From positions 1 to 64,000 of the forward strand of contig QFXI01000022.1 of the NCBI GenBank assembly GCA_003402315.1: a DNA stretch of 64,000 nt, given 5' to 3'. Made by a program: the position numbers and the translations under genes. Source of the DNA: Candidatus Nitrotoga sp. LAW. Its GTDB lineage: Bacteria; Pseudomonadota; Gammaproteobacteria; Burkholderiales; Gallionellaceae. The notes below the pieces were generated by a model that saw only the letters and a list, made by a program, of their open reading frames with translations, searched no databases and was not told where the DNA came from. Below, piece by piece: positions 1 to 64,000 of this stretch (positions within the stretch are counted from its first letter, which is position 1; the number at the start of each line of letters is the position of its first letter).

Positions 1-114
1 CAGCAGGAGATTGATATGACAATGTTCAGATTGAACAACCGACCCAGAAAAAGGCTTGAATACAAAACACCCAGTCAGATATTCTTCAAGTCAGGCGTTG
101 CACTTCAAACTTGA
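1..114 (+). pseudogene. IS30-family transposase, C-terminal end (cut by window edge)
   Basis: Frame 1 is open from the window edge and stops with TGA at 112-114. The 37 visible residues include LNNRPRKRLEYKTPSQIF, the conserved tail of the integrase core of IS30-family transposases, which catalyse copy-out transposition. The body of the gene lies to the left, so it cannot be said whether the element is intact. The sequence around the stop, GCACTTCAAACTTGAA (101-116), recurs at 56232-56247 and may lie in the element's end. The next gene starts only about 75 bp downstream. Confidence 0.75.
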
Positions 115-189
115 ACTCGCGAGACGTTTTAAGCAGTCTTTTCCTTGCTTATCGGCTAGAATGCGGCCATGAAAAATCACCGGGGGAGT

Positions 190-588
190 ATGATGCACCT
201 GATTATCACCTTATTCCTGGGCTGCCTGTTCAGCACAGCCTCCGCCACACAACTGCTGCCCGGCCTGCAGTCGTTGCCACCGCCGCCGCCCCTTGATGCT
301 AATGCCCACGATTCTAATTTATTGCCGTTGCCACTCCAGTCGCCCCAATTGCCCGTCGATGACAGCACGCAAGATGCTGCCCTGGGTCAGGAAGTTACCG
401 TCACCAAGCAGTCTGAACAGACCGTGGAAGAATACCGCGCTGGCGGAAAACTTTATATGATCAAAATTACCCCGAAAGTTGGACCGCCCTACTATTTGGT
501 GGATGACGTTGGTGATGGCAAATTTTCACATTATCAAAATCTGGATTCAGGTTTTCGTCCACCACGCTGGGTTATCCACAGATTCTGA
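190..588 (+). CDS. DUF2782 family secreted protein
   Basis: A small protein of about 132 residues with a hydrophobic N-terminal signal sequence (MHLIITLFLGCLFSTASA), then a proline-rich linker and a compact C-terminal part ending in the YYLVDDVGDG...FRPPRWVIHRF pattern of the DUF2782 family. Such genes sit between polA and thrB in betaproteobacteria; their function is unknown and they are presumably periplasmic. ATG codons occur at 169, 190 and 193. A GGGGGAG tract at 182-188 lies very close before 190/193, and the signal peptide is cleaner from there, so the internal start is preferred but not certain. thrB follows 15 bp downstream. Confidence 0.75.
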   Translation: MMHLIITLFLGCLFSTASATQLLPGLQSLPPPPPLDANAHDSNLLPLPLQSPQLPVDDSTQDAALGQEVTVTKQSEQTVEEYRAGGKLYMIKITPKVGPPYYLVDDVGDGKFSHYQNLDSGFRPPRWVIHRF

Positions 589-603
589 TACGAGTTCCGA
601 AAT

Positions 604-1548
604 ATGGCAGTTTTTACCCGTGTCACCGAGCCAGAACTTATCTCTTGGCTAGAAAATTATTCGTTAGGCCAATTACTGGAATTGCAAGGTATTGCCTCGG
701 GTATCGAGAATACCAACTACTTTGTGACTACCAGCAATGGCCGCTTCGTGCTAACGCTGTTCGAGAAACTTGCTACCAACGAACTGCCGTTCTACCTCAA
801 TCTGATGTCTCATTTGGCCCGCCACGCCATTCCTTGCCCCAGCCCGGTGGCTAATCGGCATAACCAATTCTTGAGCGAACTGAATGGCAAGCCTGCGTGC
901 ATTGTTAGCCGTTTGTCAGGCAAATCATTGATACACCCAGAGGTGATCCACTGTGCCGCTATAGGTGAAATGCTGGGCCGATTGCACAATGCAGCACGGG
1001 ACTTTGCGGAAACCATGCCTAACTCACATGATGCAATTTGGCGTGCACGTGCCGCGCAACAAGTTACACCGTTTCTATCACTACAGGACTTGGCGTTATT
1101 GGAAAGCGAGGTTGCATTCCACGGGAAGCACACACTTGCTGCGCTACCACAAGGCGTGATCCATGCTGACCTATTCCGCGACAATGTTCTGTTTGATGGT
1201 GCACGCATCGGTGGCCTGATCGATTTCTATTTCGCCTGTAACGACAGCCTCTTATACGATGTGGCCATCACCGTGAACGACTGGTGCATGGGTGCAGACA
1301 GTACTCTGGACGAGGCGCGCACCCAGGCCCTGCTACAGGCCTACCATGCGGTGCGGCCATTACAAAAAGAAGAGCAGGCTGCTTGGCCAATTGCCTTACG
1401 TGCAGCAGCACTGCGTTTCTGGCTGTCACGCCTGTACGATATGCACTTGCCACGTGAAAATGAGCTAATACACGCACACAACCCAGATCAATTTAAATAC
1501 ATTCTGCAGCGGCACATCACCGCGAACAGCAATGTTATTTTGCTATAA
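604..1548 (+). CDS. thrB: Homoserine kinase, ThrB type (APH fold)
   Basis: Phosphorylates L-homoserine with ATP to O-phosphohomoserine, the penultimate step of threonine synthesis, in the cytoplasm. The 314 residues match the aminoglycoside-phosphotransferase-fold homoserine kinase of proteobacteria, not the GHMP-type enzyme of E. coli. Visible features are the N-terminal IASGIENTNYFV segment, the catalytic loop HADLFRDN at residues 187-194 and the metal-binding IDFYF at 206-210. Length is normal for the family. It lies 15 bp after the DUF2782 gene and its end overlaps the region just before the BPSS1780 gene, suggesting one transcript. Confidence 0.95.
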   Translation: MAVFTRVTEPELISWLENYSLGQLLELQGIASGIENTNYFVTTSNGRFVLTLFEKLATNELPFYLNLMSHLARHAIPCPSPVANRHNQFLSELNGKPACIVSRLSGKSLIHPEVIHCAAIGEMLGRLHNAARDFAETMPNSHDAIWRARAAQQVTPFLSLQDLALLESEVAFHGKHTLAALPQGVIHADLFRDNVLFDGARIGGLIDFYFACNDSLLYDVAITVNDWCMGADSTLDEARTQALLQAYHAVRPLQKEEQAAWPIALRAAALRFWLSRLYDMHLPRENELIHAHNPDQFKYILQRHITANSNVILL

Positions 1549-1558
1549 CGAGGCAAAA

Positions 1559-2317
1559 ATGGAGGCGCGAAAAGTCAATATTGCCAATGGCTGGCTGTGG
1601 ATAAAACAGGGATACTGGTTGTTCAAAAAAAGTCCAGTGTTGTGGGTGGTTCTAGCAACAGTCGGGGTAACCGGACTGCTTGGCATTTCTACTATCCCGG
1701 TAATCGGCGACCCGTTAGCTACACTGTTATTCCCGATTCTGCTCGCTGGCTACATGGTTGGCTGCCATGCGCTGGAACATGATGAAGAACTGGAGTTATC
1801 GCATTTGTTCGCTGGATTCCACAACAATACTTCGCAACTGGTCACATTAGGCGGTATCAGCTTGATTAGCCAAATGCTGATATTAGGTGTGATGATGCTC
1901 ACCGGCGGCGCTACCCTGGTAAGTATCCTGATGAGCGGCAAGCCGGTGGACAACCCGGAAATACTAGTACAAGCCACCGTAGGCGCGGGCATAGCACTGA
2001 TGTTGGGCATGGCATTGTTCAGCATGTTGCTAATGTCAATGCAGTTTGCCCCGATGTTGGTAATTTTTGACAAAATGTCGCCTGTGGACGCACTGAAAAC
2101 CAGCCTGCGAGCTTGTCTGCGCAACATCTTTCCGCTATCGTTGTACGGCGCGATGATGTTACTTTTCATGATATTCGCCACTATGCCAATGATGCTAGGC
2201 TGGTTGCTTTTACTGCCAGTGATGATTAGCTCAATGTACGCCACCTATCGTAATTTATTTCCAACCCCAACGGAGATAGCTATTCTTGAGGGTGAAATAA
2301 TTACGCGCGACCAGTAA
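1559..2317 (+). CDS. BPSS1780-family integral membrane protein
   Basis: A multi-pass membrane protein of about 252 residues. It opens with MEARKVNIANGWLWIKQGYWLFKKSP, the signature N-terminus of the BPSS1780 family, and contains about five or six hydrophobic stretches. Function is unknown; the family is commonly linked to thrB in betaproteobacteria. An upstream in-frame start at 1532 would overlap thrB, but ATG 1559 has a GAGG element at 1550-1553 and gives the conserved N-terminus, so it was chosen. The gap to thrB is 10 bp, consistent with co-transcription. Confidence 0.8.
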   Translation: MEARKVNIANGWLWIKQGYWLFKKSPVLWVVLATVGVTGLLGISTIPVIGDPLATLLFPILLAGYMVGCHALEHDEELELSHLFAGFHNNTSQLVTLGGISLISQMLILGVMMLTGGATLVSILMSGKPVDNPEILVQATVGAGIALMLGMALFSMLLMSMQFAPMLVIFDKMSPVDALKTSLRACLRNIFPLSLYGAMMLLFMIFATMPMMLGWLLLLPVMISSMYATYRNLFPTPTEIAILEGEIITRDQ

Positions 2318-2783
2318 TAACGCAGCTATAGATTCAGCTTATCGTTGCAGTTAATCCAACAGCCCAGCCCACATGGGCAAACCGACACAGTCGTTACAGT
2401 TCGACTATTATTTAACGATGACCCCAGGCACAGCCCAAACTATCGGTACCTATTAATCCGGCCAGGATATGTTTGAGCTTATCTGCCAGTCAAACCGCAC
2501 CGTAATGGCACCTCCCACTTCAAACTTCACCTGGCCGCATCAATAGTTTTGTTTAAAACTCTGAATTTTTAGAGGTGCCCTGTTAAGGTAGTAATTCGAG
2601 AGACTTCGCACACGATGAGATGGGTGTGATTGTGTGGAAACTGGATCCCGCCTATTTTTAATGGTTACCTAAGTTAAAATGATCAGCGTAGTTGTGGATG
2701 CCGGACACTTTTAAGCATTGTATTGTGTTTTTTACTTGGGATTTGGAAATGCCCCCCGATGATCGTTATCAAGGAGAGATTTG
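2318..2783. other. Intergenic region holding a mobile-element end fragment
   Basis: No gene can be supported here. The only recognisable content is a 32-bp repeat fragment at 2549-2580 shared with the MITE-like element near 39 kb. An octamer GGCACCTC at 2507-2514 is the inverse of GAGGTGCC at 2572-2579, so a short internally deleted copy of the element may occupy about 2507-2580. The promoter of the downstream thioredoxin-fold gene probably lies in the last 150 bp. Confidence 0.5.
2549..2580 (+). repeat. Right-end fragment of GGGCAYCTCT-ended element
   Basis: This 32-bp stretch ends in AATTTTTAGAGGTGCCC and matches 39085-39116 at 29 of 32 positions by direct comparison. In the complete copy (38976-39116) the matching segment is the right terminal inverted repeat. 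Here the interior is missing, and the right flank (TGTT) does not show the TTTA seen next to the complete copy, so it looks like a decayed or truncated insertion. Confidence 0.65.
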
Positions 2784-3341
2784 ATGGTAAGTTTACAGCC
2801 GCCAGTTTGCGATTTTGGATGGAAGGCGCACGAATTTAACTTGTGTGGTGTGGATGGAAAGCGCTACACCCCGAAAAACACATGTGGCAAGAATGGGCTG
2901 CTGGTTATGTTTATTTGCAACCATTGTCCCTATGTAAAATCCATCCGTGATCGCATTGTGCGGGATACCCGCGAGCTGCTGCAATATGGTATTAACAGCA
3001 TCGCTGTCATGTCGAATGATTCTGCGGAATATGAGGAAGACTCATTCGAGAATATGCAGAAAGTGGCTCAGCAATATGACTATCCATTTCCCTATGTGTG
3101 GGACGAGACACAGCAAGTTGCGAAGCATTACGGAGCAGTTTGCACGCCAGATTTCTTTGGCTTTAATGCTCAATTGGAATTGCAATACCGTGGTCGGCTG
3201 GATGCCTCGCGCAAGGAGGCGGTGCCGGATGTACCGCGTGATTTGTTTAATGCCATGGTGCAAATAGCGCAAACTGGCAAGGGTCCACTAGAACAGATCG
3301 CTAGCATGGGTTGTTCTATTAAATGGAAAAGCGAAGCATAA
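2784..3341 (+). CDS. Thioredoxin-fold protein (AhpC/TSA-like)
   Basis: A 185-residue cytoplasmic protein with a thioredoxin fold. The active-site region reads MFICNHCPYVKSIRDR, a CxxC motif (CNHC) followed by the cis-proline region VCTPDFFGF further on. This matches the 'thioredoxin family protein' group that carries ICNHCPYVK; these are thought to be thiol oxidoreductases or peroxidases, but their substrates are not known. A TTG at 2781 precedes ATG 2784; the strong AAGGAGAG at 2771-2778 gives better spacing to ATG. It stands alone between two non-coding stretches. Confidence 0.85.
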   Translation: MVSLQPPVCDFGWKAHEFNLCGVDGKRYTPKNTCGKNGLLVMFICNHCPYVKSIRDRIVRDTRELLQYGINSIAVMSNDSAEYEEDSFENMQKVAQQYDYPFPYVWDETQQVAKHYGAVCTPDFFGFNAQLELQYRGRLDASRKEAVPDVPRDLFNAMVQIAQTGKGPLEQIASMGCSIKWKSEA

Positions 3342-3566
3342 ACCTGGATTCGTCTTTTTGAATTCAGCACCGTCCCATGGGTTGATGCCCATAAACTTTC
3401 CGTGTTTTGCGGCTAAATTATGTATATGCAAACAATAGAGGCCACGTTTTTAAGTAACCAGCCCAATTTGAGCCGCATTGACCTGTCGGTTTCGTGCCGG
3501 TTGGCGTACGCGGCCATACTCGTTAAGCGGTTGCAATGACGTTGAACATTATGAAAGGCAGTTGAC

Positions 3567-4940
3567 GTGCAGATATTGATACTCGGGGCAGGACAGGTTG
3601 GTTCAACAGTGGCGGAGAGTTTGGTTGGGGAAAATAACGATATCACTGTGGTTGATACTGACGTGGAAAAATTGCGCTTGCTGCAAGACCGCTTTGATCT
3701 ACGCACCCTAGTGGGAAATGCTTCCCACCCTTCTGTATTGGAGCAGGCGGGTATTGCAGATGTTGATATGTTGCTGGCTGTTACGCAAAGCGATGAGGTT
3801 AACATGGTGGCCTGCAAACTTGCCGCCAGCCTGTATAACACGCCGACTAAAATTGCCCGTATTCGCGCTGCGAATTATCTGGAACATCCTGAAATATTTA
3901 GTACTGATAATTTTTGTGTCGATTTTTCCATTTGCCCAGAACAGATACTCACTGACTACATCAATAAATTAATTGAATTTCCAGAAGCCTTGCAAGTGCT
4001 GGAATTCGCTAGTGGCAAGGTGTCCCTGGTGGCGGTCAAGGCGTTTGAGGGTGGCCCTCTGGTCGGGCGGGAATTGCGTTACCTACGCACGCATATGCCC
4101 CATGTTGATACTCGCGTTGCGGCAATTTTCCGTCAAGACAGACCAATTGTTCCAGAAGCCAGCACGGTGTTTAAGGCAGGTGATGAGGTTTTCTTTATTG
4201 CCGCAACTGAAAATATCCGTACTGTGTTGAAAGAGTGGCGTCACATGGATAAGCCAGCCAAACGTGTGATGATTGTAGGCGGTGGCAATATAGGATATAG
4301 GCTGGCGCGAGCGCTGGAGCGCGATTATCAAGTTAAGCTTATAGAGTACAACAAAAAAGCATGTGAGCGACTGGCAGCCGAACTGACCCATACGTTGGTA
4401 CTTTGTGGAGATGGAACCGATGAGAATTTGCTGGCGTCCGAACATATCGCTGACGTGGATGTGTTTTGTTCCCTGACGAATGATGACGAGAACAATATCA
4501 TGTCTGCGCTGCTAGCCAAAAAAGGAGGGGCACGCAAAGTACTTTCATTGATCAATCGCAGTTCGTATGTTGATTTAGTGCAGGGTGGCAAGATAGATAT
4601 TGCACTATCACCGGCCCACGTAACGATTGGTTCATTGCTCGCCTACGTGCGCCAAGGCGATGTGGCGGTGGTGCATGCGCTTAGGCGCGGAGCGGCAGAG
4701 GCGCTGGAGATGGTGGTACATGGCGAGCGGCAGTCGTCTAAAGTTGTAGGACGGCGCATTGATGAAATTGAATTGCCTAAAGGCGCGACCATCGGCACGA
4801 TAGTGCGTGGTGAGCAGGTAATCATGGGACACCACGACACGATGATTGAGGCGGACGACCATGTCATCGTATTCGTGATTAACAAAAAGATGATTAGCAA
4901 GGTCGAAAAATTGTTTCAGGTCGACATAGGATTCTTTTAA
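3567..4940 (+). CDS. trkA: Trk potassium uptake regulatory subunit TrkA
   Basis: Peripheral, NAD-binding regulatory subunit that gates the TrkH potassium channel. The 457 residues form the usual duplicated RCK layout: a Rossmann domain (ILGAGQVGSTVAE, residues 4-16) with a TrkA-C domain, then a second Rossmann domain (IVGGGNIGYRLARAL) with a second TrkA-C domain. Start is GTG 3567; no in-frame alternative gives the conserved MQILILGAGQVG N-terminus. The stop codon overlaps the trkH start by one base (TAATG), so translation is probably coupled. Confidence 0.95.
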   Translation: MQILILGAGQVGSTVAESLVGENNDITVVDTDVEKLRLLQDRFDLRTLVGNASHPSVLEQAGIADVDMLLAVTQSDEVNMVACKLAASLYNTPTKIARIRAANYLEHPEIFSTDNFCVDFSICPEQILTDYINKLIEFPEALQVLEFASGKVSLVAVKAFEGGPLVGRELRYLRTHMPHVDTRVAAIFRQDRPIVPEASTVFKAGDEVFFIAATENIRTVLKEWRHMDKPAKRVMIVGGGNIGYRLARALERDYQVKLIEYNKKACERLAAELTHTLVLCGDGTDENLLASEHIADVDVFCSLTNDDENNIMSALLAKKGGARKVLSLINRSSYVDLVQGGKIDIALSPAHVTIGSLLAYVRQGDVAVVHALRRGAAEALEMVVHGERQSSKVVGRRIDEIELPKGATIGTIVRGEQVIMGHHDTMIEADDHVIVFVINKKMISKVEKLFQVDIGFF

Positions 4941-6397
4941 TGCAGCGTTCGTTAACAGTTATTCACGCGCTTGGCATGATGTTAATCGTGTTTAGCGTAA
5001 CGTATATATTCCCTATTGGGACATCGCTGATTTATCAAGATGGCACATTAATAGATTTTGTTCTGGCGATGGTAATGACATTTGCGATGGGTTGCTTGAT
5101 GTGGATGCTTACACGTCATAACAAGGGCGAGCTGTCCATTCGCCATGGCTATTTGCTGGTAGTGATGATGTGGACGGCGATGCCTGCTTTTGCCACGCTG
5201 CCGTTATTGCTAGTGACCAATGGTCTGTCGTTCACTGACGCTTACTTTGAAACGATGTCTGGCATGACAACCACGGGCGCGACTGTGTTGGCCGGGCTGG
5301 ACATTTTGCCACCCGCCATTAACCTGTGGCGGCATGAATTGGTCTGGTTGGGTGGCATGGGTATTATCGTGCTTGCGGTGGCAATTTTACCCTTGCTTGG
5401 CGTCGGTGGCCGCCAGTTGTATAAGGCGGAAACGCCAGGCCCGATGAAGGATTCCGCCCTCACCCCGCGTATTACCGAAACTGCACGCAATTTATGGCTG
5501 GTATATCTTTGTATTACCGTGGTTTGCATCCTATCGCTAAACGTGGCAGGGATGTCCTGGCTGGATGCTATATGCCATGCATTTTCCACGATGGGGTTGG
5601 GTGGGTTTTCTACGCATGACGCTAGCGTAGGGTACTTTAACTCTGTTGTTATTGAATTTGTGCTGATCGTATTTATGCTGCTGGCAGCAATGAATTTCGC
5701 GACGCACTTTCTGGTATGGCGCGCAAAGAGCTTGAAACTATATTTGCGTGACACTGAGGCCTTTGCCACCATAATACTGATATTGATGAGCTGCCTAGGC
5801 ATCGGTATATTTCTATGGTGGCATGGGATTTACCCGAGTTTTTGGACAGCGCTAAGGCACGCAAGTTTTAATCTAGTCTCGATTGCGACCGACTGTGGTT
5901 TCGCCAGTGTGGATTTTAACCGCTGGCCCATGTTTGCGCCGTTGTGGATGTTGTTTTTAAGTTGTATTGCCGCCAGTTCCGGTTCTACTGGAGGCGGTAT
6001 TAAAATGATTCGCACGCTGATTTTAATTAAGCAGGCAGAGTATTCGTTTCTCAAACTGTTGCACCCGGCTGCAATCAGTCCGTTAAAAATTGGCAGCCGC
6101 GTGGTGCCAGACAATATTGTGCTTTCGGTATTGGGTTTTATCTTTCTTTATTTCATGAGCGTAGTCGTACTGACCTTTGCGTTGGTGATCAGTGGATTGG
6201 ATTTCGTATCTGCTTTTTCTGGGATAATTGCTTGTATAAACAATGCTGGTCCTGGTTTAGGGGTATTGGGTCCGGCAAGTAACTACGGGGTCTTGAGTGA
6301 TTTTCAAACGTGGGTATGTACCGTGGCCATGTTAATCGGGCGCCTGGAAATAGTTACCGTCCTGATTATTTTTACTCCGCATTTTTGGCGGAGGTAA
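4940..6397 (+). CDS. trkH: Trk potassium channel TrkH
   Basis: Inner-membrane pore subunit for potassium uptake, working with TrkA. The 485-residue protein has the repeated M1-P-M2 architecture with four selectivity-loop regions; the first is the clear MSGMTTTGATVL, the others contain FSTMGLGGFST, ATDCGFAS and NNAGPGLG. Length is normal. It starts on the ATG that overlaps the trkA stop, so the two subunits are made from one message. No downstream partner is apparent; rfbD follows after 40 bp. Confidence 0.95.
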   Translation: MQRSLTVIHALGMMLIVFSVTYIFPIGTSLIYQDGTLIDFVLAMVMTFAMGCLMWMLTRHNKGELSIRHGYLLVVMMWTAMPAFATLPLLLVTNGLSFTDAYFETMSGMTTTGATVLAGLDILPPAINLWRHELVWLGGMGIIVLAVAILPLLGVGGRQLYKAETPGPMKDSALTPRITETARNLWLVYLCITVVCILSLNVAGMSWLDAICHAFSTMGLGGFSTHDASVGYFNSVVIEFVLIVFMLLAAMNFATHFLVWRAKSLKLYLRDTEAFATIILILMSCLGIGIFLWWHGIYPSFWTALRHASFNLVSIATDCGFASVDFNRWPMFAPLWMLFLSCIAASSGSTGGGIKMIRTLILIKQAEYSFLKLLHPAAISPLKIGSRVVPDNIVLSVLGFIFLYFMSVVVLTFALVISGLDFVSAFSGIIACINNAGPGLGVLGPASNYGVLSDFQTWVCTVAMLIGRLEIVTVLIIFTPHFWRR

Positions 6398-6437
6398 TCT
6401 AATGTTTCATAAATTCGGTGCATAGCTAGGGCTAGTG

Positions 6438-7349
6438 ATGATATTACAGAAACCAGTTATTTTGCTATTCGGCAAAAATGGCCAAGTTGGCTTTGAGTTG
6501 CAAAGGGCATTGTCGCCGTTGGGCTTGGTGCATGCCTTTGGCCGACAAGATTGCGATTTGGCTAATTTATCGCAAGTAAGGAATGTGGTAAGTCAGCTAC
6601 GCCCCGATATTATTGTGAATGCTTCGGCTTACACCGCAGTAGATAAGGCCGAGAGCGAACCACAGGTTGCTTACCTAATTAATGCCGCTGTACCCAGTGC
6701 GCTTGCAGAAGAGGCAGCCTCTATAGGCGCGCTGCTTATACATTACTCGACCGATTATGTATTCGATGGTATGCAGACCGGATGGTATGTGGAAGACGAT
6801 ATTCCAAACCCACAATCGGTTTACGGCACAAGCAAACTGGCGGGCGAGAGCGGAATTGCAGCGACTGGTTGCCGCAATTTGATATTCCGTACCAGTTGGG
6901 TATTCGGTGCGCATGGCGGAAATTTCGCTAAGACGATTCTTAGGCTTGCTAAAGAACGGGAATCGCTTAATGTAATAGCTGATCAGTATGGTGCTCCGAC
7001 GTCAGCGCATTTAATTGCGGATATTACCGCCCAGGTTATTGTCCGATATTGGAATGAAGTAAATCGAGAGCACTTTCCTTATGGCATTTATCATTTGGTT
7101 GCTGCCGGTGAAACAACTTGGTACGACTATGCCAAATACGTCATTGCTTATGCTGAAAAGACAGGAATCAAATTACGCTTAAAATCGGGTGCAATTGAAG
7201 CAATTCCTAGCGTCAATTATCCATCGCCTGCACCACGTCCGTCTAATTCCAAGCTTGATAGTGGGAAGTTGCGAAAAACGTTTGATCTGACCCTTCCAGA
7301 TTGGCATCAAGACATGGTGCCTGTATTGGAGAAAATTATTACGGTTTAA
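6438..7349 (+). CDS. rfbD: dTDP-4-dehydrorhamnose reductase
   Basis: Reduces dTDP-4-dehydro-L-rhamnose to dTDP-L-rhamnose with NAD(P)H, the last step of the rhamnose donor pathway for surface polysaccharide. The extended-SDR fold is visible: GKNGQVG nucleotide-binding loop near residue 12, YSTDYVFDG, and catalytic YGTSK. The size (about 303 residues) is normal. GTG 6435 and ATG 6438 are both possible starts. The rest of the rhamnose cluster (rfbA, B, C) is not in this window, so the gene is isolated here. Confidence 0.9.
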   Translation: MILQKPVILLFGKNGQVGFELQRALSPLGLVHAFGRQDCDLANLSQVRNVVSQLRPDIIVNASAYTAVDKAESEPQVAYLINAAVPSALAEEAASIGALLIHYSTDYVFDGMQTGWYVEDDIPNPQSVYGTSKLAGESGIAATGCRNLIFRTSWVFGAHGGNFAKTILRLAKERESLNVIADQYGAPTSAHLIADITAQVIVRYWNEVNREHFPYGIYHLVAAGETTWYDYAKYVIAYAEKTGIKLRLKSGAIEAIPSVNYPSPAPRPSNSKLDSGKLRKTFDLTLPDWHQDMVPVLEKIITV

Positions 7350-7478
7350 AAATCATGATCGAATAGAATTCCAAAGTTACAAATATTGGTGGAATGACAT
7401 TTCGGACGCACAGTGCAGCGGGATGGAATCCGATGGTGTTGTTGACTGCCCCGAATGCCCAAGTTACCAAGTGCTCAA

Positions 7479-7970
7479 TTATTCACCGGAGCGTACCAAG
7501 CGCACCCGGTAACCAGCACTGTTATGCTCTGAGCCGTAGTCCACGTAGCCATAATCGAAATTAACTCCCCAAGCATAAGCAGGCTCGTCAGCCGCAGGCG
7601 GAGCCGACCAAAAAGGAGATCCTGGCGTTCCTGGAAATGCGTCCGTATCAATCGCCGGGTTACAGCGGCTGGAATCTACAATGCTCGACAGCTCCTTTAA
7701 ACTGGGGAGACGCCAAGGTTTACCACTGGTTAAGGCTTCGTTTTTAGCCCAACTCTGAGCCTGATCCGAACTATAAGCGGTTGCGGTCCCACTATAACCA
7801 TTGGCCGTGATTTTCATGCCTTCTGCGCAGCGCCGCCAGATCAGGCCAGTAACGCTGTCAGTGACTTCGTTGCCATCCGTTGAAATTACATACCGGGCCT
7901 GCGTTTGTCCATTTAGGTCGCCTAGCTCAGCTACTGCATCCGCCAGCGGCATGGGGGTAACGGTTTTCAT
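7479..7970 (-). CDS. DUF1566 (Lcl C-terminal) domain protein
   Basis: A protein of about 163 residues with the DUF1566 pattern: TDSVTGLIWRRCAEGM, then WRLPSLKELSSIVD, FWSAPP, WGVNFDYGYVDYG and a C-terminal YRVRLVRSG. These domains are related to C-type-lectin-like Lcl modules and often occur in exported or surface proteins of betaproteobacteria and Legionella; molecular function is not established. No signal peptide is visible. The longest frame starts at 8024, but the ATG at 7970 has a TAGGAG seven bases upstream and was chosen. A second, shorter relative is at 39863-40303. Confidence 0.75.
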   Translation of the reverse strand: MKTVTPMPLADAVAELGDLNGQTQARYVISTDGNEVTDSVTGLIWRRCAEGMKITANGYSGTATAYSSDQAQSWAKNEALTSGKPWRLPSLKELSSIVDSSRCNPAIDTDAFPGTPGSPFWSAPPAADEPAYAWGVNFDYGYVDYGSEHNSAGYRVRLVRSGE

Positions 7971-8382
7971 GATCATGCTCCTAAAGTTAAGTAACGTAGA
8001 TCCGCACATCTTACTCTGTGCCATTTAAACAATTAAAAACAACATTCTATTATATTTAATTTTGATTAAGAGTATCCGGCTAACTTTTAATTTTACTTCT
8101 GGAAGCTCCACCCGTAAACATGGGTAAGGCACTGTTCGTTTAGCACATAGATCATACGCAGTACAGTTGAATTGTAGCGGAGGCATGAGGCATCCTGCAT
8201 CATTTGGGTGCAAAACATGTAGGTATGTATACGGATAAACATGCGCAAAACATATGCAAGCACTTCACATTTTGCCTTTTTTTAGTTAGGATGTATTCTT
8301 AACTTTTGTAGTGCGCCTTCACTCAGCTTCACATAAATTAATTGTATCGTTGTTAACCTCTAATTATAAAGCGAGATTTATC
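7971..8382. other. Divergent intergenic region
   Basis: This region separates the minus-strand DUF1566 gene from plus-strand trxA and must hold both promoters. It is AT-rich. No further gene, hairpin with T-run or known operator could be recognised. Confidence 0.4.
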
Positions 8383-8709
8383 ATGAGTGAGCATATCCAT
8401 TATGTTACTGATCCAACCTTTGCCGCCGATGTACTACAAGCACCCCTACCCGTATTGGTAGATTACTGGGCAGAATGGTGCGGCCCATGTCGTAGTATCG
8501 CTCCGATTCTGGAAGAGATTGCCAAGGAATATGCTGGGCGTATGACCGTAGCAAAAATGAATGTGGATGAAAACCAGCAAACCCCACAGAAATATGGTGT
8601 CCGTGGCATTCCCACGCTAATGTTGTTCAAGAACGGAAATATCGAGGCAACTAAAGTTGGCGCGCTATCTAAATCGCAACTCACCGCATTTATTGACAGC
8701 CATATTTAA
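8383..8709 (+). CDS. trxA: Thioredoxin 1
   Basis: General cytoplasmic dithiol reductant, recycled by thioredoxin reductase; it supplies electrons to ribonucleotide reductase (nrdAB is in this window) and other enzymes. The 108 residues contain [15 protein letters not shown] with the classical WCGPC active site and the cis-proline GIPTLMLF. The frame is open to 8311, but ATG 8383, giving [10 protein letters not shown], matches the usual N-terminus and length. The following gene is rho, the arrangement typical of proteobacteria. Confidence 0.95.
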
Positions 8710-8880
8710 ATCATCTAAACTGAAATTGTAGTTTTTTGTTTCGCTAGCTCCTGTTGCATAATACTCACAAATCCTAATACTCAAGGCAGTTCATGTCATG
8801 CACGCGGCATTCTCGCGTAAACGGTAATACCTCCCTAAGTAGGCTCCCTAAATTTCGTAATATCACCCATCCATTTCTAT

Positions 8881-10137
8881 ATGCATTTATCTGACCTCAA
8901 GACCAAACACATCACCGAACTGGTGGGCATAGCAACAACAAACCAGATCGACAATGCCAATCGCATGCGCAAGCAAGACCTGATTTTCGCCCTGCTTAAA
9001 AATCAGGCAAAAAAGGGCGAGAGTATTTTCGGCGAAGGTACGCTGGAAGTATTACCCGACGGATTCGGATTTTTGCGCTCGCCGGACATTTCTTACTTGG
9101 CGGGACCGGATGACATTTACGTTAGTCCAAGCCAGATCCGTCGTTTTAACTTACATACTGGGGACTCGATCGAAGGTGAGATCCGCACTCCCAAAGAAGG
9201 AGAGCGTTACGTTGCCTTAGTAAAGGTAGATAAGGTTAATTCTGAGGCTCCGGAAAATACGAAGAACAAGATACTGTTCGAAAACCTGACGCCATTGTTC
9301 CCAACTAAGCAAATGGCACTGGAGCGAGATATCCGCGCCGAGGAAAACGTTACTGGCCGCATCATTGATATTGTGGCTCCCATTGGTAAAGGCCAGCGCG
9401 GGTTGCTGGTAGCCTCGCCAAAATCTGGCAAGACCGTGATGTTGCAGCATATCGCCCATTCCATCGCGGCAAACAACCCGGATGCACATCTGATTGTTTT
9501 ATTGATTGATGAACGTCCCGAAGAAGTCACTGAAATGAGCCGCAGCGTGCGCGGTGAAGTGGTTGCTTCTACCTTTGACGAGCCTGCCACACGCCACGTC
9601 CAAGTCGCCGAAATGGTGCTGGAAAAAGCCAAGCGCCTAGTTGAACATAAAAAAGATGTGGTCATCCTTCTGGATTCCATCACTCGGCTGGCGCGAGCAT
9701 ACAACACAGTGGTACCGTCTTCCGGCAAGGTGCTTACTGGCGGCGTTGATGCTAATGCCCTGCAGCGTCCTAAACGTTTTTTCGGAGCGGCCCGTAATGT
9801 TGAAGAAGGCGGCTCACTTACCATTATCGCCACAGCGCTAGTGGATACCGGTTCCCGTATGGACGATGTGATTTATGAAGAATTTAAGGGAACCGGTAAT
9901 ATGGAAATTCATCTTGACCGACGCATGGCAGAGAAACGCATCTATCCGGCCATTAACATTAATCGTTCCGGTACGCGTAGGGAAGAGCTGTTAATTAAGT
10001 CAGACATTTTGCCAAAAATCTGGGTGCTGCGTAAATTGCTCTATCCAATGGATGAATTAGAATCAATGGAATTTTTACTGGATAAAATTAAAGCGACTAA
10101 GAACAACGCTGATTTTTTCGATTCAATGCGCCGCTAA
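8881..10137 (+). CDS. rho: Transcription termination factor Rho
   Basis: Hexameric RNA-dependent ATPase that terminates transcription on untranslated RNA. The 418 residues show the N-terminal helical part, the cold-shock-like RNA-binding domain with GFGFLRSP, and the RecA-type motor with Walker A SPKSGKT followed by Walker [13 protein letters not shown]. The Q-loop region and [14 protein letters not shown] are also present. Length is normal. It lies 171 bp after trxA; this leader could take part in Rho autoregulation as in other bacteria, but no specific element was identified. Confidence 0.97.
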
Positions 10138-10258
10138 AATTTTAATAGATTTAATCCAAAAGTTAATATGGCTCCATGCGAGTTTGGCTTGATTGTGATC
10201 CAACCAAGGCCTTGAGTTAATCAATCCTGTAGGAATGTAGCAACTTGACTGCTTCCTT

Positions 10259-11491
10259 TTAGCGTTCGCTTGGCCTGCTGAATATTCTCTCTTTGGGCCG
10301 GGGGAAATTTGCTTTTACGGTCGTAGTGTCGGCTAAATTGCAGCCTTTTCGCATATTATCTTCTTCCCGCTCTAAGGCAAAAGCAGCCATCATTGTTGAT
10401 GAATGGGTAGCCAAAATAATCGTCAAACCAGGAAACTGCTCCTGTGCCATTTTTTTAAGCTGGATGAGAAGTCGTTGTTGCCAGTCTTCGTGTAGATGTG
10501 CTTCAGGTTCGTCAATCAGCAAAATTGTGTTGCGCGTCATATATGCACCGAGGCGCACAAACAATTGCACCAGATTTTTTTCCCCGTTGCTGAGTGTGTC
10601 GAGTCGGTGCAAATTTTCATTGCGCACGACTTCAACCTCATGTGGATCTTTGCGAACATCCTTGATTGCGGTACAAGTATTAGCAAAAACTCGCTCATTA
10701 ACTAATTTTACAGCGCGATCAAAACGTCCGTCATCAAGCCACTTCAGCCAAACCAGCAGGTTGTCGAGCGAGTCACGCCAATCGCCGCTTTCTGTGCCAA
10801 AAGAGTGCGAAGGAGCGTAATTCCAGTTCAGGGGGGGAACAATGGCGCGATGCTGATCTGGATTAACTGGCGCAATATTACGATAGGCCGAGAAATAAAT
10901 GACTGTGGGCCAATCTAGTATACTCTCTTCAAAGCCACCAATTTTTTCACCCGTGGCTGCATCAACACCTGAAATAAAGTTTGCAATCCATTTGTCATGT
11001 AGGCCAATTGTCGACCAGGTTTCTATTTCATTGCGGCAGAAGCCAAAACGATGCCACTGTTGTGCCCCCACTTTGCTCAGTGCCTCCTCGTCCCACTGAC
11101 GTAAGTTACTTTCCACCTCGAGCTGGCCAGCAAGCAGGGACAATACAGCAACTTGTTCATGGCCATCTTTACTGTAGTGAATACGAAAATCCAATTGTGC
11201 CCGTCCCGGGCCACGATCCAGGTTTTCCAGGTTAAACGGTGCGTCGACGCGGCGATTATGGGCTGCGGCTAAATCCTGTGGCTTGGTAAAACCAGTCATC
11301 CCCACTAAGGCTGGAATCAGTTCCAATATCGTTGTTTTGCCCCGTCCATTTTTCGAATGGAGCATAAAGAAATTGCAAGATTCGTTATTATTGTCGGTGA
11401 AGTTTATTTCTTCGGGTTGTATCTGAAATGGACCAATGCGGTCTACGGTCAGCCATAACGGCGTAAACTCATATATATGGAAGTTATCCAT
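10259..11491 (-). CDS. Stand-alone AAA/ABC-type ATPase (AAA_21-like)
   Basis: A 410-residue SMC/RecF-like ATPase. Walker A is at residues 45-54 (HSKNGRGKTT), an ABC-like signature LSNGEKN precedes Walker B TILLIDEPEAHLHED, and the H-loop is ILATHSS around 359-365. No coiled coil, membrane segment or C-terminal TOPRIM nuclease domain is visible, so it is not a classical OLD protein. Similar lone ATPases occur in restriction-associated and abortive-infection systems, but there is no partner gene on either side: the neighbours are rho (convergent) and clpB (divergent). The C-terminus ends in a basic tail and could be shortened. Function is not assigned. Confidence 0.75.
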   Translation of the reverse strand: MDNFHIYEFTPLWLTVDRIGPFQIQPEEINFTDNNNESCNFFMLHSKNGRGKTTILELIPALVGMTGFTKPQDLAAAHNRRVDAPFNLENLDRGPGRAQLDFRIHYSKDGHEQVAVLSLLAGQLEVESNLRQWDEEALSKVGAQQWHRFGFCRNEIETWSTIGLHDKWIANFISGVDAATGEKIGGFEESILDWPTVIYFSAYRNIAPVNPDQHRAIVPPLNWNYAPSHSFGTESGDWRDSLDNLLVWLKWLDDGRFDRAVKLVNERVFANTCTAIKDVRKDPHEVEVVRNENLHRLDTLSNGEKNLVQLFVRLGAYMTRNTILLIDEPEAHLHEDWQQRLLIQLKKMAQEQFPGLTIILATHSSTMMAAFALEREEDNMRKGCNLADTTTVKANFPRPKERIFSRPSER

Positions 11492-11748
11492 TGATTGTTT
11501 CTCCTTATGGCCATGGCCTGCACAATGTTGTAGTCATTCAGCAAGATGCCATGCACACGAGCTGTCGGTTGACCCAAGAGCCGCCAGCATTCGCCCGTTC
11601 ACGGCAAGCTTTCCGTACCGGACTCATGGAAAAACGAAAAATATTTTAGACTAAAAAGGATTGCCCAGTCAAGGTGAAGCGAGATCAGATTGATTGTAAA
11701 GATGGTGTAGAGGTTTGTATTAATTTGATCGAATATGACTTTGGGATA

Positions 11749-11777
11749 CTTGAAATTTTAACCATCTGCCCCATCTA
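11749..11777 (+). promoter_or_regulatory. Sigma-32 heat-shock promoter of clpB
   Basis: CTTGAAA at 11749-11755, a 13-bp spacer, then CCCCATCTA at 11769-11777 match the RpoH consensus CTTGAAA-N(13-15)-CCCCATNT essentially completely. It lies 28 bp before the clpB start, so the transcript would have a very short leader containing the TAAGGAG ribosome-binding site (11794-11800). Confidence 0.9.
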
Positions 11778-11805
11778 TCAACTAATAATTTTTTAAGGAG
11801 CCATC

Positions 11806-14385
11806 ATGAGATTCGACAAATTTACGACTAAGCTGCAACAGGCGTTGTCTGATGCCCAGAGTTTAGCTGTGGGCAGCGATAATCAATTCATTGAACCGCA
11901 GCATTTACTACTGGCATTGCTCAACGATGCCGATAGTGGCGCGGCCTCATTGCTTGCGCGCGCAGGCGGGAATGTCGTTCCCTTGAAAGAGGCGTTGACG
12001 CAAAGCGTAGCGCGCCTAACCAAAGTGGAAGGACACGGCGGCGAGGTGCAGGTCGGGCGTGATCTCGCTAATTTGTTTAATCTCACCGACAAGCAAGCGC
12101 AAAATCGTGGCGACCAATTTATTGCCTCGGAAATGTTTTTGTTAGCTTTAACTGAGGATAAGGGTGAATGCGGGCGTCTATTGAAACAGCACGGTGTAGT
12201 CCGCGCGGCTTTAGAGCAAGCGATCAACGCGGTCCGTGGCGGACAAAATGTGGGAAGCCAGGAAGCGGAGGGTCAGCGCGAAGCGTTGAAGAAATACACC
12301 CTGGACCTTACCGAGCGTGCCCGTCAAGGCAAGTTGGATCCAGTGATCGGACGTGATGATGAGATCCGTCGCGCTATTCAGGTTCTGCAACGCCGCACCA
12401 AGAATAACCCGGTTTTGATTGGTGAACCGGGCGTAGGTAAGACCGCTATCGTGGAAGGTTTAGCGCAGCGTATTGTCAACGAAGAAGTACCGGAATCCCT
12501 GAAGGGTAAGCGTGTGTTGTCGCTTGATATGGCGGCGTTACTGGCCGGTGCGAAATATCGCGGCGAATTCGAAGAACGCCTGAAATCTGTGCTAAAGGAA
12601 GTAGCCATGGAAGAAGGCCGCAACATCGTATTTATTGATGAACTGCACACCATGGTCGGCGCAGGTAAAGCGGAAGGCGCAATGGATGCAGGCAATATGC
12701 TAAAGCCAGCATTAGCGCGCGGCGAGTTGCATTGTATCGGTGCCACTACACTGGATGAATACCGTAAATACATCGAGAAAGATGGCGCGTTAGAGCGTCG
12801 TTTCCAAAAGGTGCTGGTGGATGAACCGACAGTGGAAGCGACCATCGCTATTTTGCGCGGTTTACAGGAAAAATATGAGTTACATCACGGCGTGGAAATT
12901 ACCGATCCGGCTATCGTAGCGGCGGCAGAATTGTCGCACCGCTACATTACCGATCGTTTTTTGCCGGACAAGGCCATTGATCTGATAGATGAAGCCGCCG
13001 CCCGCATCAAGATGGAAATTGACTCCAAACCGGAAGTGATGGACAAACTTGACCGGCGCCTGATTCAGTTGAAAATTGAACGCGAAGCAGTGAAGAAGGA
13101 AAAGGACGAAGCATCGAAAAAGCGCATGCAGCTTATCGAAGACGAGATTGAGAAACTGTTGCGTGAATATGCCGACTTGGAAGAGATATGGAAAGCGGAG
13201 AAAGGATCGGCTCATGGCACGGCACAGGTAAAGGAAGAAATCGAACGCGTACGTGCCGAAATTATCCGGGTGCAACGCGAAGGAAAACTGGACAAAGTGG
13301 CCGAGTTGCAATATGGCAAACTCCCGCAACTCGAAGCGAAATTAAAAGAAGCGAATCAGGCAGAAGCGGCCAAACCTCAAAATCGGCTGCTGCGCACGCA
13401 CGTGGGTGCGGAAGAAATTGCAGAAGTGGTAAGTCGTGCCACCGGCATTCCCGTTTCCAAAATGATGCAAGGCGAGCGTGACAAACTGCTGCAGATGGAA
13501 ACCAAGTTGCACGAACGCGTGGTCGGGCAGGACGAGGCTGTACGCTTGGTGTCGGACGCAATTCGTCGTTCGCGTTCTGGGTTGGGAGATCCTAACCGTC
13601 CCTATGGATCCTTCCTGTTTTTAGGACCCACTGGAGTCGGCAAGACCGAATTATGTAAAGCGTTAGCTGGATTTTTGTTCGATTCAGAAGATCACCTCAT
13701 TCGCATCGACATGAGTGAGTATATGGAAAAGCATTCCGTGTCGCGCCTGATCGGTGCGCCGCCAGGCTATGTTGGCTACGAAGAAGGCGGCGGCCTTACC
13801 GAGGCCGTGCGCCGTAAACCGTATTCTGTCATCTTATTGGACGAAGTGGAGAAAGCGCACCCAGATGTATTCAATGTACTTCTGCAAGTGCTGGATGATG
13901 GCCGTATGACCGACGGACAGGGGCGTACCGTAGATTTCAAGAACACAGTGGTTGTAATGACCTCGAACCTTGGCAGTCAAATGATCCAACAGCTATCAGG
14001 CGATGACTACCAGGTCATAAAACTAGCTGTGATGGGTGAGGTAAAGAATTATTTCCGTCCTGAATTCATCAACCGCATAGACGAAGTGGTGGTGTTCCAT
14101 GCGCTGGATGAAAAGAATATCAAGGCTATCGCACGTATCCAATTAGGCTATTTGGAAAGTCGTCTGGCTGCAATGGATATGAAACTGGAGATTACCGATG
14201 CCGCTCTGGCGGAAATCGCCACTGCCGGTTTCGATCCTACTTATGGCGCTCGCCCGCTCAAACGTGCCATTCAGTCACAACTAGAGAATCCGCTTGCCAA
14301 ACAGCTTTTGGAAGGCCGCTTCGCCGCTAAAGACACTATTAAGATTCATTGCTTAGGTGGGGTAATGAGGTTTGAAAAAGGCTAG
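11806..14385 (+). CDS. clpB: Disaggregase chaperone ClpB
   Basis: Hexameric Hsp100 ATPase that extracts proteins from aggregates together with DnaK. The 859 residues show the full ClpB layout: N-terminal Clp repeats (1-145), first AAA domain with Walker [10 protein letters not shown] and Walker B VFIDELH, the long coiled-coil middle domain (about 410-525) that marks ClpB rather than ClpA/C, and the second AAA domain with GPTGVGKTE and [18 protein letters not shown] precedes the ATG. The heat-shock promoter just upstream fits its role. Confidence 0.98.
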
Positions 14386-14495
14386 CCTATCATGGTTTTT
14401 GGCACTGGACGGACGTTGCTTGGGCGTAGCGCGGCAGTTACCAAGACGCCGGAGCGGGCCTCAAACATCAGCAAAGACAGGTAGCAATAGTGAAT

Positions 14496-14606
14496 ATGAT
14501 GATGATTGAAAAAGGAAAGCGCCTGCTGTCCTTAAGTGACATCGTCGCTGCGTCAGTGTCAGATTTTGACTACATTCAAGAGCCAGTTTTCACTGGCTCC
14601 TTGTAA
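14496..14606 (+). CDS. Possible 36-residue small protein
   Basis: An open frame with three consecutive ATG codons, encoding a small soluble peptide (starts MMMIEKGKRLL, ends EPVFTGSL). There is no strong ribosome-binding site: only GACAGG lies upstream, about 15 bases away. The last part overlaps an inverted repeat. No family is recognised, and it may be a chance frame. Confidence 0.2.
   Translation: MMMIEKGKRLLSLSDIVAASVSDFDYIQEPVFTGSL
14577..14603 (+). terminator. Hairpin downstream of clpB
   Basis: CAAG-AGCCAGT (14577-14587) pairs with ACTGGCT-C-CTTG (14592-14603) around a TTTC loop, with one bulged C. It is a stable 11-bp stem but lacks a downstream T-run, so it may be a processing or Rho-assisted 3' end of clpB RNA rather than an intrinsic terminator. 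Confidence 0.4.
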
Positions 14607-14653
14607 CGGCGCGTATTTATGAGGGGAGATTCGCCAAAAACCCATAGATATAA

Positions 14654-14671
14654 ACCCATAGATATATGGGT
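14654..14671. repeat. Palindrome with adjacent direct repeat
   Basis: ACCCATA-GATA-TATGGGT forms a perfect 7-bp inverted repeat. The left half with its loop (ACCCATAGATATA) also occurs directly upstream at 14640-14652, so the unit is a direct plus inverted repeat. It could be an operator; the gene controlled is unclear. Confidence 0.4.
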
Positions 14672-14859
14672 CATCGCTTTTTGTAGCCAGAAGGCTCTAC
14701 GATAGTGCCTATGTATCTACGCGAGAGCAAATAACGACGGACGGATAATCGCGTCTGTTTCACCTAGAGACACACCGACTTTGGTAATCTCTCTGGATGC
14801 TTTGCGCTACGCTGTTTTCCGAGCAGTGTGTTGCTGGGTGTCAAAGCTGGCAGTGTTTC

Positions 14860-15351
14860 TCACTTCAAGCGATCTTTGATTTTAGCGATTCCTGCCTCTG
14901 CGCATTGCTCATCGAGATGGCCGCCAGGTGCACCACCGATGCCAATGGCACCAATTGTTTCGCCTTCCACTTGAATGGGTACTCCGCCACCCAAAGCAAT
15001 GAAATCATTTATAAAGACAAGATTGGCAGCTGCGGGATTCTTTTGTGTATTTTCCATGAGCCGCGTGGTCGAATTTTTAATCGTAAGAGCTGTGTAAGCT
15101 TTCCTGCGGCTGGTATCGATTGAATGCGGACCTGCATTGTCTGCTCGTTGTAACGCCTTGAGCTGTCCAGCGCGGTCGACCACAGCGCCGCTGACGTTAT
15201 AGCCCTTCGAAGAGCAGTCAGCGACGGCGGCGGCAACGGCCTCTACTGCCAGTGCGGTCGGAATGTCCCGGACGGTGCGAACCTGTGCGTGAGCATTGCT
15301 GGTCGTAACGAGAGTTGCAAAAACAAGAGCACTTATAACGCGTGAAATCAT
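14860..15351 (-). CDS. Exported GlcG/HbpS-family protein
   Basis: A 163-residue protein with a clear signal peptide (cleavage likely after SNAHA, residue 22) and a GlcG/HbpS domain covering the rest. Typical family segments are visible: VDRAGQLKALQRADNAG, SRRKAYTA, and the glycine-rich GGGVPIQVEGETIGAIGIGGAPGG. HbpS of Streptomyces binds haem and senses redox stress; for the secreted proteobacterial members the role is not settled. It stands alone, convergent with clpB and divergent from the DUF11 protein. Confidence 0.8.
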   Translation of the reverse strand: MISRVISALVFATLVTTSNAHAQVRTVRDIPTALAVEAVAAAVADCSSKGYNVSGAVVDRAGQLKALQRADNAGPHSIDTSRRKAYTALTIKNSTTRLMENTQKNPAAANLVFINDFIALGGGVPIQVEGETIGAIGIGGAPGGHLDEQCAEAGIAKIKDRLK

Positions 15352-15719
15352 GGTAATTCTCCTAGTGGTTATTGAGCTTATTAAGTACTTCCAAGGAAGC
15401 TTCTAAAAAAATCTTGGGATAACTTTAAATATTCGTACATCGTTAGTTAGGTTAGGATATCGGTTGAATAAGTTTCAGCTGCGCTTAGTTTGTGTTCTTC
15501 AGTATGTCGCTATTTTGATTCATTTGGTAAAGCTAGCATGTTCATTATAGAGTCGGCCATTAAATAGTACGATAATAAACGTTGAGTTACCTGTGGATTA
15601 GAAGTATTTTGTAAATTAATTATATAGTTAATTGATATTTATCATTAATTAGATTAATTAATTAGACTAATACTTTCAAGCGTGAATCTATCGAATCAAA
15701 GAAAGGTGGGGTACAAACG
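15352..15719. other. AT-rich divergent intergenic region
   Basis: This strongly AT-rich stretch separates the HbpS-like gene from the DUF11 protein and should hold both promoters. The run of TTAATTA-type sequence at about 15610-15670 is notable as possible intrinsically curved DNA. No gene or known operator was recognised. Confidence 0.4.
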
Positions 15720-18627
15720 ATGGGGTTGATTATTGTTAAGCCATTCTGGCGTTGTTTGAGAGCGGTGATATTGGCAGCGATGACAATGGTTACCGCTTTT
15801 AGTGCTTGCGCTCAGGTCAGCGTTACACCGGTTACCTGGAATGTGGTCGGACTGGATAGCAATAACGTCAGCGTTGGTCCGAACATGTTCCCTGTGGGTG
15901 TGCGCGTTTGCAATACCGGCAGTACCTTGCTGAGCGGGCTTAAGGCGCGTTATGTCTGGGATTCAACCAGCGCTTATATCACCCGCACTTCGGCGGAGTA
16001 TCTTGACATCGCTAATCTGGTCGCGGGTACTTGCCAGGATATATTCCATGAGGTGACGGTTACACGTGATGCAGCAGCCTATACACAGGCGGCAAGGTAC
16101 CACATTGATGTCATCAACGGAGTTAATGCTGTGCTTGCCTCAACACCAACCCCCCGGGAGATATACGTCGAGCGGCTGGTTTCGCAGAACAGAAATGCCA
16201 TTGACGACATTTTGGTCAATAATGTTTCGGTGACTGGCTCAGGAAGCGTCAACGTGAACGAGGGGCAAACCTACGAAGTCAAATTGGTGGGTCACACCGC
16301 AACCCAAGGTTATGAGCAATTCGAGCAGTTCTTGAATTTCAAGTCCGATCTTTTTATTGTCAAGAGCGTTAAGTCCACGTATACCTGCCGTCGCAGGGAC
16401 AGACTTGCTAGCTGGTAGCAAGATTTACGCGGATGGCTGTCAGTGGGTCAATGATCCCACGGATGTGATTACGCCTATCTATCGTGAATGCCTAGGTAGC
16501 GGCAAATATGGCGGAAGTACCACGTTAACCTATGTGGTGGAAGTTAAAACCGGGGCGGCTGCACTGGCATCGACGGGGGTGAGCATCAACGCGTTACTGT
16601 ACGATTTTTCGGGCAGTAGCTATCACTACAACGCTGATCAAAGTGCGGCGGTCACTTTTAATTTTACGAACAACCCGCCGCCTGCTGAAGTAGATCTGGC
16701 CATGGCCAAATCGGCGGTTTTGAGCTCTCCGGGCAACGGTGATTTTACGCTTACGGTGACCAATACCGGCAGTATTAGCGCCACTAATGTGGTCGTTACG
16801 GATAATGTTCCTGATGGATATAACATCAAAACTTCACAGCCTGCAGCACCGGCGGGTACGACACTGGTTTGGGATAAAACCGATCCAAACGAGTCGCTGG
16901 TTTGGACAATTTCCAGCTTGCCGGCAGGTTCGTCGATTTCGTATACATTTAGTGTTCAAACGGTAAACAATCAAACAAATTACGTTAACCAGGCCTGCGT
17001 AGCCGCCACCCAAACCGATCCGAATACCACCAATAATTGTGCGACAGCGGCTGTCCCTGTGGCGCAATCTGATCTGGCGTTGGTGAAGACGGCAAGCTTT
17101 ACTTCGCCGCTCAAGATCGGCGATTCAATAACGTTTAACGTGGGCGTTCTTAATCTGGGGCCGAATGTCGGCACCGGTGTGGTGGTCAGTGACACGCTCC
17201 CTGCAGGTTATTCGTTTACGAGCGCGAGCTGTGCGAGTGGATGGACGCTTTCGAATGTGGGCGCGACGCATTCCTGTACCGCTACATCCAATGTGGCGGT
17301 ATCAGCTGTTCCCGCGACGATTTTGTCGATCGTAGCCCAGGTGCTGGCGCCAGCAGATCCCACGGTTACAACTGGGTATCAAAATACGGCATCCGTCACT
17401 TCAACCAGCAATGATCCGGTTGCTTTTAACAATCAAGCCAGCGCTGTTGCATCACCCACTTTTTTGACGATTGCCAAGGTGGCTGATGCCGTATCGTATA
17501 CGTCAGCCAGCCCGAATGGTACATACACGCTTACAGTTACAAAGAGTGGATCTTCCGCAAATCTGGGTGTGATTTCAGTTCAAGATGTATTGCCATTAGG
17601 TGTGTCCGCCACATCAATCACGGGTGTGGGCTGGACGTGCAGCCTGGCAACATTAATTTGTACACGGGCAGATGATTTGACCAGCGGTATTCCCCCCTCA
17701 GCGGTTTATCCGGATATTGTCATTGGCGTGACTTTCTCTGGCCCGTCGAACGCGGATGTGGTGAATTATGCAAATGTGATTTCTGAATCGGGTGGAATCG
17801 TTACGTCATATGACGAAACAACCCGTTCAGTTAGTTGGACCAACAGTGCTGTTTATTACACCGCTGATGCAACGGCATCACCGGGAGGGGGTGGTAGTGC
17901 TGCCTGTTCGCCATCTTCTGTTCCCAGTGGGTCAAACAGTGTGTGTACCGCCACGCCAAATACTGGGTATTATTTTATCGGATGGACGGGTGCATGCGCG
18001 GCAGTAAGTACTAATTTGACCTGTAATTTGAATAATGTCACAGCTAATCAGAGCTCGGTAGCCACGTTTGCGTTGCTGACTTATACCGTGGTTGCTACGG
18101 CTGGTACCGGGGGGTCAGCCAATTGCGTGCCATCTCCTGTTTCCAGTGGGTCAAACAGTGTGTGTACCGCCACGCCAAGTACTGGGTATTATTTTACCGG
18201 ATGGACGGGTGCATGCGCGGCAGCAAGTACTAATTTGACCTGTAATTTGAATAATGTCACAGCTAATCAGAGCTCGGTAGCCACGTTTGCGTTGCTGACT
18301 TATACCGTGGTTGCCACGGCTGGTGCCGGGGGGTCAGCCAGTTGCGCGCCGTCGCCTGTTTCTGCGGGCGGAACCGCCACTTGCACCGCCACGGCAGATG
18401 CAGGCAGTACGTTTACCGGATGGACGGGTGCATGTGCAGGACAGAGTGGTTTGGTGTGTAATCTGACAGGTATTGCTGCCAATATGGCATCGACTGCGTC
18501 GTTTACCGCCACCGTGACGGCCGGATCCCTGCAAGCCATTCCGGCATTGTCTGGGTGGTTGATGATTATGATGGTATTTTTGATGGTATTGGCCGCTTGT
18601 GCAGCCATAAGGCGCAAGCAGGAGTGA
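15720..18627 (+). pseudogene. Secreted DUF11/IPTL-CTERM protein, split by a frameshift
   Basis: One long coding sequence interrupted by a single frameshift near 16380-16400. The first part (15720-16418) has ribosome-binding site GAAAGGTGGGG, a signal peptide (to about residue 32, ...FSACA) and a domain ending FIVKSVKSTYT. The reading then continues one base later with AVAGTDLLAGSKIYADGCQW to 18627. The downstream part holds three DUF11-like beta-sandwich repeats (ADLAMAKSAV-like, SDLALVKTA, LTIAKVAD starts), three glycine/cysteine-rich InlB-B-like repeats, and a C-terminal IPALSGWLMIMMVFLMVL segment plus RRKQE, an IPTL-CTERM-type sorting tail. Repaired length would be about 970 residues, a surface or matrix protein. 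It may be a true pseudogene, a phase-variable locus or a sequence error. Confidence 0.8.
17857..18516 (+). repeat. Three tandem InlB-B-like coding repeats (219-bp period)
   Basis: Units begin at about 17857, 18082 and 18301. Each encodes about 73 residues with the pattern GGSA.C.PS.VSSGSNSVCTATP.TGYYFTGWTGAC....LTCNLNNVTANQSS. Units 1 and 2 are almost identical in DNA over roughly 200 bp at an offset of 219 bp, while unit 3 is diverged. That indicates recent duplication or gene conversion within the gene. Cysteine pairs are kept in every unit. Confidence 0.85.
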
Positions 18628-18817
18628 TTGATGAACCCTGCGGGCGCTTGGTTATCAGCCACGGCTATTGGTAAAGTTTGCTGATTCGCGTTGCTTTGAT
18701 GTTAAGGTTATAAAGTCACGTAATTTTTTAGCGTTTATGTGATCACCATATTCGATTGCAAGGTTAGACCATACATGCCTATAAAATTATGGAGATTATC
18801 CAAAAAGGCGGGCGACT

Positions 18818-19387
18818 ATGAGCAAAGCTTTTACTAAGGAAGCGGATGAAAGTGCTGACGAGGAAGAAGGTCAGTCAGTATCACCGCTTCCGCCAGGAGT
18901 CAAAAATTACATCACCCCCGTTGGTTACCAGCGTCTCAAAGACGAGCTTGATCAGCTATGGAAAGTAGAACGCCCGGCGTTGGTGCAAACGATTACCTGG
19001 GCCGCGTCTAATGGCGATCGCTCGGAAAATGGCGATTACATTTACGGTAAAAAGCGTCTGCGTGAAATCGACCGGCGCATCCGCTTTCTTTCTAAGCGTC
19101 TGGAAAACGCCGCAGTGGTAGATCCGGTGCAGCGAGGATTGTGTGATCAAGTATTCTTTGGGGCGACAGTTACAGTGTGTAGGCAGGACGGCATAGAGCA
19201 TACCTACAGCATAGTCGGCGTGGATGAAGCCGATGCCGGGCGCGGATTGATTAGCTGGATATCACCGTTAGCCCGAGCGCTATTAAAGGCGCGCGCTGAC
19301 GACGTGGTGATGTTGCATATCCCTGACGGAGTGGAAGAGTTAGTGGTGGTAGACGTTGCTTATCGGGCGATCAGTTTTGACGATTGA
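18818..19387 (+). CDS. greB: Transcription elongation factor GreB
   Basis: Rescues backtracked RNA polymerase by stimulating transcript cleavage. The 189 residues contain the N-terminal coiled-coil domain (YITPVGYQRLKDELDQLW ... NGDRSENGDYIYGKKRLREIDRRIRFL) with the acidic tip residues ENGDY, followed by the FKBP-like C-terminal domain. The GDYIYGKKRLREIDRRIRFLSKR segment marks GreB rather than GreA. An acidic, low-complexity extension of about 25 residues precedes the conserved core. It is monocistronic and convergent with argJ. Confidence 0.93.
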   Translation: MSKAFTKEADESADEEEGQSVSPLPPGVKNYITPVGYQRLKDELDQLWKVERPALVQTITWAASNGDRSENGDYIYGKKRLREIDRRIRFLSKRLENAAVVDPVQRGLCDQVFFGATVTVCRQDGIEHTYSIVGVDEADAGRGLISWISPLARALLKARADDVVMLHIPDGVEELVVVDVAYRAISFDD

Positions 19388-19561
19388 GTTACTGGCAAAA
19401 TTTTTGTTGGAAGAAAGTTAGTTTTTTATCTTTAGTTTTGTTGCATGGTTTTTATCGGATACCGATTTACGAGAGTAAGGCAGATTCAAGTTAAAACGAA
19501 CAGAAAGCTACGGTACTAGACGGTGGCAAGTTGTGAGTGTCCTACCAGTCAAACAGTTTGA

Positions 19562-20791
19562 TCAGCTACGATAACTGGCGTTTATCTTGACATAGTCATA
19601 AGAGAAATCGCAGGTCCATACTGTGGCAACTGCCGCGCCGCGATCTAGGATGACCCGAATGGTAATGTCGCTTTGTTGCATGATGCGCTGACCATCTTCT
19701 TCGATATAGCTGGCGGCGCGTCCGCCATGTTCAGCTACTAGAACATCGTCAAGATATAGCTTAAGGCGATGCACATCGAGATCCTGCACATCGGCATAAC
19801 CGATAGCAGCGAGGATGCGTCCAAGATTGGGATCAGAAGCGAAAAATGCAGTCTTGACCAAGGGGGAGCGTGCCACGGCATAGGCAATTTTTTTGCACTC
19901 CGCTACGCTCTTGCCCCCTTCAATTTGGACAGTGATAAACTTGGTCGCACCCTCCCCGTCACGCACGATGGCCTGCGCCAGCAATATGGCAACATCCGTA
20001 ACCGCCGCCTGCAATTGCGCGAACGCCGTGCTTTTCACATCAACAATAGCTTGCGCACCGCTCATGCCGGTGGCGATCACTATCAGTGCGTCATTGGTAG
20101 ATGTATCGCCATCCACAGTGATGCAGTTGAACGAAGCATCACTGGCGTGAGTCGCTAACTGTTGCAACAGCGGCTGCGCCACCGCAGCATCGGTAGCAAT
20201 ATAGCCGAGCATGGTAGCCATGTTGGGATGGATCATGCCGGAGCCTTTAGCGATGCCGGTAATCGTGATAGTGACACCATCGAGTGTAATTTGTTTGGAC
20301 ACCGCTTTAGCAACGATGTCAGTGGTCATGATGGCCTGAGCGGCATTAAGCCAGTTATCCTCGCGTAGTTCGGTTACGCAGGTTGGTAGTCCTGAGATCA
20401 ACCGCGACAGCGGTAGCGCTTCCATGATCACGCCAGTGGAGAACGGCAGCACCTGTTCTGCCTCGCAATCCAGCAGATTGGCTACTTCAGCACAGGTGGC
20501 ACGAGCCGCAGCCAATCCCTGCTCACCGGTACCGGCATTAGCGTTACCTGTGTTAACCACCAGTGCACGTACGCTTTTATTTGCAACCAGATGTTCGCGC
20601 GCCACAATAACTGGCGCGGCACAGAAACGGTTTTGCGTGAATACGCCAGCTACCGTGGTTTGTGCGGCCAAGTGCATGAGCAGTAAATCCTGGCGTCCAG
20701 GTTTTTTGATACTCGCTTCCGCAGTGCCTAGCAGCACGCCTTTGACAGGCAGAAGAGCACTTGAGACAGGAGATTGCAGATTAACTGGCAT
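19562..20791 (-). CDS. argJ: Glutamate N-acetyltransferase / amino-acid acetyltransferase ArgJ
   Basis: Transfers the acetyl group from N-acetylornithine to glutamate, giving ornithine and regenerating N-acetylglutamate in the cyclic arginine pathway; bifunctional members also use acetyl-CoA. The 409-residue proprotein contains [14 protein letters not shown], where self-cleavage between Ala and Thr creates the new N-terminal catalytic threonine of the beta chain. Length and motif are normal. It follows the cyclic-nucleotide-binding gene and secA on the same strand; the 164-bp gap suggests a separate promoter. Confidence 0.96.
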
Positions 20792-20955
20792 GCCTTTTTA
20801 ACCTATATATTTCATAACTTCATAGATGACTGCTTAGCAATTATTTTCCAGGCAATAACTGTAGAAGGGGTGGCGCGGATATCCATATAACGAACCGAAC
20901 AAACATATCGAAACCGTAAGGAAGTGCTTTACGATTAAAGCATTTAAATTAGTCG

Positions 20956-21453
20956 CTAATATCGCCCACCTTGTTGATAAATGTAATTGCTCATTTCTAC
21001 GGATTGCATATTCATGCGTCTCACAATACCGTGCACATGACGCACGACGCCGCGCATTACGTAGTAAACGATAGCGGGGTTTGTGCTGAGGAACGTTTCT
21101 AGACGGGAACGGTTTAATAATAGTACTTGACTATTCGTCTTGGCCACTACAGTAGCGCTGATCTGCGCGGCACTTCCACCAACAAACGTAATAATGCCAG
21201 CCAAATCACCAGGCTGCAGCAGATGCAAGGTGGCTTTCTCACCGCCAAGAGTGGCAGTTGCCTCAACTTCACCTGTAGCAAGGATCATCAGTGTATTTCT
21301 GAGTGTGCTGTTACCAGGCTGGAGGAGATATTCACCTGCTTTGTATTCGTGCACCGTAATAATATTTGCCAATTCTTCAATCTCGGCATCCCGCAACTCT
21401 TCAGTTAGCGTGGAATTACGCAGGGTCTGCAAAATCAAGTCATCTGTCGTCAT
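20956..21453 (-). CDS. Cyclic-nucleotide-binding (cNMP) domain protein
   Basis: A 165-residue protein made of one CRP/FNR-type cNMP-binding beta-roll: YKAGEYLLQPGNSTLRNTLMILATGEVEAT, then LLQPGDLAGIITFVGG and a helix. No DNA-binding helix-turn-helix, kinase or channel domain follows, so it is a bare sensor domain. The phosphate-binding cassette arginine typical of cAMP-binding proteins is not evident, and it may not bind nucleotide. GGGAG lies eight bases before ATG 21453. It lies between secA and argJ on the same strand, 26 bp after secA. Confidence 0.8.
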   Translation of the reverse strand: MTTDDLILQTLRNSTLTEELRDAEIEELANIITVHEYKAGEYLLQPGNSTLRNTLMILATGEVEATATLGGEKATLHLLQPGDLAGIITFVGGSAAQISATVVAKTNSQVLLLNRSRLETFLSTNPAIVYYVMRGVVRHVHGIVRRMNMQSVEMSNYIYQQGGRY

Positions 21454-21479
21454 CGTGATCTCCCACAAAAATAATTACC

Positions 21480-24194
21480 TCAAGTTAACTTGCCATGGCA
21501 GTGCTTATATTTTTTACCAGAGCCACACGGGCATGGGTCATTACGTCCGGCTTTTTTGTTAGTGTGTGCCAAAGGTTTTTTCTCTGCCGCTCCATCCTCA
21601 TCAGCAGCCTCGGTCTCATCATAGTCGGCATGGTGATACTGTACATTTTCCGGAGTGTGGGGTGCTTCTACCGCTTCAATATCCTGTTCGTTACGGATGC
21701 GTACGTTCATCAGTGTCAGCGTAACATCACGCTTGATCGACTCAAGCATGCCGGAAAATAACTCGAATGCTTCACGCTTATATTCTTGCTTGGGATTCTT
21801 TTGCGCATAACCACGTAGATGGATACCCTGACGTAGATGATCCAGCGCCGCCAAGTGCTCACGCCAGTGGGTATCCACGCTTTGCAGCATGATGATACGC
21901 TCATATCCGTGCATCATTTCTGCCTCAACTTGCGCCACCTTGGCCTGATATTGCTGTTGCGCAGCTTGCACCACACGGTCACGCAAGCTGGTTTCATCAA
22001 GTTGTTTGTTTTCTTCTAGCCATTGCGCAAGCGGTAGAATTAATTGAAATTCAGCAGCCAATGCCTTTTCCAGCCCCGGGACATCCCACTGCTCTTCCAT
22101 ACTCTGCGGTGCGATGTATTCGCTAATGATGTTATGCATTACCCCTTCACGCATTGCGTCGATTGTTTCGGAGATATCCGTGCTCTCCAGCAATTCATTG
22201 CGCTGCTGGTAGATGACTTTGCGTTGTTCATTCGCGACATCGTCGTATTCAAGAATCTGCTTGCGCATGTCAAAATTGCGCGCTTCGACCTTGCGTTGTG
22301 CGTTCTCAATGGCGCGGGTGACCCAAGAATGCTCAATCGCTTCACCTTCGGGCAGCTTGAAACGGTTCATGATGGCTGCCACACGGTCAGAGGCAAAAAT
22401 CCGCAACAGCGGATCTTCCAGTGATAAATAAAAACGGCTGGAGCCAGGGTCGCCCTGACGACCCGCACGACCACGCAATTGGTTATCTACACGGCGCGAT
22501 TCGTGGCGCTCGGTACCGATAATATGTAAGCCCCCGCTCTTTACAACTTGGTCATGTATCGGTTGCCATTCAGCGCGCAATTGGGCGATGCGTTGATCAC
22601 GCGTGGCATTGTCCAAACTCTCATCCATACGTAACCGTTCGATGGGTTTTTCCACATTGCCGCCCAACACAATGTCAGTGCCGCGCCCGGCCATGTTAGT
22701 GGCAATCGTAATCATCTTTGGGCTTCCCGCTTGCGCTATGATCTCAGCTTCGCGCGCATGCTGCTTGGCGTTTAAAACTTGGTGCGGCAACTTTTCTTTT
22801 TCCAATAATTGCGACAATAACTCCGATGTTTCAATCGAGGTGGTGCCGACCAACACTGGTTGGCTACGTTGGTAGCAATCCTTAATATCCAAAATGGCTG
22901 CTCGATATTTCTCGTTTGTCGTAAGATAAACTTTGTCCATCATATCCTTACGGATAGTGGGCCGGTGCGGTGGGATAATGACGGTTTCCAGGTTGTAAAT
23001 CTGCTGAAACTCAAACGCTTCAGTATCTGCCGTACCGGTCATGCCGGCCAATTTGCCATATAGACGGAAGTAATTCTGGAAGGTAATAGAGGCTAGAGTT
23101 TGATTCTCCTTCTGGATAGTAACCCCTTCTTTTGCCTCAACCGCTTGGTGTAGGCCTTCGGACCAACGCCTTCCTGCCATCATACGGCCAGTAAACTCAT
23201 CTACAATAATTACTTCGTCGTCCTGCACCACATAATTCTGGTCGCGAAGATACAGCGCATGAGCACGCAACGCAGCATACAGATGATGAATCAGCATGAT
23301 GTTAGCTGGGTCATACAAGCTGCCCCCAATAGGCAATAGTCCTGCTTGACTCAGTAATTCTTCAGCATGTTCATGCCCGCTTTCCGTCAACAAAATCTGA
23401 CGGTTTTTCTCATCAACGCTGTAATCGCCAGGGCCATTTTCTTCTTGCTGACGCACCAGCTGCGGCACCAGTTTGTCCATGCGGATATAAACATCCACAT
23501 TATCTTCAGCTTGGCCAGAAATAATCAGCGGTGTACGCGCCTCATCGATCAGAATGGAATCCACTTCATCCACGATGGCATAATTTAATTTACGCTGGAA
23601 GCGCTCACCGGCATGGGTGGCCATATTGTCGCGCAGATAGTCAAAGCCAAATTCGTTGTTGGTGCCGTAGGTTATATCCGCACTGTAAGCAGCTTGCTTA
23701 TCAGTATGGTTCATCTGCGACAAAATTACCCCGACTGATAATCCAAGGAAGCGATACAGCCGACCCATCCATTCAGCATCACGTGCCGCCAGATAGTCGT
23801 TTACCGTCACCACGTGTACGCCTTGACCTGAAAGCGCATTGAGATATGCTGGCAAGGTCGCCATCAAAGTTTTACCCTCACCGGTGCGCATTTCAGCAAT
23901 CTTTCCATGGTGCAGTGCCATACCGCCGATCAGTTGCTCGTCGAAGTGGCGCATTTGCAGCACGCGCTGCCCGGCTTCACGCACCACAGCAAATGCCTCA
24001 GGTAACAATGTATTCAGCGTTTCGCCTTGGGTAATGCGCTGTTTGAAAGTTTCAGTTTTAAGACACAATGCCTCATCGGAAAGCTTTCCTACTTCAGCTT
24101 CGAGAGCGTTAATCACCACCACTGCTTGGCGATATTGTTTGAGAAGGCGATCGTTACGACTGCCAAAAACACTTTTCAATAAAGTAGAAATCAT
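21480..24194 (-). CDS. secA: Preprotein translocase ATPase SecA
   Basis: Motor ATPase that drives secretory proteins through SecYEG. The 904 residues show nucleotide-binding domain 1 with [20 protein letters not shown], the preprotein cross-linking domain, domain 2 with [20 protein letters not shown], the helical scaffold, and a C-terminal zinc-binding SecB-docking tail [14 protein letters not shown]. Length is normal. The 5' leader is unusually long (almost 600 bp to the divergent dciA) and contains a hairpin followed by a T-run on the coding strand, described separately. Confidence 0.98.
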
Positions 24195-24786
24195 TGTTTA
24201 ATTTTTCTAGGTTTCAATTCTAAGAATTTTAACGATTAGTTTTAATGCTGAATTTATTTTCGGTTACACCAAGCAAAAAGGGTGAAGTGCCACACCTCAC
24301 CCTTGTAAAAATCTCATGGCTATCAATTCTCGGCGTGTCAAAAAACGTTTGTGGTTGTGTGCGACAATTCTGAATATCCCACTTCGTAGAGTCATGTGAA
24401 GGCCACAAAACAAGTTTATCTGTTTCCCTTGACAAACTTCAGCACGTATTACTGTCACAACTTGTGCCTGCAGCTTGAACACCTAATCTTTACTATATTA
24501 GCATATTGCTCTGGGTAAGCTGAATACACCCTGGATATCTTCATGCCTATGCCAAAATTAAATACACATTTTAGGATCGAAACATACATTCACCGGAAGT
24601 TAAGCTGTTTCTTAATAATTGACCATAACCTAACTGATAGGTGCAACAATTCTGCCTAATTAAACTTTATAAGCCAACATTGACCTCTAATGGGTGCATC
24701 ATTACCGAACGTACGCTGCGAACCTTTCCAAACCAATGGAAACTAGAATAATATCCATGTTTTAATTTTTGAATTAACCTGATGCT
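24195..24786. other. Long divergent region between secA and dciA
   Basis: About 590 bp with promoters expected for secA (minus) and dciA (plus). Two short minus-strand frames (24229-24435 and 24297-24482) cross the hairpin at 24278-24304; neither resembles SecM or any known leader peptide. Nothing else was recognised. Confidence 0.4.
24278..24304 (-). terminator. Terminator-like hairpin in the secA leader
   Basis: Read on the minus strand, AAGGGTGAGGTG-TGG-CACTTCACCCTT forms a 12-bp stem with one mismatch and runs straight into a T-run (CCCTTTTT). That is the form of an intrinsic terminator, 84 bp before the secA start codon. It could end a transcript from upstream or act as an attenuator of secA. 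Confidence 0.65.
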
Positions 24787-25209
24787 GTGTCAAATCGACT
24801 AAGCTCATATCTCAATGCCAGCCAAGAGTTGCGTCAACTATCGCATAAGGTAGGCCAGTTCCTCGCATTACAGCGGTACTACGAACAGATTGCTCCCCCC
24901 TCCTTGATACGCGCTAGTCATGTGATGCAACTTGATCAACAAACGCTCATTATCGCCGCAGACAATGGCACAGTGGCAGCCAAATTGCGCCAACTTGCCC
25001 CAAAACTTACTCAATTGTGTCAAAACGGGGGCTATGAGATTACTGGAATTCAGATTAAGGTGCAAGTTGCCTTGCCAATCACCACACGCCCCCTTCGCCC
25101 CACCTCGCTTAGTGCAATAAGACGTCAGCAGTTAGTGGACTTCGCCGTAGAATTAGAAGATTCACCCCTGAAAACCGCATTGCACCGTTTGGCAAAAAGC
25201 AAAAGATAG
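24787..25209 (+). CDS. DciA-like protein (DUF721)
   Basis: A 140-residue protein with the DUF721 fold in its middle: YYEQIAPPSLIRASHVMQLDQQTLIIAADNGTVAAKLRQLAPKLTQLC. DciA proteins load or operate the replicative helicase DnaB in bacteria that lack DnaC; the divergent position next to secA is common for this family. The start is GTG 24787; no ATG gives the conserved frame, and no strong ribosome-binding site is visible. Assignment rests on the domain pattern and the neighbourhood. Confidence 0.75.
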   Translation: MSNRLSSYLNASQELRQLSHKVGQFLALQRYYEQIAPPSLIRASHVMQLDQQTLIIAADNGTVAAKLRQLAPKLTQLCQNGGYEITGIQIKVQVALPITTRPLRPTSLSAIRRQQLVDFAVELEDSPLKTALHRLAKSKR

Positions 25210-25278
25210 TGGTAGATATATTCTTAGCTCGGATAGCGATTCACTATTTGGTTTTAAGTTGCATCCAGCAACCCAACA

Positions 25279-25401
25279 ATGACTCAAATTGAGAAGCTAT
25301 GGCACAATGCGAAGCGTGGATGGATAGATTTCAAAACACAATGGCGCCGAGAGCGATTGGAATTGGCATTACCTGTATTTACTTTTGATGCGCGAAATTG
25401 A
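25279..25401 (+). CDS. Possible 40-residue small protein
   Basis: The frame starts MTQIEKLWHNAKRGW and is rich in tryptophan, arginine and lysine, with an amphipathic-helix look. It has no good ribosome-binding site (only CCAGCAACC upstream) and no recognised family. It could be a decayed gene fragment or chance. Confidence 0.2.
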   Translation: MTQIEKLWHNAKRGWIDFKTQWRRERLELALPVFTFDARN

Positions 25402-25613
25402 TGGGCATTTACTGTCATGATATCAAGCTTACCAAAATCAGTATCTACAATATATCCACCTTTGCGATACCTGAAAGATGCCGCACTCAAGTTTCTTGCA
25501 GATTTGATTATTCAACAAAGATCATACCGCTGTTAACGGCCTACTGGGTTTATCCGCGTTGCTTCTGATTAGGCGGTTTATCGCCAGTCCTTAGTATATA
25601 AGGAGCTACTAGC

Positions 25614-25658
25614 ATGACGGTTACTGTCCGATACAGGGTAGCCCTATTTACCTTTTAA
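25614..25658 (+). CDS. Possible 14-residue leader peptide
   Basis: A frame encoding MTVTVRYRVALFTF is preceded by a strong AAGGAG (25600-25605) eight bases before its ATG. It ends 36 bp before the PP0621-family start. The well-formed ribosome-binding site on such a short frame suggests a translated leader, although no repeated regulatory codon or attenuator hairpin is evident. Confidence 0.3.
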   Translation: MTVTVRYRVALFTF

Positions 25659-25694
25659 TTTTTGCTCATTAGCGGTTTTTGGAGTTATGGTGGG

Positions 25695-25934
25695 ATGAGT
25701 CGCATATTAATTGTAATTGTTATCTTCATAGTCATCTACTTGCTGCTCAAGCACTACCGTAAGCAGACGCAAAAAAAAGATGTATCCGGTGAAGATACAT
25801 CAAAGCACAGAGAAAATATGGTGCGTTGTGCGCACTGCGGTGTGCACCTACCTAAAGGTGAGAGCATCATGGCCGATCACAAATATTACTGCAGTGAAGT
25901 ACATCGCCATGCACATACTGAAGAACCTGAATAA
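25695..25934 (+). CDS. PP0621-family protein
   Basis: A small protein of 79 residues: one N-terminal membrane helix (ILIVIVIFIVIYLLLKHY), a charged linker, and a C-terminal zinc-ribbon-like module with CAHCGVHLP...YYCSEVHRHAH. This is the PP0621 family, whose members usually precede pilS in beta- and gammaproteobacteria; function unknown. ATG 25695 with GGTGGG just upstream is preferred over the longer frame from 25662. pilS starts 24 bp downstream, so co-transcription is likely. Confidence 0.8.
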   Translation: MSRILIVIVIFIVIYLLLKHYRKQTQKKDVSGEDTSKHRENMVRCAHCGVHLPKGESIMADHKYYCSEVHRHAHTEEPE

Positions 25935-25958
25935 TCATCTAATACCAGATGAGTTTTG

Positions 25959-27587
25959 ATGTGGGATAACCTACCTCTCTCCACGTGGCATTCGTTGCGC
26001 CCAAGATCCTATTCTGTGCCCGCATCAGAAGCCATGTGGCGCGCAGTTTATTTCTTCAATCTTTATCGCCTGACCTTGGGCGGACTATTTGTCTTTCTGG
26101 TGAGCGCGTTTGGCGATGCACTGATATTAGGTTCACGTGCTCCGTCGCTGTTCTTTCATACTAGTCTCACATACATCGCACTAACCCTGATTTCGTTCCT
26201 AACCATCAAACTACATCGGCCACGGTTTGGCTTGCAATTAGCATTTTTGGTAGGAGCGGATATTACTTGTATAACAGTTTTGTCACACGCCAGTGGGGGT
26301 ATACAAAGCGGTTTGGGCGTGTTGCTACTAGTATCACTGACTGCTACAGGATTAATTAGCCGTGACAAGATTACCTTGTTTTTCGCGGCACTTGCTAGCA
26401 TAGCGGTATTATTGCAACACTCTTACGCAGTATTGACCCAAGATGCGGCGGTAGCCCAATATGTCCAGGCTGGATTGTTGAGCGCCGCTTATTTCGCCGT
26501 TGCCTGGCTGGCACATACTATGGCTAAGTATGCCATTGCCAGTGAAAATTTGGCTGCTCTGCGCGGTGTAGATTTGGCCAATATGGCGGAAACTAACAGG
26601 CTGGTGATTCAGGATATGCCAGACGGTGTGCTGGTGGTGAATGAGAGCGGAATGGTCAAGCAATACAATCCTGGCGTGGAACGTTTGTTAGGGTACACGT
26701 TTTCAAATACTAATAATGCTACGCTGGAAAATTGTGCGCCTCTACTGGCGGATCGGTTCGCTGTTTGGCGGCAGCATCAAGGGCGTGGACATGAAGTATT
26801 ACGTTTGCCTGTAACCAATCATCAGGTGCGTATACGTTTTTTGCCAGTAGAGCGTGAGGGATTTTGGGGCGCGATAATTTTCCTTGAGGATATGCAACGC
26901 GTTCAGGCCCAGGCTCAGCAGATCAAACTTGCAGCACTGGGACGATTGACCGCCAACATTGCCCATGAGGTGCGCAATCCACTGTCAGCTATTAGTTACG
27001 CAACTGAATTACTACAAGAAGAGAAGCACGATCCGGGGCAGACTCGTTTGTTTCAGATCATTATGGACAATGCCGCAAGGTTGAACCACATCGTGGAAGA
27101 TGTGCTGCAGTTGAACCGGCGCGATAGGGTGCAAAGCGAAGATTATAATTTAACAGAGAAACTGCCCCTCTATATTGAGGGGCTGTGTCATACCCAAGGC
27201 GTGTCGCAGGAGATATTTTTAATTAAGATTGCCCCGGCTTGCGTAATCAGATTTGATCTTGGCCATCTCGATCAAATATTGTGGAATTTATGCCGCAACG
27301 CTCTGCGTTATTGCAGCAAGCTGGCAGGCAGTGTGCAACTGTGTGCATGGTGCTCCAATGATGGGAGGACGATACTGGAAATTCTGAACGATGGGCCTCC
27401 AGTTGCCCCCGAGACCGTTCAACAATTGTTCGAGCCCTTCTTTACCATGACGGCCGGGGGTACCGGTTTAGGCCTGTATATTGCACGCGAATTGTGCGAG
27501 GCTAACGGCGCAACGCTTGAATATAGGCAGCCAGAAAAAGGCGGTGCCTGTTTCCGCATTGTGTTTGGGGATCAAAATGAACGCTGA
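25959..27587 (+). CDS. pilS: Sensor histidine kinase PilS
   Basis: Inner-membrane sensor kinase that with PilR controls type IV pilin transcription. The protein of about 542 residues has an N-terminal block of about six membrane helices, a PAS domain (NMAETNRLVIQDMPDGVLVVNESG), the phospho-acceptor H-box NIAHEVRNPLSAISYATELL, and a HATPase domain with N-box LCRNALRYC and G-box GGTGLGLYIAREL. TTG 25956 and ATG 25959 are both possible starts. The pilA and pil assembly genes are not in this window. It overlaps pilR by 11 bp. Confidence 0.92.
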   Translation: MWDNLPLSTWHSLRPRSYSVPASEAMWRAVYFFNLYRLTLGGLFVFLVSAFGDALILGSRAPSLFFHTSLTYIALTLISFLTIKLHRPRFGLQLAFLVGADITCITVLSHASGGIQSGLGVLLLVSLTATGLISRDKITLFFAALASIAVLLQHSYAVLTQDAAVAQYVQAGLLSAAYFAVAWLAHTMAKYAIASENLAALRGVDLANMAETNRLVIQDMPDGVLVVNESGMVKQYNPGVERLLGYTFSNTNNATLENCAPLLADRFAVWRQHQGRGHEVLRLPVTNHQVRIRFLPVEREGFWGAIIFLEDMQRVQAQAQQIKLAALGRLTANIAHEVRNPLSAISYATELLQEEKHDPGQTRLFQIIMDNAARLNHIVEDVLQLNRRDRVQSEDYNLTEKLPLYIEGLCHTQGVSQEIFLIKIAPACVIRFDLGHLDQILWNLCRNALRYCSKLAGSVQLCAWCSNDGRTILEILNDGPPVAPETVQQLFEPFFTMTAGGTGLGLYIARELCEANGATLEYRQPEKGGACFRIVFGDQNER

Positions 27588-28935
27588 TATACAGGCCAGC
27601 CCTGCGCGCGTCTTGGTGGTGGATGATGAGCCGGATATACTAGAGCTAATCGAGTTGGCGCTGCTACGTATGGGATTGCAGGTCGATCGCGCTAGTAGTG
27701 TGCAAGAAGCCTTGCACCAATTAAATACTAAAACATATCAGCTATGTTTGACAGATATGCGCCTGCCGGATGGAGAAGGGCTGGAGGTGGTGCAATATAT
27801 TATTGCCCGCAACATGCATGTGCCAGTCGCGGTGATTACCGCGCATGGCAATATGGAAAATGCGATTTTTGCACTTAAGGCTGGCGCTTTCGATTACCTA
27901 GCCAAGCCAGTTGCGCTGACCCAGTTGCGTGCTTTAGTCAATGCCGTGCTGAAGCTGCCGCCACCATCCGCCACCGTGCGGAAAGGGGTGCGAACATTGC
28001 TGGGACTTTCCCCCGCCATGGAAAAGGTGCGCGACCTGATCGACCGGGTGGCACGTAGCCAAGCGCCGGTGCATATCAGCGGCGAATCAGGTAGTGGAAA
28101 AGAACTGGCTGCACGGCTGATCGTTGAAAAAAGCGCTCGGCGCGATCAGCCCTTCATCACGGTAAACTGCGGGGCAATCCCGGAAACGCTTATGGAAAGC
28201 GAATTTTTCGGTTATCGCAAGGGCGCATTCACCGGTGCGGAAAAGGATCGCGAAGGTTTATTTCAAGCTGCCAATGGCGGTACTTTATTCCTTGATGAGG
28301 TTGCCGATTTACCGCTCTCTATGCAGGTAAAATTGTTACGGGTAATCCAGGAGAAAAAAGTGCGTAAGGTGGGCGCCACGCAAGAAGAGCCGGTGGATGT
28401 ACGTATCATCAGCGCCACCCATAATGCATTGGCGGAGCAAGTACAGCAGGGGAAATTCCGTCAGGATCTTTATTATCGCTTGAATGTGATTACCTTGCTT
28501 ATGCCACCGTTGCGCGCAATGCGTGATGACATTGCCGAGGTCGCCAACCATTTTTTAGCTCGTTTGTGCGGTGATGCGAAGGTCGAATTGGCATCGTCAG
28601 CTTTGAAGGCACTTCAACAATACGATTTTCCGGGTAACGTGCGCGAACTGGAAAACATAATCGAGCGGGCACTTGCATTATGTTCGGACGGCATTATTAT
28701 GCCGGCCGATTTACAGCTTGCGCCCACAGACTTTGCTGGAATGACCGTCAAGCCATGTGTGGCTGGCAAATATCCACTTACCGATTATCTAGATAGCGTC
28801 GAACGCGCAGCTATTTTGGAGGCACTACAGCAAACCAATTTCAACCGCACAGCTGCGGCTAAGGTACTGGGAGTAACTTTTCGCGCCTTACGTTATCGCA
28901 TGGACCGCTTGGGCATCACTGACAAGGATGAATAA
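27577..28935 (+). CDS. pilR: Sigma-54 response regulator PilR
   Basis: NtrC-type activator that drives sigma-54-dependent promoters, classically pilA. The 452 residues comprise a receiver domain (VLVVDDEPD, phospho-acceptor in CLTDMRLPDGEG), an AAA domain with Walker A GESGSGKE and the sigma-54 contact loop KGAFTGA, and a C-terminal Fis-type helix-turn-helix (LQQTNFNRTAAAKVLGVTFRALRYRMDRLGI). The longer upstream frame (to 27481) lies inside pilS; ATG 27577 gives the canonical N-terminus and translational overlap. Confidence 0.93.
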   Translation: MNADIQASPARVLVVDDEPDILELIELALLRMGLQVDRASSVQEALHQLNTKTYQLCLTDMRLPDGEGLEVVQYIIARNMHVPVAVITAHGNMENAIFALKAGAFDYLAKPVALTQLRALVNAVLKLPPPSATVRKGVRTLLGLSPAMEKVRDLIDRVARSQAPVHISGESGSGKELAARLIVEKSARRDQPFITVNCGAIPETLMESEFFGYRKGAFTGAEKDREGLFQAANGGTLFLDEVADLPLSMQVKLLRVIQEKKVRKVGATQEEPVDVRIISATHNALAEQVQQGKFRQDLYYRLNVITLLMPPLRAMRDDIAEVANHFLARLCGDAKVELASSALKALQQYDFPGNVRELENIIERALALCSDGIIMPADLQLAPTDFAGMTVKPCVAGKYPLTDYLDSVERAAILEALQQTNFNRTAAAKVLGVTFRALRYRMDRLGITDKDE

Positions 28936-28938
28936 GCA

Positions 28939-29475
28939 GTGAAAGTTGGCACAAATGGATGGCTTAGCGGTCTGCGCCGCCTTGCTTCGCCAAACTGTGA
29001 TTTTCGTCCAACTGGTACCGCCATAGATTTATTGGTTATTCATAATATCAGTTTGCCGCCGGGTGAGTTCGGTGGCCAGGCGGTTGCACAGTTATTTACC
29101 AATACGCTTGATACGGAGGCACACTCCTATTTTGCCCAACTCAAAGGAGTGAGAGTTTCTGCCCATTTTTTAATACAGCGCACGGGTGAGGTTACCCAGT
29201 TCGTGCCTTGCAACAAACGCGCCTGGCATGCGGGTGCATCGGCGTGGCATGGACGCACGGCCTGCAATGATTTTTCCATAGGTGTAGAATTAGAAGGTAC
29301 AGACTTCCTATCATTCAGCGATCAACAGTATGCTGCATTAATCCGGCTAACACGAGTGCTCAAACGTATCTATCCAATTCGTGAAATTGTAGGGCATTCA
29401 GACATTGCACCGGGACGGAAGACAGATCCCGGACATGGATTTGACTGGCCGCGTTATCTTGAGAAAGTGGGTTGA
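28939..29475 (+). CDS. ampD: 1,6-anhydro-N-acetylmuramyl-L-alanine amidase AmpD
   Basis: Cytoplasmic zinc amidase that cleaves the stem peptide from anhydro-muropeptides during peptidoglycan recycling. The 178 residues carry zinc-ligand and catalytic segments of amidase_2: LLVIHNISLPPGEFGG, VSAHFLIQRTGEVTQFVP, FSIGVELEG and VGHSDIAPGRKTDPG. It starts with GTG three bases after the pilR stop, so it is translated from the same message. MltA and PBP1a, other peptidoglycan enzymes, are further along the window. Confidence 0.94.
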   Translation: MKVGTNGWLSGLRRLASPNCDFRPTGTAIDLLVIHNISLPPGEFGGQAVAQLFTNTLDTEAHSYFAQLKGVRVSAHFLIQRTGEVTQFVPCNKRAWHAGASAWHGRTACNDFSIGVELEGTDFLSFSDQQYAALIRLTRVLKRIYPIREIVGHSDIAPGRKTDPGHGFDWPRYLEKVG

Positions 29476-29658
29476 AAACGGGTCGGCAATGGCATATATC
29501 AATACACATTCTTAACAAGAAACGTTATGCTGTTTTTAAATTTTTTATACCTGTTTATTTTATTAAATAGATCGATTTTTTAAGAAAAAAACTTGCATAA
29601 TTCCCCCGATGTACTACAATAATATTTTACTAAACCTGCCTCTATATGAACTGCTGGA

Positions 29659-29674
29659 TACTACATATAGTAGT
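29659..29674. promoter_or_regulatory. Possible NrdR box upstream of nrdA
   Basis: TACTACATATAGTAGT contains the near-palindrome ACTAC-ATATA-GTAGT and resembles the NrdR consensus ACACTATATATAGTGT. It lies 56 bp before the nrdA start. A partial similarity, TACTACAATAATATT, is at 29612-29626, but the 47-bp offset is not the 31-32 bp usual for paired NrdR boxes. The call therefore rests on one site. Confidence 0.45.
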
Positions 29675-29729
29675 TTTTGTATTTCAGTTCTGATTTCAGA
29701 TAGAGCAATAATTTAGAGCGATAATTATA

Positions 29730-32498
29730 ATGCTAGGTTTGTCCCCTTCTTCAGTGTCGGCACAGGATATTTCCGATGCCATAACTATTTCCAGCATTCC
29801 TTTTGATCAACACAAGGTCATCCGCCGCAATGGTTCCGTAGTTGCTTTTGAGGCAACCAAAATTGCCGTTGCTTTGACCAAGGCATTTATTGCCGTAAAT
29901 GGCGAAGCGTCTGCACGCGTACGCGAACTGGTTAATCAATTGACCGGAACTGTGGTTAATGCGTTGTTGCGCCGCCACCCGCATGGCGGGACGCTGCATA
30001 TCGAAGATATTCAGGATCAAGTCGAACTGGCTCTGATGCGTTCTGGGGAACACGATGTGGCCCGCGCCTACGTGCTTTACCGCGAGGAACGCACGCGCGA
30101 ACGGGCTAAGGCAAAAGTTGCGCCTGCGCATATTCTTCAAGTTAACGACAAGGGCGTGCTTCGCCCGCTGGATGAGGTAGGGCTTGCCGCACGTATTACG
30201 GCGGCTTGTGAAGGACTTGGTGACGCGGTAAGTGCGGATCCGATTCTTAAATTGACGTTACGTGATCTTTATGATGGCGTGCCAGTCGAGGAGGTGCGCA
30301 AATGTGCCATCCTTGCCGCCCGTGCGATGATCGAACATGATCCAGCCTACAGCTTCGTCACCGCCCGCTTGTTGCTGAACAACATTTGCTGTGATGTTAT
30401 TGGCGAAGATGCCGACATGGCAACGCGTTATGCCGAATATTTTCCCTCATTCATCAAGCGTGGCATTGAAGCAGAGCTGCTTGACCGCGACATGGCGAAT
30501 TTTGACCTGCCGCGATTGGCCAATGAACTAACTGCAAGCCGTGATTTGCAGTTCAGCTATCTTGGTTTACAAACCCTGTATGACCGTTACTTCCTGCACA
30601 TAAACGAAAACCGCATCGAGCTGCCGCAGGCATTTTTCATGCGCGTGGCTATGGGGCTGGCGCTCAGGGAAAGTGACCGCAATGCGCGCGCTATCGAGTT
30701 CTATCATTTGCTGTCCGGCTTCGATTTCATGAGTTCAACGCCTACCCTGTTCAACTCTGGGGCGATCCGGTCGCAACTTTCTTCCTGCTACCTTACTACC
30801 GTCCCGGATGATCTGGCTGGTATCTTTGAAGCAATCAAGGAAAACGCCCTTTTGGCCAAATACTCCGGTGGCCTTGGCAACGACTGGACACCCGTGCGCT
30901 CTATGGGCGCACACATCAAGGGTACCAACGGCAAATCACAAGGCGTGGTGCCATTCCTGAAAGTTGCCAATGACACCGCCGTAGCAGTCAACCAAGGGGG
31001 TAAAAGGAAGGGTGCAGTATGCGCTTATCTGGAAACATGGCATCTGGATATCGAGGAATTTCTTGAGTTGCGTAAGAATACCGGCGATGACCGCCGTCGC
31101 ACGCATGACATGAATACAGCCAACTGGATACCAGACTTATTCATGAAGCGCGTCGTGGAAGACGGGGAATGGACACTATTTTCGCCATCAGTCTGCCCTG
31201 ACCTACATGACAAGTTCGGCTCAGAATTTGAGCGTACCTACCTTGCTTGTGAGGCTAAGGCAGCAAGCGGCGAAATTACCCTATTTAAAAAAATTTCGGC
31301 GGCCAGTCTGTGGCGCAAAATGCTGACTATGTTATTTGAGACGGGTCATCCGTGGATCGCTTTTAAAGACCCATGTAATATACGTTCGCCACAACAACAT
31401 GTCGGCGTGGTGCATAGTTCTAATTTATGCACTGAAATCACGTTGAACACCTCCGAATCTGAAATCGCGGTATGCAATCTTGGCTCAGTCAATCTCAAGG
31501 CGCATCTGAACTCACTCGGTCAGATTGACCACGAAAAGCTCAGGCGTACCATTGCCACCGCCATGCGTATGCTGGATAACGTAATCGACATCAACTATTA
31601 CGCCGTTGAAAAGGCGCGCAACTCCAACCTCAAGCACCGTCCTGTTGGGCTGGGCATCATGGGGTTTCAAGACTGCCTGCACGAACTGCGGATACCTTAT
31701 GCCTCGAAAAAGGCAGTCGAATTTGCCGACAGTTCCATGGAGGCAGTGTGCTATTACGCCTATTTGGCATCCACAGAGCTGGCCGAAGAACGAGGCCGCT
31801 ACGACAGCTATAACGGCAGTCTGTGGGACCAGGGCATATTGCCGCAGGATACGCTGGAGCTCCTGCGTCAGTCACGCGGAGGACATGTAGAGGTAGATAT
31901 GTCCACCAGCATGGACTGGGACAAACTGCGCGCACGCATCAGGCAGTACGGCATGCGCAACTCAAATTGCGTGGCCATTGCGCCCACTGCGACTATATCG
32001 AACATCATCGGCGTATCGGCTTGCATTGAACCTACTTACCAGAACTTGTTTGTAAAATCGAATCTGTCCGGTGAGTTCACCATCATCAACGAATATCTGG
32101 TGAACGACCTTAAACGGCTGGGACTGTGGGATGAGGTGATGATAGCTGACCTAAAATATTTTGATGGAAGCCTTGCCAAAATTGATCGCATCCCGGCCGA
32201 ATTGCGCAGCCTGTATGCGACCGCATTCGAGATTGAGCCGCAATGGGTAATAGAAGCGGCAGCACGGCGCCAGAAATGGATTGACCAAGCACAATCACTG
32301 AATATTTACATGGCTGGCGTGTCGGGGCGCAAACTCGACGAAACCTACAAGCTGGCATGGCTGCGCGGCCTGAAGACTACATATTATCTGCGCACCATGG
32401 GTGCAACTTCGACGGAAAAATCCACCTCGCGCGCTGGCGAACTGAATGCGGTGCAGATGTGCGCAATTGATAATCCGGAATGCGAGTCATGCCAATGA
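29730..32498 (+). CDS. nrdA: Class Ia ribonucleotide reductase, large subunit
   Basis: Catalytic subunit that reduces ribonucleoside diphosphates to deoxyribonucleotides under oxygen. The 922 residues begin with an ATP-cone domain ([20 protein letters not shown], about 34-130), the allosteric activity site. Key catalytic segments follow: [14 protein letters not shown] with the redox cysteine, and [27 protein letters not shown] with the thiyl-radical cysteine and partner residues. The C-terminal CESCQ provides the shuttle cysteine pair. Thioredoxins encoded in this window (trxA, trxC) are plausible electron donors. It overlaps nrdB by four bases. Confidence 0.97.
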
Positions 32499-33544
32499 AT
32501 GACTATACTATTGCATCCAGCTCAGCTGGACGGATACGCGTGGAAGACAAGCGCATCATCAACTGCAATGCAGACGTTAATCAGCTAGTGCCATTCAAGT
32601 ACAAATGGGCTTGGGAGAAGTACATCTCCGCCTGCGCCAACCACTGGATGCCGCAAGAGGTCAACATGTCCGCCGACATTGCGCTATGGAAGAATCCAAA
32701 CGGCCTGACCGATGATGAACGCCTCATGGTCAAGCGCAATCTTGGATTCTTCACCACAGCGGACAGCCTCGCGGCCAACAACATCGTGCTCGGCACCTAC
32801 CGCCATATTACCAACCCTGAATGCCGCCAGTACCTGCTGCGTCAGGCGTTCGAGGAGGCGATTCACACGCATGCCTACCAATACATCGTTGAAAGCCTGG
32901 GGCTGGATGAGGGCGAAATTTTCAACATGTATCATGAAGTTTCCAGCATACGTGAAAAAGATGAATTTTTGCTGCCCTTTATCGACACCCTGACCAATCC
33001 GGACTTCAAGACAGGCACACCGGAAACGGATCGCCAGTTATTACGCAGTCTGATCGTGTTTGCCTGCATCATGGAGGGGTTATTCTTCTATGTTGGTTTT
33101 GTGCAAATTTTAGCGCTTGGACGTCAGAATAAAATGACCGGTGCCGCTGAACAGTACCAGTACATCATGCGTGACGAATCCATGCACCTCAATTTCGGTG
33201 TAGATGTAATTAATCAGATTAAGTTGGAAAATCCCCATCTGTGGACACTTCAATTCCGCGAGGAAATTCGTGGCCTTATGCAAAAAGGCGTGGAACTGGA
33301 ATACCGTTATGCCGAAGATACCATGCCACGTGGTGTGCTTGGTATGAACGCATCAATGTTCAAAGAATACCTACGTTTTGTCGCCAACCGCCGTTGTCAG
33401 CAAATTGGCTTGGATGTGCTATACCCAGGGGCTGGCAATCCGTTCCCATGGATGGCGGAAATAATTGATCTCAAGAAGGAGAAAAATTTCTTCGAAACGC
33501 GTGTTACCGAATATCAGACAGGGGGCGCGCTATCTTGGGATTAA
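32495..33544 (+). CDS. nrdB: Class Ia ribonucleotide reductase, small subunit
   Basis: Diiron protein that generates the tyrosyl radical used by NrdA. In this protein of about 349 residues the metal and radical site is readable: [12 protein letters not shown] supplies the aspartate ligand, and [12 protein letters not shown] supplies E, H and the radical tyrosine in the E. coli E115-H118-Y122 spacing. [10 protein letters not shown] gives the later ligands. A canonical tyrosine means class Ia rather than Ic. ATG 32495 overlaps the nrdA stop (ATGA); ATG 32489 is an alternative. Confidence 0.95.
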
Positions 33545-33639
33545 CAGGCTTCGGTCACGCTGTATTTGGTGTGTGCTGGAGAGGGTAGTAGTTGTTAATG
33601 TTGTATTTCTTTGAACTTTGATTACCAAAGGAGGTTGAA

Positions 33640-34080
33640 ATGGCAGCAGTACAGAAAGCTAAACCAGCAGCTAAAACCGCAGTGGCAGCCAAGAAGCCAG
33701 CCGCTAAAACCGCAGTGGCAGCCAAGAAGCCCGCCGCTAAAACCGCGGTGGCAGCCAAGAAGCCAGCCGCTAAAACCGCAGTGGCAGCCAAGAAGCCAGC
33801 CGCTAAAACCGCGGTGGCAGCCAAGAAGCCAGCCGCTAAAACCGCAGTGGCAGCCAAGAAGCCAGCCGCTAAAACCGCAGTGGCAGCCAAGAAGCCAGCC
33901 GCTAAAACCGCAGTGGCAGCCAAGAAGCCAGCCGCTAAAAAGGTCGTTCCTGAAAAGAAACCTTCTGTCCAAACTAAGACAGCTTCGGCTTCTTCGGCTC
34001 CAGCTCCTTTAGCTCCGACAACTGTGCGCCCGGCAGCAGTTTGGCCTTTTCCTACGCCAGGCATCAACAAGCCAAACTAA
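33640..34080 (+). CDS. Histone H1-like Lys/Ala/Pro-rich repeat protein
   Basis: A strongly basic 146-residue protein with ribosome-binding site AAAGGAGG. After a nine-residue start it contains eight exact copies of AAKTAVAAKKP, a ninth degenerate copy (AAKKVVPEKKP), then a Ser/Ala/Pro tail ending WPFPTPGINKPN. This composition is that of bacterial histone H1-like or AlgP-type nucleoid proteins, which bind DNA without sequence preference. The non-basic, tryptophan-containing tail is less usual. It lies 95 bp after nrdB. Repeat number probably varies between strains. Confidence 0.75.
   Translation: MAAVQKAKPAAKTAVAAKKPAAKTAVAAKKPAAKTAVAAKKPAAKTAVAAKKPAAKTAVAAKKPAAKTAVAAKKPAAKTAVAAKKPAAKTAVAAKKPAAKKVVPEKKPSVQTKTASASSAPAPLAPTTVRPAAVWPFPTPGINKPN
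33667..33930 (+). repeat. 33-bp tandem repeat, eight copies
   Basis: Eight copies of a 33-bp unit encoding AAKTAVAAKKP, differing only at a few third positions. Because 33 is a multiple of three, changes in copy number keep the frame. The same property makes several spurious frames open on both strands across this stretch. Confidence 0.95.
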
Positions 34081-34475
34081 TATTGGCTAAAATACGGCCC
34101 TTGAGTTATTGAAAAGGGCTGATCATTTGCAGCTTGGGTTTGTGTTATTGGGCACACTCAAATCTGCATAAGCGAGCTTCCTTTCTGTGCAATCGGTGCA
34201 GCAAGCTGTTTTCTATTAACTTGAATAAACTAAGGCTGAACAGCCATAAAATAAAAATAGCAAAGTAGCTGCGCTTTACGGTATGCGGATGATAGCCGGC
34301 CATGGAATGGCTGATGTAATGAACAAGGGTTCATTAGCTAATTATTTAGTCGGCTCGCTCGCAGCAAACTATTGATGCATACCTATTCAGAGTCCTAGTG
34401 GTAACTTACAGTGCCATGCAGACTTAGGTCGAACAGAATTAATAACACGGCAAATCTAGCGTACGCGCTATACAT
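34081..34475. other. Intergenic region before msbA
   Basis: About 395 bp without a recognisable gene. A weak inverted repeat (GCCCTT ... AAGGGC, 34097-34119) follows the histone-like gene but has no T-run. The msbA promoter is presumably in the second half. Confidence 0.4.
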
Positions 34476-36230
34476 ATGACCAGTTCACAGCTTTATTTGC
34501 GGTTGCTCGACTACATTAAACCCTACTGGCGCATATTTGCACTTTCCATCCTTGGCATGATGGTGGCTGCGGCTACTGAGCCGCTATTGCCAGTTTTGCT
34601 CAAAACCATGCTAGACGGCACATTCGTGCACAAAGATGAAACCATCATTCGATTGATCCCTTTGTTCATCTTGATGATTTTCCTTGTGCGCGGGCTAGCT
34701 ACTTTTGTAGCTACTTATACGATCACCTGGGTGGGAAACAAGGTAGTGATGGATTTGCGTAACGAAATGTTCAATAAGCTACTTTCCCTGCCCGCCCGCT
34801 TTTACGATAACCATGCGACTGGTAACCTAATCTCAAAATTGACCTTTGATGTTACACAGGTAACAGCTGCCGCCACAACCGTAGTGACCATTGGTACCCG
34901 TGATTCCCTTATGATTGTTGGACTGCTGGGTTGGCTTTTTTACCTTAACTGGAAGCTTACGTTGCTCAGCTTGATAATGGCGCCTGTCATTGTTTTTATC
35001 ATGAAAACTATCAGTGGTCGCTTGCGCATTGCCAGCCGCAATTCGCAGCGCGCAATGGGAGATATCACCCAAGTAATTGAAGAAAGTGTGACCGCGCACA
35101 AGGTAGTCAAACTTTTTGGCGGACAACAGTACGAAGGCCAACGCTTTAATAGCCAAGCTAACTGGGTACGTCGTCACGCCATGAAACAAGCCGCCGCTGC
35201 CGCTATCAATATACCCATCGTACAAATGGTGGCAGCAGTGGCGCTTGCAGTCATCGTTTATCTTGCTACTGAACAATCGCGCAGCGATGAAACAACGGTG
35301 GGTGGCTTTCTTTCCTTCATTACAGCAATGTTGATGTTAACCCCACCGCTAAAACGGCTTGCCAGCGTCAGTGAGCATTTACAGCGCGGACTGGCGGCTT
35401 CAGAAAGCGTATTTGAGCTGCTTGATACATCAAGTGAAGCCGATACGGGTAAGACATTAATTACTCATGCCTCAGGCCAACTGAAATTTGAGCATGTAAA
35501 TTTTTCCTACCAACAAGACGAAAAGCTGGCATTACGAGACATTAACCTGGAAATTCCTGTAGGACAAACAGTTGCGCTGGTTGGCGCCTCCGGCAGTGGC
35601 AAAAGCACTCTGGCTAACCTCGTACCGCGTTTCTATTCCCCAAGTAGCGGTCGCATTACACTAGACGGTTGTGACCTTGCGGAGCTCACGTTGACCAGCC
35701 TGCGCGCTAATATCGCACTAGTAAGCCAAGATGTGGTGCTATTCAATGATACCGTTGCAGCCAACATTGCTTATGGTCAAATGCGCAAAGTACCGGAGGC
35801 AGAAATAATCGCTGCCGCGCAGGCTGCCCATGCAATGGAGTTTATTCGTGAAATGCCACAAGGTTTGCAAACACTAGTGGGTGAGAGGGGTGTGCGCATG
35901 TCTGGTGGACAGCGCCAACGCATTGCCATTGCTCGCGCTATTCTTAAAAATGCACCTATTCTTATTCTGGATGAAGCCACATCTGCATTGGATAGCGAAT
36001 CTGAACGTCATGTGCAAGCTGCGCTGGAAACCCTAATGCAGGGGCGCACCACGTTGATAATTGCCCACCGTTTGTCTACTATCGAAAAAGCCGACAGAAT
36101 TGTTGTATTACAAAAAGGTGAAATTATCGAAATCGGTACTCATCAGGAATTGCTTGCCAAGGGCAATGTGTATGCACAGCTGCACCGCACCCAGTTCATG
36201 TGGAATAATGTTGCCCACGACAATCCGTGA
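34476..36230 (+). CDS. msbA: Lipid A export ABC transporter MsbA
   Basis: Inner-membrane flippase for lipid A-core. The 584 residues form a half-transporter: an N-terminal domain of six membrane helices (about 15-310) and a C-terminal ATPase with Walker A GASGSGKST, signature MSGGQRQRIAIARAI, Walker B PILILDEATSALD and H-loop AHRLST. Similarity and length fit MsbA rather than other type-I exporters. No clear ribosome-binding site precedes the ATG. It appears monocistronic; lipid A kinase (lpxK), often adjacent, is absent here. Confidence 0.9.
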   Translation: MTSSQLYLRLLDYIKPYWRIFALSILGMMVAAATEPLLPVLLKTMLDGTFVHKDETIIRLIPLFILMIFLVRGLATFVATYTITWVGNKVVMDLRNEMFNKLLSLPARFYDNHATGNLISKLTFDVTQVTAAATTVVTIGTRDSLMIVGLLGWLFYLNWKLTLLSLIMAPVIVFIMKTISGRLRIASRNSQRAMGDITQVIEESVTAHKVVKLFGGQQYEGQRFNSQANWVRRHAMKQAAAAAINIPIVQMVAAVALAVIVYLATEQSRSDETTVGGFLSFITAMLMLTPPLKRLASVSEHLQRGLAASESVFELLDTSSEADTGKTLITHASGQLKFEHVNFSYQQDEKLALRDINLEIPVGQTVALVGASGSGKSTLANLVPRFYSPSSGRITLDGCDLAELTLTSLRANIALVSQDVVLFNDTVAANIAYGQMRKVPEAEIIAAAQAAHAMEFIREMPQGLQTLVGERGVRMSGGQRQRIAIARAILKNAPILILDEATSALDSESERHVQAALETLMQGRTTLIIAHRLSTIEKADRIVVLQKGEIIEIGTHQELLAKGNVYAQLHRTQFMWNNVAHDNP

Positions 36231-36325
36231 TAACCAATACACGTCAGCTCATTAATAGCTGGGATTAAGTGTTTAGGTGCGAATGGAAATACGAAGTTAT
36301 GACAAACCCTTAAGCGTGCCTGAAA

Positions 36326-37336
36326 TCAAGTTTTGACTGCAGGAGTAAACGCGTCGGAGAAAAATTCCTCGTTAGGCAATCTACGCAAGGTCGTAAAATC
36401 GCGATGTGCTGCTTCCACTACGACTGGAGCACCGCAAGCGTATACTTGATAGCCTGACAAATCGGGGTAATCTGCCAGTACGGCTTCATGCACAAAGCCC
36501 GTCCGGCCTTGCCAGTCATCCGCTGGTAACGTTCCCGACAAAACCGGTGTAAATTTTATGCCATGAGTTTCCCATTCTTTGGCTTTATCGAGCATATAAA
36601 GACCACTCAATGTATGCGCCCCCCAATAAAAATGCATGGAACGCTTCACGCCAACGTACAGCGCATGTTCGATGATGGATTTGATTGGCGCGAAGCCGGT
36701 ACCACTGGCGACAAATACCACGGGTTTGTTGCTATCTTCGCGCAGGAAAAAAGAACCTAGTGGCCCCTTGAAACGCAGGATGTCGCGCGCTTTCATTTGC
36801 GTGAAAACATGCTTGGTGAACTCGCCACCCGAAATGTTTCGCACATGCAGCTGCAGAAATTCGTCATCATGTGGGGCATTGGCCAGCGAGAAGCTGCGCG
36901 CCTTGCTGCCTTTCATAAGAATATCAATGTATTGTCCCGCAAGAAATTGCAAACGCTCGTTGGCAGGTAACTTGAGGTAGATCACCATTACGTCATCAAG
37001 CCGTTCCAGCTTGTGTACGCGGCATGGCAGGGTTTTCACCGGAATATCTTTTGCGGCATTCACTTCACGGCACTCGATAATCAGATCAGACGTAGGTTTG
37101 GCGCAACAAAATAGGGCCATGCCCTCCGCTTTTTCTGCTTCGCTCAGTATGCTGTCCTCGTACTTACCGTAATTCACGGTGCCTTGCAGCAGCAAACCCT
37201 TGCATGTCCCGCATACGCCGTCACGGCAACTGTAAGGCAAAATAAAGCCATGCCTTAGTCCCGCCTCAAGGATGGTTTCGTCAGCTTCCATGATGAAACT
37301 ATGATCGCTTGGTTTAATAAGAACGTTGAATGCCAT
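36326..37336 (-). CDS. Ferredoxin–flavin reductase (CDP-6-deoxy-delta-3,4-glucoseen reductase-like)
   Basis: A three-domain electron-transfer protein of about 336 residues: an N-terminal plant-type 2Fe-2S domain with CRDGVCGTC and a fourth cysteine in ALFCCAKP, an FAD domain with RSFSLANAP, and an NAD domain with FVASGTGFAPIKSIIEHAL. In betaproteobacteria such proteins are routinely annotated as CDP-6-deoxy-glucoseen reductase (AscD-like), though no dideoxysugar genes are nearby, so the true partner is unknown; a general oxygenase reductase is also possible. The frame opens at GTG 37354, but ATG 37336 with GAGAT upstream is preferred. Divergent from the SDR gene. Confidence 0.75.
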   Translation of the reverse strand: MAFNVLIKPSDHSFIMEADETILEAGLRHGFILPYSCRDGVCGTCKGLLLQGTVNYGKYEDSILSEAEKAEGMALFCCAKPTSDLIIECREVNAAKDIPVKTLPCRVHKLERLDDVMVIYLKLPANERLQFLAGQYIDILMKGSKARSFSLANAPHDDEFLQLHVRNISGGEFTKHVFTQMKARDILRFKGPLGSFFLREDSNKPVVFVASGTGFAPIKSIIEHALYVGVKRSMHFYWGAHTLSGLYMLDKAKEWETHGIKFTPVLSGTLPADDWQGRTGFVHEAVLADYPDLSGYQVYACGAPVVVEAAHRDFTTLRRLPNEEFFSDAFTPAVKT

Positions 37337-37391
37337 GTATATCTCGTTTGCCACATGCGCAAAAGCGGCAATTTTAACGCATAATCATGCA

Positions 37392-38273
37392 ATGAAACGA
37401 ATCTTGATTATTGGCTGCGGCGATATCGCCATGCGGGTTGCGCACCTGTTAAGCGGCCATTACCGTTTGTTTGGACTGCTACGTAATACTGTACGTTTCG
37501 CTGAGTTACGTGCTGCAGGTATCACCCCGTTGCCGGGCGACCTAGACAATGTACTCAGCCTTCGTCGACTGACCGGGCTGGCGCACACCGTGCTGCATTT
37601 TGCGCCGCCGCCGAATATTGGTGAAAGTGATACCCGTACCCGCAATTTGCTGGCAGTTTTATCCCGTGGCACATTACCCGAGAATATTATATATATCAGC
37701 ACCAGTGGGGTATATGGTGACTGCGCTGGGAAATTTGTCACAGAGACCCATAAATTAAATGCGCAAACTGCGCGCGCCCAGCGCAGAGTGGACGCGGAAA
37801 ATAAAATTCGCAGTTGGGCAAAACGTGCCGGCGTGCGTGCCATTATTCTGCGTGTGCCAGGTATCTATGCAGCGGACCGGCTACCGCTGCAACGTTTGCG
37901 TCAAGGCACACCGGCGATCATGGCAGCAGAAGACAGTCATACCAATCATATTCATGGGGACGATCTCGCGCGTATCGTGACTGCGTCATTACGCCATGCA
38001 AAACCGAATCGGGTGTACCACACCAGTGATGACAGCGAACTTAAGATGGGCGACTATTTTGATAGTGTGGCAGATGCATTTGGTTTACCGCATGTGCCGC
38101 GTATCAGTCGTGAGCAGGCGCAACAGACCCTGCCAAAGGCCTTGCTTTCATTTACAAATGAATCACGTCGCCTGACGAATACGCGCATGAAACGTGAATT
38201 GAAAATCATCTTGCGTTATCCGACCGTGGCAGATGCGCTAAAAACTGTTCAAAAACCTAACCCGGACAGCTAA
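37392..38273 (+). CDS. SDR-family NAD(P)-dependent epimerase/dehydratase (YeeZ-like)
   Basis: A 293-residue Rossmann protein of the atypical/extended SDR group. The start MKRILIIGCGDIAMRVAHLL supplies the dinucleotide-binding loop, and YISTSGVYGDCAGKFVTET supplies the conserved serine/tyrosine region, although the usual YxxxK is replaced by a different arrangement. NHIHGDDLARIV is typical of the family. Substrate is unknown. The frame is open from 37326, overlapping the divergent reductase; ATG 37392 fits the family start. Confidence 0.8.
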   Translation: MKRILIIGCGDIAMRVAHLLSGHYRLFGLLRNTVRFAELRAAGITPLPGDLDNVLSLRRLTGLAHTVLHFAPPPNIGESDTRTRNLLAVLSRGTLPENIIYISTSGVYGDCAGKFVTETHKLNAQTARAQRRVDAENKIRSWAKRAGVRAIILRVPGIYAADRLPLQRLRQGTPAIMAAEDSHTNHIHGDDLARIVTASLRHAKPNRVYHTSDDSELKMGDYFDSVADAFGLPHVPRISREQAQQTLPKALLSFTNESRRLTNTRMKRELKIILRYPTVADALKTVQKPNPDS

Positions 38274-38289
38274 CTGCATTGAACAGGGG

Positions 38290-38892
38290 TTAATATCCTA
38301 CCGTTCCTTTTTTTCTTATTCTTATATTAAAAGATATTGATATTCTTTCAATATCTTCCTGGTTTGGTTCGACTGAATGGGGCAACCAGGATGGGAACAT
38401 AACTAAATGATTTTTTCTTGCCGGATATGAAAATTTTGGCGCATTAATTGCGTTAAGCTCTGAAATGGGCGCTAAAGATTCTATCGTATATTGTTCCTGA
38501 AAATTTCTGTAAAACTCTATTTGAGCATCAGAGTCGGTAACGTAATAAGCACCCGATACAAACGATGAGCAATGAATATGAATTTTATTATAATTACTCA
38601 ATTTATTAATGTTTACCCAAACGTTATCCATATAGGTTTCGAAATTAACTTCATCATATCCAAAATCTGATAAACATTTTTTTGACCTGCGTAAAATCTC
38701 ATTCAATAAAGGCGTTAATTCTGGATGGTCGCCATAGTAAAACTCCTTTGATTGCCATCCCCCAGCATTACTAAGATTATTTCCACGTGGGTCGGATTGC
38801 TTCAATTGATGGCAAAAATTAAAAATGGCATCAACATCAATATCAAGCTTATCCCACCAAACGGGTGTCGAAAAATAGGTATCAAGGTTCAT
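38290..38892 (-). CDS. Putative 2-oxoglutarate–Fe(II) oxygenase (TIGR02466 family)
   Basis: A 200-residue protein with family marks GGWQSKEF, NKIHIHCSSFVSGAYYV and MFPSWLPHSVEPN...ERISISFNI. Iron ligands are probably in HIH (105/107) and H172, with R183 for 2-oxoglutarate; the exact assignment is inferred. Members occur in phages and marine bacteria; substrates are unknown. AGGAG lies ten bases before ATG 38892. The coding sequence is much richer in A and T than its neighbours and sits beside a MITE-like element, which suggests acquisition. Convergent with the SDR gene. Confidence 0.75.
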   Translation of the reverse strand: MNLDTYFSTPVWWDKLDIDVDAIFNFCHQLKQSDPRGNNLSNAGGWQSKEFYYGDHPELTPLLNEILRRSKKCLSDFGYDEVNFETYMDNVWVNINKLSNYNKIHIHCSSFVSGAYYVTDSDAQIEFYRNFQEQYTIESLAPISELNAINAPKFSYPARKNHLVMFPSWLPHSVEPNQEDIERISISFNIRIRKKGTVGY

Positions 38893-38975
38893 CGTTTCAC
38901 ATCTCCTGAGTTTCAAAAATCACGGGAAATTAAGCATACATAATGTGGTAACCAAAATATGCAGTTATAACTTTA

Positions 38976-39116
38976 GGGCATCTCTAAAAATTCAGATATT
39001 GTCACAATACGTTGTTGCTCACAAAAAATGTTTCCTTACATATCAGTTATATGCTGCGTCAACATTTTTTATTCGCGCCTAATCTTGTTTAGAACTCTTA
39101 ATTTTTAGAGATGCCC
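38976..39116. mobile_element. MITE-like element with GGGCATCTCT terminal inverted repeats
   Basis: A 141-bp non-coding element. The left end GGGCATCTCTAAAAATT is the exact inverse of the right end AATTTTTAGAGATGCCC. TTTA occurs immediately outside both ends (38972-38975 and 39117-39120), as expected of a target-site duplication. There is no coding capacity. The ends resemble those of IS5-type elements (inference), so it would need a transposase in trans. Fragments of the same family are at 2549-2580 and 57779. Confidence 0.8.
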
Positions 39117-39642
39117 TTTAATAAATGACTGAGCGAAAATATCGTACAGCATGGCAAGATTATACTTACTTGTTTCAATACGAAATACGTTATCCACTAA
39201 GTTTTTATGGTATTTATTGGCGCACTCTGCCTCCTTAGATTTAGTTGCTCATATAAGCCTTTGTTTGGGCATTATTAGACTTTTCCAGTAGCGATATTTT
39301 GTTTTTTGACTGGGAGTATTCACGATATATCGAATATTGGAAGGTATACGGTATCAACTTTACAGCGCCAATAAGAAACAATATGTTCAAACATCTGAGT
39401 CGCCGTCGTCGTGCTTTGGTGGATAAAAGAGCAGCTTGTAAAAGCGTCTTCAGGGCGATCTTCACGCAGTGTGCCCTGGCTTGTTAGATATCACAAACAA
39501 TGCTGAAAATATTGGTTTTTACGCTTTATCATCAGCATTGATGAATTGACCAAGCTGTGGTGTGGTACGCAAGTACGCCGGTGATATTCGCGCACGGTAA
39601 TCCCATGCGTCATTTAGTCATGAAGTGAGATGGATGGGCGAA
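39117..39642. other. Intergenic region of mobile debris
   Basis: No convincing gene. A 74-codon minus-strand frame (39241-39465) encodes a basic start and one hydrophobic stretch but has no recognised relatives. The right part leads into the IS110 remnant and may include more of its decayed 5' portion. Confidence 0.35.
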
Positions 39643-39815
39643 ATGATCATTGAAGATGCCCGGCGTATCTTGGCACTCACAAACGACATCAAAGCATTGG
39701 AGTTGCGTTACAAGACTTTAATGCAAGAATCCCAAGTGTCCAGTTAATTGACAGTATTCCAGGATTTGCTGTGATCTGTGCTTCTGGCACTTTATTTTGG
39801 AACGCCCAACCTTGA
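39643..39815 (+). pseudogene. IS110-family transposase remnant (central part)
   Basis: The plus strand encodes ARRILALTNDIKALELRYKTL and, after a frameshift near 39738, VQLIDSIPGFAVICASGTL. This is the coiled linker followed by the SIPGIG-type start of the Transposase_20 domain of IS110 elements. A stop at 39745 in the first frame and the shift make it non-functional. The C-terminal domain is missing here, but a fragment of that type is at 46590-46883. Confidence 0.5.
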
Positions 39816-39862
39816 TTTTAAGGTTCAAGGCTCAACAGCATCGAAACTCGTTAATAAACGGG

Positions 39863-40303
39863 CTAGCTAACACAAGACACGTGGCTAACGCCGTTGTCGT
39901 CACCGTAGTTGACGATGCCGCCGTCCAGGTTGACGATAAATTGCAGGCCGATAACAGTGCCGGGCGTAGATGACCAAACATCGTACAACGTCCAACCCTG
40001 GGCACGTAGTGCTGCAGGTTTACTGCGGTAAGCAGCATAAAGTGCGACCAGCTCGTCTTTAGTTGGCTGACGCCATTTATATCCCAGTGCTGTGGATGAT
40101 GCACAGATATTTTTAGCTTCAGCCAAGGTGACAGCGGTGGCTGAAATCGGTGCCCAAGTGAGCTTACCACTGGCGATGTAGCCAAGAGGTAATTTTGCTG
40201 GTGCGGCGCTGGGCACTGCAGCATTAACATGCCCCCCTGAATCCGCCCACGCCATATTCAAAGTGAACAATAAGGTGGTCAATATTACGATTAGTTTTTT
40301 CAT
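39863..40303 (-). CDS. Exported DUF1566-like protein
   Basis: A 146-residue protein with signal peptide MKKLIVILTTLLFTLNMAWA and a short C-type-lectin-like DUF1566 module: YKWRQPTKDELVALYAAY, DVWSSTPG and VNLDGGIVNYGDDNG...SCV. Two cysteines (in NICASS and SCVS) may form a disulfide. Likely periplasmic or extracellular, function unknown. The in-frame codon at 40318 is possible, but ATG 40303 gives the clean signal peptide. It lies between IS110 debris and the metalloprotease. Confidence 0.65.
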   Translation of the reverse strand: MKKLIVILTTLLFTLNMAWADSGGHVNAAVPSAAPAKLPLGYIASGKLTWAPISATAVTLAEAKNICASSTALGYKWRQPTKDELVALYAAYRSKPAALRAQGWTLYDVWSSTPGTVIGLQFIVNLDGGIVNYGDDNGVSHVSCVS

Positions 40304-40608
40304 GTGGTCACAATACATTTTATATTATCCATAAAGTAATTATATACCAAACAGTAGCATACTCGGGCATCTTGATAGCACATAGAGCAGGATCAAAAAA
40401 TAAGCATTTTGCTTATTCGCTTTTTTTGGGTACCGCCCTACCATTGTGGCCTTGTTGAATTAGTACTTTTTAGGTGAAGGCGATAGTTTGATACGAGTAG
40501 CAGGATATTGATGTACGTAATCGCTCAAAAATCTGTTACCCGAGGATGTATCAAAGTGGCATAAACACTGACTGAAAATTAAACCTTTTATTATTCAAGG
40601 AGATCACC
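40304..40608. other. Divergent intergenic region
   Basis: About 305 bp between the DUF1566-like gene and the metzincin gene, containing both promoters and the protease ribosome-binding site AAGGAG (40598-40603). No operator or hairpin with a T-run was recognised. Confidence 0.4.
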
Positions 40609-41625
40609 ATGAAAAAAAATCTAAGAGTTTGTCATGACAGAATTCTGCCGCTCGATCTTGTTCGCCCACAACAAACTATTATGCTGGGTACTGGGCCAGC
40701 GCGGGCGGTCTTCGTTTTTAGAAAGATGTGGATCAATGGGTCTACATTACGCGTACGATTCATGGGTGGGACTGATGCCCAGCAAGCAAAAACCAAAGAA
40801 CAGGCGCTGTGGTGGCTTCCGCATGCGAATTTAAAATTTGAATTTAATAACGCCCCCGACGCGGAGATTCGCATCGCCTTTGATTCCTCGGATGGAGCGT
40901 GGTCTTATATCGGTACAGATTGTCAATCAATTCCGCGCGATCAGCCCACAATGAACCTTGGATTTCTCGATGGCGGCACTGCCGCCCATGAGTTTGGCCA
41001 TACAATCGGCCTTGCACACGAGCATCAAAATCCGTCTGGGGGAATTGAGTGGAACGAGGAAGTCGTCCTTCATGATTTAAGTGGACCGCCAAATAACTGG
41101 ACCCCGGATCAGATCCGGCACAATGTTTTGGAAAAATATGCGGTTAATCAGATTAAAGGGACGGAATTCGATCCTGATTCGATCATGCTTTACTTTTTTC
41201 CCGACACCTGGGTAAAAAGCGGCCATGGCACCAAAGAGAATAATGTTTTGTCAGCGTTGGATAAAGCTTTCATTGCCAGTGAACAAGCCTATCCGCACAC
41301 TGCGGTTCAAGCGGTCGAGTTGGGCATCAATGCCGCACCCGTGTCAACCTCAATTGGCCTGCCGGGTGAAGAAGATTTGTTCAAATTCACCGTAAAAAAG
41401 AGCGGTCGCCATATTATACAAACGGGTGGCCAGACCGATGTGGTCATGAAGTTATTTGGCCCTAACAGTCAGACGAGTCTTATCACCGAAGACGACGATG
41501 GTGGCATTGGGCTAAATTCGAGAATCGCAGCTGAACTCATTCCAGGACAATATTTTGCCCAGGTTCGACATTATAATAAAACTCAAGGTACTGGTTCGTA
41601 CAGCATCAGGGTGAACAAAAACTAA
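40609..41625 (+). CDS. Metzincin zinc protease with C-terminal PPC domain
   Basis: A 338-residue protein. The zinc site HEFGHTIGLAHEH (residues 127-139) is the extended HExxHxxGxxH of metzincins, and DPDSIMLYFFPD further on provides a Met-turn-like segment. Residues from about 240 form a bacterial pre-peptidase C-terminal (PPC) domain: GEEDLFKFTVKKSGRHIIQT ... GQYFAQVRHYNKTQGTGSYSIRV. PPC domains are normally removed from secreted proteases, yet no signal peptide is visible at the N-terminus (MKKNLRVCHDRILPLD). Export may use another route, or the start may be incomplete. Confidence 0.8.
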   Translation: MKKNLRVCHDRILPLDLVRPQQTIMLGTGPARAVFVFRKMWINGSTLRVRFMGGTDAQQAKTKEQALWWLPHANLKFEFNNAPDAEIRIAFDSSDGAWSYIGTDCQSIPRDQPTMNLGFLDGGTAAHEFGHTIGLAHEHQNPSGGIEWNEEVVLHDLSGPPNNWTPDQIRHNVLEKYAVNQIKGTEFDPDSIMLYFFPDTWVKSGHGTKENNVLSALDKAFIASEQAYPHTAVQAVELGINAAPVSTSIGLPGEEDLFKFTVKKSGRHIIQTGGQTDVVMKLFGPNSQTSLITEDDDGGIGLNSRIAAELIPGQYFAQVRHYNKTQGTGSYSIRVNKN

Positions 41626-41642
41626 AAAATTAGTCGTCCTTG

Positions 41643-42938
41643 TTATCGCCCGCTCAAGGGCAGGGTCAGCGCTGGCCCTAGCCCTGTTTTGCCGCTTGTT
41701 TCTAAACGCGCCAGCTGCATCAGTAATGAAAAAGTAGCCATAGTGTCTTGATCAGCTTTGTCTATGTAGAACCAGTAATCCAGATATTTGACTGCCACAT
41801 GTGCGTTAAGTGGTTTGTCTCCACTGGCTGAATATACGTGAAAGAGATTGTCCGTTATTTTTCGCCAGTCAAACGGCTGGCCAGTTTCATCGGTCGTTGC
41901 CTGAACAAACCCCTGTTTCATATGTTCCACAGGAACATCAAGTCCTTTTGAAACAAAATACAACACCTGAAGCAACGAGCGCGTCTCCAGGTCCAAAACG
42001 TCTACGCCGTCCTGTGGATGATTGATTTTGAATGGATCCAGATTCTCGATTTTGAGATCATATTTCGACAGCCCGGGCCGGAGACCGAAAACCTGGGTGA
42101 GTTCGCGCATTTCTGCAGAGGCCAAAGCTTCTGGATGAACCTTCATCACCGGTTGCCGGCTTTTCTTGACTAATGCCAATGTGTTGTTGTGATCAGGATG
42201 AAATTCATAGCCTTCCTTGGCCGCATCCAGCAAATCGTGAGCTGCTGGGGCAGCGGCTACAGTGCCTTGTAGCTCCTCACGCTCTTCAGTGCTGAACACG
42301 ATATGGCCCCGATCCTGCAACGCTTGCAGCGCATTGATGCCGCGCAAAAATTCGGCATAGTCTGGCAAGCTCTTTAAGGTCGGGCCACTGCCGTTTTGGG
42401 CGTTGGAAACCCAGTTAAGATTCTCCAGCCACAGACGGAATACCGTAGAGATGGGCCACGTTGTTTTTGTGAGGTAAAGCACACCGTCAAGTGTCATCGG
42501 TGTAAAAAGTTTGCGTGTGAACTCCTGGTCGTCAAGTGGTGTCAGCGTGATGGTTGGGCGGTCAGTCGTGGATATTTGCGCTTGCGGCAGCAGCGCGGCA
42601 AAGTGCTGCGCCGGATCACCACCGCTCACGCCGAAGAAGGGAGCCAGCTGAAAGCTTTTCTGCACCTCGGATTGCGTTGCAATCGCCGATACCGCCAAGC
42701 TACTCGGCGTATCGTTGTAGCGCAGCCGGACGATGTTGAGTAGCAATTGTGCCTCGCTGGTACTCTTGATCGCTTCGTTGTAAATTAATCGGTTAGCATC
42801 GAGACTGCGCGGACCCGTGGCGCAACCGGCGGTTGATAAACAAAGGATTCCTATCACCAGGTACGACAGGGGTCGTTTACATTTGTATAACGTTTTGTCT
42901 GTTGGCATAAGATTGTTTACTGGATATTTGCTTTGCAT
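41643..42938 (-). CDS. Putative lipoprotein coupled to trxC
   Basis: A protein of about 431 residues with a lipoprotein signal: a hydrophobic stretch YLVIGILCLSTAGC with lipobox STAGC. The mature part begins with ...IYNEAIKSTSEAQLLLNIVRLRYNDTPSSLAVSAIATQSE; no domain of known function is recognised. Starting at 42938, its ATG lies one base after the trxC stop, implying coupled translation; ATG 42908 is an alternative nearer the lipobox. Convergent with the metzincin gene. Possibly an outer-membrane anchored component of unknown role. Confidence 0.65.
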   Translation of the reverse strand: MQSKYPVNNLMPTDKTLYKCKRPLSYLVIGILCLSTAGCATGPRSLDANRLIYNEAIKSTSEAQLLLNIVRLRYNDTPSSLAVSAIATQSEVQKSFQLAPFFGVSGGDPAQHFAALLPQAQISTTDRPTITLTPLDDQEFTRKLFTPMTLDGVLYLTKTTWPISTVFRLWLENLNWVSNAQNGSGPTLKSLPDYAEFLRGINALQALQDRGHIVFSTEEREELQGTVAAAPAAHDLLDAAKEGYEFHPDHNNTLALVKKSRQPVMKVHPEALASAEMRELTQVFGLRPGLSKYDLKIENLDPFKINHPQDGVDVLDLETRSLLQVLYFVSKGLDVPVEHMKQGFVQATTDETGQPFDWRKITDNLFHVYSASGDKPLNAHVAVKYLDYWFYIDKADQDTMATFSLLMQLARLETSGKTGLGPALTLPLSGR

Positions 42939-42939
42939 T

Positions 42940-43374
42940 TCAGGCGTTAGTTCGAGCCCATGACACAATGCCGGCTACATCCATGGCGCCTGCTTGTCTT
43001 GCCACTTCGCGTCCATTTTTGAATATTGCCAGCGTGGGAATGCTGCGGATGTTATAGCGTGCGCCCAGTTCCTGTGCTTCTTCCGTATTTAGTTTAGCTA
43101 AACGTATTCCTGGCTCGAGTTTCTCTGCGGCCTGAATAAAGGCGGGTGCCATCATGCGGCATGGACCACACCATGGTGCCCAAAAATCTATCAGAACCGG
43201 GATGTCGTTTCGTGTAATGTGTTTTTCGAAGTTGCCGCTATCCAGTTCAACCGGATGCGCGTTAAATAGAGCTTGTTTACATTTGCCGCAATTCGGCTGG
43301 CTAGTTAGCTTATCAGCGGGAATGCGGTTTACCGCATCGCAATTCGGGCAGACGATATTTATGGAGTCGCTCAT
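42940..43374 (-). CDS. trxC: Thioredoxin 2 (zinc-containing)
   Basis: A 144-residue thioredoxin with the extra N-terminal zinc module of TrxC: CPNC (9-12) and CGKC (29-32), followed by the catalytic DFWAPWCGPCRMMAP and cis-proline SIPTLAIF. TrxC is cytoplasmic and often induced by oxidative stress; here no OxyR site was searched out. It lies 45 bp after nadC on the same strand and one base before the lipoprotein gene, so nadC–trxC–lipoprotein may form one unit. Confidence 0.95.
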   Translation of the reverse strand: MSDSINIVCPNCDAVNRIPADKLTSQPNCGKCKQALFNAHPVELDSGNFEKHITRNDIPVLIDFWAPWCGPCRMMAPAFIQAAEKLEPGIRLAKLNTEEAQELGARYNIRSIPTLAIFKNGREVARQAGAMDVAGIVSWARTNA

Positions 43375-43419
43375 GATTTTGACCTCAGTTGAGAAAGCTT
43401 GCTACTCGGAAATGACAGA

Positions 43420-44265
43420 TTAAATTTCAAACCGCATCGACAAATCTACAGCTTGTATATCTTTGGTCAGGCCACCAATGGAGATGCGTTCTACACCAGT
43501 CTCGGCGATAGCGCGTACTTTATCAAGAGTAATGCCGCCGGAGGCTTCCAGCTCGGCGCGTCCGGCAGTGAGTTTGACAGCAGCACGCATACCTCTGAGA
43601 TCGAAATTGTCGAGTAAAATTAACTTGGCACCAGCATCTAGCGCTTCACGCAGCTGTTCCAGATTTTCTACTTCAATTTGGATGCTGATATTCTCAGGAA
43701 CAAGATGGAAGGCTTGTTCCAACGCAGGACGGATGCCGCCCGCAGCCAGGATATGATTCTCTTTAATCAACACACCATCAAATAGACCAATCCGCTGGTT
43801 ATGACCCCCACCTGTTTTTACCGCATATTTTTGTGCCATGCGCAGGCCTGGCAGCGTTTTGCGTGTATCCATAATTTTCGCGTGCGTGCCGCGCACCGCC
43901 TCGACATAGTGCCGAGTCTGCGTGGCGGTAGCGGAAAGTGTCTGTAGAAAATTGAGTGCGCACCGTTCGGCAGTCAGCATCGCACGTGCATTACCGCGTA
44001 TTTCGCATAGTGTTTGCTTGGCTGTTACAGCATCGCCATCCTGCGCAAGCCAGTGAACGTTACAGTTTTTATCCATCGCTTTAAAGCACGCATCAAACCA
44101 GGCTGTGCCGCATAACACTGCATTTTGGCGCGTTATAACTGTGGCATGTGCCTCTGTATGTAAAGGAATGAGTTGTGCGGTGAGATCACCGTTGCGCAGG
44201 TCTTCATCGAGAGCAGTGGTGATGTCGGCATAAATAGGGGTAGCCAATTCATATTGGTTGTTCAT
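43420..44265 (-). CDS. nadC: Nicotinate-nucleotide pyrophosphorylase (carboxylating)
   Basis: Converts quinolinate and PRPP to nicotinate mononucleotide in NAD synthesis. The 281 residues show the family pattern: DITTALDEDLRNGDLTAQLIP at the start, RCALNFLQTLSATAT, MDTRKTLPGLRMAQKYAVKTGGGHNQRIGL containing substrate-binding residues, and IQIEVENLEQLREAL in the barrel. Length is normal. It is upstream of trxC in the same direction and 83 bp downstream of the kinase–HDOD gene. Confidence 0.96.
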   Translation of the reverse strand: MNNQYELATPIYADITTALDEDLRNGDLTAQLIPLHTEAHATVITRQNAVLCGTAWFDACFKAMDKNCNVHWLAQDGDAVTAKQTLCEIRGNARAMLTAERCALNFLQTLSATATQTRHYVEAVRGTHAKIMDTRKTLPGLRMAQKYAVKTGGGHNQRIGLFDGVLIKENHILAAGGIRPALEQAFHLVPENISIQIEVENLEQLREALDAGAKLILLDNFDLRGMRAAVKLTAGRAELEASGGITLDKVRAIAETGVERISIGGLTKDIQAVDLSMRFEI

Positions 44266-44348
44266 GTTAGTTTTGCCGTAGAACGCCGTAGAGTGTTCGT
44301 TATTAAATTATAAATTTTCATCCGTATTGGCAGTCGTTCCCATTCTCT

Positions 44349-46190
44349 TTAATTTTGCTCTGGTTCGAGGGGTAATTGTATAGTTGAAAGAAAATTATCG
44401 ACTCTGCTAACAAATGGGCTGCTAGGGAGTTCAAGGCCTAAAACTGGAGAAAATTCTTTCAGCTTCTTAAAGGCCGCTTCCAGCAGCTGAACCAGCTCTA
44501 CAGGCGACAACAAAACCAGTTCAGAAAAGCGAGTGGAAAATTCAGTCAGCCGTAGAGGTCCTTGTTCTACAGGGCTATTCGCTGCCAGTTCGCAAAGTTC
44601 ATTGGCAAAGGCTGCAATTTGTTGCTGAATTTCGACAGGCTTCGTCGGTTTCGGCAATTTTTCGAAACCAAGGTATTGGATGCTTCCACGTATCGTTTCG
44701 GGGAATTTCCAACGTTCGGCAACTGCCATGCCAAGCTTGCTGTAGCTTATTCCGAGTACCCGGGTTGAAGCTATCTCATCATTCAAATTGTACGTCTTGA
44801 TTAATCGCTCTATTTCATCAAACTCTTCATGAAAATAGAAGATGGTGAGACTCTTGCCAAGCCGGTGGAACATTCCGCATATGAAGGCTTCTTCAGCCAT
44901 ATTTTGATGCCCGAGCCGAATGGCGAAATGGCGACAAATAAATGCGCTTACGAAAGAGCTGATTAACGTATCTTTGAGGTTTTGATCCCCATCTTTCAAG
45001 GCGTCAAAATATAGGAGGCCGTTACAGGTCATACGGATGACGTTCATACCAAGCCGGCGGATCGCATTCGATATTGTCTTGACGCCATGGCCTGTACCAC
45101 CGTAAAAGGATGAATTCGCAAGTTGCAGCAGCTTGTTAGTGATGGCGTAATCCCTAAGCACGATATTGGTCAATAGATCAGCATTCGAGTCGTTGTTCTC
45201 CTCGGTTAGGCGGTTGATTTCTACCAAATTATTCGAAAGAGCGGGAAAGGCTGATTTTCGCTCCAAGCGTTTAAGCAGAAACATGACGGTGCTGTGCTCG
45301 GCGCCTTGGTCATCTGGCTCCAGCAGTTGGAGCAGTTCGTCAACGGCAAGTTTCATTTCGGCGGCATCAGCAAAACGGTTTGTGGCATTGTGATTCAGCG
45401 CGCGCCGGATCACCGCCTGCAGCCTTGTATCCAAACCTAGCCGATTCATGTCTTCTAGGTCCAGTTCGCTATCTGCTATTGCATGGATGATTACTTGCAG
45501 ATTTTCCGTTGGCACGGGTGATTTACCGCTTACCATTTCGAACAAGATCAGGCCTAGTACAAAGATGTCCGAGCGGGCAGTCAGCGGGTGATTGTTGAAA
45601 TGTTCCGGCGACATGTAAAGTGGCGATCCTCTCAGCTCGTCGTCACAGCCGACCGCATCCATGCCAGCGAGTTTTGCAAGTCCAAAATCCATGATACGGG
45701 GTACGCCAGCTGTGTCGATCATAATGTTGCTGGGGGACAGATCCAAGTGCAGGATACCCTGTGCATGGGCGCATGCAACGCCGGCCAGTATTGCACTGAA
45801 CATCGGTAAAGCTTCTTGTGCTGGCATGGCGCCGTTCTGTAGCCGTTTATCGCGGAGGGTCATTCCTTCGACGTAGGCAAAAACAAGATATGGGAAGTCC
45901 CGATACAGGCCAGCTTCGTACAATGGTACGATGTTTGGATGTGCCAGCTTGGCGACAATGCGTGCTTCACTCGGAAAAACTTCACGGTTTTCTGGAGGCT
46001 TGTCATTGCCGGTTGGATTTAACCATTTGATCGCTACCTGTCTTTCCAAAACAGGATCAAAAGCCAGAAAGACTTTCCCTTGAAGGCCAGTGCCGAGCCA
46101 GCGGCGGATAATGAACCGTCCTATTTTAAGTTGTTCGGTACGCACTTTTGACGGAATTCCTACATTAACAGGCTGCTGGACGAAGCTCAT
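44349..46190 (-). CDS. Serine/threonine protein kinase–HDOD fusion
   Basis: A 613-residue cytoplasmic protein with two modules. Residues about 25-290 are a Hanks-type kinase: glycine loop GTGLQGKV (33-40), lysine K55 in VAIKWL, catalytic HLDLSPSNI with D150 and N155, DFG at 168-170, and SPLYMSPEH. Residues about 305-510 form an HDOD domain (LVEINRLTEENNDSNADLLTNIVLRDYAITNKLLQLANSSFYG), a degenerate HD phosphohydrolase module common in signalling. No membrane helix is present. All core kinase residues are retained, although the catalytic loop reads LDLSPSN instead of RDLKPxN. Targets are unknown. Confidence 0.88.
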   Translation of the reverse strand: MSFVQQPVNVGIPSKVRTEQLKIGRFIIRRWLGTGLQGKVFLAFDPVLERQVAIKWLNPTGNDKPPENREVFPSEARIVAKLAHPNIVPLYEAGLYRDFPYLVFAYVEGMTLRDKRLQNGAMPAQEALPMFSAILAGVACAHAQGILHLDLSPSNIMIDTAGVPRIMDFGLAKLAGMDAVGCDDELRGSPLYMSPEHFNNHPLTARSDIFVLGLILFEMVSGKSPVPTENLQVIIHAIADSELDLEDMNRLGLDTRLQAVIRRALNHNATNRFADAAEMKLAVDELLQLLEPDDQGAEHSTVMFLLKRLERKSAFPALSNNLVEINRLTEENNDSNADLLTNIVLRDYAITNKLLQLANSSFYGGTGHGVKTISNAIRRLGMNVIRMTCNGLLYFDALKDGDQNLKDTLISSFVSAFICRHFAIRLGHQNMAEEAFICGMFHRLGKSLTIFYFHEEFDEIERLIKTYNLNDEIASTRVLGISYSKLGMAVAERWKFPETIRGSIQYLGFEKLPKPTKPVEIQQQIAAFANELCELAANSPVEQGPLRLTEFSTRFSELVLLSPVELVQLLEAAFKKLKEFSPVLGLELPSSPFVSRVDNFLSTIQLPLEPEQN

Positions 46191-46380
46191 GTATTTTCCC
46201 TTTTTTGCTCATGCGATTTTCTTTAGCAGCCCGGTAGCTCGGTAGGCTGAATTAAATGAAACCTAACGTCTCACCGCTCACCATAATTATCTACGTTATC
46301 GCCTATTTTCCCACTCTAATCCGATGCTGTCATTCCCCACTTAATGCAATCACGTAATGTTGAGTGTGGCTAATCAACAG

Positions 46381-46525
46381 GGCGAGTGACCTAGCCATGT
46401 TTTACAGGATTGTAGTGGATGTAATCGACGTGCTGCGTAAGATCAACCTTATCCCGGACTTAATACTCCCAATACTGCCGCTGCCAGATGCCGCGCTTGC
46501 GCTTGGCTTGGCGGCGGGCACGAAT
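46381..46525 (-). pseudogene. REP-associated tyrosine transposase (RAYT) remnant
   Basis: Read on the minus strand, the frame encodes GIWQRQYWEY, a stop, then VRDKVDLTQHVDYIHYNPVKHG and another stop. This is the C-terminal signature of Y1_Tnp/RAYT transposases (normally ...IHYNPVKHGLV). The catalytic N-terminal HUH and tyrosine region is absent, and the in-frame stop confirms decay. Confidence 0.75.
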
Positions 46526-46589
46526 GTGTCCATTGTTAGCTAGCCCCCGCGAGAATCCGGCCATGATGAGCGGCCAGCGCAGCGGATAG

Positions 46590-46883
46590 TTGGTGGCTTA
46601 TGTGAGACTCGTTCCGGTGGAACGACAGTCGGGTAGTTCGGTGCTGGGACGCGCGAGAATGTCCAAGGCTGGCTCCGCTAGAATACGCGCCGTGCTCCAT
46701 ATGGCTGTCGTCGTGGGAACACACTACACCCCACACGTCAAAGCTGTTTTTGAACGCCTGCTTGCTCGAAACAAGTCCAAGATGTCCTCCCTCGGCGTCG
46801 CAATGCGCAAGCTGGTGCATTTGTGCTTTGGCGTACTCAAAACTCAACAGCCGTATCAATACGATTACTTGGAAACTGATTGA
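46590..46883 (+). pseudogene. IS110-family transposase, C-terminal fragment
   Basis: A 97-codon frame whose product matches the end of IS110 transposases: AYVRLVPVERQSGSSV, GRARMSKAGSARIRAVLHMA and AMRKLVHLCFGVLKTQQPYQ. The N-terminal DEDD nuclease part is missing, so this is a truncated copy. Together with the fragment at 39643-39815, which stops where this one begins, it could derive from one split element, but independent insertions are equally possible. Confidence 0.85.
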
Positions 46884-46946
46884 TTTTAAAAGATAGTATC
46901 TGCCAAACTAACAGGCAATCTCATTGATATGCTGAATATGACTAAT

Positions 46947-47726
46947 TTACTGGTTGAGTTCATTTATAAACTTAATGAAATGATCTGCATTGACAACAAA
47001 CACAGTGTTTTCTTTCGCCTTCGCGATTTCAGACGATACTCCGACGCTGAAGCTCAGTGACTTCGGAAACCGGGTTGAAAATTGCTTCTGAAATCGAACG
47101 AACGGAATATCAGTGAAGGTACATGCTGATACCGTCCCATCCGTAAGCGAGATATCAGAAGGCTCGAAACTGCACACCTTTAACCTTGCGGTTGTAACGA
47201 TCACGTTCAGGTAAATTCGGCAAGGGAAATATTTACTTAGCAGCGTCAGCTTCTCTTCTAATGCTAACGCTTCTGTCGAGGAAACAAGCATTGCGCCTAC
47301 TCTTTCGAGCATTGGTATGCTCTTCGAATCTTGACCAAACACACAAAAAAATTCGGTTTGGACAGATGCGGGGTCTAGTGGCTGGCTAACCCAATCGAAT
47401 TCTGTAATCTTCCCGTCTTCATATCGAGACAACCATGCTTTGGCATACCGGCGTTGTGCTATCTGCGTTTGCGGATTCAAGAACACCCAGCTCGTGTCTT
47501 GTACCCGCTTACATTCGACCACAAGCGCCATATTCCGCGCGTTGTTTTCCACGACTAGGTCTATAAAGCCAGAGCTGTCATCGACGTCATTTTTCCACGC
47601 ATGTTCTGAGTATTGAATCCGCCAACCATGGCTGTTTGTACCAGCGTTGATTAAATGCGAAAGTCCAATTTGAAGCGGAAACCCAGATTTGTTTACGACG
47701 CCTTTTAGTGCGCTCTGATCTTCCAT
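46947..47726 (-). CDS. Orphan PD-(D/E)XK-like protein
   Basis: A 259-residue protein of unrecognised family. Near the N-terminus, GFIDLVVENNARNMALVVECKRV gives an acidic residue D56 and an E71-x-K73 pair, separated as in PD-(D/E)XK nuclease folds. The rest has no assignable domain and no signal or membrane segment. It is alone: mobile-element debris lies downstream and pmbA upstream, both without an obvious methylase or partner. It may be a restriction-like or repair nuclease, or a catalytically dead relative; only the motif supports this. Confidence 0.65.
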   Translation of the reverse strand: MEDQSALKGVVNKSGFPLQIGLSHLINAGTNSHGWRIQYSEHAWKNDVDDSSGFIDLVVENNARNMALVVECKRVQDTSWVFLNPQTQIAQRRYAKAWLSRYEDGKITEFDWVSQPLDPASVQTEFFCVFGQDSKSIPMLERVGAMLVSSTEALALEEKLTLLSKYFPCRIYLNVIVTTARLKVCSFEPSDISLTDGTVSACTFTDIPFVRFQKQFSTRFPKSLSFSVGVSSEIAKAKENTVFVVNADHFIKFINELNQ

Positions 47727-47849
47727 CGGCTGGGGTCCTTATGTAGCGCTAACGTTGGAATTGAGCTCATAACCCAATAGATTGAGCTGAATGAAATGAA
47801 GTCCAACATCAAAATAATTGGCATCGACAATTCACCGCCTCAAATAAGT

Positions 47850-49205
47850 TTATTGCCCCGCCACCATCATATTTTCAACCAAAATAGAACCACATTGCCG
47901 TGATCCCCGCACCAGCACATCATTACCCACCGCCGCAATATGCGTGTACATATCTTTCAAATTGCCGGCGATGGTGATTTCTTCTACCGGATATTGGATT
48001 TCTCCGTTTTCCACCCAGAAGCCCGCTGCGCCGCGCGAATAGTCTCCGGTGATGTGATTTACACCCTGTCCGAGCAGTTCGGTGACCAGCAGGCCACGGC
48101 CCATTTTCTTTAGCAGGCCGTTAAAATCCAATTCGCCAGGGCGCAGGATGAGATTGTGATTGCCGCCTGCATTGCCGGTTGTTTCCATACCCAGTTTGCG
48201 CGCGGAATAGGTGCCGAGAAAATAGCCGTGCAGTACGCCATTTTCAACGATGGTGCGGCGCTGCGTTTTTACGCCTTCGCCATCGAACGCGCTGCTGGCC
48301 AGGCCACGGGGAATGTCGGGTATATCATCAATACAGATGTTGGATGAAAATACCGGTTTGTCTAAGTAGTCGAGCAGAAAGGAGGATTTTCGGTACAGGC
48401 TGCCGCCGCTCACTGCACCGACAAAATGGCCGAGCAAGCTGGCGGCTATTGGCGCCTCGAATAGTACGGGCACTTGCATGGTATCGAGCTTGCGGGCATT
48501 GAGCCGCCGTACGGCGCGTTCTGCCGCGATTTGGCCGACTTTTTCCGCTGCCACCAGATCGCTTGAGGCACGCGCTTCGCTATACCAGTAATCGCGTTGC
48601 ATGGTGTCGTCCTTGCCAGCGATGACGGCGCAGCTGATGCCATGGCGTGAGGTAGGATAACCACCGATAAAGCCCAAGCTGTTGGCATACACAAATTGGG
48701 ATTCATGTATGTTTACCGTGGCGCCTTCTGAATTGTCGATCCGCTTATCGGTATTAAATGCAGCTTGCTCACAGGTCTTGGCTAGCTCAATTGCGCCTTC
48801 CACGTCCAGCAACCAGGGATGGTACAGGTCTAAATCGGGAAATTCGGTGGCCAACATATCTTTTTCGGGCAACCCGGCGCAGTCGTCACTGGCGGTGTGG
48901 CGCGCAATGGAAAGGGCGGCATCCACCGTGTCGCGTACTGCCTGTGGCGAGAAATCGGAAGTGTTGGCATTGCCGCGCCGCTGATCGATGTAGACGGTAA
49001 TACCAAGACCTTTGTCACGATTGTATTCTATGGTTTCGACTTCACCTTGACGCACAGTAACGGCCTGCCCGAAACCATCTGATACTTCCACTGCGGAGGC
49101 GGTCGCCCCTTGGTGATTGGCATATTCAAGCATGTCCCGCGCAATCTGGCGCAAGGTGTCAGCGGAATGGGAAAAACGATGTTCGGTTGGTGTAATGTCA
49201 TTCAT
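47850..49205 (-). CDS. pmbA: Metalloprotease-family protein PmbA (TldE)
   Basis: Subunit of the TldD–TldE (PmbA) zinc protease that processes peptides such as microcin B17 and degrades unfolded peptides in E. coli. About 451 residues with characteristic segments SDGFGQAVTVRQGEVETIEYNRDKGLGITVY and GNAGGNHNLILRPGELDF, and GDYSRGAAGFWVENGEIQYPVEEITIAGNL at the end. TldE lacks the HExxxH motif of TldD, as here. An upstream in-frame codon at 49238 exists; ATG 49205 gives MNDITPTEHRFSHS. Divergent from darP, the usual betaproteobacterial arrangement. tldD is not in the window. Confidence 0.94.
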   Translation of the reverse strand: MNDITPTEHRFSHSADTLRQIARDMLEYANHQGATASAVEVSDGFGQAVTVRQGEVETIEYNRDKGLGITVYIDQRRGNANTSDFSPQAVRDTVDAALSIARHTASDDCAGLPEKDMLATEFPDLDLYHPWLLDVEGAIELAKTCEQAAFNTDKRIDNSEGATVNIHESQFVYANSLGFIGGYPTSRHGISCAVIAGKDDTMQRDYWYSEARASSDLVAAEKVGQIAAERAVRRLNARKLDTMQVPVLFEAPIAASLLGHFVGAVSGGSLYRKSSFLLDYLDKPVFSSNICIDDIPDIPRGLASSAFDGEGVKTQRRTIVENGVLHGYFLGTYSARKLGMETTGNAGGNHNLILRPGELDFNGLLKKMGRGLLVTELLGQGVNHITGDYSRGAAGFWVENGEIQYPVEEITIAGNLKDMYTHIAAVGNDVLVRGSRQCGSILVENMMVAGQ

Positions 49206-49266
49206 AAGGATAACGCTTTCATGGGAAAGCGTTATCATAACAATATCTATTTATAATTTCGCACCT

Positions 49267-49797
49267 ATGCACCACTACAATGATAATCCCGAAGAATTAA
49301 ATTTGCCACCCAGCAAGACCAAGATCAAGCAGCAGATGCATGATCTGCAGGATATCGGTGAGCAATTGGCTGGACTCAGTATCGACAAACTGAAACAAAT
49401 GGATTTGCCGGAAAGCTTGTTTGACGCCCTCCGCGAGATGAAGCGCATCAATAAATTTGGCGCGCAACGGCGGCAAATGCAATACATTGGCAGGTTAATG
49501 CGCGACGTGGAACCCGCGCCCATCATCGCCAAGCTGGAAGCGTGGAGCGGCAAATCGCATCAACATATCGCTTGGTTGCATCAGCTGGAGCGATGGCGGG
49601 ACCGTCTGCTGGAAAGCGATACAGCATTAACCGAGTTGCTCGCTGATCATCCCGAAGCGGATGCACAAAGGCTGCGGGCGCTGGTTCGGAATGCAATCAA
49701 GGAAAAAGAACTGGCAAAACCGCCGAAGAATTATCGTGAAATTTTCCAGGTATTACGTGAAATTCTGCCGGAGCCAACTTCCCAAGCACCCGAATAA
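49267..49797 (+). CDS. darP: Ribosome-associated protein DarP (DUF615, YjgA)
   Basis: A 176-residue helical protein that in E. coli binds late 50S assembly intermediates. The conserved core is PSKTKIKQQMHDLQDIGEQLAGLS ... REMKRINKFGAQRRQMQYIGRLMRDVE ... RWRDRLLESD. The longer frame from 49117 overlaps the divergent pmbA; ATG 49267 fits the family. Position opposite pmbA supports the call. Confidence 0.93.
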   Translation: MHHYNDNPEELNLPPSKTKIKQQMHDLQDIGEQLAGLSIDKLKQMDLPESLFDALREMKRINKFGAQRRQMQYIGRLMRDVEPAPIIAKLEAWSGKSHQHIAWLHQLERWRDRLLESDTALTELLADHPEADAQRLRALVRNAIKEKELAKPPKNYREIFQVLREILPEPTSQAPE

Positions 49798-49833
49798 GTT
49801 CATCTACCATTTTAAGATGCGCAATATCAAACC

Positions 49834-50508
49834 ATGAATAGTGTTCTATCACATATCACTCTTGAAACCGGGAAGTCCCCCCAGCACAGCATTATCTGGC
49901 TGCATGGCTTGGGCGCTGACGGCGAGGATTTTGTTTCCATTGCGGAAGAAATGAACCTGCCGGTAGCGGTGCGCTACCTGTTTCCGCATGCGCCTAAACA
50001 GCCAGTCACCATCAATGGCGGTGTCATCATGCGCGCATGGTATGACATCATGGCTTCGAATATGGTCGCCCAACAAGATGCAAAGGGTATCCGCGCTTCA
50101 CAAGCCGCTATTGAAGCGCTTATTGCACAGGAAAAGCAGCGTGGCATTGTTACAGATCATATTTTTCTTGCGGGCTTCTCACAAGGCGGAGCCATTGCGC
50201 TGCATACCGGTTTGCGCCATGCGTCCCGCCTGGGCGGTATTGTTGCACTATCCACCTATCTCCCGCTGGCCGAAACATTGTCGAGTGAAGCCAGCGTAGC
50301 TGCCCTCAATACCCCGATTTTCATGGCACACGGCCATAGTGACCCGATAGTGCCTTATGCGCGAGGGAAATCTTCGGCGGATGAATTAAAAAAACGGGGA
50401 TATCAGGTAGAGTGGCGTGAATATGGCATGCCACATTCGGTATGCGCGGAAGAAGTGCGGGACATCCAGACTTGGCTGACACACAAATTAAATTCTAAAC
50501 TTCTTTAA
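49834..50508 (+). CDS. Alpha/beta-hydrolase carboxylesterase (phospholipase/carboxylesterase family)
   Basis: A 224-residue cytoplasmic serine hydrolase related to EstB and acyl-protein thioesterases. Visible are the oxyanion-hole start IIWLHGLGADGEDF, the nucleophile elbow GFSQGGA, the acid GHSDPIVPY and the histidine in GMPHSVC. Physiological substrate is not known. It follows darP after 36 bp in the same direction, and precedes aat by 73 bp. Confidence 0.88.
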   Translation: MNSVLSHITLETGKSPQHSIIWLHGLGADGEDFVSIAEEMNLPVAVRYLFPHAPKQPVTINGGVIMRAWYDIMASNMVAQQDAKGIRASQAAIEALIAQEKQRGIVTDHIFLAGFSQGGAIALHTGLRHASRLGGIVALSTYLPLAETLSSEASVAALNTPIFMAHGHSDPIVPYARGKSSADELKKRGYQVEWREYGMPHSVCAEEVRDIQTWLTHKLNSKLL

Positions 50509-50581
50509 ACCTTGATTTGCGGGCATCTGTCAGGCAGCTTGCCCGCTTACACCACTTCACGCTGCTGGCTCGTTACCGAAG

Positions 50582-51280
50582 ATGATCACGTGGTTAAATA
50601 ATGGCGCTCCCTTTCCACCTGTAGAGCAGGCATTGTTCAAGCCCAATGGCTTGCTGGCTGCGGGGGGGAGCCTGTCTGCATGCCGTCTGCTGGATGCCTA
50701 CCGGCAAGGCATCTTCCCTTGGTTCAATACAGGGGAACCCATACTTTGGTGGAGCCCAGATCCACGCATGGTGCTGATTCCCGAGGAGTTCAAGATTTCA
50801 CGGTCGCTACGCAAGACCTTACGCGATAAGCGCTATGAAGTTCGTACTGATAGCGCTTTCGAACACGTAATGCGTGCCTGCGCCGCACCGCGCGGCGAGC
50901 AGGCGGGAACATGGATACATGACGACATGATTGCCGCTTATACCGAGCTGCATCAAATGGGCGTAGCGCACTCGGTGGAGACGTGGGTGAATGGTGATCT
51001 GGTGGGTGGGCTGTATGGCATTAGTATTGGGCGCATGTTTTATGGCGAGTCAATGTTTAGCCATGCCACTGATGCATCCAAGATTGCGCTCGCTCACCTT
51101 ACCGCACAATTACAGCGCTGGGGGTATGGCATGATCGACTGCCAGATGAACACACCGCACCTTGCCTCGCTCGGCGCACGTGAAATCCCGCGTGCAGAAT
51201 TTATGCTGCGCTTAAAAGAATTGATACACTATCCAGACACTCCGCTTAAATGGCAGTTCGACCATGAACATGTTGCATGA
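50582..51280 (+). CDS. aat: Leucyl/phenylalanyl-tRNA–protein transferase
   Basis: Transfers Leu or Phe from aminoacyl-tRNA to proteins with N-terminal Lys or Arg, marking them for ClpAP through ClpS. The 232 residues contain the signature [42 protein letters not shown] and [19 protein letters not shown]. Its end overlaps the bpt start by 17 bp, so the two N-degron transferases are translated together; pyrD follows immediately. Confidence 0.96.
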
Positions 51281-51998
51281 TATTCCGCTATCGACGCTGC
51301 AGCTTTACCTTACAGCCCCGTATTCGTGCAGCTACCTGCCGGATCGGCCAGCACGCTCACAGGTTGCCACGCCCAGCTGTCTGATTACCCCGGCTACATA
51401 TTCGGAATTGGTGCGGCACGGCTTCCGCCGGAGCGGAACGGTTACCTACAGGCCACGCTGTGATGCCTGCCAAGCTTGCATTCCAGTACGTGTCGAAGTG
51501 GCATCGTTCGCGCCCAACCGCACCCAGCGCCGCTCCAGGCAACGCCACATCGGCTTGGAGACATCTTTGCATGCATTGAGGGACAAGGAGGAATATTTTG
51601 TTTTGTATCAACGTTATCAAAGGGAGCGGCATCCTGATGGCGGCATGAAAAATGACAGTCGGGACCAATACCGCAACTTTTTGCTGCAAAGCCATATTGA
51701 TTCCACTCTGGTGGAGTTCCGCGAAAATGGGGTGCTGCGCATGGTGAGCATCATCGATATTCTCGATGATGGGCTGTCCTCGGTTTATACGTTTTATGAA
51801 CCGAATGTGGCGCAAGCCAGCTTTGGCACCTACAACGTCCTGTGGCAGATCGATCTGTGCCGGAAATTGCAACTGGACTACTTGTATCTGGGTTACTGGA
51901 TAGAGGGGAGCGAAAAAATGGCATACAAAGCCAACTTCCGTCCACTGCAAGGGCTTATCGAAGGCAACTGGCAAGCGCTCCCAACCCACAGGCCGTGA
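51264..51998 (+). CDS. bpt: Aspartate/glutamate leucyltransferase (Bpt)
   Basis: Adds Leu to proteins with N-terminal Asp or Glu, the second N-degron enzyme. The 244 residues carry an N-terminal cysteine pair segment ([17 protein letters not shown]), [25 protein letters not shown], and the GNAT-like half with [24 protein letters not shown] and [20 protein letters not shown]. Two ATGs (51264, 51270) are possible. Overlap with aat and the one-base spacing to pyrD indicate an operon. Confidence 0.94.
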
Positions 51999-51999
51999 C

Positions 52000-53025
52000 A
52001 TGTATCTGCTGATCCGACCGTTACTTTTTTCCTTTAATCCAGAAACTGCCCACCACATTACGCTGGATGCGTTGCAGTGTGCCTATCGGCTTAGCCTGTT
52101 GCCGCTGATGGTCAAACATCCGGTAGACAATCCACAAAAAGTGATGGGCCTGACCTTTCCCAACCCGGTCGGGTTGGCCGCAGGATTAGACAAAAATGGT
52201 GATTACATCGATGCGCTGGCCGCACTGGGTTTTGGCTTCATCGAGATCGGGACGGTCACGCCCCGCGCCCAAGAAGGCAACCCTAAGCCGCGCTTGTTCC
52301 GCCTGTCTGAGGCGCAGGCTATCATCAACCGCATGGGGTTCAACAACCACGGCGTGGATGCACTTATTGAAAACGTAAAATGCGCAAATTTTCGTGGTAT
52401 TTTGGGTATCAACATCGGCAAAAATTTTGATACGCCGATTGAACATGCCGCCGCTGATTACTTGATCGGATTACGGCGTGTGTACGCCTATGCCAGTTAT
52501 GTCGCCATTAATATTTCTTCGCCGAACACCAAGAATTTGCGCCAATTGCAAGGGGGGGATGAGCTGGATGCGTTACTCACGCAACTTAAAGCGGAGCAGG
52601 AAAAGTTGGCTGATTTGCATGGTAAATATGTTCCTTTGGCGTTAAAAATAGCCCCTGATCTTGATAGTGAACAAATCCGCCAGATTGCGGTACTTTTGCA
52701 ACGGCACCGCATTGACGGTGTGATCGCCACCAATACAACGCTAACGCGTACAGGTGTCGAACATCTTACGCAGAATACAGAGACAGGCGGATTGAGCGGT
52801 GTGCCAGTGCGTGACAGATCTACCGCCGTTATCCGTGAACTTGCCACCGCATTACAAGGATCTCTGCCTATTATTGGTGTAGGCGGTATCTTGAGCGGAA
52901 AAGATGCAGCGGAAAAAATAGGCGCTGGCGCTGCACTAATACAGATTTACAGTGGATTGATTTATCGCGGTCCTGGGTTAGTCAATGAATGTGTTAAAGC
53001 GACTAGGAGCTTGCAACATAGCTAA
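52000..53025 (+). CDS. pyrD: Dihydroorotate dehydrogenase (quinone), class 2
   Basis: Membrane-associated FMN enzyme oxidising dihydroorotate in pyrimidine synthesis with quinone as acceptor. The 341 residues start with the amphipathic membrane-binding helix [19 protein letters not shown] that marks class 2, followed by [19 protein letters not shown], the catalytic-serine segment [14 protein letters not shown], and phosphate-binding VGGILSG. It begins one base after the bpt stop, so it is expected to be co-translated with aat–bpt. Confidence 0.97.
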
Positions 53026-53275
53026 CGGGATAACCGGCATAGGCAAGCCTGATTCCTTCGTGCAAATTAATTTGTACTTCGGCCTGATCCAACGTTTCTT
53101 CGACATGCTCCCGTATGCTTCATGCGTTGATCTTGCCAAGATCATTAGCGAAGATAGCGCTAGGTTAAAACTAGAGTTATGATGGTTTCATACTACATGA
53201 GTTTTGCTGTTGGGTTATTTCCCTGCCAAGAGCCGATATAATCCTAACTATGCCCTTTATACAATTCCGCACTCC

Positions 53276-55579
53276 ATGACTTCCCGCTGGTGGTTCTATT
53301 CGGTTATAGCTGGTCTCGCCCTCATCATCACACCACTGTTGTTGCTGATGTTTGCGGCAATGGTGGTCTACCCTACGCTGCCTTCGCTTGAAGCACTGAC
53401 TGACTATCGGCCTAAAATTCCGCTCCGTGTATACAGCGCGGAGGGCGTCTTGATCGGCGAATTCGGGGAGGAACGTCGTGCGCTGGTCAAGATCGACGAA
53501 GTCCCCGATTTGATGAAAAAAGCCGTTCTCGCAGCGGAAGATGATCGGTTTTATGAGCACGGCGGAGTGGATTACATGGGCGTATTGCGCGCCACTTATA
53601 ACAATTTTACCTCGGGCGGCGTCAAGCAAGGAGCCAGCACGATCACCATGCAAGTGGCACGTAATTTTTTCCTGACCAAAGAGAAGAAATTATCGCGAAA
53701 ATTTAACGAAGTGTTGCTTGCCATCAAGATCGAACACAACCTGAGTAAGGATGAAATCCTCCAGCTTTATATTAATCATATCTATCTTGGTCAACGTGCC
53801 TATGGCTTTGCTGCTGCCGCGCAAGGCTATTTTGGCAAAAACCTAGACCAACTTGGCGTAGCTGAGTTTGCTATGTTGGCGGGTTTACCCAAGGCTCCTT
53901 CCATTTATAATCCAGTGGTCAATCCCAAGCGTGCCAAATTGCGCCAAACCTATGTGTTGCGCCGCATGCATGAGCTGGGTTTTATTGACATTCCGCAACA
54001 AGAAGCGGCACTGCATCAACCTTTGATGGTGAAACGCAGCTATCAAGAATTTGCAGGTAAAGCTGATTATCTGGCGGAAATGGTTAGGCAAGAGGTATTC
54101 AAACGCTATCAGGATGACACTTATACACAAGGTATCAAGGTCTATACAACCATCCGTCAACAAGACCAGGCAACAGCCTATGAAGCGCTGCGCAAAGGTG
54201 TGCTGGAATATGACCGACGCCATGGTTACCGCGGCCCGGAAGGCTATATTGATCTTCAAAAAGGGAATTCTGAAGAAGAGTTGGAAGAAGCGCTACAGGA
54301 TATTGCTGATAGTGATGACATGATACCCGCCGTAGTACTTGCAGCAAATCCTAAAGGTATCCGCGCTTACAGCAAGGGAGGGGCCATCGCCAAAATTAGC
54401 GGTGAAGGACTGAAATTTGCGCTACCTTATATGAACGATAAGACTGCACTGAACCGGCGCTTACGTGTCGGTTCACTAATCCATGTGCAGAAGGACGAGA
54501 AGAACAATTGGAAGATTGTCCAGCTACCGCAAGTGGAAGCGGCATTCGTTTCAGCCAGTCCGCGAAATGGAGCGATTTACGCGTTGGTAGGCGGTTTTGA
54601 TTTCAACCGCAACCAATTTAACCACGTAACCCAGGCATGGAGGCAGCCCGGTTCCAGCTTCAAACCATTCATTTATTCCGCCGCATTGGAAAAGGGCCTG
54701 ACCCCTGCCTCTGTTATTGATGACGCTCCCTTAGTGATTGATGCGGCAGAGACAGGCAGTGAGGCTTGGGAGCCGAAAAACTACGATGGGGTATTTGAAG
54801 GTCCCATGCGCATGAGGCAAGCGCTGGTCAAATCCAAAAATATGGTCTCGATTCGCATTCTGCAAACTATCACGCCGCAATACGCACAAGACTACATCAC
54901 TAAATTTGGCTTTGACGCAGCCAAGCACCCCCCGTACCTCACTATGGCATTAGGTGCCGGTTCGGTTACGCCCATGCAAATGCTGACGGGTTATTCTGTC
55001 TTCGCCAATGGCGGTTTCCGCATCGCCCCCTATTTCATCCAGCGCATTGAGGATAGCAATGGCAAAGTGCTACACCAAGCCACGCCCGTTGTGGCCGGAG
55101 AAACCGCCCAGCAGGTTATAGATGTACGTAATGCCTACACTATGGTCAGTATGATGCAAGACGTGGTGCAACATGGCACAGCTTTTCGCGCCATGCAATT
55201 GGGCCGCCACGATTTAGCGGGCAAGACCGGTACTACAAACGATGCAATGGATGCTTGGTTCAGCGGCTTCCATCCCACTGTGGTAGGGATTACCTGGGTT
55301 GGTTTCGATAACCCGCACAGTCTGGGCGAGAGGGAAACCGGAGGCGGGGCTGCATTACCCATTTGGATGGATTACATGGGGAAAACACTCAAAAAAGTTC
55401 CTGAAGTTACCTACACCATGCCGGAAAACATGGTGGCTGCGCGCATTAACAACGATGGACAGCGGAATGAAGCTGGTGAGTTAGTGGAATATTTTTACCA
55501 AGAAAATTTGCCGCCAGAGCAAATTGTTCCGCAACCGGAAAAGTCACTTATCGAAACAATCATCGATCACGTATTTTAA
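53276..55579 (+). CDS. mrcA: Penicillin-binding protein 1a
   Basis: Bifunctional inner-membrane peptidoglycan synthase. In about 767 residues: one N-terminal membrane helix, the glycosyltransferase domain with catalytic ALAAEDDRFYEHGGVDYMG-like motif and GASTITMQVARNFFLT, an OB-like insertion, and the transpeptidase with active serine in PGSSFKP, SKN and KTGTTND. The longer frame from 53204 lacks a good ribosome-binding site; ATG 53276 (MTSRWWFYSV) gives the normal short cytoplasmic end. The pilMNOPQ genes often divergent to it are not here. Confidence 0.94.
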   Translation: MTSRWWFYSVIAGLALIITPLLLLMFAAMVVYPTLPSLEALTDYRPKIPLRVYSAEGVLIGEFGEERRALVKIDEVPDLMKKAVLAAEDDRFYEHGGVDYMGVLRATYNNFTSGGVKQGASTITMQVARNFFLTKEKKLSRKFNEVLLAIKIEHNLSKDEILQLYINHIYLGQRAYGFAAAAQGYFGKNLDQLGVAEFAMLAGLPKAPSIYNPVVNPKRAKLRQTYVLRRMHELGFIDIPQQEAALHQPLMVKRSYQEFAGKADYLAEMVRQEVFKRYQDDTYTQGIKVYTTIRQQDQATAYEALRKGVLEYDRRHGYRGPEGYIDLQKGNSEEELEEALQDIADSDDMIPAVVLAANPKGIRAYSKGGAIAKISGEGLKFALPYMNDKTALNRRLRVGSLIHVQKDEKNNWKIVQLPQVEAAFVSASPRNGAIYALVGGFDFNRNQFNHVTQAWRQPGSSFKPFIYSAALEKGLTPASVIDDAPLVIDAAETGSEAWEPKNYDGVFEGPMRMRQALVKSKNMVSIRILQTITPQYAQDYITKFGFDAAKHPPYLTMALGAGSVTPMQMLTGYSVFANGGFRIAPYFIQRIEDSNGKVLHQATPVVAGETAQQVIDVRNAYTMVSMMQDVVQHGTAFRAMQLGRHDLAGKTGTTNDAMDAWFSGFHPTVVGITWVGFDNPHSLGERETGGGAALPIWMDYMGKTLKKVPEVTYTMPENMVAARINNDGQRNEAGELVEYFYQENLPPEQIVPQPEKSLIETIIDHVF

Positions 55580-55585
55580 TTTGAC

Positions 55586-56197
55586 ATGAGTAAAGATCGT
55601 GTACATCGGCGCGACCTGATGCGTGAACAGCTCGCTCATCACGCTGCGCGTCTAATGGCCGAAGGTGGCATTACTGATTATGCGTTTGCTAAACGCAAGG
55701 CTGCCAAGCAAATGGGTGCGGAAGATACCCAACACTTGCCCAGCAATGATGAAGTTGAAATGGCGTTGCGCAGTTTCCGTGCGTTGTATCAGAGTGAAAG
55801 CCATCCCCTTGTCCTGCATCACTTGCGTCAGCAAGCGCTCGACACTATGCAATTATTGGAGTCCTTCCATCCATTTCTTACGGGTTCTGTGTTGAACGGC
55901 ACGGCAGGCGAGCAATCAGACATTAACCTTTTGGTTTATTCCGATGACGAAAAGGCCGTGATGATGTTCCTGCTCAAGCATAATCTGCCTTTTGAAGGCG
56001 GTGAATGGTCCGTACATCTGACAGGCAGGCAACAAACTGTGCCCAGCTTTACGCTGAAAACTGAAGCTGGCGTACCGGTGAATATCGCAATACTGCCTGA
56101 AAATGCAAGGTTCAGTGGCAGCCGTAAGATGGGGAGGCAAGCGGATATAGCGGCGGTGAAACGGTTGCTTGAAGATGGACGCGTGAATGATGAATAG
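55586..56197 (+). CDS. Nucleotidyltransferase-like protein
   Basis: A 203-residue protein. The N-terminal third is a helical, basic region (AHHAARLMAEGGITDYAFAKRKAAKQMG). The middle contains LTGSVLNGTAGEQSDINLLVY, the GSxxxGxxxxxSDID-like pattern of the nucleotidyltransferase fold with an acidic D near the metal site; the second aspartate is replaced by asparagine (DIN), so activity is uncertain. Substrate is unknown. It starts six bases after mrcA and may be co-transcribed. Confidence 0.75.
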   Translation: MSKDRVHRRDLMREQLAHHAARLMAEGGITDYAFAKRKAAKQMGAEDTQHLPSNDEVEMALRSFRALYQSESHPLVLHHLRQQALDTMQLLESFHPFLTGSVLNGTAGEQSDINLLVYSDDEKAVMMFLLKHNLPFEGGEWSVHLTGRQQTVPSFTLKTEAGVPVNIAILPENARFSGSRKMGRQADIAAVKRLLEDGRVNDE

Positions 56198-56231
56198 ATA
56201 CTTTGCATCGTCCGCAATGATAATTGCTGCC

Positions 56232-56247
56232 GCACTTCAAACTTGAA
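56232..56247. repeat. Sixteen-base match to the IS30 gene end
   Basis: GCACTTCAAACTTGAA here is identical to 101-116 at the 3' end of the IS30-family transposase fragment. It lies in the 57-bp gap between the nucleotidyltransferase-like gene and convergent mltA. It could be a relic of an IS30 end; the match is short. Confidence 0.35.
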
Positions 56248-56254
56248 CGTATCC

Positions 56255-57475
56255 TTAATTTAACGTTGGTTCCCCGCCTTTCGGAAACAACACCCATAAC
56301 CGCCCTTGCTGCTTCATTTTGCCCGCTTGTGCCCCCGCAGTTTCGCCAAATCCCCAGAAAAAATCTGCGCGCACCGCGCCCTTGATGGCTCCCCCCGTGT
56401 CTTGCGCCAGCATCAAACGGTTGAGTGGTACGCTATCATTGGGATAGGTCGTAGCAAGAAAGACCGGCGCACCCAGCGGGATGGTGTGCGGATCTACGGC
56501 AATACTGTATTCATTAGTAAGTGGCACGCCCAATGCACCCAACGGTGCAGACAGGCTATCCGGCAATTCGCGTAAAAATACGTAGCTTGGATTTTGTGCC
56601 AATAATCTGTTAATTTTATCTGGATTTTTCTCGGCCCATATCTTAATGCCCTGCATGGAGGCTTCTTCGAGCTTAAGTTCGCCTGTTTCAACCAGCTTCT
56701 TGCCGATGGACATGTAAGGGTGGCCGTTTTGGTCCGCATATCCGACCTTTACCTGCTGGCCATCGGGTAATTCAATGCGTCCAGAGCCTTGTATTTGCAG
56801 AAAAAATAACTCAATTGCATTTTCCACCCAGAACAATTCATTCCCCATCAGCGCACTGGCCCCGGTTCCGGCATCAATCTCTGCACGGTTGTAGTAGGGC
56901 ACAATGCGTTTGCCCTGTAAGCGGCCACGTAGGCGCAGATCTTTGAGTTGCGGATAAACTGCGCCTAAATCGACCGTAAGTAAATCATTCGGCGCGGCAT
57001 ACAGGGGATATTGGAAGCGCGGAGTCTTGGAACGGCTACCCTTGAGTAAAGGCTCGTAATAGCCGGTAATTATTCCTAGCTCGCTACCGTCCGGATTGAG
57101 CAGTTGATAAGGGGTAAACCATTCTTCATAAAACGCACGCAGCGTAGCATTGTCATTAACCCCCAATTGTTCGGCTTGAACACATACCTCCTGCCAGTGT
57201 GGCTTGTTTCTCAGCACACGACAGCTTTGCAGAAATGCAGTTTGGGAGGGTGCAAGGTCGAGAGCTTGCCAATCCGGCAGCATCTCCCACTTACTCACAA
57301 TAAACAAGGGGGCAGATAATCCTGTTATGGGTGCTGGCACCACTTTGGGAGGCAGTAAAACTGGTTGGGGAGGTGGCACGACGGGCGGCTTGGATAAAAT
57401 TGAGCAGGCGTTAAGAAATACGCTCAGTACCAAAGCCAGCCATTTTTTATTTATTTTAAAATGATGTCTCTTCAT
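56255..57475 (-). CDS. mltA: Membrane-bound lytic murein transglycosylase A
   Basis: Outer-membrane lipoprotein that cleaves glycan strands, forming 1,6-anhydromuropeptides (later handled by AmpD, also here). The 406 residues have a signal with lipobox FLNAC, the MltA domain with GYYEPLLKGSRSKTPRFQYPLYA and IQGSGRIELPDGQQVKVGYADQNGHPY, and the C-terminal 3D domain LAQDTGGAIKGAVRADFFWG with catalytic aspartate. Length is normal. Monocistronic. Confidence 0.95.
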   Translation of the reverse strand: MKRHHFKINKKWLALVLSVFLNACSILSKPPVVPPPQPVLLPPKVVPAPITGLSAPLFIVSKWEMLPDWQALDLAPSQTAFLQSCRVLRNKPHWQEVCVQAEQLGVNDNATLRAFYEEWFTPYQLLNPDGSELGIITGYYEPLLKGSRSKTPRFQYPLYAAPNDLLTVDLGAVYPQLKDLRLRGRLQGKRIVPYYNRAEIDAGTGASALMGNELFWVENAIELFFLQIQGSGRIELPDGQQVKVGYADQNGHPYMSIGKKLVETGELKLEEASMQGIKIWAEKNPDKINRLLAQNPSYVFLRELPDSLSAPLGALGVPLTNEYSIAVDPHTIPLGAPVFLATTYPNDSVPLNRLMLAQDTGGAIKGAVRADFFWGFGETAGAQAGKMKQQGRLWVLFPKGGEPTLN

Positions 57476-57973
57476 GGGCGAATATTTTTATAAATTCTGT
57501 TTAGTTGGCTGATTTTCAGACGACTCCTGAGGGTTTTCACGTAAAAGCAACTGATTTCTGGAAAATGGCGGGTCTGGAATTATTACCTGTGCATAGAGAG
57601 GTTTGATTCAATGGCACGTTGTTATGATACTACGCGGTACAGATAAGCTCCCTTCTTTAAGCTCTTCAGCTATTGGATATTTCTAAAAAATGTCGGTAAA
57701 TCGCACGGTACGGAAGCTTGAAGAAGATCGAAAAAGTATTGTAATGCCAGTGCAGTGCTGTACGTTAATTAGAATTTAGGGCACCTCTAAATAAATACTG
57801 AAAAAATGATTTCAAAAATAAATTCCGTCAAGAATGCGGCGCTGCACTATCCTTTTGTAATGCGCGTGGGGTTGGGGTGGGTAAATAGGTGATGGAATAA
57901 ATGGTTATAATAAGTGGTGAAGGATTGGGTTTTATTTTATTCAGCCCAAGCTACCGCGTTCAAAACACCTCCA
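57476..57973. other. Intergenic region with a solitary element end
   Basis: About 500 bp without a gene. It contains a left-end repeat GGGCACCTCT at 57779 preceded by TTTA, the same insertion context as the complete element at 38976. Nothing else was recognised. Confidence 0.5.
57779..57800 (+). repeat. Left-end fragment of GGGCAYCTCT-ended element
   Basis: TTTA-GGGCACCTCTAAATAAATACTG resembles the left terminus of the 38976-39116 element (GGGCATCTCTAAAAATTCAG), with the same TTTA outside. No matching right end was found before the next gene, so this is a one-ended remnant or the border of a diverged element. Confidence 0.5.
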
Positions 57974-58501
57974 ATGAAGACACAAATGATAAACAACACA
58001 AAATACTTTGCCGTAATTTTTGCTTCAATTATTTCTATGTGTGGATGTGCAACGGTTGACACTTTTCAAAAAATGCATTCATACGAAAGAGCGCAATATG
58101 TCTGCTCCAGGGATAGCTACTACGAACGCTTGCGTAATGACGAGACAAGCCAAGAAGCCAGAATTAACGATATTAGCAGTGCTTTAGCGCGGGGCTATCG
58201 TGTGCATAAATCATGTAATACCGTAAAAGTGGAGAAGCCTGGCACTGTCTCCTGCACATCTAATGGCGTAGGAACCCGCATAAACACCGATTGCAAACAA
58301 AACACAAATACAACTTATGAAAATGTTTGTACTGAAACACCGGTATCTATTGATGCAAATTTGGAAAGAGGGAATCTTAAGGTGTCTAGAGATCTGATGG
58401 AAAGGGCCAAAATCGAAAAGAATAATATATATAGTCTTTGCTATTCATTGGTTGAACCGATGTCCGCTGAGCAAGCCTTTAGTTATTACAAAAACAAATG
58501 A
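57974..58501 (+). CDS. Small putative lipoprotein
   Basis: A protein of about 175 residues with a hydrophobic signal (YFAVIFASIISMCGC) ending in a possible lipobox cysteine, followed by a mature part rich in Ser, Asn, Arg and Cys (VCSRDSYYERLRNDE, TVSCTSNGVGTRINTDCKQN). No family is recognised. The frame opens at 57914; ATG 57974 or 57986 gives the signal peptide directly. Its A+T-rich, cysteine-containing sequence differs from neighbouring core genes, and a mobile-element end lies 170 bp upstream. Confidence 0.55.
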   Translation: MKTQMINNTKYFAVIFASIISMCGCATVDTFQKMHSYERAQYVCSRDSYYERLRNDETSQEARINDISSALARGYRVHKSCNTVKVEKPGTVSCTSNGVGTRINTDCKQNTNTTYENVCTETPVSIDANLERGNLKVSRDLMERAKIEKNNIYSLCYSLVEPMSAEQAFSYYKNK

Positions 58502-58570
58502 ACGGCCCCTAGCTTGGTAGCCCGGTTGGGCGGATGAAATAAAACCCCAATCCTTCTGAAACGATAGTAA

Positions 58571-58912
58571 ATGGCCTCAGATTTGTCTTTTGTCGAATAC
58601 GTCTGCGATCAAATGAGCGCCGCCGGAACAATTGCGTTCCGAAAGATGTTTGGTGAGTTCGCGATTTACTGTGGGGGAAAGGTCGTCGCCCTAGTTTGTG
58701 ACAATCAATTGTTCGTGAAACCAACATTTGGCGGACGCTCTTTTGTTGAACGAGTCACCGATGTGCCACCATATCCAGGCGCCAAGGCGCATTTTTTGAT
58801 CGGGGACGAACTAGACAACCGCGAATGGATATCCAAGCTCATCAGGATTACTGAGAGTGAGCTTCCACTCCCGAAACCCAAGAAGCCAAAGCGCCCAAAA
58901 AATAAAAAATGA
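58571..58912 (+). CDS. TfoX N-terminal domain protein
   Basis: A 113-residue protein with the TfoX/Sxy N-terminal fold: FVEYVCDQMSAAGTIAFRKMFGEFAIYCGGKVVALVCDNQLFVKPT. A lysine/proline-rich tail (PLPKPKKPKRPKNKK) follows. TfoX regulates competence in gammaproteobacteria, but short one-domain homologues like this are widespread and mostly uncharacterised; the C-terminal TfoX domain is absent. It is monocistronic. Confidence 0.85.
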   Translation: MASDLSFVEYVCDQMSAAGTIAFRKMFGEFAIYCGGKVVALVCDNQLFVKPTFGGRSFVERVTDVPPYPGAKAHFLIGDELDNREWISKLIRITESELPLPKPKKPKRPKNKK

Positions 58913-59049
58913 GCCATCACTTTGGTTGCAAAAAATATTAGTCACTTTCGCATTGCAAAGGGCACTGCACGATAATACCGCGCACTAGGCGTATTGATTG
59001 ATGAAACCGCTTTCCTTAAGCCGGTCGGCATGAGTATTCATAATGCAGC

Positions 59050-60279
59050 TCAACCGGGACGGCCATCGGTACGTGGTCGCCAGTAGACTGGTAAATAGCG
59101 CACCACCCAAGACCCAAAACATGTCAGCCAAACTGTTCCAGCAGCAAAATATAGCCAGTATCCCGCTTGCATGGGGAGCATGTCCGCCAGCACGCGCAAC
59201 ATGGCTACAAGCTGAAATCCCATAAACATCAAATTGATCGGGTTATCTATTTTCATCGGCAGCCCAGAATGGCCGAGTGTAACGCGTGTGGCCATACCAA
59301 TCAGCAAAGTGGAGAAGCAGCCTACGGTTAGTGCATGCAATGGCGCAAGTCCCCAGATAACGGTTGTGCCATGGCTGATGAATAGCACAAAACTTTGTAC
59401 GGTGAACAGCAGCATGGCGATGCCAAGCCAGGCAAAACCAATGTGCAATACGCCCAGCAGTGGGAATTTCAGGCTGCGGTGCAATCCCCAATTGTGCGTC
59501 AAATGGAGTGCCACGATAGCTAGTGGCGCGTCGCATAGCCAAAGCCAGGCAGATGCATCATTGATTTGCAGCAGACCATGCCCCGCGCTGGCAACCAATA
59601 TGACCCACCAAGCCCAATATGGACTCGGGATATAGTTATGCGTTAACGCACTGGCGGTGAAGAATGGAATCATGCGATGCGCAACACTGGAAAATACCGG
59701 TAACAAAAATAGCCATAACCCTCCTTGAATGGAAAAGTGCAACCATGCTGCGTTGCCACTCAATAACCACATAAGGTAGGCGACGAGCCCGCACCAACCC
59801 AGGCTCAGTGCGATGAAAATGAGTTGTGGGTGACGTTTGTTTTGGTGTGACGTGTCGAGCAATACGCGCAGCAGTGCATACAGTGCCAAGACCCATCCTG
59901 ATAGCGTGCTGAGAACGGCAACAATTAATAAAGTATGACTCATCAATAGCCCGACATAGAAACTGACAGCCCCCAGCATGAGCAGCACAAAGGCGGGCAC
60001 ATATCGATGCGGCGGAATTTCGCCACCTTTCATCCAACGTGGATAGGTCGTCATTAAAAAACCGAACATGAACAATGGAAACAGGCCGTAGATCATTAAC
60101 CATGCATGCGCGGCATTGGGCGCAATTGTCCAGGGTATGGGATGCCAGAGCACACCATACCTTGTCACCAATTCAGTCAATAACCACACCATCACGGCGA
60201 GCGCTTGCAGTGCGCCGCCGAAGAACATGACACGGTGAGGTGCGGCACTAAAGATATGCCACTGCTTTGAAATTATCAT
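59050..60279 (-). CDS. NnrS-family membrane protein
   Basis: A 409-residue integral membrane protein with about twelve hydrophobic segments. The pattern HRVMFFGGALQALAVMVWLLTEL near the start and HALTVGCFSTLLIGMATRVTLGHSGLP in the second half are typical of NnrS, a haem- and copper-containing protein associated with nitric-oxide stress and denitrification. No denitrification genes are in the window. Divergent from phrB with about 220 bp between. Confidence 0.88.
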   Translation of the reverse strand: MIISKQWHIFSAAPHRVMFFGGALQALAVMVWLLTELVTRYGVLWHPIPWTIAPNAAHAWLMIYGLFPLFMFGFLMTTYPRWMKGGEIPPHRYVPAFVLLMLGAVSFYVGLLMSHTLLIVAVLSTLSGWVLALYALLRVLLDTSHQNKRHPQLIFIALSLGWCGLVAYLMWLLSGNAAWLHFSIQGGLWLFLLPVFSSVAHRMIPFFTASALTHNYIPSPYWAWWVILVASAGHGLLQINDASAWLWLCDAPLAIVALHLTHNWGLHRSLKFPLLGVLHIGFAWLGIAMLLFTVQSFVLFISHGTTVIWGLAPLHALTVGCFSTLLIGMATRVTLGHSGLPMKIDNPINLMFMGFQLVAMLRVLADMLPMQAGYWLYFAAGTVWLTCFGSWVVRYLPVYWRPRTDGRPG

Positions 60280-60499
60280 AAATTCGTGTGGTTTATCTGC
60301 ACTCGATAACGCAGCGTAATAGCGCGTTAGCTGATGTTTCTCTTGGGCATTTTTGGATAAATTTATACATGTCGATATTCTACTCGGTGCGATTCATTAA
60401 ACCCAGCAACAGACTGGATTTGCGATTGATGTGGCCTGAAGGCATGATGGCAAACCAACGGCTTTATTTTGTGATACCGACCAACCTTGAATTTAATCC

Positions 60500-61981
60500 A
60501 TGCCACGTTACGATAAATCACTCGTCTGGTTTCGCCGCGATTTGCGCTGTGATGACCACACCGCCCTGCATCACGCACTCAAAGAAAGCTGCCTAGTGTT
60601 CTGTGTTTTTATTTTTGATAAGAAAATCCTGGATCCACTTTTGGTTTGTGGTGCGCGGGCGGATCGCCGGGTAGAATTTATCCACGCCAGCCTGCAATCA
60701 CTCGATGATGAATTAAAACGGCGTGGCGGCGCCCTGATTGTGCGCCATGCCGATGCGGTTGCCGTCATACCTGAGCTTGCGCAAGAACTTGGCATTGATG
60801 CGGTATTCGTCAATCATGACTACGAACCGCAGGCAATCACACGCGACAACACGGTAGAAAAACATCTCAAGGCCGACGGCCGTGCCTGGCATAGCTATAA
60901 GGATCAGGTGATTTTCGAAAAAGATGAAGTGCTGTCTCTGGCCGGAAAACCATTTTCAGTTTTTACCCCTTACAAAAATGCCTGGCTGAAAAAAATTCAG
61001 TCCATCACTGGATTATTCGACCTCTCTTGCCTGGCACCCCACAATACCAGGTCAGGGCAAGGTACATTGACCTCGCCCGCTAAACTTTCACCGATGCCCT
61101 CGCTGGCAGCCATGGGATTTGAAACAACCAATTTATCCAAACTGAGTATTACGCCAGGGATGCAAGGTGCGCAGGCATTGCTGGATGATTTTGTGCCGCG
61201 CATGAAAAATTATCGCGATGCGCGTGATTTTCCGGCAGTAAAAGGGCCATCCTATCTTTCGGTGCATCTGCGTTTTGGTACGATATCGATTCGTGCACTG
61301 GCACGTCATGCGATACAAGCGATCGCCTCAGGCCAAGGCGGTGATGGCGCAATGACCTGGCTGTCGGAACTGGTGTGGCGCGACTTTTATTTCATGATCC
61401 TGTACCAGCATCCACATATCGTACAACGTACATTCAAGCCGGAATATGACCGTATTCAATGGGAGTCTGGCCCCGCGGCGGATGTGGCTTTCAGAGCCTG
61501 GTGTGAGGGACGCACCGGGTATCCATTGGTTGATGCATCCATGCTTCAGTTGAATCAAACTGGTTATATGCACAACCGGTTGCGCATGGTGACTGCATGT
61601 TTTTTGATCAAAGATTTGGGCATTGACTGGCGCCGAGGAGAACAATATTTCGCGCTGAAATTAAATGATTTTGATTTGGCCGCGAATAATGGTGGTTGGC
61701 AGTGGGCCGCCTCGTCCGGTTGCGATGCCCAGCCATATTTTCGGATCTTCAATCCAATTATACAATCTGAAAAATTCGATGCCGAAGGAAAGTTTATACG
61801 GCGCTATTTGCCACAATTGGCAAAACTTGATGCCAAACGTATTCATACACCCTGGCTACTCCCTGAAGCAGAACGGATAAAAGCGGGGATTGCCTTAGGT
61901 AAAAACTATCCTGCACCGATTGTTATGCACGACCAAGCACGCCTGAAAACACTGGATCGTTATGCGGTAGTCAAAAAATGA
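60500..61981 (+). CDS. phrB: Deoxyribodipyrimidine photolyase
   Basis: Light-driven flavoprotein repairing cyclobutane pyrimidine dimers. The 493 residues contain the N-terminal antenna domain (LVWFRRDLRCDDHTALHHAL) and the FAD domain with KGPSYLSVHLRFGTISIRAL, ELVWRDFYFMIL and the signature RRGEQYFALKLNDFDLAANNGGWQWAASSGCDAQPYFRIFNP. It fits a class I CPD photolyase rather than a cryptochrome. Length is normal. Convergent with the small exported proteins. Confidence 0.94.
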   Translation: MPRYDKSLVWFRRDLRCDDHTALHHALKESCLVFCVFIFDKKILDPLLVCGARADRRVEFIHASLQSLDDELKRRGGALIVRHADAVAVIPELAQELGIDAVFVNHDYEPQAITRDNTVEKHLKADGRAWHSYKDQVIFEKDEVLSLAGKPFSVFTPYKNAWLKKIQSITGLFDLSCLAPHNTRSGQGTLTSPAKLSPMPSLAAMGFETTNLSKLSITPGMQGAQALLDDFVPRMKNYRDARDFPAVKGPSYLSVHLRFGTISIRALARHAIQAIASGQGGDGAMTWLSELVWRDFYFMILYQHPHIVQRTFKPEYDRIQWESGPAADVAFRAWCEGRTGYPLVDASMLQLNQTGYMHNRLRMVTACFLIKDLGIDWRRGEQYFALKLNDFDLAANNGGWQWAASSGCDAQPYFRIFNPIIQSEKFDAEGKFIRRYLPQLAKLDAKRIHTPWLLPEAERIKAGIALGKNYPAPIVMHDQARLKTLDRYAVVKK

Positions 61982-62047
61982 ACTGTGTTTTACTAATCAA
62001 GTAATCAGTGCATTCATAAATTATAGGACTTTTTGAGGGGTACATCT

Positions 62048-62078
62048 GAATACCCCCCGGCTTTGCCAGAGGTTATTC
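62048..62078 (-). terminator. Decayed hairpin after the 52-residue gene
   Basis: GAATA...CCCGGC-TTT-GCCAGAGG...TATTC forms an imperfect stem on the minus strand, but the T-run of its sister (62291-62309) is missing. It is the counterpart in the duplicated unit, partly decayed. Confidence 0.5.
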
Positions 62079-62080
62079 AA

Positions 62081-62239
62081 TTATTTTTTCAAGCCATTAA
62101 TACAAGCCTGAATTTTTACATTGTCACCAGCATGAGTTTTTTTGCAATCTGCTGACGACTGAGGGGTACTTGTTGCGTATGACGGCAACGCGACAAAAAC
62201 TGCCACCGCAAAAACCAGCATATCCATAAAATTTTTCAT
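62081..62239 (-). CDS. Small exported protein, copy A (52 residues)
   Basis: Begins MKNFMDMLVFAVAVFVALPSYA, a clear signal peptide, followed by a mature peptide of about 30 residues with the pattern C-x13-C (CKKTHAGDNVKIQAC) and ending INGLKK. AAGGAAA precedes the ATG. It is the paralogue of copy B 80 bp upstream; the tail HAGDxxKIQACIxGLKK is nearly shared. No known family is recognised. The two cysteines could form one disulfide in the periplasm. Transcription probably enters from copy B or from the shared upstream region. Confidence 0.75.
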   Translation of the reverse strand: MKNFMDMLVFAVAVFVALPSYATSTPQSSADCKKTHAGDNVKIQACINGLKK

Positions 62240-62290
62240 AAATTAATTTCCTTTAATTTATTGGCTCTTTTTAGAGAGTACATCAAAAAC

Positions 62291-62309
62291 CCTCCGGCTT
62301 TGCCGGAGG
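62291..62309 (-). terminator. Intrinsic terminator of small exported protein copy B
   Basis: CCTCCGGC-AAA-GCCGGAGG is a perfect 8-bp stem, followed on the minus strand by GTTTTTG. It lies ten bases after the copy B stop codon, a textbook rho-independent terminator. Confidence 0.9.
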
Positions 62310-62318
62310 ATTTTCTAA

Positions 62319-62474
62319 TTATTTTTTCAAACCGTCAATGCAAGCTTGAATTTTGGCATGGTCACCAGCATGAGCCTTTTGGCATTCTTCCGCCGACTGA
62401 GGGGCATTTGCAAATGCCGGCAAACTCACAGCGGCTACCACAGCAAAAACCAGCATACCCATTAAGTTTTTCAT
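62319..62474 (-). CDS. Small exported protein, copy B (51 residues)
   Basis: Begins MKNLMGMLVFAVVAAVSLPAFA, a signal peptide with an Ala-x-Ala-type cleavage site, then a mature peptide of about 29 residues with CQKAHAGDHAKIQAC (C-x13-C) and end IDGLKK. AAAGGAA lies before the ATG and an intrinsic terminator follows. Upstream on the same strand, 79 and 112 bp from the start, are a 16-bp palindrome and a Fur-like site, so iron may control expression. No family is recognised; periplasmic location is inferred. Confidence 0.8.
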   Translation of the reverse strand: MKNLMGMLVFAVVAAVSLPAFANAPQSAEECQKAHAGDHAKIQACIDGLKK

Positions 62475-62552
62475 TAATTAATTTCCTTTAATAAAGTTAA
62501 TTGAAAACTGACCTTATGCCAGTACTTAGCTAGTATGCAAAATTAATGCCAC

Positions 62553-62568
62553 TTGTTATATATAACAA
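62553..62568. promoter_or_regulatory. 16-bp perfect palindrome (operator candidate)
   Basis: TTGTTATATATAACAA is perfectly self-complementary and lies 79 bp before the start of copy B, close to the Fur-like site. The regulator is unknown. Confidence 0.5.
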
Positions 62569-62585
62569 AAAAACAATATCTTATT

Positions 62586-62604
62586 GAAAATGAGAATCAT
62601 ACTT
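62586..62604. promoter_or_regulatory. Fur-like box
   Basis: GAAAATGAGAATCATACTT matches the 19-base Fur consensus GATAATGATAATCATTATC at 14 of 19 positions, including the central AATCAT half. It lies 112 bp before the copy B start and 309 bp before rlmM, so the small-protein pair is the likelier target. Confidence 0.6.
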
Positions 62605-62912
62605 AACTGACATTAAAAATAATCATGTCGCTTATCAGGGACATTTTTTTATGGATACTCCTTAACATATTGAGTATAAATTAAATTATTAGTCTCCAGT
62701 TAGCGACAGTTAATTTTTACGCTAATAAAAAATCCTCCTGTAATTTTTTAAATCACACATTGCAGCATTACTGCTAAAACTTAAATGTAGACTTCTTTTC
62801 GTTGCATTCATCAGCCAATTTTTGAGTTATTTAATGATGAATAATTAGTCAAATAAAGCTAACCATAGGCCAGAAACATATTAAAGATTGACATTGCCTA
62901 CAGGGTGCTAAC

Positions 62913-63959
62913 ATGCGCGCCATGAGTACACCGAATCCAACAAAATCACAACAATGGCTGCTGTATTGTCGCCCCGGCTTTGAACAAGATTGCCTGCAGG
63001 AAACACAGGCAGCGCCACTCGAAGTCAGTGCCAATAGCGGCTTTCTCATCCTTCAGGGCAAACCGCGCCTGAATTATGGCCAACTCGCCTTTACCCGCCA
63101 GCTGATCACTCTGCTAGCCGAAGTAAGCGAGCTGCCCGATCGCGACCGCCTCACCCCCTTGCTAGCAGCCATACCCGATACACCTGCGCAATTCAGCGCA
63201 CTGTGGCTGGAAACGCCGGACACTAACGATGGCAAAACCTTGTCCGGTTTTATCAAGCGCTTTCAACCCCTGCTGGAAGAAAAGCTGCGCGTCAGCGGAC
63301 GTATGGCTGAAAATCTCCGCTTGCCCCGTCTGCATATCTTTTTTCCGGACAAGAATCGCGTGCTGATCGGTATAAGTGATCCGCAGAACAGCGCAGCAAC
63401 AGCGATGGGTATCTTGCGTATGAAGATGCCTTATGAAGCGCCTAGTCGCTCTGTGCTCAAGCTGGCCGAAGCTTTCGAGGTGTTTTTATCCGAGGACGAA
63501 AAAACACAATGGATCAGGCCGGGAATGCGCGCGGTAGACTTGGGTGCAGCGCCCGGTGGCTGGACTTGGCACCTGGTAAGTCTGGGTATGCAGGTGGAGG
63601 CCGTTGATAATGGCCCGCTCAAAGGTGTAGTGGCCGATCACCCTTCGGTTAGACACCTGCGTCAAGATGGTTTCCGCTATCGTCCTAAACACGCGGTAGA
63701 TTGGCTGGTATGTGACATGATAGAGCAACCGGGACGGGTAGCCGCATTGATCGTTGACTGGGTCGCCAGTGGTTCAGCTAGCCGTGCCTTTTTCAACCTC
63801 AAACTACCGATGAAGAAACGCGTGGAAGCCTTGAAAGAAGCGCTCGCCAGCATCCGCGAAGTACTGGATAAAAAAGGCTTTAAGTATCGCTTGCAAGCGA
63901 AGCAGCTATACCATGACCGTGAAGAAGTAACTGTGTTTCTGGCCAGGATTAAACGCTAA
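62913..63959 (+). CDS. rlmM: 23S rRNA 2'-O-ribose methyltransferase RlmM (C2498)
   Basis: Methylates the ribose of C2498 in 23S rRNA with S-adenosylmethionine. The 348 residues have the N-terminal THUMP-like RNA-binding part (WLLYCRPGFEQDCLQETQ) and the C-terminal Rossmann methyltransferase with RAVDLGAAPGGWTWHLV as SAM loop, VDWLVCDMIEQPGRVA and the lysine-rich FNLKLPMKKR. AGGGTG five bases before ATG 62913 supports this start. Length is normal. Confidence 0.94.
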   Translation: MRAMSTPNPTKSQQWLLYCRPGFEQDCLQETQAAPLEVSANSGFLILQGKPRLNYGQLAFTRQLITLLAEVSELPDRDRLTPLLAAIPDTPAQFSALWLETPDTNDGKTLSGFIKRFQPLLEEKLRVSGRMAENLRLPRLHIFFPDKNRVLIGISDPQNSAATAMGILRMKMPYEAPSRSVLKLAEAFEVFLSEDEKTQWIRPGMRAVDLGAAPGGWTWHLVSLGMQVEAVDNGPLKGVVADHPSVRHLRQDGFRYRPKHAVDWLVCDMIEQPGRVAALIVDWVASGSASRAFFNLKLPMKKRVEALKEALASIREVLDKKGFKYRLQAKQLYHDREEVTVFLARIKR

Positions 63960-64000
63960 AAAAGGGTTGCCAAGCCATGCTGTTAAAGGGGTTGATGCCG

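Follow-up and report, generated by a model that had tools for sequence, protein, structure and literature searches.

A 141-bp sequence in the genome of Candidatus Nitrotoga sp. LAW is very probably a non-autonomous MITE that depends on an IS5-group transposase acting in trans, and an insertion sequence of the type that is intact in a congeneric genome (G008) is the likely donor of its ends. The MITE belongs to a family that is spread over an order and not only over its own genome, and the entire element, not its ends alone, evolves as one hairpin. The window, i.e. the whole stretch of 64,000 nucleotides that was analysed, corresponds to C22:1-64000 of an assembly of 2.81 Mb in 33 contigs, and the features identified in it are listed in Table 1.

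Table 1. Features of the MITE and related sequences in the 64,000-nucleotide window
Feature	Position	Strand	Basis
MITE copy, short class, 141 bp, imperfect palindrome end to end	38976..39116	+	ends, genome matches, folding
Left terminal inverted repeat, 17 bp exact	38976..38992	+	arm comparison
Right terminal inverted repeat, 17 bp exact	39100..39116	-	arm comparison
Target-site duplication TTTA, left copy	38972..38975	.	single TTTA in six empty congeners
Target-site duplication TTTA, right copy	39117..39120	.	extra A after TTTA compared with empty sites
Solo right-end fragment, same MITE family	2549..2580	+	91% over 32 bases
End-like sequence GGGCACCTCTAAATA following TTTA, without MITE interior	57779..57793	+	end-pattern match
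Adjoining gene, putative 2OG-Fe(II) oxygenase	38290..38916	-	MITE upstream, about 60 bp from the gene start

The earlier note had described a non-coding element of 141 bp whose inverted ends are exact over 17 bp and are each flanked by TTTA on the outside, and this description was borne out in full. The arms of the window copy (GGGCATCTCTAAAAATT / AATTTTTAGAGATGCCC) match exactly over 17 bp, an inverted-repeat detection that included one flanking base reported arms of 22 bases at 95%, and no ORF of at least 100 aa overlapping positions 38976-39116 was found. As single-stranded DNA the copy folds with -24.3 kcal/mol and z = -6.4, a value equalled by none of 200 shuffles, and the RNA folds of the two strands yielded z values of -6.4 and -8.0. 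A search of the whole window with a 15-base end pattern and up to two mismatches resulted in four matches versus 0.38 expected. Of the two additional ends that had been proposed within the window, the right end was confirmed as a solo end fragment. The left end at 57779 is an end-like sequence after TTTA, as had been claimed, but it represents a lone match and not a second copy, because the 200 bases starting there matched no MITE copy in the collected loci. Elsewhere in the window, positions 33555-34080 contain an ORF with tandem KPAAKTAVAAK (histone-H1-like) repeats, where long ORFs overlap in several frames on both strands.

The proposal that the element belongs to a dispersed family was substantiated by a search of the own genome, in which it is not single-copy: 30 related places were retrieved at E <= 1.2e-6 (43 initial candidates, 40 scored), and 24 of them possess both ends. 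The 4-bp flanks of these two-ended copies match at all four positions in 15 cases, at three positions in seven and at two positions in two. Both flanks conform to TNNA in 16 of the 24 copies, as do 11 of the 15 exact duplications; at least one flank deviates from TNNA in eight copies, and the target of the MITE is therefore less strict than the TTAA found at both G008 insertion sequence copies described below. With one mismatch allowed, the 15-base end pattern matched the own genome 60 times, whereas the reversed-pattern control yielded no match. The copies fall into two size classes of approximately 141 and 180 bp, the longer of which carries an extra block after base 24 or thereabouts.

A comparison with related genomes revealed unoccupied target sites. 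At the 38976 site the element is absent from the six congeners that could be aligned (G001, G003, G012, G013, G014 and G017), and each of them contains one TTTA instead of two, which answers the reservation that the flanking TTTA might have been a pre-existing repeat. The flanks of the two closest relatives, G003 and G017, are 92-97% identical to the window site. In relation to the empty sites, the occupied site has one additional A beyond a clean 4-bp duplication, for which a later 1-bp indel is the simplest explanation. A further six insertions were checked against G003, G017 and G015, and a single-copy target was detected in at least one relative at five of the seven insertions thus examined, the window site included; of the remaining two, C26:33823 corresponds to a larger gap and C26:40356 provided no alignable join. 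At the site orthologous to C17:58204, G017 is empty, and G003 retains both TTTA together with the last nine bases of the MITE. This footprint in G003 (G003:C32, L287) has the structure TTTA + GAGGTGCCC + TTTA and is explained by a deletion that joined the flanking TTTA to the TTTA contained in the right end.

The search for a helper was based on the NF033581 profile of IS5-type transposases with its curated cut-off of 140 bits; members of the IS5 group follow the target rule YTAR. In an even sample of 60 genomes from the family, 25 contained matches at E <= 1e-20, and 30 loci (L094-L123) out of a larger number of matches were subjected to an analysis of their ends. The congeneric genome G008 possesses an intact insertion sequence (L103) of 1,320 bp with an open frame of 376 aa, TTAA on both sides, the ends GGGCACCTCTATAAATAGTGG and GGGCACCTCTAAAAATTCATC and a transposase that scored 285.7 bits, above the cut-off. 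Its right end (GGGCACCTCTAAAAATTCA / GGGCACCTCTAAAAATTCATC) and the consensus end of the MITE are identical over a length of 19 bp, from which the window copy deviates only by having T instead of C at base 6. G008 contains a further full copy (L121), which is 99% identical to L103, carries a stop and is likewise flanked by TTAA. Additionally, a relative of 1,316 bp with TGAA duplications on both sides (L107) is present in G084, which belongs to another genus, and the helper elements have ends such as GGGCACCTCTATAAAT and GGGCACCTCTAAAAAT. Six other loci (L095, L096, L097, L099, L106 and L108) were ruled out as helpers by ends of another type, approximately GGAAACACTGAA, and no clear ends were found for most of the remaining loci among the 30. 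Pairs of MITE ends located 0.7-2.6 kb apart around other genes in the collected loci were rejected as insertion sequence copies, with the exception of L103, L107 and L121, because their flanks mismatch and their ORF starts, judged by eye, do not resemble those of transposases.

The G008 insertion sequence, used as DNA query, matched 11 of the 60 family genomes, mostly with fragments, and full copies of this type were present in G008 only. An intact helper was not found in the 33 contigs of the own assembly, in which copies may have been lost in gaps. The own genome contains a remnant at C30:330 that consists of a GGGC-type left end and a stop-ridden transposase, with a score of 141 bits in the genome search and 135.8 bits for the read-through fragment, on either side of the 140-bit cut-off. 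Among the transposase regions scanned in the own genome, this is the only one with an adjoining GGGC-type left end at up to three mismatches; no right end was found in 4,000 bases at up to five mismatches. A right-end piece of the insertion sequence is located at C9:284520, and further DNA matches were obtained at C11:13557-13899, C30:30023-30157, C21:60953-61073 and C9:110175-110338. The full insertion sequence with the same ends that the earlier note had suggested looking for thus exists as an intact IS5-group element with a 4-bp duplication in a genome of the same genus, but only as decayed pieces in the own genome, where, allowing for assembly gaps, the MITE at present seems to be without an intact helper.

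In the proposed mechanism, an IS5-group transposase supplied in trans would bind ends of the GGGCACCTCTAAAAATTC type, would cut out or copy the MITE and would insert it into AT-rich 4-bp targets, mostly TNNA, with duplication of the target. The likely donor of the ends would be the IS5-group element of 1,320 bp that is intact in the congener with its TTAA duplication. The G008-type transposase would probably recognise the MITE and move it in either the cut or the copy mode, and the family may continue to move in the own genome. A blastn comparison of the MITE interior with the interior of the G008 insertion sequence, run against the collected loci, revealed nothing in common; since the interiors share nothing, an origin of the MITE by simple internal deletion from the insertion sequence found was ruled out. 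A second, conventional kind of MITE derived from the helper is represented by L330 (G009:C31:43180-43511), an internal-deletion derivative of 332 bp that combines positions 1-162 and 1155-1320 of the insertion sequence and is flanked by TATA and ATAA without a clean duplication.

The distribution of the family was analysed with a 181-bp query in 61 genomes, comprising the own genome and 60 relatives, with up to 13 matches scored per genome. Matches were obtained in 29 of the 61 genomes: the own genome, 16 of 18 from the same genus, 11 of 18 from the same family and one of 24 from the same order; some of the distant matches, for instance that in G023, comprise the hairpin block only. The single match among the 24 same-order genomes outside the family is G051, a single-contig genome of 3.7 Mb from another family with 84 initial candidates and a best copy that is 89% identical. 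Horizontal spread is possible in the case of G051. Moreover, the core pattern was detected in at least 118 stretches of a named genome collection. The matches listed are assigned to Ca. Nitrotoga, Gallionella, Gallionellaceae, Sideroxydans, Nitrosomonas, Nitrosospira, Nitrosomonadaceae, Methylotenera, Methylophilus and Methylophilaceae, at higher rank to Nitrosomonadales, Burkholderiales, Betaproteobacteria and Proteobacteria, and in single MAGs to Formivibrio and Gammaproteobacteria. The 81 core matches analysed were taken from 80 of the at least 118 stretches, and 63 of them have both ends with up to six mismatches each; 42 of these two-ended matches are exactly 141 bp long, and 35 are flanked by an exact 4-bp duplication. 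No match to the MITE was obtained in plasmid and phage collections at E 1e-5.

A set of 119 full-length copies was reduced to 49 non-redundant rows and examined for dependencies between alignment columns. The strongest corrected mutual information among 9,870 column pairs was observed for the interior pair 55/88, which reads T-A in 22 rows, G-C in 11, A-T in four, C-G in two and G-T in two, and is unpaired in eight. Positions that face each other in a full-length hairpin (i+j = 142 or 143) account for eight of the ten strongest pairs and for 18 of the 45 pairs listed. In a permutation test on all 49 rows that ignored relatedness, the arms matched their own partners better than those of other elements, both within and outside the ends, and none of 5,000 permutations reached the observed value. 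Same-branch co-changes were counted on a tree of 47 rows, with L159 (reverse-oriented) and L024 (decayed) left out; the counts are conditional on a register derived from the palindrome in the same alignment, on a tree built from the same columns and on parsimony ties resolved by a fixed rule. Summed over pairs, the interior facing positions 20-62 showed 51 co-changes compared with 9.5 expected and 4-19 in 16 shifted registers, and 21 of the 51 led from one standard pair to another (G-T allowed), compared with 0-5 in the shifted registers. The ends (positions 1-19) showed 45 co-changes, of which 39 were pair-preserving, against 3-14 and 0-5, respectively, in the shifted registers. An exchange of arms by inversion was rejected as the source of changes from standard pair to standard pair, since inversion leaves a Watson-Crick pair as it was and turns G-T into A-C. 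It could account for part of the remaining 30 of the 51 interior co-changes.

The coupling of the arms reflects either selection on the folded DNA or RNA or a copying from arm to arm, and the data do not decide between them. According to the second, mutational explanation, template switching in the imperfect palindrome uses one arm as the template for the other. We consider this a serious possibility, just short of probable; it concerns the arms only and is compatible with the IS5-dependent explanation of the MITE. The coupling extends over the full length, including interior positions without an obvious role, and the 9-bp footprint of G003 at the C17:58204 orthologue joins the left TTTA to the right-end TTTA in the way that hairpin slippage would, while nothing decisive speaks against template switching and the data fit selection on the folded form equally.

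Another explanation holds that the hairpin is kept mainly for a role in the host, such as RNA processing, mRNA stability or termination, of the kind suggested for ERIC and Correia elements, and that transposition accounts for its origin only. The RNA hairpin is indeed strong (z values of -5.2 to -8.0 in all four folds, obtained from three copies), the compensatory changes extend along the entire MITE, crude ORF calls place 136 of the 137 copies analysed outside any ORF, and the median distances to neighbouring gene ends are 37.5 bp for 3' ends (n=158) and 60.5 bp for 5' ends (n=114). However, an orientation bias is absent, with 43 of 78 copies on the strand of codirectional genes, and the distribution of 136 copies over codirectional, convergent and divergent gaps (78/40/18) is similar to that of 237 element-free gaps in the same loci (146/58/33). 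MITE sites are empty in close relatives, neither a terminator-like site near the window copy nor a promoter-like site within it was detected, and no Rfam family was matched by the window at the gathering score or by a 180-bp copy up to E 1. In these comparisons no evidence for a host role was found, and we regard this explanation as improbable. That the inverted ends and TTTA merely form a palindrome by chance or belong to an intergenic repeat of the ordinary kind, TTTA being a cheap match in AT-rich flanks, is practically dismissed by the end matches in the own genome (60 versus 0) and by the exact length of 141 bp in 42 of 63 two-ended matches across genera, and was already refuted by the empty sites in relatives.

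The MITE as an IS5-dependent element shares only its ends with the IS5 family, has no transposase and uses targets, mostly TNNA, that are looser than the TTAA of G008. ERIC elements are imperfect palindromes, and the MITE resembles ERIC/IRU in its similar size, its long stem-loop and its mainly intergenic location; at this level of architecture it differs by its host group, its 17-bp exact ends, its 4-bp duplications and a visible helper of the IS5 type. Excerpts from published descriptions present ERIC/IRU as enterobacterial elements of 127 bp with a stem-loop transcript, mainly intergenic and found in more than one bacterial family (PMC2229807, PMC10969869), and the Correia/NEMIS elements of Neisseria as occurring in size classes of about 107 and 155 bp that differ by a 50-bp internal sequence (PMC2229807). 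The MITE likewise has two size classes, 141 and 180 bp, but its extra block is a separate dispersed hairpin of 39 bp. For REPINs, compensatory changes on both hairpin sides are reported (PMC3116915), and such changes also occur in the MITE arms; in contrast to REPs and REPINs, the 141-bp MITE has transposon ends and duplications, while its 39-bp unit is of REP size. By description, the MITE is also comparable to MITEAba12 of the Moraxellaceae, which an excerpt characterises as a MITE spread over a bacterial family (PMC10969869), with a similar taxon-wide spread in other hosts. No description of the present family was found in the titles and abstract openings listed from the open-access literature, and the MITE is a family new to the literature thus surveyed but of a known kind (cf. 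ERIC, Correia and REPIN). The nitrifying and iron-oxidising Nitrosomonadales thereby gain a counterpart to ERIC and Correia elements, and a probable helper transposase of this counterpart is in view. The family, with its large number of species, a short and a long size class, unoccupied sites and a footprint left by a deletion, is a good natural data set for distinguishing between selected and self-correcting hairpins. Of specialist interest are its persistence throughout an order at a constant length, the coupling of its arms and the 39-bp hairpin nested within it.

The 180-bp class consists of the MITE and the separate 39-bp hairpin, its extra block having the structure GCGAGCA-stem-loop-TTGCCTGC followed by 11 bases. 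The stem variants of the 39-bp unit in 43 contexts are compensated (GCCGC/GCGGC, TCCCC/GGGGA, TCCGC/GCGGA, TCTGC/GCAGA and GCCTT/AAGGC). Allowing up to two mismatches, 14 of 15 matches to the unit in the own genome fall within known MITE places. Among 60 Gallionellaceae genomes, 32 contain the unit and none matches the reversed-pattern control; one of the 32, G029, has no MITE match to the 181-bp query. The unit is exemplified by L091, L223, L332 and L351-L353, and in L089, L092, L334 and L336 the unit occupies other positions of the MITE. The spacing within three unrelated repeats was measured in the collected loci (1.67 Mb), where symmetric palindromes, at first counted on both strands, were recounted by place. 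The MITE spacing changes from 7 to 46 with the 39-bp unit (75 and 36 contexts), and that of CGTC-REP-like loops from 4 to 43 (two places each). The CTCCCCTTG/AGGGGAGG palindrome has a spacing of 1 (two places) or 2 (one place) when uninterrupted and of 41 when interrupted (four places). Only in the MITE is the increase by 39 firm; in the other two repeats it is derived from few places, and in the CTCCCCTTG/AGGGGAGG palindrome it is 39 or 40. These junctions are read as an entry of the unit after T and before C without duplication, and no GTAG/CGTC tag at the end of the unit was noticed by eye in the contexts examined.

Rather doubtfully, we suggest two nested hairpin elements: the 141-bp MITE, whose folded form as cruciform, single strand or RNA would matter to its persistence or would be enforced by arm copying, and the 39-bp unit, which would enter palindromes (the MITE, CGTC-REP-like loops and CTCCCCTTG/AGGGGAGG) by a different, duplication-free route. 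The pattern of the 39-bp unit would fit an insertion into single-stranded hairpins, e.g. by an HUH (RAYT/IS200-like) enzyme, and the unit is a test case for the spread of very short hairpins. As an excerpt of a published study reports REPs inserted within palindromes in other bacteria (PMC3733652), the unit is to be considered a lead and not a new class. At MITE position 24 or thereabouts, where the 39-bp unit is also located, L172 and L230 contain a different insert of 46 bp with a small hairpin. Furthermore, a CCTCTAWAAAT-like sequence with a different interior adjoins the 39-bp unit in L338, L339 and L341 and perhaps represents a second MITE family with related ends.
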